Origin: an uncultured bacterium
Lineage (GTDB): Bacteria > Planctomycetota > UBA1135 > GCA-002686595
Reading direction: 5' to 3'
NCBI GenBank assembly: GCA_938075305.1
Contig: CALJGV010000007.1
Coordinates: forward strand, 62,001 to 126,000
Length of the DNA: 64,000 nucleotides
Part shown: in pieces, positions 1 to 64,000 of the stretch
How positions within the stretch are numbered: the first letter of the stretch is position 1
Layout of the letters: every line of letters starts with the position of its first letter
Made by a program: the position numbers and the translations under genes
The notes under the pieces: model-generated
What the model was told of the DNA's origin: nothing
Seen by the model: only the letters and a program-made list of their open reading frames with translations
Database searches by the model: none

Positions 1-257
1 TGTCCGAGGACCCCGAGGAGCGCGCCGCCATCGAGCAGGGCATGCGGGACACCGAGGCTCGTATCGAGGGCGACATGGACCCCTACCGCTCCGCCTCGCA
101 GATGGACACCGACGAGATCGTGCAGATGAACGAGCTGCGGGGATGGCTCGAGATGTTCGCCGAGGCGGCCCACCAGTCCAGCGGGACGCGCCGGACCAAG
201 AACCCGCGCATCTGGTCGCTCCACGACCTGGCCGCCCTGACGGAGGTCCGAGGATGA
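1..257 (+). CDS. Acyl-CoA carboxylase carboxyltransferase subunit, C-terminal end (partial)
   Basis: The window opens inside this gene; the frame starts at base 3 and 84 residues remain. The tail resembles the C-terminal helices of carboxyltransferase (beta or fused) subunits of acetyl-/propionyl-CoA carboxylases, which move the carboxyl group from carboxybiotin to an acyl-CoA. The residues [15 protein letters not shown] followed by a Glu/Ala-rich helix are the part I recognise. The stop overlaps the start of a biotin-carrier gene (ATGA), which supports the assignment because the two subunits work together. The acyl-CoA specificity cannot be told from this fragment. Confidence 0.7.
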
Positions 258-835
258 GCGCCCCCAACCACCACCTCGACCTTCGCCTCTCCGAGGAGGA
301 GGGGATCCTCACCCTCCGGGCGCCCGACGTCGGGTACTTCACCGCGCCGCTCACCCGGGGCGCGGTCGTCGCGCCGGGGATGCATGCGGGGGCGCTCCAG
401 CGACTCGAGGGCACCGCGGCGTTGCGGGTCCCCGAGGGCGTGCGCGGGGCCGTGATCAGTGACCCGCCCGAGCGCGTGCTCGCCCCGGTGGGGTACGGCG
501 ATGTTCTCTACCGCGTCGACCCCGCGGGTGCCGGTGAAGCCGTGCAGGACGAGGGCGAGGCCGAAGATGTCGGCGCGGGCCTCGTGCTCGTCTCCGAGCA
601 GTCCGGGCGCGTCTGGCACCGACCCGGACCTGGTGAGGACCCGTTCTGCGCACCGGGCGATGTCCTCGAGGAGGGCGCGGCCGTGTGCCTGATCGAGGTC
701 ATGAAGACCTTCTCGACGGTGCCGTACCGGCCGACCAGGGGACTCCCAGCCCGAGCGCGGGTGGTGCGCTGGCTCGCCGCCGATGGTGGCGATGTCCAGA
801 AAGGAGACCCCATCCTGGGCCTGGAGCCCGCCTGA
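254..835 (+). CDS. Biotin carboxyl carrier-type protein with a second, degenerate biotinyl lobe
   Basis: A 193-residue protein whose C-terminal half (about residues 108-193) is a biotinyl/lipoyl domain with the biotinylation site EVMKT (Lys151), the carrier of CO2 for the carboxyltransferase encoded just upstream. The N-terminal half (about 20-90) follows the same strand order: [11 protein letters not shown] at the start, a GAVVAPG turn and a closing [11 protein letters not shown] like the GDPILGLEP of the second lobe. Where Met-Lys should be it reads GTAALRV, so this lobe cannot carry biotin. The start ATG at 254 overlaps the upstream stop, so the two genes are probably translationally coupled. 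A biotin carboxylase gene is not in view. The domain call is firm; the duplicated-lobe reading is inference from pattern. Confidence 0.85.
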
Positions 836-895
836 CACCTCCTTCGACGCCCCCAGAGCCCGCGGCGCGCTCGGTCGAGGCCCCGGACAGAGGGG

Positions 896-901
896 TAGAC
901 T
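896..901 (+). promoter_or_regulatory. -10-like hexamer TAGACT upstream of secreted protein gene
   Basis: TAGACT lies 65 bases before the ATG at 967, in the only non-coding stretch between the biotin carrier gene and the next gene. The same hexamer occurs before several other genes in this window. No clear -35 is visible. Confidence 0.35.
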
Positions 902-966
902 TTCGCAGCCGAAGATCCCGGCCACCGGGGAAGAGAATCGCTCGTCCCCTCGTCCCAGACAGTGTC

Positions 967-2373
967 ATGAACCGCTCCGTACTCCTCATCGCATTCGCCG
1001 CCGTGATGGCCGCCGGACTCGTCCTGGTGGCCCTGGATCCGGGTGCGAGTGAACGGGAGGTGACGGAGATGGAGATCGAGGCCAGCACCGAGCCGGCGCT
1101 CCCCCCGGAGCCGGCCGGCGGGCCCGGCGAGAGCCTGGCCTCCATCGCGAAGGAGCGAGAGTTCAACCTGATCACCGATCAGGGGCCTGCGCGGTCCTGG
1201 GAAGTGGTGGTCCTCAACGAGGTGGGGCAGCCTCTCCCGGAAGCGCGGATCACGGCGACCCGGACCGGCATGTCCCTCGAGGCCAACGGACGCAAGCGCT
1301 GGGACACCGTCGACTCTGGCCCCTGGACCCTCAAGGTCGAGATGGACGGGCTCCCGACCTGGCGGCGCGAGGTCGTCCTCGAGTCGAACAAGCGAACCCG
1401 AACCGTCGCGCGCCTTGGGGAGTCGATCCGCATCTCCGGCGTCCTGGTCGACGAGCTTGGAGCCAAGGTCGCGGGCCAGCCCGTCTTCTTCCTCCCCCCG
1501 GGAGTCGGGCACCCCTCCTCGCGCGACCTCGTGCGGGATGAGTCCAACCCGCGGGCGCCCGCCCAACCCCGGAACGGTGCCGTGGCGGCGGAGCTCCTCC
1601 CCGGAGGACGCATCAAGGCGAGCCTCCCCAGCGACGGCACGTGGCGCGTCTCAGTGGGGCGCCCCGGTGACGCCCGGTGGACGGAGAAGGTCGGCCAGCA
1701 GCTCACCTATGGCGGCCAGGAGAAGGTCGAGATCACGGTGCCCGCGCTCGGACAGGTGCACCTGGAGTTCTCGCAGGAGGGCGAGGAGCGTCCCCGCCAG
1801 GTCAGCGTCCACGTCTTCGACCCCCAGCACGCCGCCTCGGTCCTCAGGTCCCTCCAGCAGGGCGTCAGTGACTACGCCACAGACGAGGCGGCCCTCGAGG
1901 CGTCCGGGGACGAGGTCAGCTCCGAACAGGTCAAGCAGAAGATGCAAGCCAAGCAGGCCGCGAAGGAGCTGGCCAACGCGCAGGGAACGGTCAAGCCCAT
2001 CAAGATGGAGATGAACAACTCCGTCAAGGAGGTCCGCGAGATGGCCGGCAAGAACCCCGCCCGAGCCCCCGCTTTCGAGCCCGGGTGGCGCATGGTGAAG
2101 AGCGCGCGGCCGGACCCGAACGGCGTCGCGAAGCTCACGGGGCTCCCCCTGGGGACCCAGATGCGCTTCCTGTTCGTCCGCGGCAAGGAGCAGATCACCA
2201 CGGCCTCGTCGTTCCAGCTGCGCGACTGCCAGCCGCGGCTCGGAATCCCCTCCCTCCCCGGGGTCGGCACGACTCCGTCCGCGGGCCCCGACAACCGGGC
2301 CACCGTCGCCCTGCAGCCCTCACCGGTGGAGACGCGCCCGCCCGCGGAGACCGGCGCCCGCTGGACGCTCTGA
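967..2373 (+). CDS. Secreted or membrane-anchored protein with carboxypeptidase-regulatory-like domain
   Basis: 468 residues. Residues 1-24 form an uncleaved-looking signal or membrane anchor (MNRSVLLIAFAAVMAAGLVL). After a Pro/Glu-rich linker comes a beta-sandwich-like stretch (about residues 75-150) with the pattern of carboxypeptidase regulatory-like or Ig-like domains (VVVLNEVGQPLPEARITATR, then ISGVLVDELGAKVAGQPVFF). A charged helical segment rich in Lys/Gln/Ala follows around residues 300-365. No catalytic motif is visible. I chose ATG 967 because it gives the hydrophobic N-terminus; upstream in-frame codons overlap the biotin carrier. Function unknown; an extracellular structural or adhesion role is only a guess. 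Confidence 0.7.
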   Translation: MNRSVLLIAFAAVMAAGLVLVALDPGASEREVTEMEIEASTEPALPPEPAGGPGESLASIAKEREFNLITDQGPARSWEVVVLNEVGQPLPEARITATRTGMSLEANGRKRWDTVDSGPWTLKVEMDGLPTWRREVVLESNKRTRTVARLGESIRISGVLVDELGAKVAGQPVFFLPPGVGHPSSRDLVRDESNPRAPAQPRNGAVAAELLPGGRIKASLPSDGTWRVSVGRPGDARWTEKVGQQLTYGGQEKVEITVPALGQVHLEFSQEGEERPRQVSVHVFDPQHAASVLRSLQQGVSDYATDEAALEASGDEVSSEQVKQKMQAKQAAKELANAQGTVKPIKMEMNNSVKEVREMAGKNPARAPAFEPGWRMVKSARPDPNGVAKLTGLPLGTQMRFLFVRGKEQITTASSFQLRDCQPRLGIPSLPGVGTTPSAGPDNRATVALQPSPVETRPPAETGARWTL

Positions 2374-2386
2374 GCAGACCTTGCGC

Positions 2387-2402
2387 CGCCCTTGAGAGGG
2401 CG
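2387..2402. terminator. Small hairpin, possible terminator
   Basis: CGCCCT, a TGAG loop and AGGGCG form a 6-bp perfect stem 13 bases after the stop of the secreted protein gene. There is no T-run, so termination is only suggested. Confidence 0.3.
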
Positions 2403-2420
2403 AGCGAGGGTCCGAGGGGT

Positions 2421-2426
2421 TAGGCT
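2421..2426 (+). promoter_or_regulatory. -10-like hexamer TAGGCT six bases before nth start (leaderless type)
   Basis: TAGGCT is followed by gcgccc and then ATG at 2433. Transcription starting about seven bases after a -10 box would begin at or next to the A of the start codon. No Shine-Dalgarno sequence is present. Confidence 0.5.
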
Positions 2427-2432
2427 GCGCCC

Positions 2433-3128
2433 ATGAAGCGCAGTGAGAAGGCGGAGCGAATCCTGCTCCAGCTCGAGGAGCTGTACCCCGACCCGCCGAT
2501 CCCCTTGGATCACCGGGACCCGTTCACGCTGCTGGTCGCCGTCCTCCTCTCGGCCCAGACCACGGACCTGCGGGTGAACCTCGTCACCCCGGACCTCTTC
2601 AGGAAGGCGAGCGACCCCGCAGCCATGGCGGAGCTCGAGGTCGCGGACATCCTCGAGTCCATCAAGACCTGCGGCCTCGCCCCCACCAAGGCCAAGAACA
2701 TCCGGCGGCTGGCCGAGATCCTCATGGAGCGCCACGGGGGCGAGGTCCCCGGCGACCTCGCCGCCCTCGAGGCGCTGCCCGGGGTCGGGCACAAGACGGC
2801 GAGCGTCGTCATGGCCCAGAGCTTCGGGATGCCGGCGTTCCCCGTCGACACCCACATCCACCGCCTCGCCGCGCGCTGGGGCCTCTCCAACGACACGACC
2901 GTCGAGCGGACCGAGCGCGACCTGAAGGCGGTCTTCCCCGAGTCGACCTGGTCCAAGGTCCACCTGCAGATCATCTTCTTCGGACGTGAGCACTGCCCGG
3001 CGCGCTTCCATGACCTCTCGACCTGCCCCATCTGCTCCTGGGCGGCGACCAAGAAGCGCGCGCAGGACGAGCGCCGGCGGGATGACGCTGCGAGGCGGCG
3101 CCCGGGCCGGCGGAAGGTGAGCTCCTGA
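2433..3128 (+). CDS. nth: Endonuclease III (DNA glycosylase/AP lyase) lacking a complete iron-sulfur motif
   Basis: 231 residues. It removes oxidised pyrimidines from DNA and cleaves at abasic sites in base excision repair. The helix-hairpin-helix LPGVGHKTA holds the catalytic Lys121, and VDTHIHR holds the catalytic Asp139. The usual C-terminal [4Fe-4S] motif (C-x6-C-x2-C-x5-C) is changed: Cys188, Cys198 and Cys201 remain, the first gap is nine residues, and the fourth Cys is absent, replaced by a Lys/Arg-rich tail. A cluster is therefore unlikely or atypical. The following gene starts inside its stop codon (TGATG), so it heads a small operon with the metallopeptidase and probably the frataxin gene. 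Confidence 0.93.
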   Translation: MKRSEKAERILLQLEELYPDPPIPLDHRDPFTLLVAVLLSAQTTDLRVNLVTPDLFRKASDPAAMAELEVADILESIKTCGLAPTKAKNIRRLAEILMERHGGEVPGDLAALEALPGVGHKTASVVMAQSFGMPAFPVDTHIHRLAARWGLSNDTTVERTERDLKAVFPESTWSKVHLQIIFFGREHCPARFHDLSTCPICSWAATKKRAQDERRRDDAARRRPGRRKVSS

Positions 3129-3937
3129 TGCAGACCGACCGAGACGACCAGGGCCTCGACGAGGCCCTCGAACAGGCCACCGCCTCCCTCGAGGCGGGCG
3201 ACCCTGAGCTCGCCCTCACCCAGGCGTCCCGTTCGGGGCTCGAGGGGCCCCGCGCCCTCCTGGAGGTCCGCGCCTACCTGGACCTGGGGATGCTCGAACC
3301 CGCCCGGACGCGGCTGGAAGCCGCCGCGTCCTCCCTGGGAGATGATGACCTCGAGGTCGTCGAGCTGCGGGGGGAGGTGGCCCTGGAGTCATGGGACCTC
3401 GAGGGGGCCGGCGCGGCCTTCCAGGCGGTCTTGGCCGTGGAGAGGGACCCCTGGATCTGCGAACGGCTGGCCCTCCTTGCCGATCACGCGGGGGACCACG
3501 ACCACGCCCATGCCCTGATGGTCGAGGCCGCCGAGCTCGACCCCGACCGCCCCGCTCCCGTGCGGATCACGGCCCCCACGTTCGACCGGATCGTCGAGGA
3601 GGCGCTGGCCTCCCTCGCCCCGCCGTTCGCGCAGCGGGTCCAGGCGATCCGCGTGGTCCGGGAGCCCGTCCCCTTCCGCGAGCTCGTGGACCCGAGGGAC
3701 CCCTCCGCCACGCCGCCTGACATCCTGGGGCTCTTCGTGGGCCCCACCATCCACGACCTGGCGGAGGACTTCCCCGCCCAGCTCCCCCCCTCCATCTATC
3801 TGTTCCAGCGCAACCTGGAGCGCATGGCTCGCGACGACGAACACCTCGCCGAGGAGATCCGGGTCACGCTCTTCCACGAGATCGGGCACCTCCTAGGATT
3901 GGACGAGGACGGCGTAGCCGCGCTCGGCCTCGCCTGA
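3128..3937 (+). CDS. TPR-like protein with C-terminal zincin metallopeptidase domain
   Basis: 269 residues. The first 150 residues are Ala/Leu/Glu-rich helices that look like tetratricopeptide repeats. The C-terminal 120 residues match the small bacterial zincin family (PF06262-like): a conserved FVGPTIHD-type segment, then TLFHEIGHLLGLDEDG, where HExGH supplies two zinc ligands and the general base and the Asp/Glu after GL may supply the third. Family members usually have only the zincin part, so the TPR extension may recruit a substrate. It overlaps nth by one base and sits 12 bases before cyaY. No signal peptide; probably cytoplasmic. Substrate unknown. Confidence 0.8.
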   Translation: MQTDRDDQGLDEALEQATASLEAGDPELALTQASRSGLEGPRALLEVRAYLDLGMLEPARTRLEAAASSLGDDDLEVVELRGEVALESWDLEGAGAAFQAVLAVERDPWICERLALLADHAGDHDHAHALMVEAAELDPDRPAPVRITAPTFDRIVEEALASLAPPFAQRVQAIRVVREPVPFRELVDPRDPSATPPDILGLFVGPTIHDLAEDFPAQLPPSIYLFQRNLERMARDDEHLAEEIRVTLFHEIGHLLGLDEDGVAALGLA

Positions 3938-3949
3938 CCCTCCCAACAC

Positions 3950-4276
3950 ATGGATCGCCCCACCTTCTTACGACTCGCCGACGACGTCATCCGACGCGTC
4001 GAGGACTGGCTCGAGGACTTCGACCCCGATGAGGTCGACTTCTCCACCGCCGACGGCGTGCTGAAGATCCAGTTCGAGGGCGGCCCCACCTACGTCCTCA
4101 ACCGCCAGACCGCCACGAACGAGATGTGGTACGCCGCAGGGGTTCGCGCCTGGCACTACGCGCTGGACCCCGAGAGCCAGGCCTGGCGGTGCGACAAGGA
4201 CGGGCACGAGCTCTTCGAGATGATCGCAGGCACCGTGGCCGAGACCCTCGGCCGGGCCATACCCCACCCTATCTGA
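3950..4276 (+). CDS. cyaY: Frataxin-like iron donor protein CyaY
   Basis: 108 residues, the normal size of bacterial frataxin. An acidic N-terminal helix (about residues 10-35, many Asp/Glu) is followed by strands DFSTADGVLKIQFEGG and YVLNRQTATNEMWYAA, then W-H-Y and ELFEMIAGTVAE, the family order. Frataxin binds iron and modulates Fe-S cluster assembly on the cysteine desulfurase/scaffold complex in the cytoplasm. Isc genes are not in view; neighbours are the zincin and nth upstream and a LysR gene 10 bases downstream. Confidence 0.85.
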   Translation: MDRPTFLRLADDVIRRVEDWLEDFDPDEVDFSTADGVLKIQFEGGPTYVLNRQTATNEMWYAAGVRAWHYALDPESQAWRCDKDGHELFEMIAGTVAETLGRAIPHPI

Positions 4277-4286
4277 GCGCACCGAT

Positions 4287-5180
4287 ATGGCGAGCACCCC
4301 CCAGCACCTCGGCATCCACCGACTGGAAGGATTCTTCTGGGTCGCTCGCACCGGGGGCTACGCCCGCGCGGCGCGCGCGTTCCCCTACCCCATCACCCAG
4401 CCAGCCGTTCACCAGCAGGTGAAGAAGCTCGAGGATGAGCTGGCGGTGACGCTCTTCGAGCGGGTCGCGAAGGACCGGATGGCCCTGACCCCCGCGGGCC
4501 AACGGCTGTTCGACTTCGTCCGGCCCTTCTTCGAGTCCCTGCCCTCCGTCATCCGGTCCGTGCGAGGCGGAGAGTTCGGCGGGACGCTCCGGGTCAGCAG
4601 CTCCAGCCTGCTGCTACGGCGCCTCATCCCCGCGTGGGTCCAACGGCTCCACGCCGAACACCCCTCCATCGAGATCCACCTGGAGGAGACCGGCGACGAC
4701 GCCCCCGCGCTCCTGCGCCAGGGCGCCGTGGACCTCGCCATCGATCACCTCTACGAGACCCCCGATGACATCGCGACCATGAAGGTCGCGACCTTGCGTC
4801 CGTACGTCGTGCTCCCCGAGCAGCACGCCCAGCCCGAGGATCAGCCGGTGGACCTCGCCGCTCTCGCGACACTCCCCTTCGTGGCCTACTCCCAGCCGCG
4901 CGCCCGCGAGCTACAGTTCATGGCGCTCGGCCAGCACGACGTCTCGCCGGTCTCGACCCTGTCGGGATCGAGCGCGGAGACCATCCTGGGCTTCATCGCG
5001 GCCGGTCTCGGCTGGTCGATCCTTCCGTGGCTGGCAGGCGACGAGCCCGCATCCGAAGCCGTCCAGTCACGGGCGCTCCCTTCCCCCACCGCAGAGCTCG
5101 ACATCGTCGCGGCCTGGCGAAAAGACTGCCCCGAGAACCCGCTCCTCGATGCGATGCTCGAGGCGGCCCCGAGGGCCTGA
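4287..5180 (+). CDS. LysR-family transcriptional regulator
   Basis: 297 residues. Residues about 10-68 form the winged helix-turn-helix (FFWVARTGGYARAARAF, then ITQPAVHQQVKKLEDELAVTLFER), followed by the linker helix. From about residue 95 comes the periplasmic-binding-protein-like effector domain (GTLRVSSSSLLLRRLIP, later FIAAGLGWSILP). It would bind DNA as a tetramer and respond to a small molecule. It follows cyaY by 10 bases on the same strand and has no divergent partner, so its target is not obvious. The GYARAARAF segment replaces the more usual GSFSRAA. Confidence 0.9.
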   Translation: MASTPQHLGIHRLEGFFWVARTGGYARAARAFPYPITQPAVHQQVKKLEDELAVTLFERVAKDRMALTPAGQRLFDFVRPFFESLPSVIRSVRGGEFGGTLRVSSSSLLLRRLIPAWVQRLHAEHPSIEIHLEETGDDAPALLRQGAVDLAIDHLYETPDDIATMKVATLRPYVVLPEQHAQPEDQPVDLAALATLPFVAYSQPRARELQFMALGQHDVSPVSTLSGSSAETILGFIAAGLGWSILPWLAGDEPASEAVQSRALPSPTAELDIVAAWRKDCPENPLLDAMLEAAPRA

Positions 5181-5228
5181 CCGGACGCCCGGTCCGCGTC
5201 ACGGTCGGGATCGACCGCTGGAGCACAG

Positions 5229-7613
5229 CTACTCGCCGCCGCGGATGGCCTCGATGAGCGGCGCGATCACGTCCCGATCCACGGCGAGGTCGAGGCGGTC
5301 AGCCGGTCCGGTGAGCGTCAGCTGCGCGGGGAGGATGCCCGCGTCCTCGGCCCCCACCACGACGTTGGCCGGCACCACCGCCTTGATCGAGAGCACCTTG
5401 TCCCCGCGATCGAGGAATCCGCTCAGCTGCACCGGCTCCTCGTCCTCACCGAGCGGGATCTGGGCCCGGCGGTAACGGACAATGTCCTCGTCCAACTCCA
5501 GCTGGACCTTCTCCGGGCCCCACTCGACCCACTCCGTCTCACGGACGTTGAAGGTCGACCCGGCGAGGCCCGGCTGCAGGCGCGCCAGCATGGAGCCGAT
5601 GACGAGGGTCATCTGCCCGGTCTCCCTGAACTCCGCCGCTGCCAGGTCGACGGTGTACTCCACCACGTCAAGCTCCAGCTTCGGCGCGGCCCCGGGCTGG
5701 GGCCTGACCGCCGTGAACCATGGCATCAGTCGTTCGAAGAGCGTCCGGCTGATCGCCGCGTCGGGGCTCGCCTCCAGGTGGGCGAAGGGCAGCGAGAGGA
5801 TCGAACCCTCCACGAAGCCAAAGAACTCATTCCCGCCTCCGGCGACCACGTTGAGCCGTACCTGCTCCCCGGTCCCTGTGGGCACCCAGTCACCGAAGCG
5901 AGGTAGCGAGAGTCCTTCGAGATCGATCGAGAGCAGCCGCTCGGGGAGCAGTGCCTGGATCTCTCGCGGAAGTTGCCGGTCGCCTCCCAGCATGACGGTC
6001 GGGACGTCGAAGGCGGCGATATGCATGTCGCACTGGCTGGCATTCGCCCCACCCGCGGAGGGGGTCCGAAGCGACAGGTTCGCGATCCGGGATGACCCGT
6101 CGCGCCATGAGCTCGTGAGAGTGGACCCGCGCTCCCCATCGAAGGCGATGTTCGTGATGAAGTGCGACAGGTCTAGCTCGAGGTCTGGCGCGACGTCCGC
6201 CTGCAGTCGGACCTCGGCCTCCCTACCGCCCGCCACGCGGACATAGGCTCCGATCTGCATCGCCCCCATGGCCTCCATGAGAGCGGGACGAAGGTTGAGC
6301 AAATCCCGCGGCTCGAACGGCACCGAGAACGACGTGCTCGCCAGCGTCCAGTCGACCGGCCCGCTCAGCTCTTGCACGGACAGGCGCTCCGGCAGCGCCC
6401 CCTCCAACAGCCTGGCGACGCCACCCGCCTCGCCTCGCACGAGCACGTCGAGGGCGACCCGGCTGCCGCTGCTCCTCGGCACCATGAGGCCCCCCTTCCA
6501 CTCGGCGCCGAGGGAGAGCGTCATGCTCGGACCGCTCACCTCGAAGCGCCCAAGGACCTGCTCGCCGCCAGGGTCCGGCCCGACGTCCACGTCGATCACA
6601 GCTCCGGCCTCCAGCTCGGCCATCAGGAAGTCGACCGCCACACCGTGCATCCAGGCCTCCGGGGTCGGCGAGGGGCCGCGCTCCACCGGGGGAGTGCGGC
6701 GGATCAGCCCCAGCGAGCGCGCCACGTACAGCGGGACGCCATCCGACGAGAGCTCCAGGCGCTGCACCGTGACCGGTGGGCTGTCTGCACCGGTCGCCGC
6801 GCGCCCGAGATGGACGGCGCCACTCACCGCCGCCGGGTCCCCTCGCCCCGGCCACGTCACGAGGGCGCGATCCACGATCAGCGCCGCCGCCTCCATGCGG
6901 CAGACGATCGTGGCCTCGCTGTCCCTGACCCTGACCAGCCCACGCCCGGAAGCGGTGTCGTCCACCGTCCAGTCCTTGACCGAGAGGGAGACCCTCACGT
7001 CGGGGAGCGAGGAGGTGCCTGCCACCCAACCCGCCAGGCTTCGCAGCGCGGTCTCCAGCAACCCCTGCTCGCCGATCTGCAGGGTCCGCTGAAGGTCATC
7101 GCCCCCCCCCTCGTCGACCCTGGACCGAAGCGAGAGGACGTCCACGCTCACGTCCCACGTCGGGTCGCCTCCACCGAGCATGTCCAGGAGCGACGGGAGC
7201 TCTGCGCTGGCCTGGGCGACCTGCTGACCGTCGGGCCCCACCACGGTCACGGACTGAACCGTCTGCCGCCGACTCCAGGAGAGGTCCAACCCGGAGACCT
7301 CGACCGTGGCGTTGAGCCCGCTGGCGAGGAACTCCTCGAGCGCGCGCGCTCCCCAGCCGGAGAGCAGGTGTGCCCCGAACAGCGCGATGGCGAACGCGGC
7401 ACCCGACATGAACGCAAGGCACCCGCACCCGCTGCTGAGCAAGGTCCCCGAGCAGCCCCGCCTGCGGGAGAGCAGCTCTGATCCAGCCGCCCGCTCGTCA
7501 GGGCGCGGATCGGTTGCGGTGGAGGTAGACAAGGCGGAGTCACCGGGGAAGGTCGGTGAGGAGAGGATAGCTCCGGTCACCTGGATCGCGTCACCGGGGA
7601 GGCGCTCCGTCAA
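5229..7613 (-). CDS. Large AsmA/TamB-like membrane-anchored protein
   Basis: 794 residues. A variable, Ser/Thr-rich N-terminus is followed by one hydrophobic segment (about residues 64-86, with GCGCLAFMSGAAFAIALFG) and then a long beta-rich region with little charge pattern, as in AsmA/TamB/YhdP proteins that bridge the inner and outer membranes and carry lipids. The opening after the membrane helix (LNATVEVSGLDLSWSRR) is typical of that family. The ATG at 7613 overlaps the stop of the algH-like gene (ATGA), which supports this start although it places about 60 residues before the membrane segment. It is last of three coupled genes (rlmD, yqgE, this). Assignment is by general character rather than a unique motif. 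Confidence 0.6.
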   Translation of the reverse strand: MTERLPGDAIQVTGAILSSPTFPGDSALSTSTATDPRPDERAAGSELLSRRRGCSGTLLSSGCGCLAFMSGAAFAIALFGAHLLSGWGARALEEFLASGLNATVEVSGLDLSWSRRQTVQSVTVVGPDGQQVAQASAELPSLLDMLGGGDPTWDVSVDVLSLRSRVDEGGGDDLQRTLQIGEQGLLETALRSLAGWVAGTSSLPDVRVSLSVKDWTVDDTASGRGLVRVRDSEATIVCRMEAAALIVDRALVTWPGRGDPAAVSGAVHLGRAATGADSPPVTVQRLELSSDGVPLYVARSLGLIRRTPPVERGPSPTPEAWMHGVAVDFLMAELEAGAVIDVDVGPDPGGEQVLGRFEVSGPSMTLSLGAEWKGGLMVPRSSGSRVALDVLVRGEAGGVARLLEGALPERLSVQELSGPVDWTLASTSFSVPFEPRDLLNLRPALMEAMGAMQIGAYVRVAGGREAEVRLQADVAPDLELDLSHFITNIAFDGERGSTLTSSWRDGSSRIANLSLRTPSAGGANASQCDMHIAAFDVPTVMLGGDRQLPREIQALLPERLLSIDLEGLSLPRFGDWVPTGTGEQVRLNVVAGGGNEFFGFVEGSILSLPFAHLEASPDAAISRTLFERLMPWFTAVRPQPGAAPKLELDVVEYTVDLAAAEFRETGQMTLVIGSMLARLQPGLAGSTFNVRETEWVEWGPEKVQLELDEDIVRYRRAQIPLGEDEEPVQLSGFLDRGDKVLSIKAVVPANVVVGAEDAGILPAQLTLTGPADRLDLAVDRDVIAPLIEAIRGGE

Positions 7614-8188
7614 TTCCAGGTGGGGTCCGGGGGCAAATGGGAGAGGGACGCCCCGCCCCCCCCGAGCCGTCGGATCGCCGCACGCCAGACCTCCTCAGCC
7701 GCTCCGTCCGCGAAGACGAGGTCGGCGGCCGTGGGCAAGGGGAGCCAGGAACCGCCACGGATCTCGTCGTCGAGCTGCCCCGCGGCCCAACCGGAGTATC
7801 CCACCACAAATCGGGCGTGATCCTCGAGGGCGCCCGCCGCCCCTGGACGCCGCACGAGGGACTCCAGGTCCGCGCCGATCCGTATCCCGTCGCCCACCTC
7901 CAGCCCACCGGTCGCGCCTGCGAGGTCGTCGGAGAAGCGGTGGATCAGCTGCAGCGTGTCCCGCGCGACGGGGCCTCCCTCCCGCACCTTGAGCTCCAGG
8001 GCCCCCAGGTCCGGGTGGTCCGGAAACAGGTCGCCCACGCGCGCTTGGGTGGTCCGGTTGACGACGAGGCCGAAGGCGCCCTCCTCGTCGTGCTGGCACA
8101 TCAGCACGACGGTGTGCATGAAGTTCGGGTCGAGAAGCGCGGGCGCGCTCAGCAGCATCGTCCCGGCACCAGCACGCAGCTCGCTCAA
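7610..8188 (-). CDS. YqgE/AlgH family protein (DUF179)
   Basis: 192 residues, close to the family length of about 185. Recognised by the opening GTMLLSAPALLDPNFMHTVV, the adjacent GAFGLVVNR, the central GGPV and the end segment FVVGYSGWAAGQLDDEI. The family is widespread, has a known fold and is linked to alginate regulation in Pseudomonas, but its biochemical role is unknown. Start and stop overlap rlmD upstream and the AsmA-like gene downstream by four bases each, so the three genes are translated as a unit. Confidence 0.92.
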   Translation of the reverse strand: MSELRAGAGTMLLSAPALLDPNFMHTVVLMCQHDEEGAFGLVVNRTTQARVGDLFPDHPDLGALELKVREGGPVARDTLQLIHRFSDDLAGATGGLEVGDGIRIGADLESLVRRPGAAGALEDHARFVVGYSGWAAGQLDDEIRGGSWLPLPTAADLVFADGAAEEVWRAAIRRLGGGGASLSHLPPDPTWN

Positions 8189-9636
8189 GGCCTCCGCTCC
8201 AGCGTGAAGACCACCTCGACGTGAGGCGTGTGCGGGAAGAGATCGACCGGTCGTACGGCGGTGACCTCGTAGCCTCCCGCGCAGAGTGCCGCCACGTCCC
8301 GGGCCCCGGAGGTGGGGTTGCAGGACACGAAGATCATCCGGCCCGCGCCGAGCTCGATGAGCTGCGCGGGCACCTTCGGGTGCAGCCCCGCGCGCGGCGG
8401 GTCCACCACGAGCACGTCGGGGCGCCGGGACGCAGACTCCAGCCGGAGCGTCTCCAGGACGTCGCCCTCGTGGAACACCGCGTCCTCTCGGCCATTGCGA
8501 GCTGCGTTCTGCCGCGCGTCCCGGATGGAGGATGGCGCGCTCTCGAAGCCGACGAGCTCGACCCCCTCCGGGGCGATCGCGAGGCCGATCGTGCCCGCGC
8601 CACAGAAGACGTCGAACAGGCGCTGGCCGGGCTCCACCCGTGCCTCCTCGCCGACGATCTCGAAGAGCCGCTCCGCCTGCTCGGTGTTGGTCTGGAAGAA
8701 GGAGTCCGCTGAGATCCGGAAGCGCTTGCCACAGAGCACCTCATCGATGGTCCCCGGCCCGTGGAGGATGTGCTCTTCCTCGCCATAGGCCACCGTCGCC
8801 GCCCGCTGGGTCACGTTCTGCACCACGGTGGTGATCTCCGGGTGGCGCTGGAGCAACGCCTCCACGAGGGGGTCGATCTGCTCGGCGGCGCGCTCCGAGG
8901 TCACGAGGTCGACCATGGTCTCGTCCGTCCTCACGCCGCGCCGAACCACCAGGTGGCGGAGCAGCCCCTCGTGGGCGCGCAGGTCCCAGGGGGCGAGCCC
9001 CGCCGCCAGCGCGAGCTCGCGGACCGTGTTCCGGATCCCGTCCGAGCCATCGAAGGCGATGGCGCACCGCTCGACGTCCAGCACCTTGCTGAAGAGCCCT
9101 GGCGCGTGGAGGCCGAGCCCGAAGCTCGCGTCCACGCCGTCGGGCTCCTCGCTCAGCACGTAGCGCCGAGACCCGAAGGTGAAGTCCATCTTGTTCCGGT
9201 AGCCCTCCAGCTGGCTCGCGGGCTCCACCTCGGCCACCGGCGGGGGCGCGCCGAGCCCGGCAGCATCGAAGGACGTGGCCAGCGCCCGCTCCACCAGGCC
9301 TCGCTTCTGCCGCAGCTGCTCGCCGTACTCGAGCGTCGGGAGGGCGCAGCCTCCGCAGACGCCAGCGTGGGGGCAGCGAGCGCCGGTCGCGTGGGGGCCC
9401 GCCTCCAGCACGTCGACCACCCGCGCCTCCACCCGCCCCCCGCGCCGCTTCAGCACCTCTGCGGTGACCCGGGAGCCCGGGTTCGCGTGCCGCATTCGAA
9501 GCCGACTCTCCCCCACCAGACCGACGCCACGGCCCCGGTCATCGATCTCCGCGACGTCCACGTCGAAGCGGTCGCCTCGCCGCGGCTTCCGGCGGACCGG
9601 CGGGGCGGAGGTGGGCTCGGAGGGTTCGGTGGGCAT
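8185..9636 (-). CDS. rlmD: 23S rRNA (uracil-5-)-methyltransferase, RlmD/TrmA family
   Basis: 483 residues. An N-terminal TRAM-like RNA-binding domain (about 18-78) is followed by the [4Fe-4S] motif with Cys88, Cys94 and Cys97 and a later Cys in DVERCAI. The C-terminal methyltransferase has the SAM motif FDVFCGAGTIGL, DPPRAG, and the catalytic Cys in FVSCNPTSGARD, which attacks the uracil C6. Overall size and the Fe-S motif fit enzymes making m5U in 23S rRNA (RlmD or RlmCD type); the exact uridine cannot be decided. It is the first gene of a coupled minus-strand operon and diverges from the glycosyltransferase at 9717. Confidence 0.9.
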   Translation of the reverse strand: MPTEPSEPTSAPPVRRKPRRGDRFDVDVAEIDDRGRGVGLVGESRLRMRHANPGSRVTAEVLKRRGGRVEARVVDVLEAGPHATGARCPHAGVCGGCALPTLEYGEQLRQKRGLVERALATSFDAAGLGAPPPVAEVEPASQLEGYRNKMDFTFGSRRYVLSEEPDGVDASFGLGLHAPGLFSKVLDVERCAIAFDGSDGIRNTVRELALAAGLAPWDLRAHEGLLRHLVVRRGVRTDETMVDLVTSERAAEQIDPLVEALLQRHPEITTVVQNVTQRAATVAYGEEEHILHGPGTIDEVLCGKRFRISADSFFQTNTEQAERLFEIVGEEARVEPGQRLFDVFCGAGTIGLAIAPEGVELVGFESAPSSIRDARQNAARNGREDAVFHEGDVLETLRLESASRRPDVLVVDPPRAGLHPKVPAQLIELGAGRMIFVSCNPTSGARDVAALCAGGYEVTAVRPVDLFPHTPHVEVVFTLERRP

Positions 9637-9676
9637 GGACGTGAAGGTGCGGGCAAGGACGAGCGATAAGGGGCTC

Positions 9677-9692
9677 GGGAGCGTACGCTCCC
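9677..9692. promoter_or_regulatory. Perfect 16-bp palindrome in a divergent promoter region
   Basis: GGGAGCGTACGCTCCC is a perfect dyad, 40 bases before rlmD and 24 before the glycosyltransferase start. A TACGCT that could serve as a -10 box lies inside it. The half-site GGGAGCG recurs eight bases downstream at 9698. A dimeric regulator binding site is possible; nothing else supports it. Confidence 0.35.
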
Positions 9693-9716
9693 CGGTAGGG
9701 AGCGACGACCCCGAAG

Positions 9717-11462
9717 ATGGAACAGCCGACAGCCGAGCAGCAGCCAGGGCCCCCCCCCTCGAGCAGGAGCGCCGCCGCTCGGCGCTTCAGCCTCGCCCTG
9801 CTGGCGCTCGCCGCCGCCGTGCTGCTCGGCCTCGTGGGGCGCGTCGAGTTCCTTGTGGATGACGCCTTCATCTCGCTCCGCTTCGCCCGCAACTGGGTCG
9901 AGCTGGGCACGCCGGTCTTCAACTCCTTCGAGCTCGGCCCCGGCGGGCAGCCCGTCGAGGGCTTCAGCAACCTGCTCTGGACCGCGCTGCTCGCGGTCCT
10001 CTACTGGGCTGGCGCGCCGTTCCCCGAGTTCCTGGCCCCCCTCCAGCTCGCCCTGGCCATGGGCGTGCTCATCGTCCAGCTACGCTTCGTCACCACCGAG
10101 CTGCGCCTCGGGAGGGCAGGAGAGTTCGCGTCGGTGGCCCTGCTCGCCACCTCCGCCCCGTTCGTCGCGTGGACCAGCGGAGGGATGGAGACGACGCTCT
10201 TCACGCTGCTCCTCATTTCCTACCTCGTCGGACTCCTGCGCCGGGAGCTTCGCCGCCCCTCCGACCTCGCCTGGCTCGCCCTCACCGCCGCCGCCGTGTG
10301 CTCCGTGCGTGTCGAGGGCATCCTCTGGGTCCTCGGTATCGCGGCCGCCGTCGTCGCCGCGGAGTCGCTGTTCTCCGGAGAGGGCCCGCGGGCCCTTCAG
10401 CGACACCGCCAGCGTTTCCTCTGGATCGCCGTCGCGGCGGCCTCCGCCATGGGCGCCCAGCTCCTTTGGCGGCAGGCGACCTTCGGACAGTGGCTCCCCA
10501 ACACGGTCGCGGCCAAGACCGGCGGCGGCGCCGAGGTCATGGGCCGCGGGCTGCGGCAGGTGGCGACCTGGGGCCTCGTGGCCCTCACTCCCCTCGCCGC
10601 GATGGCGCTGACGCTGCCGGCCCTCCGCCACCCCACGGCGAGGGCGCGCGTTGCGGCCGGAGCGAGCCTGTTCTTGGCCCTCGGCTTCGTGGCGTACAAC
10701 GTGATGGTGGGCGGGGACTGGATGCCGTTCTTCCGCTTCCTCGCCCCCTGCACGCCGGCCCTCGCCCTGCTCGCCGCCGTGGGCATCGACCGCGTCCCCC
10801 GGAGCGCCGGGGTCGCCCTCGCCCTGGGGCTCGCCGTGGCGCAACCGCTCCCGCTCTTCGACCTCCACGTCGCGCCCGAGGGGCTCCGCAGCGCGCTCCG
10901 CTTCCGCGCGTTCAAGGGGGGGTACCGGAGCGAGGCGCAGCGCGTCGACGTCGCCCGGGAGAACGAGGGCAACTTCACGCTGCTCGGCAAGGCCCTCGCG
11001 ACCGAGACCCAGCCCGGGGAGGTCCTCGCCTTCGGACCGATCGGCTCGCCCGGGTGGTTCGCGCCGACCCTCGACTTCGTGGACCGCAACGGGCTGGTCA
11101 CCCCCTCGGTGGCTCGACGGGAGGTCAAGTCCGGCGGGACCGCCGGACACGAGAAGCGCGTCCCCCACGCGTGGTTCCTGGAACACGGGACGCCGGCGCC
11201 CAACCTGCTGTACGCCACCTGGCGCCCGGGCGCCTTGCGGGAGGATCAGCCGGGTCCACTGCGCGCCCTGAAGCGCGCCCTGAAGACCCAGGGTCAGACC
11301 TCCCGGCCAGAGGAGCGTCCGCTCTTCGAGGGGACCCGGCTCCGCTTGCACTCGGTGCCGACCGCCGGGCTCGGGGACCCCGCGCGGGACTTCAGCGAGC
11401 TCACGCTGATCCTCTTCGAGCGTGCGGACCCCGCGACCGCCCGCGCCTCCTGGGGTCAGTGA
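9717..11462 (+). CDS. GT-C type integral membrane glycosyltransferase
   Basis: 581 residues with about nine to eleven hydrophobic segments. After the first membrane helix the loop has VDDAFISLRFARNW (Asp48-Asp49), then a segment ending in VEGFSNLLW, the arrangement of GT-C enzymes such as the mycobacterial arabinofuranosyltransferase AftB and related planctomycete proteins. These use polyprenyl-phosphate sugars and an Asp in the first external loop as catalytic base. The C-terminal 200 residues form a soluble domain outside the membrane. The acceptor is unknown. It stands alone on the plus strand, and its end overlaps the convergent trmL by seven bases. Confidence 0.8.
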   Translation: MEQPTAEQQPGPPPSSRSAAARRFSLALLALAAAVLLGLVGRVEFLVDDAFISLRFARNWVELGTPVFNSFELGPGGQPVEGFSNLLWTALLAVLYWAGAPFPEFLAPLQLALAMGVLIVQLRFVTTELRLGRAGEFASVALLATSAPFVAWTSGGMETTLFTLLLISYLVGLLRRELRRPSDLAWLALTAAAVCSVRVEGILWVLGIAAAVVAAESLFSGEGPRALQRHRQRFLWIAVAAASAMGAQLLWRQATFGQWLPNTVAAKTGGGAEVMGRGLRQVATWGLVALTPLAAMALTLPALRHPTARARVAAGASLFLALGFVAYNVMVGGDWMPFFRFLAPCTPALALLAAVGIDRVPRSAGVALALGLAVAQPLPLFDLHVAPEGLRSALRFRAFKGGYRSEAQRVDVARENEGNFTLLGKALATETQPGEVLAFGPIGSPGWFAPTLDFVDRNGLVTPSVARREVKSGGTAGHEKRVPHAWFLEHGTPAPNLLYATWRPGALREDQPGPLRALKRALKTQGQTSRPEERPLFEGTRLRLHSVPTAGLGDPARDFSELTLILFERADPATARASWGQ

Positions 11463-11980
11463 GCGGCGGGGACGTCCTGCGGCGAGACCTCGCCGGTCGC
11501 GAGGTAAACAGCGATGGCCACCGCGTTGGCCAGATTGATGGAGCGCACCCCCTCGTGGATCGGGATCCGCACGCGGCGGTCGGCGTGGGCCTCCAGTAGC
11601 TCAGGGGGGAGTCCCTTGCTCTCGCTCCCGAACACCAGGACGTCGCCCTGATGGAACGTGACCTCGCGCAGGGACTCGCCGCCCCGCGCCGAGAAGAGGC
11701 GCAGCCGCTCCTCGAACGGGCGGTCGCTCCGGCCGCGAAGCTCCTCGAAGCAGGCCTCCACGCTCCCGTGCACGCTCAGGTCCACCAGCGGCCAGTAGTC
11801 GAGGCCCGCCCGCTTGAGGTAGCGGTCCTCGAGGCTGAACCCGAGGGGCTCGACGAGGTGGAGCCGGGCGCCCATCGCCGCCGTGAGGCGGCCCGCACAG
11901 CCAGAGTTGTGCGGGATCTCGGGGTGCACCAGGACCACGTCAATCCCCGGCCCAACCTCGCTCTTCTCAGGAGCTTCCAT
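11456..11980 (-). CDS. trmL: tRNA (cytidine(34)-2'-O)-methyltransferase, SPOUT family
   Basis: 174 residues, near the usual length of about 157-165. The three SpoU motifs are present: HPEIPHNSGCAGRL at the N-terminus, LVFGSESKGLP in the middle and PIHEGVRSINLANAVAIAVY at the end, which form the trefoil knot that binds SAM. TrmL methylates the wobble ribose of leucine tRNAs. I start at ATG 11980, the first Met giving a normal family N-terminus; a longer in-frame upstream extension overlaps the divergent yceH-like gene and is not family-like. The promoter must lie in the 52-base gap to yceH. Confidence 0.9.
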   Translation of the reverse strand: MEAPEKSEVGPGIDVVLVHPEIPHNSGCAGRLTAAMGARLHLVEPLGFSLEDRYLKRAGLDYWPLVDLSVHGSVEACFEELRGRSDRPFEERLRLFSARGGESLREVTFHQGDVLVFGSESKGLPPELLEAHADRRVRIPIHEGVRSINLANAVAIAVYLATGEVSPQDVPAAH

Positions 11981-12019
11981 CGTGGAGAGGATACCCACTG
12001 CCCCTCCGGCCGCATCCCT

Positions 12020-12025
12020 TAGGGT
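12020..12025 (+). promoter_or_regulatory. -10-like hexamer TAGGGT seven bases before the DUF480 gene
   Basis: TAGGGT, ggccccc, then ATG at 12033. Spacing fits a leaderless transcript, and no Shine-Dalgarno site is present. Confidence 0.45.
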
Positions 12026-12032
12026 GGCCCCC

Positions 12033-12725
12033 ATGGACATCTCGCTGAACGGACACGAGGCGCGCGCGCTGGGCGTGCTGATCGAGAAGGCCTTCACGAC
12101 GCCGGACCAGTACCCGCTGTCGCTCAACGCCACGACCAACGGCTGCAACCAGAAGAGCAACCGTGACCCCGTCACGGACTTCTCCGAGGCCGAGGTGAGG
12201 ATCGCCCTCCAGGGCCTGCGGATGAAGGGGCTCGCGGGCCAGAGCGTCCCCGCGGGCAGCCGGGTGGAGCGCTGGAGGCACAACGCCATGGAGACCCTCG
12301 GGATCGGTGAACGGGAGGCGGCGGTCCTGGCCGAGCTCTTGCTCCGCGGCTCCCAGACCGCGGGCGAGCTCCGTTCCAGGGCCAGGCGCATGCGGGACCT
12401 CCCGGACCCCGAGGCGCTGGAGCAAGCGCTGGAGGCGCTCCGGAGCCAGGGCTACGCGGAGACCGCGGAAGGCGGCCGCGCCCCGAGGACCTCGCAGCTC
12501 CTCTGCAGGAGCGTCGCCCCGGGCGCCGGGGACAGCCCCCCCGCCGAGGCCGCACCGGCCTCCGTCCTCGCCTCCGCCCCCGCCCCCTCCGGGGCGCCCG
12601 CTCCGCTGCCCGGAGCGAAGGAGGTCCAGGGGACACCGCTGGCGGAGCGCGTGGAGTCGCTGGAGCGCCAGGTCGCGGACCTGACCCGGAGCATGGCCCA
12701 GCTCCGGGAGGAGCTCGGAGCTTGA
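12033..12725 (+). CDS. YceH family protein (DUF480)
   Basis: 230 residues. The N-terminal 165 residues are the two winged-helix domains of DUF480/YceH, recognised by GHEARALGVLIEKAFTTPD, YPLSLNATTNGCNQKSNRDP and, in the second domain, GEREAAVLAELLLRGSQTAGELRSR. After a Pro/Ala-rich linker (about 175-200) the protein ends in a short coiled coil (ESLERQVADLTRSMAQLREEL), as in other family members. Winged helices suggest DNA binding; the role is unknown. The stop overlaps the next gene's TTG start. Confidence 0.9.
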   Translation: MDISLNGHEARALGVLIEKAFTTPDQYPLSLNATTNGCNQKSNRDPVTDFSEAEVRIALQGLRMKGLAGQSVPAGSRVERWRHNAMETLGIGEREAAVLAELLLRGSQTAGELRSRARRMRDLPDPEALEQALEALRSQGYAETAEGGRAPRTSQLLCRSVAPGAGDSPPAEAAPASVLASAPAPSGAPAPLPGAKEVQGTPLAERVESLERQVADLTRSMAQLREELGA

Positions 12726-13930
12726 GCGCGCGGGCTGGACTGTGGCTGGTCGCCCTGTGGGCCGCCGCCTGCGGCACGGGATCGCCAGGTCCCTCCCGGC
12801 TCACGTCCCCCGCCAGCGACGCCGGGCGCCCGCCGGCCGAGGCGTCTCCCCAGGGAGCGGGGGGCCAGTCGACGCAGGAGGGCCCGCGCCGCAGCGGTTC
12901 CCTGCCCGCGAGCGAGTACGTGCCGCGCCCGATCCGCGGCTTCGATGTCCGGGTCGCCCCGAGCCTGATCGACGGCGACGAGGACGACGTCGGCGCCCGG
13001 GCCCTGGATGCCCTGGACCGCGACCTCGGAGACGTCCTCGATCAGACCCCCGCGGCCCGCCACGCCTTCCTGAGGTCGGTCCCGATCTTCCTGGGCGTGG
13101 CGGATCCGGTGGCCCCCTGCGCCTGCTATCACCCGAGCGCGAGCTGGCTGGAGCGGAACGGCTTCGACCCGGCGAAGGGCCGGGCCGTCGAGATCACGAG
13201 CGCCCGGACCTACCTGGACTGGCGGCGGCACCAGGCGTCGATGGTCCTCCACGAGCTCGCGCACGCGCTATTCGACCAGAAGGTCTGGTCCGAGCGACGT
13301 CGAGTCGAGGCCGCACTCGCCGCCGTCCGCGAGCGCGGGGTCTACGATCGCACCCTGCGCTGGTCCGGCGCCGAGGATCGGCACTACGCGCTGAACGACC
13401 TCAACGAGTACTTCGCGGAGACCACGGAGGCGCTCTACGGGGTGAACGACTTCTATCCCTTCGTGCGCGCCGAGCTCCTCGAGGTGGACCCGTCGGGCGC
13501 GGCCCTCGTCCAGTCACTCTGGGAGGGGCGCTCGTCGGACCCCGCGGACGAGGACGCAGGGGGGGAGGTGAGCGAGGCGATCGAGCTCCTCGCCGCCGCC
13601 GTGGACGCCGCCGAGGATGGCGCCTCGCGCTCCCGGACCACCCCCTCGCTGGAGCGGCTCCTCTCCGCCGACTTCGAGCTCGTGACGGCCGACGGGAGCG
13701 TCCTCCCGAAGCGCGCGGTGCTCTCCCAGGGCTGGCCCGCGGGCGCCGTCCAGGCCGGGCCCGCCGTGGAGATCGGCTCGCGCGAGCTCGGCACCCGCCA
13801 CCTGACGGTCCGCTTCGAACTCAGCGCCTCGGGCACGACCTGCTCCGGGGTCGTGGAGCGGGTCCGGAGCGTGCCTGGGGGATTGCGCTGGCTCTCCCTG
13901 CAGCTGTCCCAGGGCAGCAACGGCGAATGA
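12722..13930 (+). CDS. Putative zinc metallopeptidase lipoprotein
   Basis: 402 residues starting with TTG at 12722, which overlaps the upstream stop (TTGA). The N-terminus is a short hydrophobic segment ending at Cys17 (LWAAAC), a weak lipobox. The catalytic helix is VLHELAHALFD (His177, Glu178, His181), and the downstream NEYFAETTEALYG helix, starting near residue 225, offers a Glu as third zinc ligand, as in gluzincin-like or anthrax-lethal-factor-like fold proteins. A Cys pair in the segment APCACYHP lies before the catalytic domain. The C-terminal 130 residues form a separate beta-rich domain. Probably anchored in the periplasm or on the surface; substrate unknown. Confidence 0.7.
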   Translation: MSARAGLWLVALWAAACGTGSPGPSRLTSPASDAGRPPAEASPQGAGGQSTQEGPRRSGSLPASEYVPRPIRGFDVRVAPSLIDGDEDDVGARALDALDRDLGDVLDQTPAARHAFLRSVPIFLGVADPVAPCACYHPSASWLERNGFDPAKGRAVEITSARTYLDWRRHQASMVLHELAHALFDQKVWSERRRVEAALAAVRERGVYDRTLRWSGAEDRHYALNDLNEYFAETTEALYGVNDFYPFVRAELLEVDPSGAALVQSLWEGRSSDPADEDAGGEVSEAIELLAAAVDAAEDGASRSRTTPSLERLLSADFELVTADGSVLPKRAVLSQGWPAGAVQAGPAVEIGSRELGTRHLTVRFELSASGTTCSGVVERVRSVPGGLRWLSLQLSQGSNGE

Positions 13931-13997
13931 GGGCCCGACCTCGGAGCCACGACAAAAAGGGAGCGGCTCCCGGGCGGGATCCCTCGCCGCCTCGGAC

Positions 13998-14003
13998 TAT
14001 GCT
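13998..14003 (+). promoter_or_regulatory. -10-like hexamer TATGCT six bases before the aryl-CoA oxygenase gene
   Basis: TATGCT, ccgccc, then ATG at 14010. This is the best match to the sigma-70 -10 consensus among the leaderless-type sites here. Confidence 0.5.
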
Positions 14004-14009
14004 CCGCCC

Positions 14010-16274
14010 ATGAAGATCGCGGTCATCGGAGGAGGTCCAGGCGGGCTGTTCACGGCCATCCTCGCCAAGAAGGCGTTCCCCGGCGCGGAGATTGACGTCT
14101 ACGAGCGCAACGCCCACGGCGACACCTTCGGCTGGGGCGTGGTCTTCAGCGACGAGACCCTCGGCAACGTCGAGGGCGCGGATCCAGAGAGCTTCAAGGA
14201 GATCCGCGAGTCATTCGCCTACTGGACGGACATCGAGACCTTCGTCGGTGGCGAGATGGTCCGGTCCACGGGGCACGGGTTCTGCGGCCTGGCACGCAAG
14301 GAGCTGCTGGCGATCCTGGACCGGCGCGCCACCGCGCTCGGGGTTCGCTCCCACTACGAGGTGGAGGTCGACCGCGCGACCCTCGAGCAGTCCGCGGACC
14401 TCGTCGTGGCCAGCGACGGCCTGAACAGCGCCGTGCGGGAGGGCTCCGGCGACCGATTCGGTCCCTGCATCGACTGGCGCAAGGCGCGGTTCTGCTGGCT
14501 CGGCACGGACAAGCCCCTCGGCGCGTTCACGTTCATCTTCAAGGAGAACGAGCACGGGGTCTGGAACATCCACGCCTACCCCTTCGAGCGCGGGGACGAG
14601 CCCAGGTCCACCTGGATCGTCGAGTGCGACGAAGAGACCTGGCAGCGCTCGGGCCTCGGCGACGGCGACGAGGAGGCGACCGTGCGCTACGTCGCGGAGC
14701 TGTTCTCCGACCACCTCGACGGCCACGAGCTGCTCACGAACCGGTCCATCTGGCGGGTCTTCCCGACCGTCGCCTGCGCGACCTGGGTGGACGGGAAGAC
14801 GGTCCTGGTGGGCGACTCCGCCCACACGGCCCACTTCTCCATCGGATCCGGGACCAAGCTCGCAATGGAGGACTCCATCGCCCTCGTGGACGCCCTCGTC
14901 TCCGCCCGTACGGGGGCCGACGACGCCGACGTGGCCGCCGCGCTCGCCAGCTACCAGGAGCGCCGCAGCGTCGAGGTCCTAAAAACCCAGAAGGCCGCCC
15001 AGACGAGCCTGGAGTGGTTCGAGCACTCCGGCCGCTACATGGAGCAGGACCCGGTCCTGTTCACGTTCAACCTGATGACGCGCTCCAAGCGCATCACCTA
15101 CGACAACCTCGCCCTCCGCGATCCGGAGCTCGTGGAGAGCGCGCGGCGGCGCTTCATCGAGCAGGAGGGCGGTGACCCGGACGTCATCACGTTGCCCGCC
15201 TTCACGCCGTTCCGTACACGCGACGTCGTGCTGGCGAACCGCGTGGTTGTCTCCCCCATGTGCCAGTACAGCGCCGTCGAGGGCACGCCCCTCCGCTGGC
15301 ATGACGTGCACTACGGCGCCCGCGCCATCGGCGGCGCAGGCCTGCTGTTCACCGAGGCCACCAACGTCTCCGCTCAAGGGCGGATCACCCACGGCTGCAC
15401 CGGGATTTATACCGACGAGCACGAGGCCCGCTGGAAGGAGATCGTCGACTTCGCCCACGAGCACTCGGGCGCCAAGGTGGCGATGCAGCTGGGGCACGCG
15501 GGCAGAAAGGCGTCCTACTCCCTCCCCTGGGAGGGCGACGCCCCGCTCGTGGACGCGAGCGCCTGGCCCACCATCGGGCCCACCGACGCCCCCTTCCTCC
15601 CCGGCGCCCCCGCTCCGAAGGCGATGGACCGCGCCGACATGGACGCTGTGCTGGCCGAGTTCAAGGCCGCGACCGAGCGCAGCGTGCGCGCCGGTTTCGA
15701 CGTCGTCGAGGTCCACGCGGCCCACGGATACCTGCTCTCTAGCTTCCTCTCACCGGCGGTGAACGACCGCTCGGACGAGTACGGCGGCGAGCGCCTTGAG
15801 GACCGCGCACGCTTCCCCCTGGAGGTCATCGACGTGGTCCGCGCGGCGATGCCCGGTGGCATGCCGCTCTTCCTCCGGCTCTCGGCTACGGACTGGTTCC
15901 ACGAGGGAGGCCAGACGGTGGAGGACTCGGTGCGCTTCGCGCGCCTCGCCAAGGCGCACGGCGTCGACGTCATCGACGTGTCCAGCGCGGGGAACGTCCC
16001 CACCTCGCGGCCTGTTTACGGGCGCATGTATCAGGTGCCGTTCGCCGAGCGCATCCGCTACGAGGCGGAGCTGCCCGTGATGGCCGTGGGCGCGATTCAG
16101 GGCATCGACCACGTCAACACGATCCTCGCCTCCGGTCGAGCCGACCTCTGCGCCATGGCCCGCCCGCACCTTGAGGACCCACACCTGACCCTGCGGGTTG
16201 CGAACGAGGCGGGGGAGCCTGGGCAGCACTGGCCCGTGCAATACGCAGCAGCCCGTCGCAGACCGCGGAGCTGA
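14010..16274 (+). CDS. Bifunctional aryl-CoA monooxygenase/reductase (salicylyl-CoA 5-hydroxylase or 2-aminobenzoyl-CoA type)
   Basis: 754 residues in two flavoprotein domains. Residues 1 to about 385 are a class A FAD monooxygenase: GGGPGG at the start, a DG motif (VVASDGLNSAVR) and VGDSAHTAHFSIGSGTKLAMED. Residues about 395-745 are an Old Yellow Enzyme barrel: RVVVSPMCQYSA, LGHAGRKAS, and the FMN-binding end VGAIQGIDHVNTILASGRADL. This fusion is known from 2-aminobenzoyl-CoA monooxygenase/reductase and salicylyl-CoA 5-hydroxylase, which hydroxylate and then reduce the ring of an aromatic CoA ester. No CoA ligase or ring-cleavage gene lies nearby, so the pathway cannot be named. Single gene with its own promoter. 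Confidence 0.88.
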   Translation: MKIAVIGGGPGGLFTAILAKKAFPGAEIDVYERNAHGDTFGWGVVFSDETLGNVEGADPESFKEIRESFAYWTDIETFVGGEMVRSTGHGFCGLARKELLAILDRRATALGVRSHYEVEVDRATLEQSADLVVASDGLNSAVREGSGDRFGPCIDWRKARFCWLGTDKPLGAFTFIFKENEHGVWNIHAYPFERGDEPRSTWIVECDEETWQRSGLGDGDEEATVRYVAELFSDHLDGHELLTNRSIWRVFPTVACATWVDGKTVLVGDSAHTAHFSIGSGTKLAMEDSIALVDALVSARTGADDADVAAALASYQERRSVEVLKTQKAAQTSLEWFEHSGRYMEQDPVLFTFNLMTRSKRITYDNLALRDPELVESARRRFIEQEGGDPDVITLPAFTPFRTRDVVLANRVVVSPMCQYSAVEGTPLRWHDVHYGARAIGGAGLLFTEATNVSAQGRITHGCTGIYTDEHEARWKEIVDFAHEHSGAKVAMQLGHAGRKASYSLPWEGDAPLVDASAWPTIGPTDAPFLPGAPAPKAMDRADMDAVLAEFKAATERSVRAGFDVVEVHAAHGYLLSSFLSPAVNDRSDEYGGERLEDRARFPLEVIDVVRAAMPGGMPLFLRLSATDWFHEGGQTVEDSVRFARLAKAHGVDVIDVSSAGNVPTSRPVYGRMYQVPFAERIRYEAELPVMAVGAIQGIDHVNTILASGRADLCAMARPHLEDPHLTLRVANEAGEPGQHWPVQYAAARRRPRS

Positions 16275-16312
16275 TCCCGGTCAGCCGCTGGGCTGCGCCA
16301 CCCCGGGGAGCG

Positions 16313-17038
16313 TCACTCGGACGCAGAGCCGCGGTCGTAGCGGAGGCGGACGTTCTGGCGTCCCATCTCCTCGAGCCGGGCCTTGTCCTTCTTGAGGCCG
16401 AGGTTGTGCGCCTTCGACACCACGCTCTTCACCGAGCGTCCGAGCTGTTGCGCGATCTGCAGGTTGCTCTCCCCAGGGTAGAGCTGGCGCAGCGTCTGGA
16501 GCTCCGGTTCGGTCCAGCGCGGCATCCGCGTCCGCTCGCTGCCGCTCGTCTTACGCCGCATGTACGCCTTGTCTTTCGACAGGCAGAGCCGCGCTGCTTC
16601 GGCCTGGACCCGCTCTAGGGTCCGCCCGTAGATGATGGCGAGGTCCTCGTCAGAGCGGGTGCCGAACTGGCGCTTGAAGAGGATCAGCTCCGGACCGGAC
16701 AGCGGCCGGTCCTCCAGGGTCGTCGCGAGCTCAACGAGCTTCGTCTCGAGGTCCTCCACTGATCTCCCCAGCATCCGGGCGAGCAGATTCGTCTCCACGC
16801 CGCCGAGGTATCGGCGCAGGGTCTCCAGGTCCTCCGGTGACCACGGGCCAGAGACGGCTTCGCGGCAGAGGATCTCCTCCGCCTTCGCGCGGATCTCCTC
16901 CAAAGGTCGCCCGAGTTCACGGGCCAGGAAAGACGGCTCCTTCTGTCCGAAGGAGGCACGGAGCGCGTCGAGCTCGGATTCTGCCCAGGGTCTGTCCTGG
17001 GCTGGATCCGTCGGAGAGTTTGATTGGCCTGTGGTCAC
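16313..17038 (-). CDS. Four-repeat Myb/SANT-like helix-turn-helix protein
   Basis: 241 residues, starting with GTG at 17038. It consists of four tandem repeats at about 18-56, 66-104, 113-156 and 175-218. Each begins with W-x-x-x-[DE]-L (Leu in repeat 3), and exactly 24 residues later has [LY]-G-R followed by a helix ending in Lys or Ala. This is the layout of Myb/SANT or Trihelix three-helix DNA-binding units. Repeats 3 and 4 each end in a basic K-D-K segment. The protein is Arg/Lys-rich at the C-terminus. No other domain is visible. It lies 71 bases behind ptsI on the same strand but has its own promoter. It is likely a DNA-binding or chromosome-associated protein; this is inference. Confidence 0.65.
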   Translation of the reverse strand: MTTGQSNSPTDPAQDRPWAESELDALRASFGQKEPSFLARELGRPLEEIRAKAEEILCREAVSGPWSPEDLETLRRYLGGVETNLLARMLGRSVEDLETKLVELATTLEDRPLSGPELILFKRQFGTRSDEDLAIIYGRTLERVQAEAARLCLSKDKAYMRRKTSGSERTRMPRWTEPELQTLRQLYPGESNLQIAQQLGRSVKSVVSKAHNLGLKKDKARLEEMGRQNVRLRYDRGSASE

Positions 17039-17070
17039 GGTCGATCAGTGGGGTTTCGCGCGCGGCTCGA

Positions 17071-17076
17071 ATTGTA
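17071..17076 (-). promoter_or_regulatory. -10 box TACAAT upstream of the Myb-like gene
   Basis: On the minus strand TACAAT (plus strand ATTGTA) lies 32 bases before the GTG at 17038, in a locally AT-rich patch between ptsI and the Myb-like gene. A TTGAT just upstream is too close to be a -35. Confidence 0.45.
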
Positions 17077-17109
17077 TCAAGACTGGACACGGATACCTCA
17101 ACCCCCACT

Positions 17110-18882
17110 TCAACCGTCTCCAGGGGCCGCCCCCGAGACCGCCTCCAGCATCTCCTGGCGGAACCGCTCGCGCACCCCATCCAGGAGGGCCCGGACCTCA
17201 TCCACCGAGGAGACCGCCCGCACGGCCTCGGCGAGGCCCCGGGCGTCGGCCATCGTGGTGCGCCGGACCGCGAACTTGAGGGCCGACAGGAAGTTCGGGG
17301 CCACGCTGAGCGAGTCGAAGCCCATTCCCGCCAACATCATGGCCACCGCCTCGTCTCCGGCCATCTCGCCGCACACGCAGGCGCTCTTTCCCGAGCGGCG
17401 GACCGCGTCACCGATCGCACCCAGCGCCCGGATAACGGCGGGGTGGAAGGGCTCGTAGAGGCTCGAGACGAAGACGTTGTCCCGGTCGACCGCGAGGAGA
17501 TACTGGACCAGGTCGTTCGTCCCGACGCTGATGAAGTCCACGAGGTCGAGCACCTCGTCCAGGACCCAGAGCATCGAGGGGATCTCGATCATGACCCCCA
17601 CGGGAATGTCGATTGCGACATCGTACCCCTGGATCGACAGCTGCTCGCGCGTCTCATCGAAGATCGCGCGGACCGCGCGGACCTCCTCCAGCGAGGTGAT
17701 CATCGGCAGCAGCACGCGGACCTCACCGTGCAGGCTCGCCCGCATGATCGCTCGGAGCTGGACTCGCAAGAGGTCCTGCCACTCGAGGGTGATCCGCGTC
17801 CCACGCCAGCCGAGCGCGGGGTTGTTCTCCCGCGGAGTCTTGAAGTACGGGAGCTGCTTGTCCCCCCCGATGTCGAGGGTTCGGATCACGACGTACCGGT
17901 CGCCCATCGCGTCGACCATGCGCCGATAGAGCCGGTACTGCTCCTCCTCCGAGGGGAACACGGTCCGCTCCATGTAGAGGAACTCGGTCCGGAGCAGGCC
18001 CACGCCGTCGCACCGTCCGTGCTCGAACATGTCGAGGTCCCGCACGGACTCGAGGTTGACGAGGACAGACACCGTCTCGCCGTCGAGGGTCACCGCGCGC
18101 TCGGTGGCGTGCAGCGCGAGCGCTGCCTCGCGGACAGAGCGCTGCGCGAGGCGGAGCTGGAACTCACCCTTGGAGGCATCGTCGGGCGCGAGCGTGACAG
18201 CTCCGTTGTCTCCGTCCACGAGGACGGGCATGTTCTGCTCGAGCCGCGCGAGCAGGTTCGGGATCCCCACCACGCAGGGGATTCCGAACGACCGCGCGAG
18301 GACGGCGCCGTGGGAGAAACGGCCGCCCGCCTCGGTGACCACCGCGATCACCCGATGGCGCGGGAGGAAGGTCACGGCCTCCGGCGTCAGCTCCGCCGCC
18401 GCGATCACCACACGATCCTCCCCCTGGGAGATGGTCTCCTTGTCGGAGCGCATCAGCGCCGCGATGACCGCGTGCCAGGGCTCGCTGATGTCCGCGGCGT
18501 ACCCCCGGACCGAGTCGCCCTCGAGCCGCCCCATGGTCTCCTTCAGTCGATCGATCAGCCGCTCGACAGCCGCCTCGGCGTTGATTCGCTCTTCGCGGAT
18601 CGTGCGGTCCACCTGCTCGCGGGCGCCGGGGTCCTGGAGGATCATCTGGTGGACGCCGAGGATGCCCGCGTCCTGCTCCCCCACCGCCTTCGCCACCTCA
18701 GCCTGACGCACACCGAGCACATCGATGACCCGCGCGATGGCGCGGTCGAGGCGCTCGACCTCTGCGTCGATCTCCCCTGAACGCAGGGTCCAGATGGGCG
18801 CTGAATCCAGCCTCGCGCGCACGACATGCACGGGACCTAGGTCCAGCCCGGGGGAAACAGAGAGTCCTTGAATGAGAGCCAT
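17110..18882 (-). CDS. ptsI: Phosphoenolpyruvate-protein phosphotransferase (PTS enzyme I)
   Basis: 590 residues, near the usual 570-580. Enzyme I takes phosphate from PEP onto a histidine and passes it to HPr. The phospho-His is His191 in GGRFSHGAVLARS (more often SHTA or SHAA). The PEP-binding barrel follows with LRTEFLYM, the R-G-T region after NPALGWRG, PVGVMIEIPS, GTNDLVQY and the Cys-containing CGEMAGD. The start at ATG 18882 gives the family opening (IQGLSVSPGLDLG). No HPr, enzyme II or HPr kinase gene is in this window, so it may work in a regulatory PTS. It diverges from the coiled-coil membrane protein gene at 19134. Confidence 0.93.
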   Translation of the reverse strand: MALIQGLSVSPGLDLGPVHVVRARLDSAPIWTLRSGEIDAEVERLDRAIARVIDVLGVRQAEVAKAVGEQDAGILGVHQMILQDPGAREQVDRTIREERINAEAAVERLIDRLKETMGRLEGDSVRGYAADISEPWHAVIAALMRSDKETISQGEDRVVIAAAELTPEAVTFLPRHRVIAVVTEAGGRFSHGAVLARSFGIPCVVGIPNLLARLEQNMPVLVDGDNGAVTLAPDDASKGEFQLRLAQRSVREAALALHATERAVTLDGETVSVLVNLESVRDLDMFEHGRCDGVGLLRTEFLYMERTVFPSEEEQYRLYRRMVDAMGDRYVVIRTLDIGGDKQLPYFKTPRENNPALGWRGTRITLEWQDLLRVQLRAIMRASLHGEVRVLLPMITSLEEVRAVRAIFDETREQLSIQGYDVAIDIPVGVMIEIPSMLWVLDEVLDLVDFISVGTNDLVQYLLAVDRDNVFVSSLYEPFHPAVIRALGAIGDAVRRSGKSACVCGEMAGDEAVAMMLAGMGFDSLSVAPNFLSALKFAVRRTTMADARGLAEAVRAVSSVDEVRALLDGVRERFRQEMLEAVSGAAPGDG

Positions 18883-19133
18883 GACGACGGGGAGCGGCCC
18901 CGGGACCGGGCCGGGGGGGGCCTGTCCAGGGCGGTTCAGGGCCACATCTTACGCCCTCACGCTCTGTATCGGTCGTCGATGGGGTCTGGGTCGAGGCCAC
19001 CCGCCAGGGAGTGCCTGGCCGTGGATCTGGCTGACAACAGGAACATGTAAAGCTCCGCCGCGGAGTGAGTCGAATCCCCCTGTGCGCCGTCGCACCAACC
19101 GGCGTCGATGGACCACAGACCGAGGATCAGCCC

Positions 19134-20117
19134 ATGCAGCGTCACGTCACCCAACCGATCTCACCTCGTACCGGTTCTTCTGTGCCCTACGGCAAGCCCA
19201 GCCGGCCCGGCCTGATCGGGAGGACGATCCCCCTGCTCTTCGCCGCCGGCGGGGTCGCGATGATCACCATTGCCCTGGTCACCGGGCTCGCCGCCCAGCT
19301 CCCCGAGTCGGTCGCCCCCGCGCTCGACCTGCTGGCCCGGGCCGGGCTCGACAAGGGGCCGCTCGCGATGTTCGGCTTGCTCACCATCGGTGTCTCCTTC
19401 GGGATGCGCCGCAACGGGCCCACCGAGGACACCACCAGCGAGCGCCTGGCGGAGCAGCTCGAGCGCGAGTCCGAGGCCGTCGAGGCGCAGTTCCGGGAAG
19501 CCGGGGCCGCCGTCGAGATGCTGCGGCAGGACATCGTCGCCCTGCAACAAGCCGTGAAGAATGGCTTCGACGCCACGGCCACCTCCGCGTCCTCCAGCCA
19601 GGAGGCCGGCAATGATCGGATCTTCCGGCTCGCCGCCAGCCTCGACCAACTCGGCGCGCAGGTGGATCGGCGGCTGGACCTCGCCCACGAGGAGCTCAAG
19701 GGGCTCATCTCCGCCTCGGCCGACCGGACCCGCGAGGCCACCGACGAGCTGATCAGCCGGCTGGGCTCCCAGGGCGACGCGGACCTGCCCCTTGAGCCGG
19801 CCGTCGTGCCTGAGACGCAACCGATCTACGGCGGCAGCTCGAGTGAGGCCATGGCCTCCTTCATGAACGACCTCCGCTCCCTACCGCAGGACCTCATCGG
19901 CAGCGGCGACGAGCTCGACATCATGGCGCCCGGCGAGCCGGGGGCCGACCTCCTGTCGGAGGCTGACGTGGAGGCCACCGCCGCGCTCTCCGACGACGAG
20001 TCGGGCTCCTCGAGCCACGCCTCGGATGACGGGCTCAAGCTAATCGATCAGATGGAGCAGGCTACGGCCTCGCCCCCCCCGCTCCACCCGGACGGCGGGC
20101 ACAACGGGGGCTGCTGA
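19134..20117 (+). CDS. Membrane protein with two transmembrane segments and a coiled coil
   Basis: 327 residues. Residues about 25-48 (LIGRTIPLLFAAGGVAMITIALVTG) and about 68-83 are hydrophobic and probably span the membrane; the rest is charged. From about 95 to 215 there is a Glu/Gln/Ala-rich heptad pattern (ERLAEQLERESEAVEAQFRE and later LDQLGAQVDRRLDLAHEEL), a predicted coiled coil. The tail is acidic and disordered and ends in GGC. An in-frame GTG at 19065 is possible, but ATG 19134 gives a normal N-terminus. A role in cell-envelope or septum organisation can only be guessed. Confidence 0.6.
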   Translation: MQRHVTQPISPRTGSSVPYGKPSRPGLIGRTIPLLFAAGGVAMITIALVTGLAAQLPESVAPALDLLARAGLDKGPLAMFGLLTIGVSFGMRRNGPTEDTTSERLAEQLERESEAVEAQFREAGAAVEMLRQDIVALQQAVKNGFDATATSASSSQEAGNDRIFRLAASLDQLGAQVDRRLDLAHEELKGLISASADRTREATDELISRLGSQGDADLPLEPAVVPETQPIYGGSSSEAMASFMNDLRSLPQDLIGSGDELDIMAPGEPGADLLSEADVEATAALSDDESGSSSHASDDGLKLIDQMEQATASPPPLHPDGGHNGGC

Positions 20118-20172
20118 TCCCGGCGGGGCCGAGCGGCGAGGACGCACGCTCAGCCAGGCCAGTCCTGGAGCT

Positions 20173-23100
20173 TCACTCCTCGCCCGGGGTCTCCGAGCCC
20201 TGGGGCTGAGCCCCCGAGGTCGGCGGAGCCTGCTCGGGCGCACCGGGCTCCTGGCCCGCCGCCGGATCGGGTCCGGCGTCCGGCTTCTTGCCCTTCGGGC
20301 CCTTCTTCCTCGACGGCGTGGGCTCCTTGGGCGGCCCATCATCCTGCTTGAAGAACTGCGCGAAGGGGTTGCTGCTCAGCTTGTCGCCCTGGGCGTTGAT
20401 CTTCCGCAGGTCGACCCGCTCCCCGCGCTCGAACCGGCCGTCATCGCGACCGCCACGGCGCGGACCACCGCGACGGGTCCCCCGTCTCGATGAGGTGGCT
20501 GCGCCCGCGGCACCGTCACGCCGCCAGATCCGGCCCGCCGGTCCGGTGGGCTGATCCGAGCCGCGGGCTCCGCGACCTCCCCCACGCCGCCGGGTGCTCC
20601 CGCCCCGTCGGCGAGCGCCGCGGTCCTGGCGCTCCTCGTTCGGGACGTCCTTGAGCGAGAGCGCGAGACGGGACGAGTTCCCCTCCACGATCTTGGCCCG
20701 GATGGTCGCCCCGATGGACAGGAGCTCGCGCGCGTCCCTGATGTAGCGGGAAGCGAGCTGCGAGATGTGGATCATCGCGTCCTGCTTCTTGCCCACGTCC
20801 ACGAAGGCGCCGAAGCTCGCCACGTTCGTCACCACACCGGTGATGACGCGACCGGGCTGGAGCCGGATCGGGTCGGTGGACTCCGAGATGTACTCGGGGA
20901 CATGGTTTCGGCCACGCGGATCGCGGCCGGGGAAGCTCAGCTCCCGCATCAGGTCACGCCAGGTGAACTCGTCCACCTCGAACGACTGGCGCCGCAGGCC
21001 CTTCGTGGCCCCAGGACGCCCGAGTGACTCCGAGACCGACCCGCCACTGCTCTCCAGGAGCTGCCGGGCGAGCTGGTACTGCTCGGGGTGCAGAGAGGTC
21101 CTGTCCAGGGGTTCGGAGGACCGACGCATGCGTAGGAAGGCGGCGACGCTGGTCCACTGGGCCTCGTCGAGGATCCCCTCGGCGCGGATAGCCTCGCGGG
21201 ACTCGATGTCACCCGCGTCGCGACGATCCGCGAGGCGCTTGGCCGACTCCTCGTCCAGCCCCGGCAGGTGCTCGATGATCGAGCGCGGGGCCGTGTCGAA
21301 GTCACAGCCAACGAAGGCCACCGCTGACTCAACGGCGTCCTGCAGCACGCGCCGCAGGTTGGCCTTGCTCACGAGACGCTGTTCAGCCCCGAGGCTGAGC
21401 TGCTTGGGGTCGACCTTGAGGAACTCTGCCATGGGGTCCTGCAGGCGCCGCCCCATGCTGATGGCAAGGCGAAGCCCGATGCTGCACTCCGCGAGCTCCG
21501 CGCGGGCACGGGTCCCGTTCGCGTAGCTCGAGGCGCCGGCGTCATTGACGACCATGACCGGGGTCTCCGAGTTGGCGGAGGAGAGCGCCTCCCGGAGCCG
21601 GTGGCCGGCGGCCCGCGAAGCCTTGCCGCTCCCCACGGCGATGGCGGCCGCGCCGTGCTGTTCGACGGCGGCGGCGACCTCGGCGCCGATGGCGGCGGGC
21701 TCCTTCTCACCCACCTCGACCTTGACCTCCGCGGCGAGGTCGCCCTGTGCGCCGAGGAACGCGAGGGTCATGTCCCCCTTCGCGCTGACGTCCAGGCCGG
21801 CGACGGGCACGCGACCGAAGAAGGGTGTGAGGAGGATCTGGCGCAGGTGAGCACCAAGGAAGCGGAGAGCCTCTGCATCGCTCCGCTCCTTGAGCTCGAG
21901 GCGGATGTCCTCCTCGATCACGGGGAGGATCCGCTGGGCCAGGGCCTTGCGAGCGATGTCATCCAGCAGCGGCTCGTACTCGGGGCGGGTGTGCTTACCC
22001 AGCGCCGCGCGGACGCGACCGACCACCTCCGAGGGGTGGAGCTCGATCGAGGTGGAGATGACCCGCTCGCTCTGGGCTTGGCGGATCGCGGTGAGGCGAT
22101 GGCCCTGGAGCTGACGGAGCGGCGTCTTGAGCTTCAGCAGGTTCTTGTGGCGGCCAGCCTTCTTGTCGTCCACCAGGGCCCGCGCGCGGAGCACGCCCTT
22201 CTTCCGCATGACGCGGCGGACGTTGTCGCGCAGGCGCGAGTCGCGGCCGAGGCGATCGGAGAGGATGCGCACGGCGCCCGCGAGCGCCTCCGTCTCGGTG
22301 TGGACCCCCTTGTCGGGGTTCACGAAGGGCGCGCACAGCTTCGAGAGCTCGGCGGTGATGACCAGCGCCTCGGGCTGGGGCGAAGGCGTCGGCGCGGGCG
22401 GAGCCTCCGCGACCGGGGTGCTCTCCGGCTTCGCCGGCTCCCCCTCGGGGGCGACCGGCGGAGCCTCCGCGCCCGGATCAGGGGCAGCGGCGCCCTCCGG
22501 GGCGCTGGGGGCCTCGTCGGCGGGCGTCGGCGCCGCGGACTCGGGCTCAGCCGGCGCAGCCTCGGGCGCGGCGGCCTCGGGCTCAGCCGTCGCAGCCTCG
22601 GGCTCGGCGGGCGGGGCCTCGGCCGGAGCGGACTCAGGCTCGACAGCGTCTGCCGCGGGCGCTTCGGACGACTCGTCCTCGGGCGCGTCGTCTCCCAGCT
22701 TGACGTCATGCCCCACGGTGGGCGGCCGGTCTTCCTCGGGCTCGACCTCGATGCTCGCTGCGTCCCCGGGCGCGGGCGGCTCGACGGCGTCCTCCACCTC
22801 AGGGGCGGGAGATTCGGATGCTGCGGACGGAGTGGGCTCGGCGGTGGGCTCGGCGGTGGGCTCAGCGGTGGGCTCAGCGGTGGGCGCCTCTCCGTCGACC
22901 TCGCTCGCGGCGGCGTCGGTCGCCTCGGATTCGGGCGACTCCCCGTCAGCCCCCTTCGACTTCTTGGACCTCGGCCCCTTCTCCGAGGGAGGGCGCTCCG
23001 ACTTCGGCCGCGGCGCCACGAGCAGGTCCGCGAGTCCGCCGAGGCCTCGGTCCAGCGCCAGCTGGACCTCGGGCTCCGGTCGGCGATGCGGCACATAGAG

Positions 23101-23451
23101 GTCCTCGAGTCGGAACCGGTCCATGCACCCGGTCACCTCTTCGATGGCCTTCGGCGAGATCCCCTCGACGCGCTCCATGGCGCGCAGGATCGTCCCCCTT
23201 CGTCGATCAAGTTCCACCAGCTCTTCACGCTTCAGCGCGAGGCGCCGGACGTGGACCTCGGACATCGCGCCCGTACGGTCCCTGCGGAACTTCCCGATGA
23301 AGGGCGCCGAGAGGCCGGCGTCCAGCATCTCGAAGGTGGCCTGGATGGACGGGACGTCGGTCGAGAACTCCTTCGCGAGGGCCTCGAGGATCGGTTGTGC
23401 TGTCACGCGACTTGGGGGGCTGGTGGCGACTCGGTCGAACCGAGGTCCCAC
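20173..23451 (-). CDS. Tex-like RNA-binding transcription accessory protein with acidic insertion and RG-rich tail
   Basis: 1092 residues from ATG 23451, or 1077 from GTG 23406, which gives a more family-like opening (TAQPILEALAKEF). Order: N-terminal Tex helices with FIGKFRRDRTGAMSE and DLYVPHRRPE, a YqgF-like fold (VAGLDVSAKGDMTLAFLG), tandem helix-hairpin-helix (IEHLPGLDEESAKRLADRR) and an S1 domain (GRVITGVVTNVASFGAFVDV). Tex is a conserved nucleic-acid-binding factor linked to transcription. Two parts are unusual: residues about 150-362 are a low-complexity Ala/Pro/Glu insertion with T-A-E-P repeats, and the last 135 residues are disordered with Arg/Gly-rich then Lys/Pro-rich stretches. 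It converges with the coiled-coil gene 55 bases away. Confidence 0.85.
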   Translation of the reverse strand: MGPRFDRVATSPPSRVTAQPILEALAKEFSTDVPSIQATFEMLDAGLSAPFIGKFRRDRTGAMSEVHVRRLALKREELVELDRRRGTILRAMERVEGISPKAIEEVTGCMDRFRLEDLYVPHRRPEPEVQLALDRGLGGLADLLVAPRPKSERPPSEKGPRSKKSKGADGESPESEATDAAASEVDGEAPTAEPTAEPTAEPTAEPTPSAASESPAPEVEDAVEPPAPGDAASIEVEPEEDRPPTVGHDVKLGDDAPEDESSEAPAADAVEPESAPAEAPPAEPEAATAEPEAAAPEAAPAEPESAAPTPADEAPSAPEGAAAPDPGAEAPPVAPEGEPAKPESTPVAEAPPAPTPSPQPEALVITAELSKLCAPFVNPDKGVHTETEALAGAVRILSDRLGRDSRLRDNVRRVMRKKGVLRARALVDDKKAGRHKNLLKLKTPLRQLQGHRLTAIRQAQSERVISTSIELHPSEVVGRVRAALGKHTRPEYEPLLDDIARKALAQRILPVIEEDIRLELKERSDAEALRFLGAHLRQILLTPFFGRVPVAGLDVSAKGDMTLAFLGAQGDLAAEVKVEVGEKEPAAIGAEVAAAVEQHGAAAIAVGSGKASRAAGHRLREALSSANSETPVMVVNDAGASSYANGTRARAELAECSIGLRLAISMGRRLQDPMAEFLKVDPKQLSLGAEQRLVSKANLRRVLQDAVESAVAFVGCDFDTAPRSIIEHLPGLDEESAKRLADRRDAGDIESREAIRAEGILDEAQWTSVAAFLRMRRSSEPLDRTSLHPEQYQLARQLLESSGGSVSESLGRPGATKGLRRQSFEVDEFTWRDLMRELSFPGRDPRGRNHVPEYISESTDPIRLQPGRVITGVVTNVASFGAFVDVGKKQDAMIHISQLASRYIRDARELLSIGATIRAKIVEGNSSRLALSLKDVPNEERQDRGARRRGGSTRRRGGGRGARGSDQPTGPAGRIWRRDGAAGAATSSRRGTRRGGPRRGGRDDGRFERGERVDLRKINAQGDKLSSNPFAQFFKQDDGPPKEPTPSRKKGPKGKKPDAGPDPAAGQEPGAPEQAPPTSGAQPQGSETPGEE
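22366..23004 (-). other. Low-complexity Ala/Pro/Glu-rich insertion within tex
   Basis: This is the coding part for residues about 150-362. It begins with a Lys/Ser-rich bridge, then is almost entirely Ala, Pro, Glu, Asp and Ser, with net negative charge. It falls between the segments LADLLVAP and CAPFVNPDKGVHTETEAL, which are adjacent in ordinary Tex proteins. Confidence 0.75.
22837..22884 (-). repeat. 12-bp tandem repeat coding for T-A-E-P units
   Basis: About four copies of CTCGGCGGTGGG, with g-to-a changes in later copies, encode repeated Ala-Glu-Pro-Thr on the minus strand within the tex insertion. Such repeats can vary in copy number by slippage. Confidence 0.7.
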
Positions 23452-23697
23452 ATGCTGGGCGGCCCTGCTCGGGGGGGAGAGAGAGCCGCGCTCGGAGAAT
23501 GGCAGCGCACGACCCGCGGAGCTGGATCCAGCTCCGTGCGCGGTCGGTCGCTCGGGTCACAGGGACCAGGAACGGTCACCGTGTGGGGAAAGAGATAGCA
23601 CAATCCCGCGACCGCATGGGGCCTGCGGGACTCGCCGCGGGCGAATTGCGGATGGGATGGGCGCGGACGGGCGCCGGCGGGCTAGGTGGATACCCGC

Positions 23698-24723
23698 TCA
23701 GGCAGGCAATTCGAAGACCGAGACCCGCGTCTCCTCGGCGAGCAACCCCGCCCCGTCGACCACCTGAAATGCGACCTTCTCGTCGAGGCCGGGCACGGTC
23801 CAGCTCCCGAGCGTTCGACCCGAGAGGCCGTCCACGGCTTCGAGGTGGGCCTGACGCTCCAGATAGAACTTGGCGCTATCCGCCGTCACGGACACATCCG
23901 GGAGGTCGTCCACCGGCCGGGTCTCCAGGATCCGATACCACAGGGGCGCCTCACCCGCGGAGGCGTCCGCGCGCAGCGCCGCGATGCTCAGGGTGTCACG
24001 CGGCCCCTCGTCGGGATGGGAGGCGAGTTGGAGCATGAAGTCCATGCGGTTGTCGTCGTCGAGCAAGAACTCGAGCTCGCAGGTCACGATCGCGACCGCG
24101 GTTCCGGCCGCGGCGATCCCGCGAATGAGCGGCATGGTCGGCTGGAGCAGGTACCCCTCGAAGTCGCCGCTCTTCGCGTTGAGCCGGACGACGCCGTACT
24201 TGCCGGACTCGGTGCTGGAGACGACCACGTAAGCGTGGGCCCCACAGAGCGCGACGCCGTGGTAGCGCTCCCCCTCGCGTCCATAGCGCCAGCTCTCCTG
24301 GAGGTCGAGCGTGTCGAGCCCCCACACCGACCGCGCGTTGGCGCAGACGACGACCTCGGAGTGGACCACGGCGTCGTCGAACGGCTCGATGTCGTTCGAG
24401 TCGAGGAGCTCGCCGTCGGCCATCGCCATGCGCACCATCCGGTGCCCCCCCTGGCTCGGGCCCAGCACGATGACCTGGCCCTTCTGGCCGAGCCCCGCAC
24501 CGAAGCCGCGGCCGTATCCGACCTCGCAGGGCGCAATCCAGAGGCGCTCCCCCGAGCCGCGGTCGAAGGCACCGAGCTTCCCGGGGATGACATCGTCGAT
24601 CCACTTGCCCCCTGCCGGAGGGTCGTAGCCGTGGAGCAGCACGGGACCGGTCGAGGCGAAGGCAATGCCGTCCACCTCGGATTCGAGCTCTCGGCTCCAG
24701 CGTCTCTTGGCCGTGGTCGTCAT
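23698..24723 (-). CDS. PQQ/WD40-like beta-propeller protein of unknown function
   Basis: 341 residues. Successive strands of about 40 residues have the pattern of PQQ-like or quinoprotein propeller blades (GKLGAFDRGSGERLWI, SVWGLDTLDLQESWRYG, EAVDGLSGRTLGSWTVP), where a value is retrieved, converted to a label and compared. There is no signal peptide and no catalytic motif, so it may be a cytoplasmic or peripheral interaction scaffold. It is monocistronic, preceded by a TAGACT hexamer seven bases before ATG. Confidence 0.65.
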   Translation of the reverse strand: MTTTAKRRWSRELESEVDGIAFASTGPVLLHGYDPPAGGKWIDDVIPGKLGAFDRGSGERLWIAPCEVGYGRGFGAGLGQKGQVIVLGPSQGGHRMVRMAMADGELLDSNDIEPFDDAVVHSEVVVCANARSVWGLDTLDLQESWRYGREGERYHGVALCGAHAYVVVSSTESGKYGVVRLNAKSGDFEGYLLQPTMPLIRGIAAAGTAVAIVTCELEFLLDDDNRMDFMLQLASHPDEGPRDTLSIAALRADASAGEAPLWYRILETRPVDDLPDVSVTADSAKFYLERQAHLEAVDGLSGRTLGSWTVPGLDEKVAFQVVDGAGLLAEETRVSVFELPA

Positions 24724-24730
24724 GGCGCAG

Positions 24731-24736
24731 AGTCTA
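24731..24736 (-). promoter_or_regulatory. -10-like hexamer TAGACT seven bases before the beta-propeller gene
   Basis: On the minus strand TAGACT, ctgcgcc, then ATG at 24723. Leaderless-type spacing. Confidence 0.5.
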
Positions 24737-24873
24737 CAGCGGACGGGATGAAACGCCGTGCTCGTCCGCCGTTGAGCCCGGCGTTCGGCTCGCTGGATTG
24801 CCCGAGACCTTCTGCGCTAGAACGGCCGGGGTTCCCTCGAATGCGCAGATCTCTTCCGCTAAACCGTCGGTCC

Positions 24874-25566
24874 ATGGGCACGAGGCAGAAGCGCGCAGCC
24901 GGCGACCCCGAGCGCCGGATCGAGGGACCCGACGGGCACGCCGCGGAGGTCCCGTCTGGGTGGGCCCTGCTCCCCCCGGGCGACCCTGCCGCCACTCGAC
25001 GGGTCAAGGCCGCCGGTGACCATCGCCTCATGAGCACACGTAAGGGGCGGCGACGCATCAGCCTCGGGGTGTGGGCTCCCCCGGAGACCATCGAGCGAGT
25101 GCAAGCCGAGCTGGAACAGGAGCGCGCCGACCCCACCTATCAGCGGCGATTGGACGCGGGGCGGGCCCGGCGCGAGCGGGAGCAGGCCCGCTATGAGGAG
25201 CAATTCCAGGCCGAGGTCCTGGCGTTCCTGGACTTCCACGACGCGCACAGTGAGCTGTGCGAGCGAGTGGCCGCCGCGATCACCAGGCACGCCGTGCCCG
25301 TGGGCAGCGGGACCGTGGCGAGGACCAAGCGCATCGGGGTCGAGCGCCGAGCGGAGGCCGCCACCATCGCGTGGCTGCGGCACCAGACCACCGAGTATGA
25401 CCGGATGTCGATCGCGAGGGTCCGCGGTCGCCGCCGCGAGGTCCGGCGGGAGCTGGCCCGCCGCTCCAGGGAGCTGCTCGAGGGCTACCGGCTCGGGTCC
25501 GTCATCGACCCCGAACGCTGTCCGCTCCGACGCGCATTGGAGAGCCCTGCCCGCCCGACGACCTGA
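24874..25566 (+). CDS. DUF2293 domain protein
   Basis: 230 residues, very basic. The segment PSGWALLPPGDPAATRRVKAA (about 27-47) and the central TVARTKRIGVERRAEAATIA, followed by WLRHQTTEYDRM and the Arg-rich RRREVRRELARRSRELL helix, match DUF2293 proteins of actinobacteria and planctomycetes. The function is unknown; the basic helices suggest nucleic-acid binding. The start at ATG 24874 is the shortest giving the whole conserved region; an in-frame ATG at 24841 would add 11 residues. Monocistronic. Confidence 0.75.
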   Translation: MGTRQKRAAGDPERRIEGPDGHAAEVPSGWALLPPGDPAATRRVKAAGDHRLMSTRKGRRRISLGVWAPPETIERVQAELEQERADPTYQRRLDAGRARREREQARYEEQFQAEVLAFLDFHDAHSELCERVAAAITRHAVPVGSGTVARTKRIGVERRAEAATIAWLRHQTTEYDRMSIARVRGRRREVRRELARRSRELLEGYRLGSVIDPERCPLRRALESPARPTT

Positions 25567-25702
25567 GGGATTCCCCGCCCTGGGTCCGGATTCGGGACCC
25601 TCGGGGCGCCCCCGACGGTCACCAACCCGCCCCTGCCGCCTACGTTCCTGGGGATCGCAGCCCCATGATGTAGAGCGGGGCCCAGCCCTGACGGCCCCAA
25701 GG

Positions 25703-27571
25703 ATGTTGAACGGACAGAAGCACAACGCACGCCGCCCGAGCGGCTGGATCGCAGCGGTCCCTCTGATCCTCTCCGCCGGGCCCGCGCCGCAGCACCGTGG
25801 CGCCAGCTCGGTCGACGACCCGGTGACGGAGGGGCGGTCCGTGATCGAGCTGGTGTGCGTCGAGTGTCACGACGGCGATGAGGCCGAGGCCGGCTTCGAC
25901 GTCGCGCGGCTGATCCGCGCCGAGCGCGCCGCCGAGCACCTCTTCGAGTGGCGCCGGGCGGGGGCGATGATCGAGACCGGGGCCATGCCGCCCCCCCTCC
26001 GGTCCGGGCGCGGCGGCGGGCTGGACAACGACGACCGGGCATCGGCCCTCGCGTTCCTCGGCGCGGTCGAACGTGAGGCCCTTGCCACGGGCGGAGCCGC
26101 GGGGGCCGAGCCAGCGAGGCGGCTGACCCGCGACGAGCTCACCCACGCCCTCGGGGACCTGCTCGAGGTGGAGGTGGACGTCGCCGCCCTGATGCCGCCC
26201 GAGCTCGTCGCCGAGAACAGCTTCGACACGAACGGTGCCACCCTCTTCATCCACGGGGAGTGGCTCCAGCGCGCCGATGTCGCGGTGCGCGTCGCCATCG
26301 ACGCGGCCTTCCCCGACGGCCCCTCCCCGGGACGGGCCGACGGGTTCGCCCTCGCCCCCTTCCTGCGACGAGCCTTCCGCCGCCCGCCCTCGCCGGAGGA
26401 GCTCGTGCGCTACCAGGACCTCCGAGCCGCCCGCCTCGCTGGCGGAGCGACCGCCGAGGAGGCCCTGCGCGCGACGCTCTTCGCGGTCCTCTCGTCGCCA
26501 CACTTCCGGTTGCGGCTCGAGGACGTCCCGGAGCGCCCCGTGGAGGGCGAGCGGGCGGTGAGCGCCCACGGGCTCGCGAGCCGGCTCTCCTTCCTCCTCT
26601 GGGCCGGGCCACCCGATGAGCGGCTCCTGGACCTCGCGGACACAGGTGAGCTCGGCGAGCCCGAGGTCCTCGCCAGCGAGGCCGCGCGGTTGCTCATGGA
26701 CCCCCGCGCCCTGCGATTCGCGCGGAGCTTCGCGGGGCAGTGGCTGGGCACCCGCCGGGTCGGCCGTGAGTTCAAGCCCGACCCGATCGATAACCCCGCC
26801 ATGACAGATTCCCTCATGGCCGACATGCGGGACGAGGTCGCGCGCTTCTTCCTCATGCTCCTGCGGGAGGAACGCCCCCTGGACGCCCTCCTCCTTGGCG
26901 AGGAGACCTTCCTCTCCGAGGAGCTGGCGCGGTTCTACGGCGTGGAGCACCCAGGCGGCGACGTCGCGAGGGTGGAGGCGCCCGAGCTCCGGCGTGGCCT
27001 CCTCGGCAAGGCCGCCGTGCTCGCGGCGACGTCCTACCCGGACCGATCGAGCCCGGTGCTGCGCGGGGCCTGGATCCTCGACGACCTGCTCGGGACGCCG
27101 CCGCCCCCCCCACCGCCGGGCGCCAGCGAGTTCGACGAGGAGGCCTTCGAGGAGGGCGAGGCGCGCGGCGCGCGCGGCATCCTGGAGCGTCATCGCGCGT
27201 CGCCGGCCTGCGCGTCCTGCCACGATCACATCGACCCGCTCGGCTTCGCCCTGGACGGTTTCGATCGCTTCGGGCGTCGTCGGGACCACGACGACTTCGG
27301 ACACCGGGTCAAGGCCACAGGGGCCTTGCCCGGCGGCGAAGAATTCCACGGGCCCGAGGGGCTCGCCGGAGCCATCCTTCGGGACCGACGGACCGAGCTC
27401 TCCCGCGAGGTCGCCCGGCGCCTGATGCGCTTCTCCCTCGGTCGCCCGCTCGAGTGGTCGGACGAGCGCACGGTTGTGGAGCTCGGCGCGGTGCTCGAGG
27501 GCCACGGCTTCGGCGCCCTGATCGCGTCCCTGGTCACCAGTCGCCCCTTCACCCGGATCGAGAGCAGATGA
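25703..27571 (+). CDS. DUF1587/DUF1592/DUF1588/DUF1585 planctomycete-type cytochrome protein
   Basis: 622 residues. A signal-like hydrophobic segment (about 14-28) is followed by a heme c motif CVECH (Cys52, Cys55, His56), then DUF1587 (NSFDTNGATLFIHGEWLQRAD), DUF1592 (LSSPHFRLRLEDVPER and SRLSFLLWAGPPDERLLD), DUF1588 (ILDDLLGTPPPPPPPG) and DUF1585 near the end. A second heme site CASCH is in the DUF1588 part. Proteins of this kind are abundant in planctomycetes and Verrucomicrobia, are exported, and are usually paired with DUF1552 proteins, as here. Their role in polymer breakdown or electron transfer is proposed but unproven. The stop overlaps the DUF1552 start (ATGA). Confidence 0.9.
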   Translation: MLNGQKHNARRPSGWIAAVPLILSAGPAPQHRGASSVDDPVTEGRSVIELVCVECHDGDEAEAGFDVARLIRAERAAEHLFEWRRAGAMIETGAMPPPLRSGRGGGLDNDDRASALAFLGAVEREALATGGAAGAEPARRLTRDELTHALGDLLEVEVDVAALMPPELVAENSFDTNGATLFIHGEWLQRADVAVRVAIDAAFPDGPSPGRADGFALAPFLRRAFRRPPSPEELVRYQDLRAARLAGGATAEEALRATLFAVLSSPHFRLRLEDVPERPVEGERAVSAHGLASRLSFLLWAGPPDERLLDLADTGELGEPEVLASEAARLLMDPRALRFARSFAGQWLGTRRVGREFKPDPIDNPAMTDSLMADMRDEVARFFLMLLREERPLDALLLGEETFLSEELARFYGVEHPGGDVARVEAPELRRGLLGKAAVLAATSYPDRSSPVLRGAWILDDLLGTPPPPPPPGASEFDEEAFEEGEARGARGILERHRASPACASCHDHIDPLGFALDGFDRFGRRRDHDDFGHRVKATGALPGGEEFHGPEGLAGAILRDRRTELSREVARRLMRFSLGRPLEWSDERTVVELGAVLEGHGFGALIASLVTSRPFTRIESR

Positions 27572-28932
27572 CGCAGCCCACGCCGTTCGAGCCCAGCCGG
27601 TCCCCGATGCGCCGCCCGCTCCCCCGCCGGACCTTCCTGCGCGGGGCGTGCGCCGCCGTGGTCGCGCCGTATCTGGAGGCCCTGGCCCCGCGCGGACCGG
27701 CCGCCCCAGTCCGAGCGGCTTGGCTCTACTTCCCCAACGGCGTCGCCGAGGGATCCTGGGAGCCACGGGCCGGCCGGAACGGCCAGCTCCGCGAGCTGAA
27801 CAAGACCATGGCGCCGCTGGAGCGTCACCGGGAGCGGCTCGTCATCCCCGAGCGGATCTTCACGCCGCGTGGGAACGGGCACGGCGCAGGGACGGCCACC
27901 TGGCTCACGGGCGGCGGATGGGACCATCGCACGCTGGACGCCGACGGGCCCAGCGTGGACCAGCTCATCGGTCAGCGCTTCGCGGCCGAGCACGTCGTCC
28001 CCGCGCTCTCCATCAGCACCAAGGGCGAGGGATTCTTCGCGGCGGACGTCTCCCGCAACACCATTTCCTGGAGCGCCCCGGGGCGGCCGGTCTTCCGCGA
28101 GACGGACCCGCGCGCCGTCTTCGAGCAGCTCTTCGGGGGCGGACCGGAGGCGGACACCAGCCTGCTCGACGACCTGAAGGACCAGGTCCGAGCCCTCGAG
28201 AAGCGCGTGTCCACGGCGGACCGGCGCATGCTCTCTGCCTACCTGGACGCGATTCGCAGCATCGAACGCCGGATCGCCTTCGTTCAGGACGAGGCCACGG
28301 CCCGCCGCCTCGAGGCCGCGGCGGAGCTCGGGCTCCCTTTCGACCTGGACCGCCCCATCGAGGCCGTCCCGGAGGACCACGGGGCCTACCTCGGGCTGCT
28401 CCTGGACCTCGTGGCCCTCGCGCTCTGGTCCGGCGCCTCTCGATGCGCCTCGGTCATGCTCGACCACGGCCAGTCGAACCGCTACTGCACCTTCGTCCCG
28501 GAGGTGAAGGGCACCTGGCACGCCCTCTCCCACTGGAGGGACACCTCGGGCAAGACCGAGGACGACGATGGCGTCACCAGCTGGAGCTCACGGCGCTCCA
28601 AGCGGGAGATGTACGACCGCGTGGTGACCTGGCACCACGAGCGGGTCGCGCTCCTGCTGGACCGGATGGCGGCGCTCCCAGAAGCTGACGGCTCGCTCCT
28701 CGACCACTCGATGGTCGTGTACGGCTCCTCCATCTCGGACGGACACGAGCACGGCGAGCGCGACCTGCCGACCCTCATCGCCGGGGGCGCGGGCGGCGCC
28801 CTCCGGGGTGGACGGCTCCTGGCCCGCCGCGGGGCGACGAGCCTCGATCGGCTCCACCTCGCCACGCTCCGCGCTGTCGGGGTCCCCGCCGAGCGGTTCG
28901 GGGCGGCGGACGAGCCGCTTGCGCTCGGCTGA
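27568..28932 (+). CDS. DUF1552 protein with Tat signal
   Basis: 454 residues. The N-terminus has a twin-arginine motif (LPRRTFLRG, about 18-26) and a short hydrophobic stretch, so it should be exported folded. The body matches DUF1552: FPNGVAEGSW, ATWLTGG, the SVDQLIGQ region and SISDGHEHGERDLPTLIAGG near the end, which resembles alkaline-phosphatase-like or sulfatase-like metal sites (D-G-H-x-H). Always found beside DUF1592-type cytochromes; overlap with that gene here implies a joint task. Function unknown. Confidence 0.9.
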   Translation: MTQPTPFEPSRSPMRRPLPRRTFLRGACAAVVAPYLEALAPRGPAAPVRAAWLYFPNGVAEGSWEPRAGRNGQLRELNKTMAPLERHRERLVIPERIFTPRGNGHGAGTATWLTGGGWDHRTLDADGPSVDQLIGQRFAAEHVVPALSISTKGEGFFAADVSRNTISWSAPGRPVFRETDPRAVFEQLFGGGPEADTSLLDDLKDQVRALEKRVSTADRRMLSAYLDAIRSIERRIAFVQDEATARRLEAAAELGLPFDLDRPIEAVPEDHGAYLGLLLDLVALALWSGASRCASVMLDHGQSNRYCTFVPEVKGTWHALSHWRDTSGKTEDDDGVTSWSSRRSKREMYDRVVTWHHERVALLLDRMAALPEADGSLLDHSMVVYGSSISDGHEHGERDLPTLIAGGAGGALRGGRLLARRGATSLDRLHLATLRAVGVPAERFGAADEPLALG

Positions 28933-28940
28933 CCGCCAGC

Positions 28941-29885
28941 TCAGAAGCGGAAGGTCACGCCAGCGATCACCACCTGGGTGTCGTCCCACCCGCCGAGCTC
29001 CAGCATCAACCAGAGCCGGTCCGAGACGGTGAGCGAGGTCCCGAGCGTGATGGTCCAGGGATCGACCGGCCGCTGGTCCACCGCGAACTCGACGGTGCTG
29101 ATCGGCCCTCCCCCGGCCAGCGGAATGGTCCCCTCGATCGTCCGCTCGGTGTCCCAGTACGTCGCGCCCGTATACAGCCGGAAGGGGTTCTCCCCCAGCT
29201 TGGTGTTCCAGCCGAACCGGACGGAGTAGAGCTTCGCGAGGAACTCCGAGAGCTCGCCGAGCCGGGAGTGGGTCACGTTCATGTCCAGGGTCGCAAAGAG
29301 CTCCTTGTACCCGCCGACGAGCGTCGCGCCCCCGCCGTAGAGCGGCCCCTCGAGGTCACCTTCGGAGACGATGTCCACAGACGTGTTCCCTGGCAGGTTG
29401 ACCGTGGTCGCGACCTCGGAGTTGTTCCAGATGTACCCCCCGAGGAGGTAGACGTTGAGGACCGGGAGGAGCCAGGCGTCGAAGCGGGCCACCGAAGAGC
29501 GGACCGCCGCCTCGGCCTCGAACTCGAGGAAGTTGACGTCCGAGAGCCCTCCCCCATTGACGCCCGCCTGGACCCGCGAGATCTCCGTCGGCCGGTTGAT
29601 CGACATCATCGTCAGGCCCGCGCCGAGGGGGAGCGGCAGGTCGTACCCGCGCTCGCGAGCCGCCTCTCCGAAGAAGGGCAGGAACGAGCTCCTCTCGGAA
29701 CCGGCGGACGGCTGCGGGAGGTCGCTCCCGACACCGTCCGCCCCGGAAGCCGGGTCCTGATCCCCCTCGAAGCTCCACGAACCCGAGAGGGACGGCTGGA
29801 AAGAACCGGTCGCGCAGGACCCCAGGAGGGGGAGCGACAGGAGGGCGAGCAGCAAGCCGGGGGGGCGAAGATCGAGGAGGGTCAT
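28941..29885 (-). CDS. Outer-membrane beta-barrel lipoprotein
   Basis: 314 residues. Signal peptide with a clear lipobox (LLGSC, Cys about 24), a Ser/Asp-rich linker, then from about residue 80 alternating hydrophobic strands with aromatic ends (VYLLGGYIWNN, LYGGGATLVGGYKELFATLD, RLYTGATYWDT) and the terminal ITFRF-like ending VAGVTFRF. The closing Phe and strand pattern are typical of beta-barrel outer-membrane proteins. It ends nine bases from the convergent DUF1552 gene; a link to polymer uptake is guesswork. Confidence 0.7.
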   Translation of the reverse strand: MTLLDLRPPGLLLALLSLPLLGSCATGSFQPSLSGSWSFEGDQDPASGADGVGSDLPQPSAGSERSSFLPFFGEAARERGYDLPLPLGAGLTMMSINRPTEISRVQAGVNGGGLSDVNFLEFEAEAAVRSSVARFDAWLLPVLNVYLLGGYIWNNSEVATTVNLPGNTSVDIVSEGDLEGPLYGGGATLVGGYKELFATLDMNVTHSRLGELSEFLAKLYSVRFGWNTKLGENPFRLYTGATYWDTERTIEGTIPLAGGGPISTVEFAVDQRPVDPWTITLGTSLTVSDRLWLMLELGGWDDTQVVIAGVTFRF

Positions 29886-29909
29886 GGGCCGTTGGGGCTG
29901 AGCCTTGTC

Positions 29910-29915
29910 AGCTTA
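29910..29915 (-). promoter_or_regulatory. -10-like hexamer TAAGCT before the barrel lipoprotein gene
   Basis: On the minus strand TAAGCT (plus AGCTTA) lies 24 bases before the ATG at 29885, inside an AT-richer patch (gcttaaacgctacaca) that stands out from the surrounding GC. Confidence 0.4.
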
Positions 29916-29958
29916 AACGCTACACAAGTTCGGCCCGGGCGCCAGGCCCCGCGAACGA

Positions 29959-29997
29959 GAGCGCCCCCCTCTCCGCGGGGCGGAGAGGGGGGCGCTC
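29959..29997 (-). terminator. 18-bp perfect hairpin after fusA
   Basis: GAGCGCCCCCCTCTCCGC and its exact complement at 29980-29997 surround a 3-base loop. It sits 39 bases past the fusA stop. The stem is very strong but no T-run follows, so the terminator type is uncertain. Confidence 0.7.
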
Positions 29998-30035
29998 GGG
30001 CCCTGGCAAGTCGCCGGGGCGCACAGCAGGTGAGG

Positions 30036-32150
30036 TCACTCCCCCATCAGCTTGGCGGCGATGCCGGCCGGGACGTCGCGGTACTCGGAGAGCTCCATGG
30101 AGAACTGCCCGCGGCCCTGGGTCGAGCCCCGTAGCGCCGAGGAGTACGCGAACATCTCGGCGATGGGGACCATCGCGTGGACGAGGCGAATGTCGCCCTG
30201 GTGCTCGATCTCCGCGATCTCGCCGCGGCGGGAGTTGAGGTCGCCGACGACGGAGCCGACGAACTCTTCGGGGACGCTGACCTCGACCTTCATGATCGGC
30301 TCGAGGAGCACGGTGTTGTTCTCGATCGACTGGCGGAAGGCCAGGTTGCCAGCGGCGCGGAACGCCATCTCGCTCGAGTCAACGTCGTGGCTCTTGCCGT
30401 CGTAGAGGCGCGCCTTCGTGCTGACGAAGGGGATGCCCGTGTTGCCGCCCGTGGTGAACATTTCTTCGAGGGCGCTCGCGACGCTCGGGATGTACTCGCG
30501 CGGGACCGCGCCTCCCTTGATGCCGTCGACGAACTCGAAGCCGCTGACCTCGGGGTCGTACTCGATGACGACGCTGATGACGGCGTACTGACCGGAACCA
30601 CCCGACTGACGGATGTGACGGGCCTGGGTGTCGATCTGCTTCTTGATGCGCTGCTTGAACGCGACCTTGGGACGGCCGGTGCGCACGTCGCACTTATGGT
30701 CGTTCTTGATCCGGTTGACCATGATCTCCAGGTGGAGCTCGCCCATCCCGGAGATGATCAGGTCGCCGGTGGCCTCGTTGGTGAAGGCCTTGAAGGTCGG
30801 GTCCTCGCGCATCATCCGGCCGATGATCTCGCTCAGCTTGTCGCGGTCGGTGGCCTTCTCGGGCTCGAGCGACATGGAGATGACCGACTCGGGGAAGGAC
30901 ATCTTCATCAGCTGGATCGGGTGGTCGTCGTCACAGAGCGTGTCGCCGGTCACCGTGTTCTTGAGGCCGATGATGGCCGCGATGTCGCCAGCGGGGACCG
31001 AGTCAACGGCCTCGCGCTTGTTGGCGTGGACGCGGACGAGGCGGCCGATGCGCTCCGTCTTGCCCGTGCGCGGGTTCTGAAGCTTGGAGCCCTTCTCGAG
31101 GGTGCCCGAGTAGACCCGGACGAAGGTCATGTCGCCCGTGGGCTCCGCGACCGTCTTGAACGCCATCAACGACACGTAGTCGTCCGTCGTGGGCTTGCGG
31201 GTGATCTTCTCTTCCTTGCGGGGCAGGGTGCCCTCGACGTCGCCGAGCTCGGCGGGCGCGGGCAGGAAGTCCAGGGCCGCGTCGAGGACGAAGCGCACGC
31301 CCTTGTCCTTGAGCGCGGAGCCGGCGAGGACCGGCACGCAGTTCATGGCGAGGGTCTCGGCGCGCAGCCCCTTGATGATCTCTTCCTCGGTGAGCTCCTC
31401 GCCCTCGAGGTACTTGTTCATCAGGTCTTCGTCGCCGGTCGCGGCGGCCTCGAGGAGGTTGTGGCGCGCCGCCTCGGCGGCCTCCTTGTGCTCCTCGGGG
31501 ATCTCGCCCTCCAGGTAGGAGCGACCGCCGTCCGTGGAGTCATCGATGAACTCGACGTACTTCATGCGGATCAGGTCGACGAAGCCGGCGAACTCCTTCT
31601 CGGCGCCGATCGGCAGCTGGATCGGGACCGGGTTGGCGCCGAGGCGGTCGCGGATGGTGCCCACGCTGAACTCAAAGTTCGCGCCGATCTTGTCCATCTT
31701 GTTGATGAAGCAGATGCGCGGCACGCCGTAGCGGTCGGCCTGGCGCCAGACCGTCTCCGACTGCGCCTCAACACCCTGCTTGCCGTCGAACACCGCGACC
31801 GCGCCGTCAAGGACGCGGAGCGAGCGCTCCACCTCGACGGTGAAGTCGACGTGTCCCGGCGTGTCGATGATGTTGATGACGTGGTTGTTCCACTCGCACG
31901 TCGTCGCCGCCGACTGAATGGTGATGCCCCGCTTTTGCTCCTCCTCGAGGAAGTCCATCGTGGCGTCGCCGTCGTGGACTTCGCCGGTCTTGTGGACCAT
32001 TCCCGTAAGGAACAGGACGCGCTCGGTGACGGTTGTCTTCCCGGCGTCAATGTGGGCCATGATCCCGATGTTGCGCTTCAACGAGGGGTCGTTCTTCTTG
32101 GCCGCGAATTGACGCGGGGAGACGTTCTTCTTCTCCACGGTGGTGCTCAT
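30036..32150 (-). CDS. fusA: Translation elongation factor G
   Basis: 704 residues, standard EF-G length. It is the GTPase that moves tRNA and mRNA through the ribosome. The P-loop AHIDAGKTT (about 31-39), switch II DTPGH, NKMD and GSALKDKG are intact; domains II-V follow, with GMGELHLEI and the C-terminal [19 protein letters not shown]. The gene is alone rather than in the rpsL-rpsG-fusA-tuf operon, so it could be a second EF-G copy or a relocated single copy. A strong hairpin follows it. No Shine-Dalgarno is visible before the ATG. Confidence 0.96.
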
Positions 32151-32438
32151 CGGAAGTCAGGGAGCGCAGAGACGCGCTCGGGTCTGGAGACGCTTAGTTA
32201 GGGGGACGCTGGCCGGGGAGCCGGGGGCTCCGTCAGATGGCGACGGTGGGAGGAATTGGACGCTCGGGCGAAGACTCGGGGAAGCGGGAGACCGCGACCC
32301 GGGTGGTCCGCTAGAGGGCCAAACTCCGAGAATGAGCCCAAGAGGGTAGGCATGCTGGGGCCACCGTCAAGCAGCGAACGCCCTCACTGGGGACTCCGCC
32401 GCTCGCCCGTCCCAGCCTGCGCCGCCCCCCACCTCACG

Positions 32439-33653
32439 CTAGGGCTGGGGGCGATTACGCCCCAGGGACTCGTGGGCCGCAACGAATTCATGGCTCGCGA
32501 AGGCCGCCAGGAGCGATAGATCGCCCGCGAGGACCGTCCCTGCCGCGATCTCGGCCAGGGTGGTGGCCTTTCCAGGGCCGGCACACCCCATGATCTGGAG
32601 CGCCTCCTGGGCCGTTCCCTGGCCGCTGCCTCCCCCCACGGACCCAAGGAGCAGGCTCGGGAGGGTCAGGGTGGCCTGGAGGTCCCCGTCCCCCGTCACG
32701 TCGAGGTCGAGGAAACCGGTGGCACACTCCGTGACGTACGCGACATCTTGCCCACAGGCCAGGAAGAGCGCCGCGAGGGTGTTGGCCGACTGGATTGTCC
32801 AGTTCTGGGTCCCCAGGTGCGCGAACCCGGCGGCGTACGTCCGCATCACGCGCACCATGGCCTCCGGGCTCGTACGGGCGCGCTCTGCGAGCACCTGCCG
32901 CGGGACCGTCGCCTCGGCCACCACGCTCCGGCCGCGGCCCTCGATGAGCGCGCGCGCGTTGGCCCGCTTCTCCACATCCTGGCCGTGGACGTGTCGCTCC
33001 ACCGCACCCGTCCGCCCGGCGAGATCCGCGCAGCACAGCTCCGCCCCGTGGGCGGCCATGTTGATGCCGATGGCGTCGCCCGTGGTGAACACGAGGCGCA
33101 GGACGAGTCGCCTTCCGAGCACCTCAGGCTCGACGCGGACCAGGCGCCCGTGGGTCGTGATGGTCGAGACGAGGCCCTGGAAGCGCTCGAGGCTCCCGCG
33201 CGCGGCCTCCGCCGCGACCAGGGCGCCCTCGATGTCCTCGTAGACCAGGACCGGGTGCTGAGAAAGCTCGTCCCGCGTCACGCGGGCGCGCACGCCGCCG
33301 GCCCCGCGCGCCAGCCCCATCCCACGGGAGGTGGAGGCCACCAGCGCACCCTCGGTGGTCGCGAGGGGCACGAGCACGTCCCGCCTGCCGTGGGTCCCGT
33401 CCAGGAGCAGGGGGCCCGCGAGGCCAACCGGGACCTGGGCCCAGCCCACCATGTTCTCGATGTTTCCGCGGGCCGCCTCGGGCGGGACGGGCAGCCCCCC
33501 CAGGTGAGGGAGCGCACCGCCGGCGGCGCGCTCAGCAAGCTCGTGACGCGCACGGACCAGGGACGCGGAGGGCTCCGCACCGCGCGGACCCCGGGGGATC
33601 TGCAGCTGGGCAGGCGCGGGCTCTTGGCCAGGGTGCTCGGGCGGGTCTTCCAT
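32439..33653 (-). CDS. Hydroxymethylglutaryl-CoA reductase
   Basis: 404 residues, soluble (no membrane domain). It reduces HMG-CoA to mevalonate, the committed step of the mevalonate pathway to isoprenoids. Motifs: ENMVGWAQVPVGLAGPL, the catalytic Glu in TTEGALVASTSRG, GDAIGINM, a Lys in the region DVEKRANARALIEGRG, the Asp in ACGQDVA, and TLPSLLLGSVGGGSGQGTA; the catalytic His is in ASHEFVAAHESLGRNR. The sequence looks like the eukaryotic/archaeal class I form rather than the Pseudomonas class II form. It diverges from two SPFH genes; other mevalonate genes are not in view. Confidence 0.93.
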   Translation of the reverse strand: MEDPPEHPGQEPAPAQLQIPRGPRGAEPSASLVRARHELAERAAGGALPHLGGLPVPPEAARGNIENMVGWAQVPVGLAGPLLLDGTHGRRDVLVPLATTEGALVASTSRGMGLARGAGGVRARVTRDELSQHPVLVYEDIEGALVAAEAARGSLERFQGLVSTITTHGRLVRVEPEVLGRRLVLRLVFTTGDAIGINMAAHGAELCCADLAGRTGAVERHVHGQDVEKRANARALIEGRGRSVVAEATVPRQVLAERARTSPEAMVRVMRTYAAGFAHLGTQNWTIQSANTLAALFLACGQDVAYVTECATGFLDLDVTGDGDLQATLTLPSLLLGSVGGGSGQGTAQEALQIMGCAGPGKATTLAEIAAGTVLAGDLSLLAAFASHEFVAAHESLGRNRPQP

Positions 33654-33732
33654 TGCTCGCGAGGCAGGCTACTCGCCTGCCCGACGATCCGATAGCGTCT
33701 GGGACCCAAGGTCGCTCACCGCTCCCCACACC

Positions 33733-34554
33733 ATGTCTCTCAACCTCCTCGGCGCACTCACGGGCCTCTTCGTCGTCGTCTACGACGGCCAGCACGCCCT
33801 CCGCTTCACCCTCGGCCGGGCCCGGGAGGTGGTTGGCCCCGGCATCAACTTCAAGTGGCCGATCATCCAGACGTTCCGCACCGAGGAGACCAAGCACACC
33901 ACGCTCGACCTCGAACCCCAGGTCATCCAACTGGATGACGACCTGGTCTACGAGGTGGACGCCAAGGTCGTCTATCAGATCGTGAACCTGCGCAAGGCGC
34001 TGATCGAGATCGACGACCTCGTCACCGGGCTCCAGAACCGCGTGGTCATCGCCGTGCAGTCGGTGGTCGCGCGCCAGACCCGCAAGACCGTGACGGACGT
34101 CGACGGCATGTGCAACGCGATCCGCGCTGAGCTCGAGCCGGTCGAGGACCAGTGGGGCGTGCGGATCCTCAAGTTCGGTTTCTCCAACATCTCCCCCTCC
34201 CCCACCACCCTCGAGATCACCCAGCTCGAGCTGCTCACCGGGGAGAAGCGGCGGCTGTACGACGACCTCCGCGCGCGCGGGCTCACCGAGGAGGCCGCCG
34301 TCGCCCTCGTCTCTGGCGCGGTCGTCTCCGTCCACCCCGAGGACCCCGGCCCGCTGCGCCGCCCCGGGAAGGCCGCCCGCGAGCTCCAGGTCGAGGGCGT
34401 GGAGGCACAGCTGAAGGACGACGAGCGGGAACGGCAGCGCCGTGAGGTCCGGCGCCGCTTGCAGAACAACCCCGGAGCGGGGGAGGACCCGTTCGAGGAC
34501 GAGGAGGACCCCGAGGGCGAGGCCGGGACCACCGGCGACGAGGAGCCCACCTGA
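33733..34554 (+). CDS. SPFH/band 7 domain protein 1
   Basis: 273 residues. A short hydrophobic N-terminus (about 5-18) leads into a band 7 (stomatin/flotillin) domain: GQHALRFTLGRAREVVGPGINFKWP, LDLEPQVIQLDDDLVYEVDAK, then the helix VVIAVQSVVARQTRKTV. The C-terminal 70 residues are charged and disordered. SPFH proteins form membrane-bound oligomeric rings that organise lipid domains or regulate proteases. It is followed seven bases later by a related SPFH gene. The two may form a hetero-oligomer. Confidence 0.85.
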   Translation: MSLNLLGALTGLFVVVYDGQHALRFTLGRAREVVGPGINFKWPIIQTFRTEETKHTTLDLEPQVIQLDDDLVYEVDAKVVYQIVNLRKALIEIDDLVTGLQNRVVIAVQSVVARQTRKTVTDVDGMCNAIRAELEPVEDQWGVRILKFGFSNISPSPTTLEITQLELLTGEKRRLYDDLRARGLTEEAAVALVSGAVVSVHPEDPGPLRRPGKAARELQVEGVEAQLKDDERERQRREVRRRLQNNPGAGEDPFEDEEDPEGEAGTTGDEEPT

Positions 34555-34561
34555 TCCCGGC

Positions 34562-35434
34562 GTGTTCCAGTTCCCCTCCATCTCCCCCGACGCTCTCTAC
34601 TACATCGGTGCCGCCGTGCTCGCCGTCGTGCGGGCGAGCGGCGTGACCGTGAAGAGCGGCAACACGGGGCTGATCTACACCATGGGTCGAATCGACCGCC
34701 CGTTCCCCCGCTGGCTCCGCAACGCGCTGCCCCTGGTTCGCAAGGTCCCGTTCATGGCCGGGTGCCCGCGCCAGGTGCTGGAGCCAGGCTTCCACCCGAT
34801 GATCCCCTTCCTCCAGCAAGCGCGGCGCGTCCCCACCCGCTCCCGCACCCTGGACCTCCCTGCCCAGCGCGTCGCCACCCCCCTCGGGCACGTGTTCGTC
34901 GCTGACGCGAACATCGTCTATCGGGTCGTGGACATCCGGAAGGCGCTGATCCAGGTGGACGACCTCGTGCGGGGGATGACCCAGATGCTGACCCTGGGGG
35001 TCCAGGAGGTGCTCCGCGCCGCCTCCCTCGACCAGCTCCGCTCCGGCATCGGGCTGGACGAGGCGCTCCAGGCCAACCTGGAGGCCAAGCTTCGCCCCTG
35101 GGGCGTCACGGTGGAGCGCGCCGGCTTCCCCACCATCACGCCCTCGCCCATGACCTTGCGCATCACGCAGCTGGGTCACCAGACAGGGGAGCGCCGGCGT
35201 CAGCTCGAGGCCCTCACCGATCCGGCCGAGGGCGTCATGGCCCTGCGTGCAGGTGCCGCGCTCGGCACGGTGGGCACGCGACGCTTCTTCAGGACGAAGG
35301 CGCGGGCGTACCTGCGCCAGGCGACTGCCCGGCGGGAGCACCTCCGCCTGCGCGCGAGCCTCGAGCGGCGGGGCTGGACCGGCGCCACGATCGAGGGCGC
35401 CCTCCGGCGCCTCCGGCCGGCCGCTCGCCCCTGA
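34562..35434 (+). CDS. SPFH/band 7 domain protein 2
   Basis: 290 residues, starting with GTG at 34562 seven bases after the first SPFH gene. It has a weakly hydrophobic N-terminus (about 8-25), the band 7 core (GNTGLIYTMGR, LEPGFHPMIPFLQQARRV, LDLPAQRVATPLGHVFVADANIVYRVVDIRKALIQVDDL) and a basic C-terminal region. Shared phrases with the first (V-x-I-R-K-A-L-I-x-[IV]-D-D-L-V-x-G, ITPSPMTLRITQL versus ISPSPTTLEITQL) show gene duplication. It lacks the acidic tail of the first. Confidence 0.8.
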   Translation: MFQFPSISPDALYYIGAAVLAVVRASGVTVKSGNTGLIYTMGRIDRPFPRWLRNALPLVRKVPFMAGCPRQVLEPGFHPMIPFLQQARRVPTRSRTLDLPAQRVATPLGHVFVADANIVYRVVDIRKALIQVDDLVRGMTQMLTLGVQEVLRAASLDQLRSGIGLDEALQANLEAKLRPWGVTVERAGFPTITPSPMTLRITQLGHQTGERRRQLEALTDPAEGVMALRAGAALGTVGTRRFFRTKARAYLRQATARREHLRLRASLERRGWTGATIEGALRRLRPAARP

Positions 35435-35488
35435 GCCACCCGCTCACCGACCGCCCGCGCGGCCGGGTCGAGTCGCGCCTTCGCCGGA

Positions 35489-36121
35489 TCAGAAGCCCGG
35501 CCGGGACGCGTACTCCCACTTCCCGACGCGCTTGCCGTTGATGTAGCGGCCGCGCTCGGACCAGTTGCCGTCCTCGTCGTACAGCACCCACTCCCCGGAG
35601 CGCTGGCCTCCGGCGAAGTCCCCCTCGCTCGCGAGGCTGCCGTTCTCGTGCCAGGAGGTCCACGGACCGCTGCGCACGCCCTGCAGCGCCATGCCCTCCG
35701 AGGCGAGGAAGCCGTTGGCGTGCCACCACGCCATCCTCGTCGGCCGCTCGGGATCGAAGGTCGTCGCCGATCGGAGGCCGCCGTTCTGCCACCAGGACCA
35801 CCAGACCCCCACTGGCTCCCCGAGGTGGTACGAGCGCACGGAGCGCGGCGCGCCGTTGGGATACCACTGGGAGTGGCGGCCATGGTTGGGCCGTCCGCCG
35901 TCGGGCATGCGCATGTAGCTCCGCTCCTCCAGGGGCGCCCCCGAGAGCTGCTCTCCCTGTACCTCCCGCTCGAGGCGCGGCTCCTCAGGGGGCTGTCGCC
36001 GGGCGTTTCGGTCGAAGGCAGAGGCGATCACCCCTGAATAGTGCGTCCGGCACCCCCCCGAGAGAGCGGATGCGAGGGCGAGGAGCGCGAGGAGGATCGG
36101 GGCAGGGGAGGAATTCGGCAT
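35489..36121 (-). CDS. MORN/YwqK-like repeat lipoprotein
   Basis: 210 residues. Signal peptide with lipobox ending SGGC (Cys about 24). From about residue 80 come about five repeats of the type W-x-x-[NG]-G-x-x-x-S-x-G-x-[FY]-x-x-G-x-x-x-G-x-W (HENGSLASEGDFAGGQRSGEW is one). Such MORN-2/YwqK repeats are common in Bacteroidetes and planctomycete surface proteins; some YwqK proteins are annotated as antitoxins by context, but no toxin lies here. The start (36121) and the plus-strand start at 36120 share one CATG. Confidence 0.75.
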   Translation of the reverse strand: MPNSSPAPILLALLALASALSGGCRTHYSGVIASAFDRNARRQPPEEPRLEREVQGEQLSGAPLEERSYMRMPDGGRPNHGRHSQWYPNGAPRSVRSYHLGEPVGVWWSWWQNGGLRSATTFDPERPTRMAWWHANGFLASEGMALQGVRSGPWTSWHENGSLASEGDFAGGQRSGEWVLYDEDGNWSERGRYINGKRVGKWEYASRPGF

Positions 36122-37697
36122 GGCCTGGGACGTAGACTTCGGCGGTCCCATGATGCCGCGCGACCCCGAAGGCGACGAAATATCCCAGGGCTCCCCCGCC
36201 CAGGGAGGAAATGGCGCCGCGGCCGGCGACGGCATCCCTGACGCGCCGGAGGGGAATCCGACCTTCGACGCCTCGGCCGCCGACGACGGGACCCAGCGGC
36301 CGCTGGCCCAGCTCCCCTCCGCAGACTTCTGGGAGGTGCTCTACGGGAGGCGCTCCATCCGGAAGTTCACCGACCAGCCCGTGGACCCGGAATTGGTCGA
36401 CCAGATCATGCACGCGGGCATCTGGGCCCCCAGCTCGTGCAACTATCAGATGTGGGACCTGGTGGCGGTCACCGACCCCGGGGTGAACGCCACCCTCGCG
36501 GGGCTCTCCACGCAGATGGCGAACGCCCCGGTCAACATCGTCATCAGCTACGGCCGCGACTTCTCGGAGGAAGCCTGGGCCAACATCCAGTCGGCATCGG
36601 CGCTCATTCAGAACATGAGCCTCGCCGCCCACGCGCTGGGGCTGGGCACCTTCTGGATCACCCAGACCGGCGGCGCCGAGGAGGTGCGCGAGGTGGTGGG
36701 CCTTCCCTACGACCGGATGGTCATCGCTGTGCTCGCCCTCGGTCACCCCAAGGTCACCCCCCGCCGCGGACCGAAGCGGCGGCCCCTGGACCAGGTCACC
36801 CACCGCGACCACTACGCGGGGCGGCCGATCCCCTCCTCGGTTCGCCCGGACGACTGGGCCCCCGACCTCCTCGCGACCTACCAGCGCGCAAGGGTCCTGA
36901 ACGGGCTCCGACACAACAAGCCCCGCGCGTGGGAACAGCGAGCCCTCGGCGAAGCGCTCGCCGCCCTGCTCCCCGAGGGTGCGGAGCGGCCCGCGGGCGA
37001 GGGGACCGAGGACAACCGAGGGCGCTGGCTCGACGTCTTGCCGTGCACGGGGATCGTCACCGCGCGCCTCGCGACCGACCGGAAGGGCTTCCGGTTCGAC
37101 GTGGTCGAGCGGTCGCCGGAGGTGGCCGAGTTCTGCGCTGGTCGCGTGAGTCCCCGTGGCGCGGCACTCGCCTGGCCGGGCGACGGCGACGGTGACGGCG
37201 CCGAGGCGCCGGAGGCCGAGGCCTACGACGTGGTGTCCTGCTTCTTCCGCCTCGAGGGCGTTCGCAGCGAAGAGCGCGCCGGGCTCGTCGCCGAGATGGC
37301 GCGCTGGCTGAAGCCCGGGGGCAAGCTCCTCATGGGCTTCGTGTCCGCCCGGTCCTTCCACCCCTGGACCGAACGGCTCCGGGCCCGCGGCCGAGGGCCG
37401 AAGGGCGTGGAGTACGTGCTCGCCCCCGACCCCAACATCGGCCCCTTCGAGCCCCTGACTCCGGGGGACGTGAGCGGCTGGCTCTCGGAGGCGGGGCTGA
37501 GCGAGGTCGGCCGCCTCGGCGCCCAGCCCGTGCCTGCCCCCGAGGAGATCGAGTTCCGAACCCGAAACATGAAGGGGGCGCTTGGCAGGGGGCTCCGGGC
37601 GATGGGCGGCGCCCTGGGCGCCGCGGGGTCGCTGCCCGGGCTGGCCGGCCGCTACGGGAGGTTCCAGTTCGTGGTCGCCCGGCGCCCTCGCAGCTAG
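36120..37697 (+). CDS. Nitroreductase fused to a SAM-dependent methyltransferase
   Basis: 525 residues. After a disordered 65-residue start, residues about 70-225 are a nitroreductase-fold FMN domain (LYGRRSIRKFTDQPV, WAPSSCNYQMWDLVAV, NMSLAAHALGLGTFWI). Residues about 245-520 resemble a class I methyltransferase: WLDVLPCTGIVTARLA in place of motif I, FDVVERSP, YDVVSCFFRLEG and the helix-strand MARWLKPGGKLLMGF. Nitroreductase-like and methyltransferase genes occur together in some polysaccharide clusters, but a single chain is unusual. The ATG at 36120 overlaps the divergent lipoprotein start; ATG 36150 or 36153 may be the true start. Confidence 0.75.
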   Translation: MAWDVDFGGPMMPRDPEGDEISQGSPAQGGNGAAAGDGIPDAPEGNPTFDASAADDGTQRPLAQLPSADFWEVLYGRRSIRKFTDQPVDPELVDQIMHAGIWAPSSCNYQMWDLVAVTDPGVNATLAGLSTQMANAPVNIVISYGRDFSEEAWANIQSASALIQNMSLAAHALGLGTFWITQTGGAEEVREVVGLPYDRMVIAVLALGHPKVTPRRGPKRRPLDQVTHRDHYAGRPIPSSVRPDDWAPDLLATYQRARVLNGLRHNKPRAWEQRALGEALAALLPEGAERPAGEGTEDNRGRWLDVLPCTGIVTARLATDRKGFRFDVVERSPEVAEFCAGRVSPRGAALAWPGDGDGDGAEAPEAEAYDVVSCFFRLEGVRSEERAGLVAEMARWLKPGGKLLMGFVSARSFHPWTERLRARGRGPKGVEYVLAPDPNIGPFEPLTPGDVSGWLSEAGLSEVGRLGAQPVPAPEEIEFRTRNMKGALGRGLRAMGGALGAAGSLPGLAGRYGRFQFVVARRPRS

Positions 37698-37733
37698 GGG
37701 GCGGTTCGGCCGGAGCTCTCTCCTATGATCGGG

Positions 37734-37739
37734 GAAGCC
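37734..37739 (+). promoter_or_regulatory. -10 box TATGAT upstream of amidohydrolase genes
   Basis: TATGAT, one mismatch from TATAAT, lies 22 bases before the ATG at 37762, in the 64-base gap after the nitroreductase fusion. It would serve both amidohydrolase genes. Confidence 0.5.
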
Positions 37740-37761
37740 CAAGCACCGTTCCGGAGCCCCC

Positions 37762-39069
37762 ATGATCCTAGCCCTCATCGCCTCCGCGCTCCCAGCGCTC
37801 CCGCAGCCCGCTGACCCGCCCCCCACAGCGTTCGTGGGCGCCAGGATCCACACGGTCGCCGGCCCCCCCATCGAGGACGGGACGCTGGTCGTGGTCGGCT
37901 CCAAGATCGTGGCCGTCGGACCGACGGCCGACACCGCGCCGCCCGAGGGCGCCACGATCGTGGACGCCAGCGGGAAGGTCATCATCCCGGGGCTCATCTG
38001 CACCCACAGCCACCTCGGCGGCACGGCCGGCGCCGACAGCTCCGGTCCGATCCAGCCCGACGTGCGCGTGTCCGACTCCCTCAACGTGAGGGACTCGGGG
38101 TACCGACGCGCCCTGGCCGGCGGGCTCACCACCCTCAACTGCATGCCTGGCTCCGGGCACCTCCTGAGCGGACAGACCGCCTACCTCAAGCTCCGCGAGG
38201 CGACGACCATCGAGGACATGTTCATCCGCGACGCCGACGGCGCGCCCATGGGCGGGATGAAGATGGCCAACGGGACGAACTCCATGCGAGGCGGGACGTT
38301 CCCCGGGACCCGCGGCCGGTCCGCTGCCCTCGTGCGCAAGCAGTTCATCGCCGCGCAGGAGTACGCCCAGAAGATCGAGGCCGCCGCCGGCGACCCGGAG
38401 AAGATGCCCAACCGCCACATCGGCCTGGAGGCCCTGGGCGAGGTGCTCTCCGGCAAGCGGATCGTTCACCATCACACCCACCGGCACGACGACATCATCA
38501 CCGTCCTGCGCCTCGCGGAAGAGTTCGACTTCCGGGTCGTGCTGCACCATGTGAGCGAGGCGTGGAAGGTCGCCGATGAGATCGCCGCCGCGGGCGCCCC
38601 CTGCTCCGTGATCGTGATCGACAGCCCCGGCGGCAAGCTCGAGGCCGTCGACGTGGCCTTCCGGACCGGCGGCGTCCTCGAGCGCGCCGGGGTCAACGTG
38701 GCCTTCCACACCGACGACGGAATCACCGACTCACGCCTCTTCCTCCGCAGCGCGGCGCTCGCCGTGCGCGCGGGAATGACGCGCGCGGCCGCCCTGCGTG
38801 CCCTGACCCTCTCCGGCGCCGAGATGATGGACCTGCAGGACCGAACGGGCTCGTTGGTCGCCGGCAAGGACGCCGACTTCGCGATCCTCGACGGCGACCC
38901 CTTCAGCGTCTACACGAAGATCCTGGAGACCTGGGTCGAGGGGGAGCGCCGCTTCGACCGCGCAGACCCCCAGGACCGGCTCTACGCCGAGGGCGGCTAC
39001 GGCGCCACCCACGATCAGGATCCGTACTACTGCTGCTTCGGGGACGACAACCAGGGAGACCAGGACTGA
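37762..39069 (+). CDS. Secreted amidohydrolase (imidazolonepropionase-like), catalytically intact
   Basis: 435 residues with a short signal peptide (about 1-15). The TIM-barrel metal site can be traced: HSH after the first strand (CTHSHLGG), a His-rich strand 5 (RIVHHHTHRHDDI), a His in VVLHHVSEAW and an Asp in AFHTDDGITDS, followed by the C-terminal SLVAGKDADFAILDGDPF. Such enzymes hydrolyse amide or ester bonds of small molecules; the substrate is unknown. The end (GDDNQGDQD) overlaps the next gene's ATG by one base. Confidence 0.85.
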   Translation: MILALIASALPALPQPADPPPTAFVGARIHTVAGPPIEDGTLVVVGSKIVAVGPTADTAPPEGATIVDASGKVIIPGLICTHSHLGGTAGADSSGPIQPDVRVSDSLNVRDSGYRRALAGGLTTLNCMPGSGHLLSGQTAYLKLREATTIEDMFIRDADGAPMGGMKMANGTNSMRGGTFPGTRGRSAALVRKQFIAAQEYAQKIEAAAGDPEKMPNRHIGLEALGEVLSGKRIVHHHTHRHDDIITVLRLAEEFDFRVVLHHVSEAWKVADEIAAAGAPCSVIVIDSPGGKLEAVDVAFRTGGVLERAGVNVAFHTDDGITDSRLFLRSAALAVRAGMTRAAALRALTLSGAEMMDLQDRTGSLVAGKDADFAILDGDPFSVYTKILETWVEGERRFDRADPQDRLYAEGGYGATHDQDPYYCCFGDDNQGDQD

Positions 39070-40340
39070 TGGGACACCGCCAACTACTCGCCGCCCTCGC
39101 CCTCTCCCTCGCCCCGCTCGCGCCCGGCGCGACCGCCCAGGTGGCGGTCCGCGGCGGCGTGATCCACACCATGGCCGGCCCCCCCATCGAGGACGGCGTC
39201 GTCCTGCTCAGGGACGGCAAGATCGCCAAGATCGGGCCCCGGGACGCGGTGCAGATCCCCGCCGGCTTCGAGGTGCTCGAGGCGGCGGTCGTCACGCCCG
39301 GCCTCGTGGACGCGCGCTCCGTCGTGGGCGTCGCGGGCTACTACAACCAGAAGAAGGGGGACCAGGATCAGCACGAGGACTCCGCCGCGGTCCAACCCGA
39401 GCTCCGGGCGCTCGACGCCTACAACCCGCGCGAGGCCCTCGTCCACTGGGTGCGCGGCTTCGGGGTCACGACCGTGCAGACGGGTCACGCCCCGCGCGAG
39501 CTCGTCCCGGGCCAGCTCTTCATCGTGAAGACCCGCTCCACCACCGCCGACGACGCGGCCGTCCGCCCGTTCAGCGGGGTGGCCGCCACCCTCTCGAACG
39601 CCGCCAAGCGCTCCGACAAGTCGTCGCCCGGGACCCGCGCGAAGATGATGTCCATGCTCCGCTCCAAGCTGATCGAGGCGCAGGAGTACGCGGCGGCCCG
39701 CGAGGCCGCCGACGCGGGCAGCCCCCCCCCGCGGGACCTCGCCCTTGAGGCCATGTGCGCGGTGCTCGACGGGGACGTGCCCATGATCGTCACGGCGCAC
39801 CGGGCCCAGGACATCGCGTCCGCGCTCCGGCTCGCCCGGGAGTTCCGGTTCCGCCTCGTCCTCGACGGCGCCAGCGAGGCCTACCTCCTGCTCGACGAAC
39901 TCGCGGCCGCCCGCATCCCGGTCATCCTCCACCCGACGATGAAGCGCGCCTCGGGCGACGCGGAGAACCTGTCCTTCGAGACGGCCGCGCGGCTCAGCGA
40001 GGCGGGCATCCCCTTCGCGATCAAGAGCGGGTACGAGTCCTACGTGCCCAAGACACGGGTCATCCTCTTCGAGGCCGCCGTGGCCGCGAGCCACGGCCTC
40101 GGCTTCGAGGGAGCATTGCGGTCGGTGACCATCGACGCCGCCCGCATCCTCGGGGTCGAGGATCGGGTCGGGAGCCTCGAGGTGGGCAAGGACGGCGACC
40201 TCGCGCTCTACGACGGTGACCCCTTCGAGTACACGACGCACTGCGTCGGGACGGTCATCGAGGGCGCCGTGGTCTCCAGGTTCGAGCGCGGTCAACCCGT
40301 ATCGGGCCCCTACAACCCCTACCAGAAGCGAGGCCGCTAA
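39069..40340 (+). CDS. Secreted amidohydrolase paralogue with lost metal ligands
   Basis: 423 residues, signal peptide about 1-23. The fold matches its upstream neighbour throughout (MAGPPIEDGVVLL, IVTAHRAQDIASALRLA, SLEVGKDGDLALYDGDPFE), but the metal-binding residues are gone: HSH reads ARSVVG, the strand-6 His reads VLDGASEAY, and the strand-8 Asp reads IKSGYES. One His (TAHRAQD) remains. It is probably a catalytically dead partner of the first. Coupled translation (TGATG) favours a heterodimer. Confidence 0.8.
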   Translation: MGHRQLLAALALSLAPLAPGATAQVAVRGGVIHTMAGPPIEDGVVLLRDGKIAKIGPRDAVQIPAGFEVLEAAVVTPGLVDARSVVGVAGYYNQKKGDQDQHEDSAAVQPELRALDAYNPREALVHWVRGFGVTTVQTGHAPRELVPGQLFIVKTRSTTADDAAVRPFSGVAATLSNAAKRSDKSSPGTRAKMMSMLRSKLIEAQEYAAAREAADAGSPPPRDLALEAMCAVLDGDVPMIVTAHRAQDIASALRLAREFRFRLVLDGASEAYLLLDELAAARIPVILHPTMKRASGDAENLSFETAARLSEAGIPFAIKSGYESYVPKTRVILFEAAVAASHGLGFEGALRSVTIDAARILGVEDRVGSLEVGKDGDLALYDGDPFEYTTHCVGTVIEGAVVSRFERGQPVSGPYNPYQKRGR

Positions 40341-40358
40341 GCCCCTGTTCCACCGGCC

Positions 40359-41009
40359 TCACGGGGTCGGCGTGAGGCCCATGGGTCGGCGACGGGCGAG
40401 GAAGAACCGCTCGCCCCAGCGACGCGCAGGGACCTTACGCAGGGCCTCGGCCTCCTCGACGACCTCGAGGCGCGCGCCGAGGACCTCGGCCAGCTGATCG
40501 CCGCTCATCCCGTGCGGCGGCCCCCCCTCGGCGGCCGGCTTGCCGAAGGGGAAGACCAGGGCGGCGTAGGCGGCGCCCGGTCGTAGGAGCTCCCCCGCCC
40601 GATGGCCCCAGCGCGCGCGGTCCACGGGGTCGATGGCGCAGAAGAACGTGTGATCCCAGATCAGGTCGAAGGGCTCGTCCTCGAACTCCAGGGCGTCCCC
40701 CGCCACGAAGCGGCCGCCGGAGCGCGACAGGGGGCCCGCCAGGTCGTCGGCCAGGGTCTCCACGAGGTCGAGCGCCACCACGGTCCAGCCACGCCGCGCG
40801 AGGGCCACGGCGTCGTGGCCGCGGCCGGCGCCCGGGACGAGCGCCCGACATCCGGAGGCCGGGGGCGCCAGGGATCCGTCCTGCAGCCGACGGGTGAGCT
40901 CGGGGTGCGCCGCCCCGAGGTCCCAGGGGGTCTGGCCCGAGCGGTAGCGCCCGGCCCAGTCCGGCGGAGCCTCACCCACGGGCTCGTTGTGTTCATCGCT
41001 CGACGTCAC
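40359..41009 (-). CDS. TPMT-family SAM-dependent methyltransferase
   Basis: 216 residues, starting GTG at 41009. Family features: W-x-x-x-Y-x-x-G-x-T-P-W-D-L near the N-terminus, ALVPGAGRGHDAVALARRG (SAM motif I), VALDLVETLAD and FDLIWDHTFFCAIDP. The family includes thiopurine methyltransferases and halide/thiol methyltransferases making volatile methyl compounds; tellurite resistance has also been linked. Substrate unknown. Ends 19 bases from the convergent amidohydrolase. Confidence 0.82.
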   Translation of the reverse strand: MTSSDEHNEPVGEAPPDWAGRYRSGQTPWDLGAAHPELTRRLQDGSLAPPASGCRALVPGAGRGHDAVALARRGWTVVALDLVETLADDLAGPLSRSGGRFVAGDALEFEDEPFDLIWDHTFFCAIDPVDRARWGHRAGELLRPGAAYAALVFPFGKPAAEGGPPHGMSGDQLAEVLGARLEVVEEAEALRKVPARRWGERFFLARRRPMGLTPTP

Positions 41010-41090
41010 GTGGAAGGGAGGATCGTTGAACGATCGGCCGCGCGCAAGGGAGGACCCCTGCTGGTCGCGGCCGCATCGCCCCGCAGGCCA

Positions 41091-42872
41091 TCACCACGAC
41101 AGGCGGATCAGCCGTCCGCCCGTCGACTCCGCGAGCTGGCCCCACCCTCGCTCGAGCTTGCGAGGACTGTCCACGAGGATGAAGTCCAGCAGCGCGGGTC
41201 GAAACCGGAGGCGCTCCTGAAGGTGCGGGACCATGAGCTCGATGTTCCAGCGCTCACCGCCCGATGGCGCGCCGTCGGTGAGGAGCATGACGCGGTCGAC
41301 CTCGGGCGTGTCCAGGGCGAGGCTCAGCGCCCCGTAGAGGTCGCCGCTTCCATTCATACGCGCCGCCTCGAAGAAGCGCTGGGCCCGGCGGATGTTGCGC
41401 TGGCTCGCCCCCACGAGCTCGCGCTCGAAGGGGTGCGGCTCGTGGGTGTACGGCACCAGCAGGAAGCGAACCTCCGGATCGAACCCGGAGAGGAGCCGGG
41501 TCACCTGGGGATCCAGCCGGTCCTTCTTGCTGTGCCCCTCCGCGTTCTTGAACCAGAGGGAACCGGAGAAGTCGATGAGGATGGCCAGCCGGTCGCTCAT
41601 GGGATCCAGGCGTCCCAGCGCTGCGACGGTCCCGCGGGCCGCCGTGTCGCGATCCCCCGAGGAGGACGTGGAGGTGAGGCGCGGGAGAGCTCCGATAGGT
41701 GAGAGGGAGCGCAGAGCCGCCTCCCAGGCGTCCGGCTGGTCCCGGTACCGCAGGCCCGTGAGCCTCCGGAGAGTGACCACCACCGCAGCCCGGAGCGCCG
41801 CCCGCGGTTCCTCGCGCAGGCGCGCCACGAGCAGGTCGAGGACCACGGGCGACGTTTCCTCCCGGGCCAACTCGATGGCCCGCAGGCGAACGCCCCAGTC
41901 CCCGTGGCCCAGGGCGGCTCCGAGCAGACGGGTCCGATCCGGGAGGTCCAGCTCCATCGCCGCCATCAACGCCGAGCAGCACAGCTCCCGCACTTCTCCA
42001 CCGATCCAGGCACGGATGAGCGGCTCGGCGCGCCCGGGAGCCAGGGGCAGGAGGGCCTGGAGCGCCGCGGCGCGGACGCCGGGATCTCGCCCCCTCCGGG
42101 TCAGGCCAAGGACCCGCTCCACGAGCCGCCCCTGCTCGCCGGCGATCAGGCCGCGTCGACCGAGCCGCTCCACGCTCCACAGGAGCACACGCCGCTCCGC
42201 GGCACCGCGCACCCCGAGCAGCCCGCCCAGCCGACGGGCGTCCTGGGGCGCGACGCCCCGTCCCATGAGCTCCGCCCAGCGGAGCCGGAGCAGCGGCGGC
42301 CCCGTCGTCAGCCCCTTGCCGCGGCGAACCTGCTCGAGGAGGTCCGCCCCGAGCAGACCCGGGAGTCGGAGCTGCGCCTCGTCGGCCACCTCGGCCGAGC
42401 GATCCGCCAGGGCCTCCATGACCCGCGCCAGCGCCCGGTCCCCCCCGAGCTCGGCGAGCGCTGCCACCGCCCGGCGGCGGCGCTCGGGGCGGGCCTCCCG
42501 TAGCTGTCGCTCGAGCCGGTGCAAGGCGGCTCGCCGGTCTCGCTCGGTCCCGTCCCCCGTGGCCGTTGGGTCTCCTGTTTCCACGGGGCTCGCCGGTCCC
42601 CGGGCCAGCAGGGCGGCCTCACCCGGCGCCCCCACCAGATGGGTCGACCCAGCTCCGGTGCCCGCGCCGCCCATGACGGCCAGCCCAACCAGGACCAACC
42701 CCACCACATCCCTCTGGCGGCGCCGCCACCCCAGGACTCCATCTGCCAACTCGAACCTCCCATGACTCGGGGGCGGAGGTCGCCCCGCGCTCCAGGTCCG
42801 AGCCGGCAGGTGGGCGATCGCGTCGCCCCGAACGCGAAGGCGCAGCGCCCACAGCGGGCGCCGCGCCTCCAT
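41091..42872 (-). CDS. HEAT-repeat protein with C-terminal von Willebrand factor A domain
   Basis: 593 residues with a membrane segment near residue 60 (VVGLVLVGLAVMGGAG). Residues about 110-355 are Ala/Leu/Arg-rich helical repeats of HEAT type (AVAALAELGGDRALARVMEAL, GDWGVRLRAIELAREE). Residues about 400-590 are a VWA domain with MIDAS DFSGS, a Thr about 70-80 residues later and MLLTDGAPSGG. VWA domains bind metal and proteins, so this is likely a periplasmic or surface scaffold. The N-terminal start is uncertain; ATG 42872 is the first that gives the membrane anchor. Confidence 0.65.
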   Translation of the reverse strand: MEARRPLWALRLRVRGDAIAHLPARTWSAGRPPPPSHGRFELADGVLGWRRRQRDVVGLVLVGLAVMGGAGTGAGSTHLVGAPGEAALLARGPASPVETGDPTATGDGTERDRRAALHRLERQLREARPERRRRAVAALAELGGDRALARVMEALADRSAEVADEAQLRLPGLLGADLLEQVRRGKGLTTGPPLLRLRWAELMGRGVAPQDARRLGGLLGVRGAAERRVLLWSVERLGRRGLIAGEQGRLVERVLGLTRRGRDPGVRAAALQALLPLAPGRAEPLIRAWIGGEVRELCCSALMAAMELDLPDRTRLLGAALGHGDWGVRLRAIELAREETSPVVLDLLVARLREEPRAALRAAVVVTLRRLTGLRYRDQPDAWEAALRSLSPIGALPRLTSTSSSGDRDTAARGTVAALGRLDPMSDRLAILIDFSGSLWFKNAEGHSKKDRLDPQVTRLLSGFDPEVRFLLVPYTHEPHPFERELVGASQRNIRRAQRFFEAARMNGSGDLYGALSLALDTPEVDRVMLLTDGAPSGGERWNIELMVPHLQERLRFRPALLDFILVDSPRKLERGWGQLAESTGGRLIRLSW

Positions 42873-42952
42873 CGAACGATCGGCCCGACCTCCCGTTGCA
42901 GGAGGTTCGCCGCATCTGCCGCCCGGGGACCGCGAGGCCCCCGGCGCACCCA

Positions 42953-43300
42953 TCAGACGCCAGGCCGGACCACGTACACCATCAGCACCGCGGTGACGAC
43001 GAGCGCGAAGGCGAGCCAGCTCAGGCTCTTGGTCGACTCCGGCTTGCGATAGGCGATGCCAGCCAGCGCGGAGAGCGCGAGCCAGCAGCCGATCTTCACG
43101 AAGAGCCAGGGCCCCCACTCCAGCTGCAGCTTCGCCATGAGACCGAAGCCTCCGAGCAAGGCTCCAAAGGACGCGATCCCCGACAGCATCAGGTTCGTCC
43201 GGCGGCTCTCGGGGGTCGGAGCGGCGAAGGCCCGGAAGGTGATCGCCACGAGGAAGACCACGGAGACGAGGTGGATGACTTGGTAGAGCTTGGGGTCCAT
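42953..43300 (-). CDS. Small four-helix membrane protein
   Basis: 115 residues, almost entirely hydrophobic, with about four membrane helices (IHLVSVVFLVAITFRAFA, LMLSGIASFGALLGGFGLMAK, LFVKIGCWLALSALAGIAY, LSWLAFALVVTAVLMVYV). The pattern resembles the small SirB-like or DUF-type membrane proteins of Gram-negative bacteria. No functional residue stands out except one Cys. Divergent from the yeiH-like gene. Confidence 0.65.
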   Translation of the reverse strand: MDPKLYQVIHLVSVVFLVAITFRAFAAPTPESRRTNLMLSGIASFGALLGGFGLMAKLQLEWGPWLFVKIGCWLALSALAGIAYRKPESTKSLSWLAFALVVTAVLMVYVVRPGV

Positions 43301-43603
43301 CGTGGCGGGGCTGGGGGCAGCCTGGGAGATGAAGGGGGGGGAGCGAGGAGTCTAGACCCCGTCGCTCCCCGATCCGAGCCCGAGTTTGTGCGGGCAGGCT
43401 CCGGGCCTTCGCTGCCCAGCCAGGTGGCCGGCGATGCCGACCCGCCGGGCAGCCCCGGCCCACCGGCAGCGCGGTCGAAAGACCGTGGGCACGGCGCCCG
43501 CAGGCGTGCCATCGCCCGCCCCAAGGCCACCGACGACCACCGGCGCGTGAAATGGACCGAGGGGCAGGGTGACCTCGCCGGGCGACTCGGTACGGTGCCC
43601 TCG
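43301..43603. other. 303-base divergent intergenic region
   Basis: This lies between the small membrane protein (minus) and the yeiH-like gene (plus). It contains a minus-strand TAGACT hexamer at 43349-43354, a 9-bp stem GGGGAGCGA/TCGCTCCCC at 43338-43370 that overlaps it, and the plus-strand TACGGT at 43591. No coding pattern is seen. Confidence 0.5.
43591..43596 (+). promoter_or_regulatory. -10-like hexamer TACGGT seven bases before the yeiH-like gene
   Basis: TACGGT, gccctcg, then ATG at 43604. A GTGACC at 43569-43574, 16 bases upstream, could act as a -35. Confidence 0.45.
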
Positions 43604-44647
43604 ATGTCCACCGAATCCAGCGGCTCCGACCGATCCGTCCTCCTCTGCGGCCTGCTCTGCGCGGGCCTCGCGGCGGCAGCGGTGCTCCTCCGCCCGGCCC
43701 TCGGTCCGTCCCGGCTCGTCCCCTCGCCTTCGGTCCTCGCCCTGGTGCTCGGGCTCGCGCTCGCGTTGATTCCGGCCGTCCAGGCTCGCTTCGTCTCTGC
43801 GGCGAAGGCCGTCTCCAAGGCGATGATCCCCGTCGCCATCGTGCTGATCGGCTTCGGGATGGACCTGGAGCGGCTGCTGGGGGGCGGCGCGATCGGCGGG
43901 ACGCTGCTCGTGGTCGTGGCCGCGATGGTCGTCGCCTTCCTCGGCGCCATCGTCGCAGGCCGAGTGTGCGGCCTGGACCCGCGCGCCGCCCTGCTCCTCG
44001 GCGCGGGGACCGCGGTGTGCGGCAACAGCGCGATCATGGCGGTTGCCCCCACGGTGAAGGCGAAGGAGGAAGACCTGGGCCTCGCCATCGGGGTCATCAA
44101 CCTCCTCGGGGTCGCGATGCTCTTCGTACTCCCCCCCGCAGCGGCCGCCCTGGGCGTGGGCGGCAACGCGGGCGGCGCACTGGCGGGACTCACGGTGCAC
44201 GCGGTGCCCCAGGCCATCGCCACCGGCCAGGCCTTCGGGGGAACGGCCGAGGAGTGGGCCACGCTCTTCAAGCTCCTGCGCGTGGCCATGCTCGTCCCCA
44301 CGGTCGTCCTGCTAGCGATCCTGCTGCGCGACGGGAGAGGTGCCGGGGAGGGGCGGAAGGGCGTCGGGGTCCCCCACTTCGTCTGGCTCTTCGTGGTCGC
44401 CTCGGGCCTGCGCGCCACCGGGTGGCTGGACGGGGAGGTCGCGGTCGGCGACGACGCGCGCCCGCTGTGGGGTTGGCTCAAGCAGGGCGGGAGCTGGCTC
44501 CTCGCCCTGGCCCTCGCCGCCATCGGGCTGACCCTCAACGTCCCGCGCCTCGTGCGCGTCGGCCCCCGGTTTCTGCTCGCTGGCGTCCTGGCCGTCCTGT
44601 GCATGGTCGCCGCGTCGCTTCCGATGGTCCTGTGGCTCATGGGCTGA
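43604..44647 (+). CDS. YeiH/UPF0324 family membrane protein (putative sulfate exporter)
   Basis: 347 residues, about ten membrane helices, the usual size. Conserved motifs: PVAIVLIGFGMDLERLL, LLLGAGTAVCGNSAIMAVAP, GVGGNAGGALAGLTVHAVPQAIATG and LNVPRLVRVGPRFLLAGV near the end. The family is annotated as putative sulfate or sulfonate-derived sulfite exporter in some bacteria, without firm proof. No LysR gene or sulfur gene is adjacent. The ATG at 43604 is seven bases from its -10-like box. Confidence 0.88.
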   Translation: MSTESSGSDRSVLLCGLLCAGLAAAAVLLRPALGPSRLVPSPSVLALVLGLALALIPAVQARFVSAAKAVSKAMIPVAIVLIGFGMDLERLLGGGAIGGTLLVVVAAMVVAFLGAIVAGRVCGLDPRAALLLGAGTAVCGNSAIMAVAPTVKAKEEDLGLAIGVINLLGVAMLFVLPPAAAALGVGGNAGGALAGLTVHAVPQAIATGQAFGGTAEEWATLFKLLRVAMLVPTVVLLAILLRDGRGAGEGRKGVGVPHFVWLFVVASGLRATGWLDGEVAVGDDARPLWGWLKQGGSWLLALALAAIGLTLNVPRLVRVGPRFLLAGVLAVLCMVAASLPMVLWLMG

Positions 44648-44769
44648 GACGATCTGGCTTGGGATCGCCCCTGGGGGCCCTGGGGGGGGCCCCTCGACCA
44701 GGTGGGCCCCCGGCCGAGCCCGCGAGGAGGCCCCCGTCGCCCACCCGGTCACCGAGCAAGGCTCAACGC

Positions 44770-44782
44770 TCTCAATTTGAGA
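44770..44782. promoter_or_regulatory. 13-bp inverted repeat TCTCAATTTGAGA
   Basis: A near-perfect dyad (6-bp arms around one base) that is locally AT-rich, 158 bases before the secreted protein ATG. It could be an operator; nothing else is known. Confidence 0.3.
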
Positions 44783-44940
44783 CCCGCACATCAGGGCCGA
44801 GCGTGAGAGTATTTGGGGCCACGGGGGACCCTTATGCACCGCAGCCTCGTCTTCCCGGGGTGCTGAGCCTTTCCGGCCCCAGGCACCGCACGCGCCCCCA
44901 TGGCGCTGCTTCCTTCCCTACCTCACCAGTTCAACGACCC

Positions 44941-46944
44941 ATGCGCGTCTCGAAACTCCTCGCCGCCACGTCGCTCCTCGCCGCCCCCCTCATGGGGCTC
45001 GCGAGCGCCCAGGGAGCAGATGACTGCTCCAACGCCCAGCCCATCTCTGGCCTGGGCACCTTCGTCTTCGACAACACCAGTGCGACCAGCGGTGGGCCTT
45101 CGGGATGCGGCAACATCGGACGAGACGTCTGGTGGTCGTGGACCGCTCCCAGCACCTCCGACTACCAGGTCTCCACCTGCGGCAACGCGAGCTGGGACAC
45201 GGTGCTCGCCGTCTTCAGCAACTGCAGCACCCAGATCACCTGCAACGACGACACCTGCGGCCTGCAGTCCACCGTCAGCTGGTCCGCCATGGCGGGCACC
45301 ACTTACCTGATCCGCGGCGGCTCCTTCTCCGGCAGCAGCTCCGGTGTCGGGTCCATCGAGATCACCGCGGGCGGCGGCGGAAGCGGCGGCTGCACCAACC
45401 CGGCGATCGGACCCGACGTCATCGTCGGCGGCCTCCCCGGCATCTCCAACTTCGGCGCCGTCGGCGGCATGGCTGGCTACTCCCTCGGGACCACCTCCTG
45501 CAACGTCGGTGACGCCGAGCTCCTGTGGATCTCCAACAGCAACCAGCACCCGGTGATCGGCCAGAACATCTACCGCATCGACGACGGTCGCTTCGAGCAG
45601 ATCGGCCAGAGCTGGCTCAAGCACGGGTTCACCGCCCTGCAGCAGGGGCTGTGCTGCAACTGCAACAGCTCCGGCACCGGCACCCGCCTCGGCGTCGGGT
45701 GCTCTGACCCGTACAGCTCCGGGCTCAACGGCTCGCAGTCGGGCCTCGGCCCCCGCTTCCAGGTCAACGCCTTCACCGGCGCCTTCTCGTACCCGTTCGC
45801 CCAGCAGGGACAGACGGGAGACCGGGTCTTCAAGCGGATCCAGGTCGCCAACGACGACCTGGACCCCAGCCTGTATCCCAACGCCACCTATTGGGGTGAG
45901 TCGCAGTACATCGCCCCCGACGATGCCGCGGCCGGCAACGGCTTCAACAACGTCTCCTACACCCGCCTGAGCCGTCCCGGCTCGACCACGCAGGGTGCCT
46001 GGCGCCTGAGCATCGGCGGCGCGACGGTCCGCGAGCAGCCGGCGATCTACGCCTGGTCCGCCACCACGCCGACCGCCGCGATCGAGGAGATCAACGTGCC
46101 CGGCGAGGGCCAGTTCGTCGCCGGCTCCAACGTGGTCGACAACGGCGACGGGACCTGGACGTACAACTACGCCATCTTCAACAACAACAGTGACTTCTCC
46201 GCCGACAGCTTCACGGTCCCGATCGGGGCGAATGTGACGGTCACCAACCCGGGCATGTCGTTCCCGCTCTACCACTCCGGTGAGCCGTACACGAACCTCG
46301 ACTGGAACGCGACGGTCACCGGCGGCGACGTGACCTGGACGACCGAGAGCTACGCCGTGAACCAGGACGCCAACGCGCTCCGCTGGGGCACGACCTACAG
46401 CTTCTGGTTCACCGCCGACGCCGCCCCCGAGGCGAAGTCTGGCGTGCTCGGCCTGTTCAAGCCCGGCAACCCCGGCGCCCAGGTCTTCCCCACCGAGGGC
46501 CCCGGCACCGGCGGCGGCACCCTGGTCATCCAGAACTACTGCACGGCGATCCCGAACTCCACCGGGCAGACCTCGACCATGATCGCGTCCAACGTCGACC
46601 TGACGCTGCGCACCATGGACCTCGAGGCCGTGAACCTCACGCAGAACGCGTTCGGCTACTTCCTCGCCTCCCTGACCCAGGGCTTCATCCCGAACGCCGG
46701 TGGTAGCCAGGGCAACCTCTGCCTGGCCGGCGACGTCGGTCGCGGCGTCGGCGGCGGCATCCTGTTCTCGGGCGCCACCGGCGCGTTCTTCACGCCGGTC
46801 AACCTGGACCAGATCCCGACCCCGACGGGGATGACCTCCGCCATGAGCGGGGACCGCTGGCACTTCCAGGCCTGGCACCGCGACTCCGTCCTCGGGTTCG
46901 CCACGTCGAACTTCTCCGACGGCGTCTGGGTCCAGTTCCCCTGA
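44941..46944 (+). CDS. Large secreted protein with PPC-like N-terminal and planctomycete C-terminal module
   Basis: 667 residues, signal peptide about 1-23 (ending ASAQ). Residues about 26-140 resemble a pre-peptidase/PPC-like beta-sandwich (DDCSNAQPISGLGTFVFDN, GRDVWWSWTAPSTSDY, DTVLAVFSNC), with paired Cys. The middle is Asn/Gly/Tyr-rich. The last 140 residues start with YCTAIPNSTGQTS and run through LTQGFIPNAGGSQGNLCLAG to a terminal SNFSDGVWVQFP, a module I associate with secreted planctomycete proteins. Many Cys suggest disulfides outside the cell. It ends in a strong hairpin. No enzyme motif. Confidence 0.7.
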   Translation: MRVSKLLAATSLLAAPLMGLASAQGADDCSNAQPISGLGTFVFDNTSATSGGPSGCGNIGRDVWWSWTAPSTSDYQVSTCGNASWDTVLAVFSNCSTQITCNDDTCGLQSTVSWSAMAGTTYLIRGGSFSGSSSGVGSIEITAGGGGSGGCTNPAIGPDVIVGGLPGISNFGAVGGMAGYSLGTTSCNVGDAELLWISNSNQHPVIGQNIYRIDDGRFEQIGQSWLKHGFTALQQGLCCNCNSSGTGTRLGVGCSDPYSSGLNGSQSGLGPRFQVNAFTGAFSYPFAQQGQTGDRVFKRIQVANDDLDPSLYPNATYWGESQYIAPDDAAAGNGFNNVSYTRLSRPGSTTQGAWRLSIGGATVREQPAIYAWSATTPTAAIEEINVPGEGQFVAGSNVVDNGDGTWTYNYAIFNNNSDFSADSFTVPIGANVTVTNPGMSFPLYHSGEPYTNLDWNATVTGGDVTWTTESYAVNQDANALRWGTTYSFWFTADAAPEAKSGVLGLFKPGNPGAQVFPTEGPGTGGGTLVIQNYCTAIPNSTGQTSTMIASNVDLTLRTMDLEAVNLTQNAFGYFLASLTQGFIPNAGGSQGNLCLAGDVGRGVGGGILFSGATGAFFTPVNLDQIPTPTGMTSAMSGDRWHFQAWHRDSVLGFATSNFSDGVWVQFP

Positions 46945-46961
46945 CCCAGCCACCGGTATGA

Positions 46962-47002
46962 AGCGCGGCCCGCGCGGGAGTCTCTCCCGCGCGGGCCGCG
47001 CT
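46962..47002. terminator. 19-bp perfect hairpin between convergent genes
   Basis: AGCGCGGCCCGCGCGGGAG, a TCT loop, then the exact complement. It lies between the stop of the secreted protein gene (46944) and that of xylB (47049), so it can serve both strands. Confidence 0.75.
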
Positions 47003-47048
47003 CGTTGTCGCCGGGAGAGCGCCCGGCGGGACCTGGGGGGAGTGATCC

Positions 47049-48509
47049 TCAGGCTCCTCGCTGGGCCACGACGGCCTCGGCCAGCCGACCCCGGAGAAGG
47101 GCGAGGCGCTCGACGGTGGCCGCGTCGGTGGACGGCGGGACCGCGGGGCCTCCATAGGCGACGAAGGCCTGGGCGATCCGGTCCGCTGGCTCCCCCTGCG
47201 CCGCCGCGGCGGCCTGGAGCGCGGCGCCCACGGCAGCCGTCTCCGTCTCCATCAGGACCCGGACGGGGACACCAAACGTGGTCGCGAGGATCTCCTGCCA
47301 GAGGGGGTTCCTGGCGGCGCCCCCCACCAGCCGCACCTCTTCGGGCTCGATGCCCATGCCCCTCATGCGCTCGACCCCGGCCGCGAGGTTGAGAGCGACG
47401 CCCTCGAGCGCGGCACGGTAGAGCACCCCAGGGGAGAGCGAGCCGGGGCGCAGGCCGGTCAGCGTGGCCGTCGCGTCCGGGAGGTTGGGGACCCGCTCCC
47501 CCATGAAGAACGGAACGAGCAGCTCGTCCCCCATGGACGCCGCGCGGGCCAGGTCGGTGAGCTCGTCGTGCCCCTTGCCCGTGAGGGCGCGCAGGTCCTC
47601 GAGCGGCTCGGTGCAGTTCATGACGCAGAGCAGCGGCAGGTGCCCGGCTTCTCCGTCGGGGCCGGCGCTCGAGGCGCGGAAGCTCGCGATGTCACCACCA
47701 GGATCGACCGCGGGCGCTGCCGAGAAGGCGAACACGGTCGCGGAGGTGCCGAGGCTGCACACCGACACACCGGGGCGGGTGGCCCCGGCGCCGATAGCGC
47801 TCATCATGTTGTCGCCGCCCCCCGCGGACACGGGGATCCCGGCCTCGAGGCCCAGCGCGACAGCGGCGCTGGCGGAGAGCTCGCCTGCCGGGCTCGCGCA
47901 GGGGCGGAGCGGCGGAACGAGGCCGCCGAGCCCGGGGGCGGTCGCCTCCATGGCTCGGGAGTCGTAGGCGCCCGTGGAGGGATCGAGGTACCCGGTACCG
48001 GACGCGTCCCCCACCTCGGTGAAGAACTCCCCGGTGAGGAAGAGGTTGATGTGGTCGTGGGGCAGCAGCACCCGACGCACCCGCGCCCACAGGTCGGGCT
48101 CATGCGCCGCCGACCAACGCAGCTTGGGGCCCGTGAAGCCCGCGGGGATCGTGCGGCCGAGCTCACGGGAGAGGGCCGCCGCCTCGGCGGCCGCGGAGGT
48201 GTCACACCACAGCTTTGCCGGGCGCAGGACCTCGTCTCCTTCTCCGAGGAGCACCGCGCCGTGCTGCTGGCCAGAGACCCCCACGCCGCGGACCCGCGCG
48301 CCCTCGCCCACCTCGCGGGTCACCGCGATCACCGCCTCCGACCAGGTGTCGGGGTGCTGCTCGGCGTGGCCCGGGGGTAGCCCCTCGATCAGGTCATAGG
48401 CGCGGCCCGCGCGGGCCACCACCTGACCGGAGTCCACGTCGACGAGGACGGCCTTGGTGCTCTGGGTGCCGACGTCCAGGCCGAGGAACAGGTCCCCGCG
48501 GCTGCTCAT
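47049..48509 (-). CDS. xylB: Xylulokinase
   Basis: 486 residues, FGGY family. Phosphorylates D-xylulose to xylulose 5-phosphate, feeding the pentose phosphate pathway. Motifs: [28 protein letters not shown], the catalytic Asp in [27 protein letters not shown] and [17 protein letters not shown]. Its ATG overlaps the xylA stop by four bases, so the pair is translated together. Confidence 0.94.
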
Positions 48510-49681
48510 CCGCGGGCCCCCATCATGTGCTCCACCATCAGCTGGTCGAGCCGCTCATAGCCGAGCCCCTTGGCGCCCAGGCCCTCGGCGTCGATCTCGA
48601 GCCCCCGGAGCGCCTCGCCCCGCGCCGCGCTGTAGCCCGCGCCGACGTCCACCAGGTTGGCCTCCGTGGTTCCGGAGAGGATCGCCTGGACGTCGGGGTC
48701 CGCGTCGAACGCCGCCGCCCGGGCGGCGAGGAGCTTGTAGGTCCGCATGCAGCCCCGGGCGAACTCCCAGACGCCGTCATGGTCCTCGGTTCGATAGGCA
48801 TGGGCGTCGAAGTGGCGCGGCCCGTCGTAGCGCGCCCCGCCGCCGGTCCCCTCCAGGAGCCGCACGAGCAGGAAGGCCTGCTTGAGGTCCTCGGAGCCGA
48901 ACCGCAGGTCCTGGTCGTAGCGGCCGATCCGCTGACCGTTGAGGTCGATGTGGAAGAGCTTGCCGCACTCCATCGCCTGACCGACGCCGTGCACGAAGGA
49001 GAGGCCCGCCATGGTCTCGTGGGCAACCTCCGGGTTGACGCCGACCATCTCGCTGTGGTCGAGGGTCGAGATGAAGTGGAGCATGTGCCCGGTCGTGGAG
49101 AGATAGATGTCTCCCCGCGGCTCGTTGGGCTTGGCCTCGAGGGCGAAGCGCAAGTCGTAGCCCTGGTCCTTGACGTACCCGCAGAGGAAGTCGATGGCGT
49201 CGCGGAAGTTCGCCAGCGCCGTGCGCGGGTCTCGGCAGGCGTCCGACTCGGCGCCCTCGCGGCCGCCCCAGAACACGTAGGTGCTGGCCCCAAGCTCCAC
49301 GCCGAGGTCGATGGCGTCCATGGTCTTGCGGATCGCGAAGGCCCGGACCGCAGGGTCGTTCGAGGTGAACGCCCCGTCCTTGAAGATCGGCTGGCTGAAG
49401 AGGTTGGTCGTGGCCATGGGGCAGACCACGCCCGAGTCCGCCATGGCCCTCTTGAAGTCCCCCACGATCCGATCGCGCTCCGCGGCCGAGCTGCCGAACG
49501 GGACGAGGTCCTCGTCGTGGAGATTGACGCCCCAGGCGCCAATCTCCCCCAGCTTGGCGACGATGTCGCAGGGGTCGAGGACCGGACGGACGGCGTGACC
49601 GAAGGGGTCACGGCCGGGGTTCCCCACGGTCCAGAGGCCAAAGGAGAAGCGATCTGCGGGGGTAGGGTCGAAGGAGCTCAT
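48506..49681 (-). CDS. xylA: Xylose isomerase
   Basis: 391 residues from ATG 49681, the short (class I, actinobacterial) type of about 390. It converts D-xylose to D-xylulose and needs two divalent metal ions. Key sites: FGLWTVG, the catalytic His in [27 protein letters not shown] with metal Glu and the downstream GVNPEVAHE, and [10 protein letters not shown] with metal Asp; YDGPRHFD near the C-terminus. An alternative ATG at 49690 would add three residues, but the -10-like hexamer just before it favours 49681. Operon with xylB. Confidence 0.95.
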
Positions 49682-49692
49682 GATGGCCATCG

Positions 49693-49698
49693 ACTGTA
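49693..49698 (-). promoter_or_regulatory. -10-like hexamer TACAGT near the xylA start
   Basis: On the minus strand TACAGT is followed 11 bases later by ATG 49681 and two bases later by ATG 49690. A start of transcription about seven bases downstream leaves only the 49681 start on the mRNA, with a leader of about four bases. Confidence 0.4.
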
Positions 49699-49762
49699 AG
49701 GGACAGAGCCCCGGGCCGGAACGCCGGCAGATCACTCCCGCGCGCCGTCTCCGGAAAACGCG

Positions 49763-49796
49763 AGGCACCCCGGCGGAGGGATCCACCGGGGTGCCT
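49763..49796 (-). terminator. 11-bp hairpin between the selenoprotein gene and xylA
   Basis: AGGCACCCCGG and its complement enclose a 12-base loop. Together with the hairpin at 49807-49840 it probably ends transcription from the upstream gene before xylA. Confidence 0.6.
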
Positions 49797-49806
49797 GCGT
49801 GACGAG

Positions 49807-49840
49807 GCGCGGCGGGCGCCCCGAAGGGGCGCAGCCGCGC
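49807..49840 (-). terminator. Two-part hairpin directly after the selenoprotein gene
   Basis: Outer arms GCGCGGC/GCCGCGC and inner arms GCGCCCC/GGGGCGC around a GAA loop, with a two-base and a one-base bulge between them. It begins seven bases past the stop codon of the minus-strand gene. Confidence 0.65.
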
Positions 49841-49846
49841 GGGCGA

Positions 49847-50494
49847 TCAGAGGATGTAGGTCTTGTCCTTCTTGATGCTCTTCATCTTCACCTTGTGCTT
49901 CGCGAGGGCCGCCTTCAGCTTCTCCTCGTCGAGCTTCTCGTCCTTCTTCATCTGGATGATGATCTCGGGACCGGCGTAGACATCGGCGACGTTGTCCCCG
50001 AGGGACTTCATGAGGGTCTCACGGACCCTCCCGGCGGTGTCGCTTCACGTCAGGCCGGGCGTCTTGGCGACGTAGGCCGCCTTGGCGCGCTCGGACTCGC
50101 GGCTGGTGAGGGAGACCCACTTGAGGCGCTGCTTCTCGATGGCGGCCTTGAGGGCCTTCTCATCCACCTTGACTCCCTTCTTGAGGGTGAAGCTGGCGCG
50201 GGTCCCGCTCCAGAAGATGCGTTCGATGTCGTCGTCCTCGTCGAGGACGCTGAGGAAGGCCGCACGGGCCTTCTTGCCTGCGCTTCAGCCCTTGCCGTCG
50301 GCGTGGAGGGTCCAGACCGTGATCTTGTCCTCCTTCGCCTTCTTCTTGGAGTCGCCTTGGACGGCGGGGCCGTCGTCGCCCTTCTGGGCGGTCGGCGTCG
50401 AGACGGGGCCGTCCTGGGGCAGCATGGCCGAGGCGCTGTACGCGATCCCGGCGGCGGCCACGAGGAGGGTTCCCTGAACCAGTTTTGTGATCAT
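49847..50494 (-). CDS. Exported tandem HMA-like protein with two in-frame UGA (selenocysteine) codons
   Basis: Read through two in-frame TGA codons, this gives 215 residues: a signal peptide (about 1-23, ending SASA), a Lys/Gln-rich linker, and two related domains (about 57-130 and 141-215). Each has beta-alpha-beta-beta-alpha-beta order as in heavy-metal-associated (HMA/MerP) domains. The TGA codons encode residue 70 (GKG-U-SAGKKA) and residue 150 (GLT-U-SDTAGRV), both at the first Cys position of the HMA GMTCxxC loop; the second Cys is Lys or Thr. The rest of the protein has no Cys. Each TGA is followed by AGC and a 7-bp SECIS-like hairpin. The family and function are unknown; metal binding or redox outside the cytoplasm is inferred. 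ATG 50494 is chosen for the signal peptide. No Shine-Dalgarno is visible. Confidence 0.85.
50012..50030 (-). promoter_or_regulatory. SECIS-like hairpin after the second UGA
   Basis: On the mRNA, GAGGGUC, loop CGUGA, GACCCUC: a 7-bp perfect stem whose loop begins 21 bases after the UGA at 50045-50047, with G as the second loop base. Bacterial SECIS elements typically have a 3-14-base apical loop with a G in the first two positions, 16-37 bases after UGA. Confidence 0.8.
50255..50273 (-). promoter_or_regulatory. SECIS-like hairpin after the first UGA
   Basis: On the mRNA, GAAGGCC, loop CGUGC, GGCCUUC: a 7-bp perfect stem whose loop begins 18 bases after the UGA at 50285-50287, with G as second loop base. 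It shares the loop start CGUG with the other hairpin although the stems differ. Confidence 0.82.
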
Positions 50495-50665
50495 GAGTTG
50501 AGCGGTTGCTGAGCGCCGGCCAGGAAGCGGCAGGCGGACTTCTATTACCACCCATGGTTCGCCCGAGCGGAACCGTGTGGACGAGAGGGTTCTGTGAAAA
50601 CCTCGCGGCGCGACAGACCGCCATGGGGAATATGCCCGTATGGCGTCAGGGCGCCGCAGGCCGAC

Positions 50666-50682
50666 ATAGGGTTTACACCTAT
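50666..50682. promoter_or_regulatory. Inverted repeat in the divergent region of the selenoprotein gene and ppsA
   Basis: ATAGG-(7)-CCTAT around GTTTACA, in an AT-richer patch 67 bases before the PEP synthase ATG. It may hold promoter or operator elements; the evidence is weak. Confidence 0.25.
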
Positions 50683-50749
50683 TCATGCCCAGGGCCCCCG
50701 ATCTCGAAAAGGAACACGGACCGGTTCGTTCCCCATCTGCCAGGTACCC

Positions 50750-53443
50750 ATGACTCACCGTGACCAATCCCTCCTCCTCTGGTTCTCCGAGGTCGGCCGA
50801 GATGACGCTGACCTGGTGGGAGGCAAGGGGGCCTCGCTCGGCGAGCTCTACCGCGAGCTCGTCCCCCGCGGCGTCCGGGTTCCCAACGGGTTCACCACCA
50901 CCGCGAGCGCCTACCGGCGCTTCCTGGAGGCGCCCGCCGATCAGCGCGCGTGGCTGGAGCTCGAGGAGCCCGAGGGGCTGGCTCGGGTCCGCTCGACCGC
51001 CGCTCGCTGCGGCAGCCTGGATGAGGCCCTCAGGGCATGCTTCGACGGAGCGGACTCCAGCGACCAGCTCGAGATGTACGGGCGAACGGCCCTCGCCCGC
51101 CAGCTGGTGGTCGCGACGCCCGTCCCCGCCGATGTGAGCCGCGCTCTCCAGCAGGCGTACCGCGAGCTCTGCGATGAGTACGGCGCCGAGGTGGATGTCG
51201 CCGTGCGTTCCTCCGCCACCGTCGAGGACTCCGCGGACGCGAGCTTCGCTGGCCAGTGCGAGAGCTACCTGAACGTCAACGGCTTCGAGGAGGTGCTGCT
51301 GCGCTGGAAGGAGTGCTGCGCGAGCCTCTTCACCGAGCGCGCCGTCTCGTACCAGCTCGCCAAGGACATGGACCCGCTGGCCGCCTCCCTCGCGGTCGTG
51401 GTGATGAAGATGGTCCGCAGTGACCTCGCGACCTCCGGGGTGATGTTCACCCTGGACCCCGACTCCGGGCACCGCGGCGTCATCCACATCAGCTCCAGCT
51501 ACGGCCTGGGTGAGCTCGTGGTCCAGGGCTCGGTCTCTCCGGACCAGTTCACCATCTGGAAGGAGGGCCTGCGGCGTGGTTACTCCGCCATCGTGCACCG
51601 CCACCTGGGCGCGAAGGACCAGGCCATGGTCTACTCGACCCAGGGCGGCACCCGGACGGAGAGCAACGACACCTCCAGCGCGAGGCGCCGTCAGTGGTCG
51701 CTCTCGCGGGAGGAGATCGGCGAGCTGGGCCGAATGGCCCTCGCCATCGAGGAGCACTACGGCCAGCCCATGGACATCGAGTGGGCGAAGGACGGGCGCA
51801 GCCAGGACCTCTTCATCGTCCAGGCCCGCCCGGAAACAGTCCACTCCAAGGCCCGCCCCACCGAGATCATCCGGTACGCCATGCCCTCGGGGCTCGCTGC
51901 CCAGCTGGCCGTCGACGGCAAGGTCCTCGCCCAAGGTCAGGCCGTGGGCACGCGCATCGGCGCCGGCTGCGTCCGGCGCTACAAGGACTACGAGGAGGTC
52001 ATCCTCCGCAAGCGCGCCCTCCGAGAGCGGATCGCCGCGGGGGAGCGGCTCGAGGACATCCCGGCCGACGAGCGGGTCTTCGACTCCGGCGACGTCCTGG
52101 TCACCGAGATGACCACCCCGGACTGGGAGCCGCTGATGAAGGACGCGTCGCTCATCATCACGGAGAAGGGCGGACGCACGTCCCACGCGGCCATCATCGC
52201 GCGGGAGTTTGGCATCCCCGCGATCGTCGGATGTGAGGACGCCACCAAGCGCCTCGCCCCCCTGCAGCAGGTCACGGGGACCTGCGCAGAGGGCGACATC
52301 GCCCTGGTCTTCGATGGCATCCACCCCTTCGAGGTCGAGCGCACCGAGGTCGACACCTCCATCGAGCTCGAGACCAAGATCAAGCTCAACGTCGGGTTCC
52401 CCTCCAAGGCGCTGACCGACAGCCAGCTCCCGGTGGACGGCGTGGGCCTCGCGCGCCTCGAGTTCATTCTCACCAGCGAGGTCGGCGTCCACCCCCTCGC
52501 CCTGCTCTACCGCCAGGAGCTCCAGGACTTCCTGGAGACCGGCAAGCTCGCGCCCGTCCTCGCGCGCTTCCACGAGCGCCTCGAGGCCGAGGGCGAGGAG
52601 GAGCTGCGCGGGATCCTGGGCGCCATCGATCGGCGCACCGCGGCGTACGCGGACAAGCGCCAGTTCTTCGTGGACCGGGTGATGGAGGGAGTCGGCCTCA
52701 TCTGCGCCGCCTTCCACCCGCGCCCCGTCCTCGTGCGCCTCTCGGACCTGAAGTCCAACGAGTACCGCGAGCTGCTCGGCGGTCGGCTCTTCGAGCCCGT
52801 GGAGGAGAACCCGATGATCGCCTGGCGCGGTGCGAGCCGCTACGTGGACCCCGACTTCACCCCAGCGTTCGAGATGGAGTGCGACGCGCTCCGGCTCGTG
52901 AAGCGGCGCCTCGGACTTGAGAACCTGGAGCTGATGGTCCCCTTCTGCCGCTCACCGGAGGAGGGCGCAGAGGTGAGCGGACTGCTCGCAGACCGTGGCC
53001 TCGGGCCCGAGGCGGACGTCCGCCTCTTCCTCATGATCGAGCTCCCCAGCAACGTGATCGAGGCGGACCGCTTCATCGACGCCATGGACCTCAGCGGCGG
53101 CTCGATCGGATCGAACGATCTCGTCCAGACGGTCTACGCCGTCAGCCGCGATGACCTCGAGGGCTACCGCCACGCCGTGGACGCCCGCTCCCCCGCCGTG
53201 CAGCGCATGATCGCGGACGCGATCTCGGCCTACCGCCGTCGCGGCCTCGAGATCGGCATCTGTGGCCAGGCGCCGAGCGACCACCCGGACGAGATCCCCG
53301 CCTTCCTCGTCCGCTGCGGCATCAGCTCGATCTCCGTGACCCCGGACACCGCGCTCGACGTGCGTCTGGCGGTCGCGAAGGCCGAGGCGGAGGCCAGGGG
53401 CGAGGGCGAAGAGCACCCGCGTTCCGAGCCTGACGTGGCCTGA
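50750..53443 (+). CDS. ppsA: Phosphoenolpyruvate synthase
   Basis: 897 residues, longer than the usual 790-800. It converts pyruvate and ATP to PEP, AMP and phosphate for gluconeogenesis. The ATP-grasp domain has VGGKGASLGELYREL, VAVRSSATVEDSADASFAGQ and FIVQARPETV; the phospho-His is His479 in EKGGRTSHAAIIAREFGIPA; the PEP domain follows with VGLARLEFILT, LKSNEYRELLGG, GSNDLVQTVYAVSRD and CGQAPSD with the catalytic Cys. The ATG at 50750 gives the normal N-terminus. It lies alone between the selenoprotein gene and htrA. Confidence 0.93.
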   Translation: MTHRDQSLLLWFSEVGRDDADLVGGKGASLGELYRELVPRGVRVPNGFTTTASAYRRFLEAPADQRAWLELEEPEGLARVRSTAARCGSLDEALRACFDGADSSDQLEMYGRTALARQLVVATPVPADVSRALQQAYRELCDEYGAEVDVAVRSSATVEDSADASFAGQCESYLNVNGFEEVLLRWKECCASLFTERAVSYQLAKDMDPLAASLAVVVMKMVRSDLATSGVMFTLDPDSGHRGVIHISSSYGLGELVVQGSVSPDQFTIWKEGLRRGYSAIVHRHLGAKDQAMVYSTQGGTRTESNDTSSARRRQWSLSREEIGELGRMALAIEEHYGQPMDIEWAKDGRSQDLFIVQARPETVHSKARPTEIIRYAMPSGLAAQLAVDGKVLAQGQAVGTRIGAGCVRRYKDYEEVILRKRALRERIAAGERLEDIPADERVFDSGDVLVTEMTTPDWEPLMKDASLIITEKGGRTSHAAIIAREFGIPAIVGCEDATKRLAPLQQVTGTCAEGDIALVFDGIHPFEVERTEVDTSIELETKIKLNVGFPSKALTDSQLPVDGVGLARLEFILTSEVGVHPLALLYRQELQDFLETGKLAPVLARFHERLEAEGEEELRGILGAIDRRTAAYADKRQFFVDRVMEGVGLICAAFHPRPVLVRLSDLKSNEYRELLGGRLFEPVEENPMIAWRGASRYVDPDFTPAFEMECDALRLVKRRLGLENLELMVPFCRSPEEGAEVSGLLADRGLGPEADVRLFLMIELPSNVIEADRFIDAMDLSGGSIGSNDLVQTVYAVSRDDLEGYRHAVDARSPAVQRMIADAISAYRRRGLEIGICGQAPSDHPDEIPAFLVRCGISSISVTPDTALDVRLAVAKAEAEARGEGEEHPRSEPDVA

Positions 53444-53473
53444 GGAGCCGCGGCGCCCGTTCGACCGGCTGGT

Positions 53474-53496
53474 GAGGGGGCCCGCACGGCCCCCTC
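53474..53496. terminator. 9-bp hairpin between convergent ppsA and htrA
   Basis: GAGGGGGCC, CGCAC loop, GGCCCCCTC. It lies immediately before the htrA stop (53499) and 31 bases past the ppsA stop, so it may terminate both. Confidence 0.6.
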
Positions 53497-53498
53497 GC

Positions 53499-54584
53499 TC
53501 ACTTCGGTCGAGGCCGTTCGCCCAGCTTCACAGCGACCGCCTTCTCGGCGCGGTCCCTGCGCACCTCGAGCTGGACCTCGGTCCCGGGGGCGTAGCTGGC
53601 GATGACCGCCATCAGGCTCTGGACGGTGGTGACCGGACGGTCGTTGACCCGGGTCACGAGGTCACCGGGCTCGAGCCCGGCCGCCTCCGCCGGACCGCCG
53701 CGGACCACGCTCCGGACCGCGACCCGGCTCGGCCCGCTGTAGTCGAGCCGGCCCAGCTCGGACTCGCGCAGCTCACGCAGGTTGACCCCCACGTAGCCCC
53801 GGCGAACCTCGCCCCAGCGGGCGAGCTGAGCGGTCACCTCGGACACCATGCTCGCGGGGATGGCGAAGCCGATGCCCTGCCCCCCCATGCGGATGTCGGC
53901 GACCGCGGTGTTCACCCCGACAATGCGCCCCTGCAGGTCCACCAGCGGTCCCCCGCTGTTCCCCGGGTTGATCGCCGCGTCGGTCTGGATGAAGTCCTCG
54001 TAGGTGGTGATGTTCGCCGTCCGGCCCCGGCCGCTCACGATCCCCGCGCTCACGCTGTGGCCGAGCCCAAGCGGGTTGCCCACGGCGATGACCCACTCCC
54101 CCACGCGCGCGGGCTCGTCCAGCCGCAGCGGCGCCGCGACGAGCCCATCGGCCTCGACGCGCAGGACCGCCAGGTCGCTCTCGGTGTCCTTGCCCACGAG
54201 GTCGGCGTCCAGCGCCCGGCCATCGAGAAGTTGCACTCGGATCGCGTCGGCGCCATCCACCACGTGGGCGTTGGTGACGATCAACCCCGCATCGTCGAGC
54301 ACGAAGCCAGACCCTTCACCGAGGGGGCGGACGCCCCCGTCGACGCGGCGCGCCGACTCGATCCGGACCACCGAGGGGGCGATGCGCTCGCTGACCTCCT
54401 CGAAGGCCCGCGAGACTCCCTGGGCGACGTCGACCTCACGGTCCATTTGGGCCGTCCCTGCGAGCGCCAGCCCGAGTAACGCGCCGGTCACGCCGAGCCC
54501 GGTCCGCATGGAGCCCGCTCGCGAGCGGCGGCTGGAGGGGGCGCTGCGGGGAGCGGGGGTCGTCCGGTTTCGGTGGAGGCTCAT
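53499..54584 (-). CDS. HtrA/DegP-like serine protease with one PDZ domain
   Basis: 361 residues with an N-terminal membrane or signal segment (about 28-45). The trypsin-like domain has the triad His in IVTNAHVVDGA, Asp in ESDLAVLRV and Ser in INPGNSGGPLVD. A single C-terminal PDZ domain (about 265-355, with GGPAEAAGLEPGDLVTRVND) recognises substrate C-termini. It would act in the periplasm on misfolded proteins. A TAGACT hexamer lies nine bases before the ATG. Confidence 0.93.
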   Translation of the reverse strand: MSLHRNRTTPAPRSAPSSRRSRAGSMRTGLGVTGALLGLALAGTAQMDREVDVAQGVSRAFEEVSERIAPSVVRIESARRVDGGVRPLGEGSGFVLDDAGLIVTNAHVVDGADAIRVQLLDGRALDADLVGKDTESDLAVLRVEADGLVAAPLRLDEPARVGEWVIAVGNPLGLGHSVSAGIVSGRGRTANITTYEDFIQTDAAINPGNSGGPLVDLQGRIVGVNTAVADIRMGGQGIGFAIPASMVSEVTAQLARWGEVRRGYVGVNLRELRESELGRLDYSGPSRVAVRSVVRGGPAEAAGLEPGDLVTRVNDRPVTTVQSLMAVIASYAPGTEVQLEVRRDRAEKAVAVKLGERPRPK

Positions 54585-54593
54585 GGGTCGTCG

Positions 54594-54599
54594 AGTCTA
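54594..54599 (-). promoter_or_regulatory. -10-like hexamer TAGACT nine bases before htrA
   Basis: On the minus strand TAGACT, cgacgaccc, then ATG at 54584. Implies a leader of about two bases. Confidence 0.45.
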
Positions 54600-54688
54600 A
54601 GGGTTGGGCGCGAACGCGCGCCCCGCCCCGAATTCTTGGGCGCCTTTGCTCCCGGATTCAAGCCGCGGTGGCTCCGCCAGCCAACGGG

Positions 54689-55525
54689 TTACTCCTCCGT
54701 GACCTTGATCTTGAACATGTACGGCCAGCGCTTCCCGGTGACGTAGATGGCCCCCGTCTCGGCGTCATGTGCGATGCCGTTGAGCACGTCCTCCAGGGGA
54801 GACCCCACACGGGTCGACCCCAGCAGCCCCCGCAGGTCGACCCAGGCCGTCACCTGACCCGTCTCGGGGTCGATTCGAGCGATGCGGTCCCGCTTCCAGA
54901 CGTTGGCCCAGACCTCGCCGTCGATCCACTCGAGCTCGTTCAGGTTACGTACAGGCCGCCCGAGGTCCGTGACCGTCACCCGGCGCTGCTCCGTCATCCC
55001 CTTGGGATCGAGGAACCGCAGCACCGCCGTCCCGTCGCTCATCACCAGCTGCCCCTCGGATGTCGTCGTGAGCCCCCAGCCCTCCCCAGGATAGGAGTAC
55101 CCGTAGCTCATCGGCCGCAGGGAGGCTCGATCGAACAGCAGCGCCCGCCCGCTCTTCCACGTCAGCTGATAGAGCAGCCCGCCGACCGAGGCCAGCCCTT
55201 CGCCGAACAAGCTCGCGTCGATGGCCCGGCGCTTGAGCACCTCTCCGGTCTCGATGTCCAGGAGCCGCACGGAGGACTCACCGTTGCGGCCCGTGCTCTC
55301 GTACATCTTCCCGTCCACGATCAGGAGCCCCTGCGTGTAGGCCCGACGGTCGTGGGGAAAGCGCTCGAGCACCTCGTACCCGAGGACGGGGGTCCGGACC
55401 TGGGGCGGGGACGCTCCCTCCCCGGCTCCGGGCGAGATCGCGGGCTCGGATCCGCCGCCAGCGCAGCCGGCGAAGAGAGCGCCGAGGACGCCGAGCAGGA
55501 CGGTTCGGGTGAGGTCGAATTGCAT
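54689..55525 (-). CDS. Glutaminyl-peptide cyclotransferase (plant/bacterial beta-propeller type), lipoprotein
   Basis: 278 residues, signal peptide with lipobox LFAGC (Cys about 21). The propeller repeats match PF05096: VLERFPHDRRAYTQGLLI, YESTGRNGESSVRLLDIETG, GEGLASVGGLLYQLTWKSG and NELEWIDGEVWANVWKRDRIARIDPETGQV. The enzyme cyclises N-terminal glutamine to pyroglutamate; bacterial forms are exported. Monocistronic on the minus strand, divergent from the lipase. Confidence 0.85.
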   Translation of the reverse strand: MQFDLTRTVLLGVLGALFAGCAGGGSEPAISPGAGEGASPPQVRTPVLGYEVLERFPHDRRAYTQGLLIVDGKMYESTGRNGESSVRLLDIETGEVLKRRAIDASLFGEGLASVGGLLYQLTWKSGRALLFDRASLRPMSYGYSYPGEGWGLTTTSEGQLVMSDGTAVLRFLDPKGMTEQRRVTVTDLGRPVRNLNELEWIDGEVWANVWKRDRIARIDPETGQVTAWVDLRGLLGSTRVGSPLEDVLNGIAHDAETGAIYVTGKRWPYMFKIKVTEE

Positions 55526-55608
55526 GCGAGGAGGAGGATAGCCGGGTTCTGCCGCCACTTCACGCCCCCCGATTGCCCCAACTGCCAAGTCCCGCCGGCG
55601 CATCGCGT

Positions 55609-55632
55609 GGAGGGGGCCCCTCCTGCTAGACT
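55609..55632 (+). promoter_or_regulatory. Palindrome GGAGGGGGCCCCTCC with adjacent -10-like TAGACT
   Basis: The 15-base palindrome at 55609-55623 is followed at 55627-55632 by TAGACT, 83 bases before the lipase ATG. A promoter with a flanking operator is possible but unproven. Confidence 0.3.
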
Positions 55633-55715
55633 GACGGGCTGTCGGCTCGGGTCTCCGAGCGTACGGATTCGATCTGGCCGCCAACGGCAGCACCCCCCAT
55701 CCCCTCCTCTCGAAC

Positions 55716-58040
55716 ATGACACACCCGACCCGAAGCGCCCCCTCCACGCTGGGGCGATCCACGGTTCTGCTCCTTGGACTCACGACGCTCATCACCGGGT
55801 GCGTGGACGTGGACGACCCCCGTTCGCAGACCGTCGCCGTCTACAACCCCACGGCAGGCGCCATCCCGGTCCCGAACGATCTGCTCTTCAGCGGATCGCT
55901 CGACGGAACGACCAACGTGCCGGTGACTGATCCGTCGGACATCACCAACCCGATCCTCAGCCTCAACACGGTGGACGGTGGCTCGACCATCGCCCCGATC
56001 CTGATGACGTTCTCGCGGGCGATCGACCAGAGCTCCCTCGTCGCGGGCTCCAGCGTCCGGATGTTCGAGGTCTCGACCTTTGTTGACCCCGTCACCGCCC
56101 CCGTCGGCGGCCCGGTCACGGGAATTTCCAACGAGCTCACGGGTGCCGACTTCTCGGTCGCGGTGGTCTCGGAGTTCGGCAACGCCGCCATCCAGATTCA
56201 GCCCCTCGCGCCCCTCACACCCAGCCGCGTCAACCCCTCGACCGGCGCGCTCGAGAACAGCGTCTACATGGTGGTGCTCACCGACGCGATCACCGACGCC
56301 GACGGCGTCGGCGTGACGCGCGACGTGACCTACAACCTCGCCGCGCAGGCCACGGCCTTTGACCCGGCGACGACGGACCCCTCGCTCCTCCAGCTCCAGG
56401 GGCTCGTCAACCCCCAGCTCCTGGCGTACACGGCCGCGACGGGGAACGACCGCGCCGAGGTGGTCAGCTCCTTCACCTTCACCACCCAGTCGGTGGGCGC
56501 GGGCCTCGGTTCGGTCATCGCCATCGCAAACGGCCAGGAGGCCGCGATCATCGCCGGGACCTGCGCGGCCCTGCAGACCTGTGGAGGCGACACCGCCCCC
56601 AACGCCTTCTCGACCCCCACCGCCAGCATCGCTCCCCTGGCCCCGTCGATCGGGTCGGTTCCGGACCTCATCGGGGCGAACCCCCTGGCGCCGGCGTACG
56701 AGGGGACGGCGGACATCTACGTGGCGAGCTTCCAGGCGCCCTACTACCTGACCGCGGCCACGAACACGACCTTCGACTCCGTCACCATTGACCCGGCGCC
56801 GGTGTTCAACACCTGGCAGACGCGCTATGCCGCCCCGGGGGAGGCTGCCCTCCCCGCGGCTGAGCGCGCCAACAATGTGACGCGCTTCAACCCGCTTCCG
56901 AATGCGACGAAGGCCGAGATCATGCCCATGCTCGTCTCGGTGCCCAGCACCGTGGCGGCTGGAGACAGTCTCCCGGTCGTCATCTTCGCCCCGGGCGTGT
57001 ACCAGACCCGGATGAACATGCTCTTCGTCGCCGATGTGCTGGCCGACAGCGGCTTCGCCGTCGTCTGCATCGACCTGCCGCTGCACGGCTTCGGCTCCAG
57101 CAGCGCGGCGGGTCAGACGAGCGGTGTGATGGCCAACGGCGCCAACCTCTTCGTTGGATTCAACGAGAACGGTGGTGCGAGGGAGCGGACGTTCGGCATG
57201 GACCAGTACGCGTTCGATCCGACCACCGGCCTCCCCTTCCCCGGGCAGGACGGTATCGCGGACCCGTCGGGCCAGAGCTTCGTGAACCTGCTCAGCCTCG
57301 CGGTGACTCGGGACAACCTCCAGCAGGCCGTGGCGGACTTCGCCAACCTGCGGGTCGCGCTCGCCGACCTTGCCCTCCCGGCTCCCATCGGGGACGTGTT
57401 CGACGAGTCCCGGGTGCACTTCGTGGGACACTCCCTCGGGGCCATCATCGGGATGCCCTACGTCGCCCTCGACAACGCGGGCCTGACCGCCAGCACCCTC
57501 GCCATGGGCGGCGGAGCGGTCCCCTACCTCCTCGAGTCGTCTCAGGCGTTCGGGCCCCTCATCCAGGGAAGCCTCGCCGCCTCCGGCGCTGCGCCGGGGA
57601 CCCCCGAGTACTACCAGTACCTGCAAACCGCGCAGACCCTGATCGACACCACGGACGCCATGAACTACGTGGCTCCGTTCCTTGCCAGCGGGGTGTCCCC
57701 GATCTTCGGCATGGAAGTGGTCGGCTCTGGCGCCCTCGGTGGCGTCGCTGACGGGACCGTCCCCAACCAGGCCCTGAACAACCCGATCGGAGGCACCGAG
57801 CCCTTCCTTTCGGCCCTCGGCCTCACCGCTGTGAGCTCCACCAACCTCGCGATCACCTTCCCCGGTGCCGCGGTCCGGTACACCGAGGGCTCCCACAGCA
57901 CCGTCCTGTTCCCCGTCGGCGGCATCAGCCCCCAGGCGAGCAACGACGCGGCCTTCCCCGAGATGCAGGACAACCTCAGGACGTTCCACCTCTCGGACGG
58001 AGCGCAGGTCATCATCACCAACGAGGACGTCGTGCAGTGA
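55716..58040 (+). CDS. Lipase/esterase lipoprotein with bacterial lipase N-terminal domain
   Basis: 774 residues. Signal peptide with lipobox LITGC (Cys about 29). Residues about 35-300 resemble the Vibrio/Aeromonas virulence-factor lipase N-terminal domain (VYNPTAGAIPVPNDLLFSG, then VYMVVLTDAITDADG). Residues about 400-700 form an alpha/beta hydrolase with the nucleophile elbow GHSLG (Ser573); the catalytic His may be in EGSHST near the end. It would hydrolyse esters at the cell surface. A strong hairpin follows. Confidence 0.82.
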   Translation: MTHPTRSAPSTLGRSTVLLLGLTTLITGCVDVDDPRSQTVAVYNPTAGAIPVPNDLLFSGSLDGTTNVPVTDPSDITNPILSLNTVDGGSTIAPILMTFSRAIDQSSLVAGSSVRMFEVSTFVDPVTAPVGGPVTGISNELTGADFSVAVVSEFGNAAIQIQPLAPLTPSRVNPSTGALENSVYMVVLTDAITDADGVGVTRDVTYNLAAQATAFDPATTDPSLLQLQGLVNPQLLAYTAATGNDRAEVVSSFTFTTQSVGAGLGSVIAIANGQEAAIIAGTCAALQTCGGDTAPNAFSTPTASIAPLAPSIGSVPDLIGANPLAPAYEGTADIYVASFQAPYYLTAATNTTFDSVTIDPAPVFNTWQTRYAAPGEAALPAAERANNVTRFNPLPNATKAEIMPMLVSVPSTVAAGDSLPVVIFAPGVYQTRMNMLFVADVLADSGFAVVCIDLPLHGFGSSSAAGQTSGVMANGANLFVGFNENGGARERTFGMDQYAFDPTTGLPFPGQDGIADPSGQSFVNLLSLAVTRDNLQQAVADFANLRVALADLALPAPIGDVFDESRVHFVGHSLGAIIGMPYVALDNAGLTASTLAMGGGAVPYLLESSQAFGPLIQGSLAASGAAPGTPEYYQYLQTAQTLIDTTDAMNYVAPFLASGVSPIFGMEVVGSGALGGVADGTVPNQALNNPIGGTEPFLSALGLTAVSSTNLAITFPGAAVRYTEGSHSTVLFPVGGISPQASNDAAFPEMQDNLRTFHLSDGAQVIITNEDVVQ

Positions 58041-58093
58041 CCCTGGCCGGGGCGCTGGCTCCTTGAGCCGGCGCCTGGACCGAGCCCACGAAG

Positions 58094-58128
58094 AGAGAGG
58101 CCGGAGCACTCAGTGCTCCGGCCTCTCT
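58094..58128. terminator. 17-bp perfect hairpin after the lipase gene
   Basis: AGAGAGGCCGGAGCACT, one central C, then the exact complement. A T-rich tail (tcttggtt) follows on the plus strand, which is the best match here to a Rho-independent terminator. The convergent rpsN stop is at 58184. Confidence 0.75.
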
Positions 58129-58183
58129 TCTTGGTTGCGGTGCAGCGCGAGCCGCCGCGGCGCCCGTCAGGACGGGGGCGCGA

Positions 58184-58489
58184 TCACCAGCTCGACTTGC
58201 GCATGCCCGGGACCTTGCCCTCGTGGGCAAGCTCGCGGAGGGTCACGCGGCAGATGCCGAAGCGGCGATACACGGCGCGGGGGCGGCCCGTGAAGGAGCA
58301 GCGGTTGCGGATCCGGTTGGGGTTCGCGTTGCGCGGGATCTTGGCCAGCGCGGCGCGGGCCTCGTCCTTGGCCTCCTCCGTGGACTTGGTGGAGCGGATG
58401 ATGCTCTTGTACTCCGAGCGACGCTCGGCGTACTTGTCGGCGAGTCGCCGGCGGCGATCGTTCTTCTGAACTGAGGAGACCTTGGCCAT
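58184..58489 (-). CDS. rpsN: 30S ribosomal protein S14, long zinc-free form
   Basis: 101 residues, the long C-minus form lacking the CxxC zinc pairs of the 61-residue form; it has two isolated Cys ([21 protein letters not shown]). The conserved C-terminus [18 protein letters not shown] is typical. It binds the head of the 30S subunit. In most bacteria the S14 gene sits in the spc operon between rplE and rpsH; here it stands alone, so it may be a relocated gene or a second, zinc-independent copy. Confidence 0.95.
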
Positions 58490-58798
58490 GGAGGTGCGGT
58501 CGGTAGGTGAGGGGTCGGGGTGGTTGGGTTCCGACCGCGGCGACGTGTGCCGGTTCGGTCGGGAGATCGTGGGGTGGGCGGGGCGCGGAGCCTCCGCCAG
58601 GGCCGAGCCGGGTCGTCTCCGAGGGCCGGTTCGGGGGCAAGAAGATACGGTCCCGGGGCCCCGGTGGCAATCCGGCGCCTGCCCTGGGTGGCTGGATCGC
58701 AGGATTCCGGGCCCTGGGGTGCCTCCTCAGTGCCCAGGGAGGGGATCTCGGGGGTAGGTCCGGCACCTCCTCCTCCCCCAGTGCCCCCTGGGCCGGGC
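58490..58798. other. 309-base intergenic region upstream of rpsN
   Basis: It lies between the rpsN start and the stop of the TIM-barrel gene, both on the minus strand, so it should hold the rpsN promoter and the terminator of the upstream gene. A possible long-loop pairing GCCCAGGG/CCCTGGGC (58732-58739 with 58786-58793) is the only structure seen. No zinc-regulator (Zur) site is recognised. Confidence 0.5.
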
Positions 58799-59761
58799 TC
58801 AGCCGAGTTCCTTGCGCAGCCGCTCGAGGAGCTCCCGCGTGCGCGTGATCCCCGCGCGCTCGTCGGCGTCGCCGCCCTCGTACTCGACGCCGACCCACCC
58901 GCGGTAGCCCGCGTCCTTGACGATCTTCATCATCCTGGCGTAGTCGATCTTGGTCTCGTTGCCGTCCCCGTCGAAGGCGTAGGACTTGGCGCTGACGGCC
59001 TTGGCGAAGGGCATGAGGTCCGCGACGCCCTGGTAGCGGTCGTACTCGTAGAAGTTCCCGAAGTCGGGGAGCGTTCCGACCCTGGGGTGGTCGCAGCGGC
59101 GCATGACGCCGGCGAGCCAGGCCCCGTCCGAGGACAGCCCGCCGTGGTTCTCTACGATGACGTTGATGTCGTAGGCGTCGCTCACCCGCGCGATCCGAAG
59201 CAGGGAGTCGGCGGCCCGCTCGGCCTGCTGCTCCGGCGCCCCGCCCCCACCCGCGTTGACGCGGATGGAGTGACAGCCCAAGTAGGCGGCGGCCGCCACC
59301 CACTTGAAGTGGTTCTCGACGGCGTCGCGTCGCCGCCCGTCGTCCTCATCGGCTAGCTGCCCCTCGCCGTCGACCATGATCAGGAGGCTCTCGACCCCGG
59401 CCTCCGTGCAGGCGCCACGCAGATCGTTGAGGTAGCCGAAGTCCGTTCCACGCCAGACCTCTTCGCCGCCTCGGCCTCGGGACTTGAAGAAGGCGTTGAC
59501 GTACTCGACGCCGTCGATGCCGAGCCCCTTGGCGATCCCGGGGAACTCCAGGTTGGAGATACGGTCTGCGCCGGAGCTTCGCAGCGCGCGGTGGAGCGAC
59601 CACTCCGCGAGGGAGATTCGGAACCAGGGGTCTTGGACTTCCATGAGATCGAGGGCGGAGCCGACACCGGTGACCGCGGCGGCCGCGGAGGCTGCCACGG
59701 TGGCCTGGAGGAGGTCGCGGCGCGAGGGGTGGCTGGAGAGCGAGTCGGCGCTGGAGTGCAT
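58799..59761 (-). CDS. Tat-exported sugar phosphate isomerase/epimerase-like TIM-barrel protein
   Basis: 320 residues. N-terminal twin-arginine motif (SRRDLLQAT, about 13-21) and a hydrophobic Ala-rich stretch. The barrel resembles xylose isomerase-like/AP endonuclease 2 proteins: FPGIAKGLGIDGVEYVNAFF, SIRVNAGG, the Glu in VIVENHGG, GTLPDFGNF, SAKSYAFD with Lys and a terminal GVEYEGG. These give a metal site with two Glu, one Asp and one His. Common in planctomycetes, function mostly unknown. Confidence 0.8.
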   Translation of the reverse strand: MHSSADSLSSHPSRRDLLQATVAASAAAAVTGVGSALDLMEVQDPWFRISLAEWSLHRALRSSGADRISNLEFPGIAKGLGIDGVEYVNAFFKSRGRGGEEVWRGTDFGYLNDLRGACTEAGVESLLIMVDGEGQLADEDDGRRRDAVENHFKWVAAAAYLGCHSIRVNAGGGGAPEQQAERAADSLLRIARVSDAYDINVIVENHGGLSSDGAWLAGVMRRCDHPRVGTLPDFGNFYEYDRYQGVADLMPFAKAVSAKSYAFDGDGNETKIDYARMMKIVKDAGYRGWVGVEYEGGDADERAGITRTRELLERLRKELG

Positions 59762-59792
59762 GGGGAGCTGAGGAGTTTGGAACGGGGCCAGC

Positions 59793-60800
59793 CTAGCTTA
59801 GCGAAGCGGTCGCGCCGCCGATCGCCTGCCAGCCCCGCAGCAGCTCGTCGGGCTCTAGGCCGCGCCCGATCAGGACCAGCTGCGAGACCCGGGGCCCATC
59901 GCCGGGCTCATCGGTGGCCTCGAGCCACTGGTAGACCCCCTGGATCAATAGCGCCCCTGTGGCGACCCGCAGGATCCCCTTGGCTCGCATGAGCTCTTGG
60001 CCCCGGCGCCGTGAGAGGAACTCCAGCCACATCAGAGCGGCGTCGCGGTCGATCTCGGTCTCCGAACTGAGGGAGACCGACCGGAGCCCCGATGTGTGCC
60101 GCGCTCCCTCACCGGCGTGCTCCCCCAGCTCATGCCACCTCGCCCCCGCTCCCTCCACGGGGCCGCCGTCAAGGAGCCAATCCAGGGGCACCCGGGCCCG
60201 CTCCGAGGCGCGGATCGCCGCCAGCGGATTCAGGGAGCGCAGGAGGGATGTCAGCTCGGGCAACCGCTCCCCATCCACGCGGTCCGCGTGGTTGAGCACG
60301 AGGCGGTCCGCGTACGCGACCTGGGTGCCGGCCTCCTCGGTCTCCTCCAGCTGGGACTCGATCTTCGCCGCGTGCAGGAGCGTGACCACGCCGTCGAGGT
60401 GCACCCGCTCGGCGAGCCCCTCGTCGAGCAGGAAGGTCTGGACCGCCGGGCCAGGGGAAGCGGCCCCCGATGCCTCGACGAGGATGCGCTCGGGGCCCCC
60501 TTCCCCCCGCCTCAGCCATCGGCCCACGAGGCCTCGGCCGCCCCCCGGGTCGGTCAGCTGGGTCAGCGTCGCCCGGAGGTCCTCCTGGATCTCACAGCAG
60601 ATGCAGCCGTTCGCGAGCTCCACGACCGCGCTGCCCTCCGCCTCACGGCGCACCACGAGGTCCCCGTCGACACCGAGCGCCCCGAACTCGTTCACGATCA
60701 CCGCGCACTTCACGCCGTGGCTCTCCTCAAGGATGCGCTGGACGAGGGTGGTCTTCCCGCTCCCGAGGAACCCAGAGATCAGCGTCACAGGCGTGGTCAT
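59793..60800 (-). CDS. CobW/COG0523 family GTPase
   Basis: 335 residues. Walker A GFLGSGKTT (residues about 10-18), the metal-binding GCICC motif and a NHAD-type guanine specificity motif (LVLNHADRV) define the COG0523 family, which handles metal insertion (zinc, cobalt, iron) with GTP hydrolysis. The C-terminal domain (about 240-330) is the CobW C-terminal fold. Start at ATG 60800 gives a normal N-terminus. It follows the TIM-barrel gene region on the same strand but is probably expressed from its own promoter. Confidence 0.9.
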   Translation of the reverse strand: MTTPVTLISGFLGSGKTTLVQRILEESHGVKCAVIVNEFGALGVDGDLVVRREAEGSAVVELANGCICCEIQEDLRATLTQLTDPGGGRGLVGRWLRRGEGGPERILVEASGAASPGPAVQTFLLDEGLAERVHLDGVVTLLHAAKIESQLEETEEAGTQVAYADRLVLNHADRVDGERLPELTSLLRSLNPLAAIRASERARVPLDWLLDGGPVEGAGARWHELGEHAGEGARHTSGLRSVSLSSETEIDRDAALMWLEFLSRRRGQELMRAKGILRVATGALLIQGVYQWLEATDEPGDGPRVSQLVLIGRGLEPDELLRGWQAIGGATASLS

Positions 60801-60942
60801 GGACCCATGACGTGAACCCACCGGGCCTCCGTCAACCGTCTCGACAGGATTGAGCACCCCTTGGCCGCTTTCGGTCTCCCCGGAGCCGCCGGGATGGCAT
60901 CCTCCTCTTCTGGAGTGGTCCTCCTTCGCCGCCCTCGATCCC

Positions 60943-62247
60943 ATGCGCTTCACCCGACGCCCTCACCCGCCGCTTCTCGCCCTGGGGTCCCTGTGCGCGG
61001 CCGGGGTCTTCAGCTGCGGGCCGCACGCCGAGGAGACCCCGTCCTCGTCGAGAGGCTTCTGGTTCGCCGAGCGCGGCGCGAGGGTACAGGAGGCCCTGGG
61101 TACCCTCGGCTACGCCGCGGGGTACGAGCCCGCCGAGGAGCGCTGGTCCGGACTCCGGGTCCACGACCCCGACGCCGCATACCTCGAGCCCTTCCTCTTC
61201 TCCTCTGGCCACGAGCCGGCGGCCTTCGCCCTCCTGCCTGACGGGACCATCGAGCGTCGCTGGTCCCTCGAGGAGTCCCCCAACGCGGCATCGGAGGGCC
61301 CCCGGATTCAGCACCCCACCCAGCACGCCTGGCGACGGATCCAGGAGCTCCCGGGCGGTGACCTGCTCGTGATCCACGAGGGGCTTTGCCTGATGCGGCT
61401 CGCCCCGGATTCCACCGTCCGATGGCGCTCGGTCCCCGGCGCCCATCACGACCTGCTCGTGGATGGGGATGAGGCGTGGGTGCTCGACCGGACCGTCACC
61501 GCGCCGACCGCACGGGAGCGGGCCTGGCTCGGCGGCGCGGAGACCCCGGTCACCCGCGACGGCCTAGTCCGTATCTCGCTCGACGACGGTCGGGTGCTGG
61601 AGCGCGCCTCACTCTCTGAGCTGCGCGGCGACGCCCGATGGGACGAGGTCTATCAGGAGGCCATCAAGCGTGCGCGGGTCGTGGAGATCGGGGACGACCA
61701 GCGCGACGGAGAGCTACGCGACGCCCTCGACCCGCTCCACGCCAACGGCCTGGCCCGGCTCGACCCGTCAAGGAGCGTCCCCACCGTCTTCCTCCGGGAA
61801 GTGGGAGGCTTCATGGATCTCGCGCGGGATCTCGGCAGGATCGACGCGCTCCGGCTGGGGCCCTTCGTGGGCGCCCATGACCCCCAGCTCGACCCCGTCG
61901 GTGGCGGGACCTTGCTCTTCGACAACTTCGGCGCCTCCTCATCCCCCTCCCCCGCCTCTCAGATCCTCTCGATCAGTCCCATCGATCGGACCGCCCAGGT
62001 CCTCTTCCAGGGAACGGAGGAGGACCCGTTCTTCTCACCTGTCTGTGGCGCCGTCCTACCGCTGCCAGAGGGCCGGCTGCTGGTGGTCGAGAGCACCGCA
62101 GGCCGCGCCTTGCAGATCGATCGGTCCGGGCGCCTTCTCTGGGAGTTCCGGACCCCGTTCCGGATCCCGAATGAGGACCTTGTCGCCGTCCTTCTCGACA
62201 TGAGACCGGAGGAGGCCTCCGGGGAATCACAGCCGGCAGTTCGCTAA
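60943..62247 (+). CDS. Arylsulfotransferase-like beta-propeller lipoprotein
   Basis: 434 residues. Signal peptide with Cys near residue 25 (GVFSC). The body has repeated propeller-type strands with HAN-like and HHD-containing turns (GAHHDLLVDGDEAWVLDR, DPLHANGLARLD, GTLLFDNFG) and ends ESTAGRALQIDRSGRLLWEF, as in arylsulfotransferase (ASST) and ASST-like proteins. ASST moves sulfate between phenols using a catalytic His. Whether the active His is kept cannot be settled. It diverges from the CobW gene. Confidence 0.65.
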   Translation: MRFTRRPHPPLLALGSLCAAGVFSCGPHAEETPSSSRGFWFAERGARVQEALGTLGYAAGYEPAEERWSGLRVHDPDAAYLEPFLFSSGHEPAAFALLPDGTIERRWSLEESPNAASEGPRIQHPTQHAWRRIQELPGGDLLVIHEGLCLMRLAPDSTVRWRSVPGAHHDLLVDGDEAWVLDRTVTAPTARERAWLGGAETPVTRDGLVRISLDDGRVLERASLSELRGDARWDEVYQEAIKRARVVEIGDDQRDGELRDALDPLHANGLARLDPSRSVPTVFLREVGGFMDLARDLGRIDALRLGPFVGAHDPQLDPVGGGTLLFDNFGASSSPSPASQILSISPIDRTAQVLFQGTEEDPFFSPVCGAVLPLPEGRLLVVESTAGRALQIDRSGRLLWEFRTPFRIPNEDLVAVLLDMRPEEASGESQPAVR

Positions 62248-62314
62248 ACCGAGACCGTGCCATGGGTCGAGGACATGGAGTGGGGCCTGCCTCTCCCGCT
62301 TCAACGCTTCCCCA

Positions 62315-63106
62315 ATGCGGTTCAACCTCCTTCGATTCTTTCGCCCCAAGCCCGCCACGGACCATGCGACCGCGGACGGGCCGGTCGCTGAACATGACGA
62401 CGGGCCCAGTGAGATTGCCGAGGAGATCGTGATCGTCGCCTCGATCGACGGCGGTCCTCCGGAGCGTGTCGAGCTCTTCGACATGAACATCCGCGGCGCT
62501 CGCGTCCTCGTCCCCTTCCAGTTCGCTCCCGCGCAGCTCAGCGACGCGCCTGTCGCTCTGGACATCGAGCATGGGAGCGGCAGCTGGAACGTCAGGGCCC
62601 ACGCCCAGATGACCCAGCTCAACCGCTGGAGCGACGATCGGGTGATGCTTGAGCTCGAGTTCATCCGCCTCGGGGAGCTCTACGCTCAGCTCGACAATGC
62701 CCTCGGGAGGTACTTCAACCGCCGCGGTTCGGACCGCGTGGTCCCCGCGGAAGATGGCCGCGTCGGGGTCCGGCTCGCCTACGGCCCGCACCGGGTCCGG
62801 GGCCTCGCCAGCGACCTCTCCTCCACGGGCATCTGCACGCGGGCGCCGCTGGTGCAGGCCGCGGTCTTCCACCTGGGGGAGCGCATCAGGGCCTACATCA
62901 GCCTCCCGGGCGTGTCGGAGGAAATCGAGGTGCCTGGCGTGGTCAAGCACGGATACCGGAACGGCGAGGACGTCCACCTCGGTGTGGAGTTTGACCTCAG
63001 CGCCCCCTGCTCGATGACCGAGCGCCGGACCGAGTACCTCAAGTACATCGAACGCCGACGGAAGGCGGGAGCGCTGCTGGAGCGGCAGCGTCGGCGCGGG
63101 GCCTGA
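62315..63106 (+). CDS. PilZ-domain protein
   Basis: 263 residues, no signal peptide. The C-terminal domain (about 130-245) is a PilZ c-di-GMP binding fold: an RRGSDR motif (R-x-x-x-R) near residues 135-140, and D-L-S-S-T-G-I about 33 residues later (DxSxxG). The N-terminal 120 residues form a second beta-barrel-like part with a similar DMNIRGARV, likely a YcgR-N-like or a degenerate PilZ. It would link c-di-GMP levels to an unknown output such as motility or polysaccharide. Confidence 0.85.
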   Translation: MRFNLLRFFRPKPATDHATADGPVAEHDDGPSEIAEEIVIVASIDGGPPERVELFDMNIRGARVLVPFQFAPAQLSDAPVALDIEHGSGSWNVRAHAQMTQLNRWSDDRVMLELEFIRLGELYAQLDNALGRYFNRRGSDRVVPAEDGRVGVRLAYGPHRVRGLASDLSSTGICTRAPLVQAAVFHLGERIRAYISLPGVSEEIEVPGVVKHGYRNGEDVHLGVEFDLSAPCSMTERRTEYLKYIERRRKAGALLERQRRRGA

Positions 63107-63183
63107 CCCCGTCTCCCTGCACCCCGAGGGCCCTCCCTACCGGGGACAGCGGGAAGCGTGGACGGCGGCCCCCTGCCCCCCCA

Positions 63184-63189
63184 TAGTGT
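63184..63189 (+). promoter_or_regulatory. -10-like hexamer TAGTGT just before the channel gene
   Basis: TAGTGT lies four bases before ATG 63194 (or CATAGT, six bases before). It suggests a leaderless message like others here; the hexamer is a poor consensus match. Confidence 0.3.
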
Positions 63190-63193
63190 CCCC

Positions 63194-64000
63194 ATGAGTT
63201 CTGCTGGGAAGGACCGGCCCGGGAGCCGCGCGCTCTACTCGACGATCTTCGAGCACGAGACCCGCCCCGGCTTCATCTTCGACGTGATCCTGCTCGTCGC
63301 CATCCTGGCGAGCATCGCGCTCGTGATGGTCGAGAGCGTACCCCGCTACGCCGACTCCCACGGGGGGCTGCTCAGGACGCTGGAGTGGTCGCTCACCATC
63401 GCGTTCACCGCCGAGTACGGGCTCCGCCTGTACTGCCACCCGCGCCCCATGGTCTACGCACGGAGTTTCTTCGGAGTCGTGGACCTGCTGGCGATCCTCC
63501 CGACCTACATCGCGGCTTTCGTGCCCGGGACCCAGGCGCTCGTGGTGGTTCGAACGCTCCGCCTGCTGCGGATCTTCAGGGTCCTGAAGCTCGCCCAGTT
63601 CGTCCATCAGGCCGAGGACCTGCGCTCTGCGCTGCGCGCGAGCCTCCCGAAGATCACGGTCTTCGTCATCGCGGTCCTCTCGATGACGACCATCTCTGGC
63701 TCGCTGCTCTTCTTGATCGAGGGCCGGGAGAACGGGTTCGCCAACATTCCGGAGTCGGTGTACTGGGCCATCGTGACCCTCACGACCGTGGGCTACGGCG
63801 ATATCTCTCCCGCGACCCCCCTCGGCAAGTTCTTCGCCTCCATCATCATGGTGATGGGCTACGGGGTCATCGCGGTGCCCACCGGCATCGTCAGCGCCGA
63901 GATCGCCCGGACGCCGCGCCGAGCCCCGGTGGGCGGTCAGGTATGCACAGAGTGTGGCTCCGAGAACCACACCCTCGGCGCCAAGTTCTGCTGCGAGTGC
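63194..64000 (+). CDS. Voltage-gated-type potassium channel with C-terminal zinc ribbon (3' end cut off)
   Basis: 269 codons are present; the window ends inside the gene. Six transmembrane segments can be traced: S1 (FIFDVILLVAILASIALVMV), S4 with regular Arg spacing (VVVRTLRLLRIFRVLKLAQF) and the pore with selectivity filter TVGYGD (198-203). After S6 comes VPTGIVSAEIARTPRR and a rubredoxin-like ribbon CTECGSENHTLGAKFCCEC that would bind zinc. It should conduct K+ across the inner membrane. The zinc ribbon is seen in other bacterial Kv-type channels. Confidence 0.92.
   Translation, partial: MSSAGKDRPGSRALYSTIFEHETRPGFIFDVILLVAILASIALVMVESVPRYADSHGGLLRTLEWSLTIAFTAEYGLRLYCHPRPMVYARSFFGVVDLLAILPTYIAAFVPGTQALVVVRTLRLLRIFRVLKLAQFVHQAEDLRSALRASLPKITVFVIAVLSMTTISGSLLFLIEGRENGFANIPESVYWAIVTLTTVGYGDISPATPLGKFFASIIMVMGYGVIAVPTGIVSAEIARTPRRAPVGGQVCTECGSENHTLGAKFCCEC

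Follow-up and report, generated by a model that had tools for sequence, protein, structure and literature searches.

Table 1 of a 2026 review of selenoproteins (PMC13188914) comprises 119 prokaryotic families and subfamilies, including a UxxU metal-binding protein (NF041115), a UxxC cation ATPase, and a MerT-like protein. NF041115 (UxxU_metal_bind) appears in that table as 'Metal-binding protein (putative mercuric reductase)'. A row in a table of an ocean metagenome survey gives a selenocysteine (Sec)-containing 'Mercuric transport protein MerP' with 2 sequences and no motif listed (PMC2398784).

The window (the whole stretch of 64,000 nucleotides of planctomycete DNA that was analyzed) contains a gene that is seemingly broken by two stop codons but is very likely intact. 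Judged from its sequence, the product of this gene is almost certainly a selenoprotein in which both TGA codons would be decoded as Sec. The following features were assigned.

49847..50494, minus strand: gene for the predicted two-Sec protein, 215 residues if both inner TGAs are translated as Sec (residues 70 and 150); stop TGA at 49847-49849
50426..50494, minus strand: likely export signal spanning approximately residues 1-23, from visual inspection of the translation
50285..50287, minus strand: TGA read as Sec 70, first domain (TGA1); TGA in 31/31 aligned homologues
50045..50047, minus strand: TGA read as Sec 150, second domain (TGA2); TGA in 31/31 aligned homologues
50090..50326, minus strand: first HMA-like domain, residues 57-135, from a structure model
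49859..50089, minus strand: second HMA-like domain, residues 136-212, from the model, with matches to ZntA, CopZ, Atx1, and MerP
50255..50273, minus strand: SECIS-like hairpin 1 (7-bp stem, CGUGC loop), at nt 15-33 as numbered from the T of TGA1
50012..50030, minus strand: SECIS-like hairpin 2 (7-bp stem, CGUGA loop), at nt 18-36 as numbered from the T of TGA2

The original prediction had the frame running from an ATG at 50494 to the stop at 49847-49849 with TGA1 and TGA2 as its sole interruptions, and the coordinates, the codons, and the translation all agreed. Third positions were as GC rich as had been claimed (GC3 of 0.93 before TGA1, 0.94 between the TGAs, and 0.95 after TGA2), and the model placed the two TGAs at matching points of two repeats, also as predicted (strand 57-66, U70, and helix 72-83 versus strand 139-144, U150, and helix 151-165). 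The AGC codon that had been pointed out after both TGAs is present in the window gene but is not a rule of the family (22/31 homologues after TGA1 and 9/31 after TGA2). The window protein contains no Cys. In 12/31 homologues the N-terminal signal region matched a lipobox-like pattern.

A third Sec at the final TGA was considered and rejected because the final stop codon varies among the 31 homologues (TAG in 15, TGA in 13, and TAA in 3) and the reading frame shifts between close relatives 3' of this codon. A strong GC-rich hairpin (positions 49800-49850 of the window; z-score, -3.56) directly behind the final TGA is perhaps a terminator, though it has no following T run.

In the homologue search that had been proposed with the read-through protein, the gene was found at 28 places in 27 of 81 genomes from the same taxonomic family, and at every one of these places the match was interrupted exactly twice, both times by TGA. 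Across the class it was present in 34 of 154 genomes at 35 places; 34 of these had two TGAs, and the remaining place, in genome G092, had one. At this last locus (L122) the first domain has Sec and the next domain does not. The 31 class places given as loci were aligned, with identities to the window protein from 98% down to 23%. Both Sec columns were TGA in all 31 sequences, which is beyond chance, as had been argued, and the only other invariant residues were M1 and R158. The TGA positions are thus kept rather than being random codons. No TAA, TAG, or frameshift was present inside the homologous frames, and no Cys-for-Sec homologue was among the 31 aligned sequences.

A search of 392 genomes of the phylum with the 31-member profile gave matches in 45, and a scan for close relatives yielded four loci (G073, G074, G075, and G078). 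Protein database searches, whose sensitivity was restricted to shared 5-residue words, gave no match to the window protein among 1150 candidates or to the 31-member alignment among the best 8000 candidates. The family is missing from protein databases because ordinary gene callers break the gene at its TGAs. Gene neighborhoods (38 loci, 290 open reading frames within 6 kb) held no reading frame family common to more than 6 loci and gave no functional clue. Within the genus, 5 loci have in common a divergently placed reading frame, which we take to be a pyruvate phosphate dikinase-like gene.

The structure model consists of two βαββαβ ferredoxin-like domains with Sec at the β1-α1 loop of each. 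From the model and the alignment, this appears to be the place where HMA domains hold the first metal-binding Cys of CxxC. The CxxC pair itself was not found, as Sec occupies the first place and the second place is not Cys. Among the 31 homologues, the second-ligand positions hold G, S, A, or Q at +3 in domain 1 and A, S, C, or I at +4 in domain 2, with Cys in 1/31, and 12/31 homologues have no Cys at all from 12 residues before U1 onward. The second domain gave a profile match to CopA and MerP sequences. Pfam HMA (PF00403) did not match the window protein at E values up to 1; it matched 6/31 homologues at E values up to 0.1 (best, 2.2e-6).

Twenty-four loci of distant relatives (L062-L085) were examined. 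The same plan, two domains with a lone Sec apiece, was present in 13 of the 24, and in 7 of these 13 the placement of the C-terminal end at a TGA was the analyst's choice. Other loci encode tandem HMA domains with UxxxC/UxxxC (L076) or UxxC/UxxxC (L077), or with UxxxU in both domains and four in-frame TGAs (L081:1492-2196). UxxxU also occurs in L079, L080, and L082, UxxU in L084, and one lone Sec in L078 and L083. Pfam HMA gave two matches each at E values of 1e-21 or better in L076, L077, and L081, and one match each in L079, L080, L083, and L084. The 31-member profile aligned with L076, L077, and L081 over 167 columns (99.1% probability, profile-profile). Because the tandem Sec-HMA proteins that it matches carry Pfam HMA, the two-Sec domains are considered, on the basis of these sequence profiles, to share descent with HMA proteins, and they are filed as HMA-like rather than as members of PF00403. 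The lone-Sec tandem domain is best regarded as HMA-like but divergent, since the UxxC/UxxxC tandem relatives link it by profile and by Pfam HMA.

A three-domain relative (L069:1495-2298, minus strand) has two adjacent TGAs (UU) in its middle domain. Additional short frames with TGA pairs (such as UGEDU, FLUAGUG, and UTTGIGUG), located near HMA genes in L084 and L085, are possibly more selenoproteins.

The sole Pfam HMA match in the genome that contains the window is L124:1486-1818 (minus strand, contig C27). It lies in a lipoprotein-like frame of 111 residues whose single HMA domain bears GMTUGAGC; the TGA is followed by a hairpin with the loop GGUCU. By these sequence features, this frame is a predicted second Sec protein of the genome. 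Planctomycetota thus hold many Sec variants of HMA domains, a set that makes it testable why a metal site would need selenium over sulfur.

The overall explanation that we favor, and consider somewhat better than even, is that both TGAs are read as Sec and that the predicted-exported protein holds a soft metal by its two Sec residues. SelB carrying Sec-tRNA would recognize the hairpin behind each TGA and insert Sec, as in the known bacterial pathway. The N-terminal signal would then direct export of the chain, which in some family members would also be lipid anchored. Each domain is predicted to have the ferredoxin-like fold of HMA metallochaperones with Sec at the first-Cys loop, and the two selenolates together may form one site between the domains for a soft ion such as Hg(II), Cu(I), or Ag(I). 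The chances that both Sec residues bind metal appear to be evenly balanced. There is no conserved Cys, and therefore, within the chain, each Sec has the other as its only conserved chalcogen partner. As neither domain retains the second Cys and the window protein is Cys free, a shared two-selenolate site is the most likely arrangement. Still more tentatively, the protein may be an exported trap for metal that dispenses with Cys, its two HMA-like domains each contributing a single Sec to one bis-selenolate site. It would then be the end point, obligately dependent on selenium, of a Planctomycetota series that runs from CxxC through UxxC/UxxxC and UxxxU to lone U plus lone U.

The main rival is a redox selenoprotein, an exported reductase or peroxide scavenger that would work through an interdomain diselenide or through Se-S bonds that each Sec would form to a partner thiol. 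A redox function is presumed for most known selenoproteins, according to the 2026 review (PMC13188914), neither domain here has a second metal ligand, and the presence of Sec as the sole chalcogen residues of the window protein would suit a diselenide. However, the fold is HMA-like rather than thioredoxin-like, UxxC, UxxxC, UxxU, and UxxxU are retained at the metal site of Pfam-recognized HMA domains in relatives from the phylum, and the one Pfam HMA match in the same genome is itself the predicted Sec protein with GMTUGAGC. A redox role therefore seems rather unlikely, and because of the HMA ancestry a bis-selenolate metal site is preferred over a diselenide.

It is improbable, though less so than the alternatives to Sec considered below, that the protein is a carrier or store of selenium outside the cytoplasm, as has been proposed for mammalian selenoprotein P. 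Two Sec residues in one small protein with predicted export would fit such a role, as would the four TGA codons reached by the related phylum protein L081. A store would not need Sec to be exactly at the conserved functional site of each domain, where it is never replaced or shifted in 31 sequences.

The Sec reading on which the proposed metal site depends was supported by the machinery genes of the genome (4.4 Mb, 90% complete). The original prediction had looked to selA, selB, selC, and selD, and the absence of the first three would have spoken against it; all four were present. The selA (460 bits), selB (327 bits), and selD (318 bits) matches were all above curated cutoffs, tRNA-Sec scored 70.5 with RF01852 versus a cutoff of 47, and ARAGORN reported a tRNA-SeC with the anticodon tca. 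SelD of this genome is likely a selenoprotein itself because its gene (L018:101-1160) has one in-frame TGA in an N-terminal CAGUAAK stretch. selA was detected in 31 of the 34 genomes that carry the two-Sec gene, and the three carriers without detected selA are 64-80% complete; because selA is nearly universal in the class (145/154 genomes), this co-occurrence is uninformative about a link between the gene and the machinery.

The hairpins start 12 to 15 nt behind the TGAs. Both are the best fold of 39-nt pieces, and hairpin 2 is not the best fold of a 51-nt piece; the folding-energy z-scores of both were not significant and are ordinary for their composition. In the SECIS of E. coli fdhF, a GU at nt 23-24 is essential. 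The loop GU is at nt 23-24 in hairpin 1 and at nt 26-27 in hairpin 2. The Arg codon in the loop is CGT in 60/61 cases (29/30 at TGA1, the other being CGG, and 31/31 at TGA2), compared to 14/224 for Arg codons elsewhere in these genes; in L055 the loop position behind TGA1 lacks Arg. When a hairpin was defined by set criteria (at least 4 pairs and a loop that starts at nt 22 or 25 and contains GU), one was detected behind 60 of 62 TGAs versus 6 of 5664 codons not adjoining a TGA.

Covariation was evident in both structures. For hairpin 2, 96.3% of cells were paired, 5 of 7 pairs had changed on both sides, and none of 500 shuffles was as good. For hairpin 1, analyzed in 30 sequences with L055 omitted, 83.3% of cells were paired and 3 of 7 pairs had changes on both sides; the three outer pairs were broken in 10, 10, and 15 sequences, and of 500 shuffles none reached the covariation score and 93 reached the pair count. 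Loops constrained enough to fix both an Arg codon and its amino acid clearly illustrate how a protein can be shaped by an RNA signal. The conserved TGAs, the machinery genes, and the covarying hairpins together support the two-Sec selenoprotein that had been claimed. A TGA read as another amino acid, through a reassigned code or a suppressor, would likewise keep the frame open. This is very improbable given that 13/31 homologues end in TGA, that TGG occurs 29 times in the same genes, that the tRNA with the anticodon tca is the RF01852-recognized tRNA-Sec, and that hairpins with CGU loops follow the TGAs.

The most constrained parts of the gene among close relatives are those behind the TGAs. 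In 6 of the 10 pairs among five close relatives, dN/dS was 0-0.05 between the TGAs and 0-0.06 behind TGA2, compared to 0.14-1.98 before TGA1 in the same six pairs. In eight more distant pairs the values were 0.11-0.85 between the TGAs, 0.09-0.67 behind TGA2, and 0.07-0.87 before TGA1; in two of the eight (L046/L052 and L048/L049), the part before TGA1 was the more constrained. A pseudogene with two nonsense mutations, or a sequencing error, would explain the interruption of the frame and nothing else, and this constraint and the presence of the same two TGAs in 31/31 independent sequences refute it, leaving it a negligible probability. An overlapping antisense reading frame of 237 residues (49799-50512) is open in the window and, were it the true gene, would render the TGAs meaningless, but the same register is open in only 12/31 homologues and the sense strand is under codon-level constraint, so that this explanation is refuted with the same finality.

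The tandem lone-Sec family is not among the 119 families in Table 1 of PMC13188914. Literature searches, which covered passages of PMC4807772, did not find the two-Sec family. The Sec-containing MerP of the ocean survey, known here from its table row, shares with the window protein the presence of Sec, there in a protein named MerP, and may belong to the same family (PMC2398784). Double selenoproteins such as MbdU, MduS, and FTR in Table 1 also have two Sec residues in one bacterial chain, but, judged by their names, they have other folds or motifs (PMC13188914). The MerT/CopZ fusion-like heavy metal transport selenoprotein (NF045683) and the UxxC cation-transporting ATPase of the same table likewise have Sec in metal-transport proteins, but they are membrane transporters with one Sec and another architecture (PMC13188914); NF045683 matches the HMA part of L076, L077, L079, L080, L081, and L084.

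The MerP and CopZ/Atx1 metallochaperones (PF00403 HMA, TIGR02052, and NF047957) share the βαββαβ fold and the first-ligand position, but their CxxC provides two Cys in one domain, whereas the window protein is Cys free and has no Pfam HMA match. NF041115 is similar in its HMA-type domain, in Sec at the metal site, and in having two Sec per chain. Its model matched 10/31 members weakly (best E value, 0.0015), its 95-bit cutoff was reached by 0/10 proteins tested and in 0/384 genomes, and the UxxU motif is absent from the window protein. NF041115 is a 74-position model of a single domain with UxxU, whereas the family described here has a lone Sec in each of two domains and has lost the second ligand, and it adds to these systems a two-Sec family of which only the Sec version has been seen, with no Cys counterpart.
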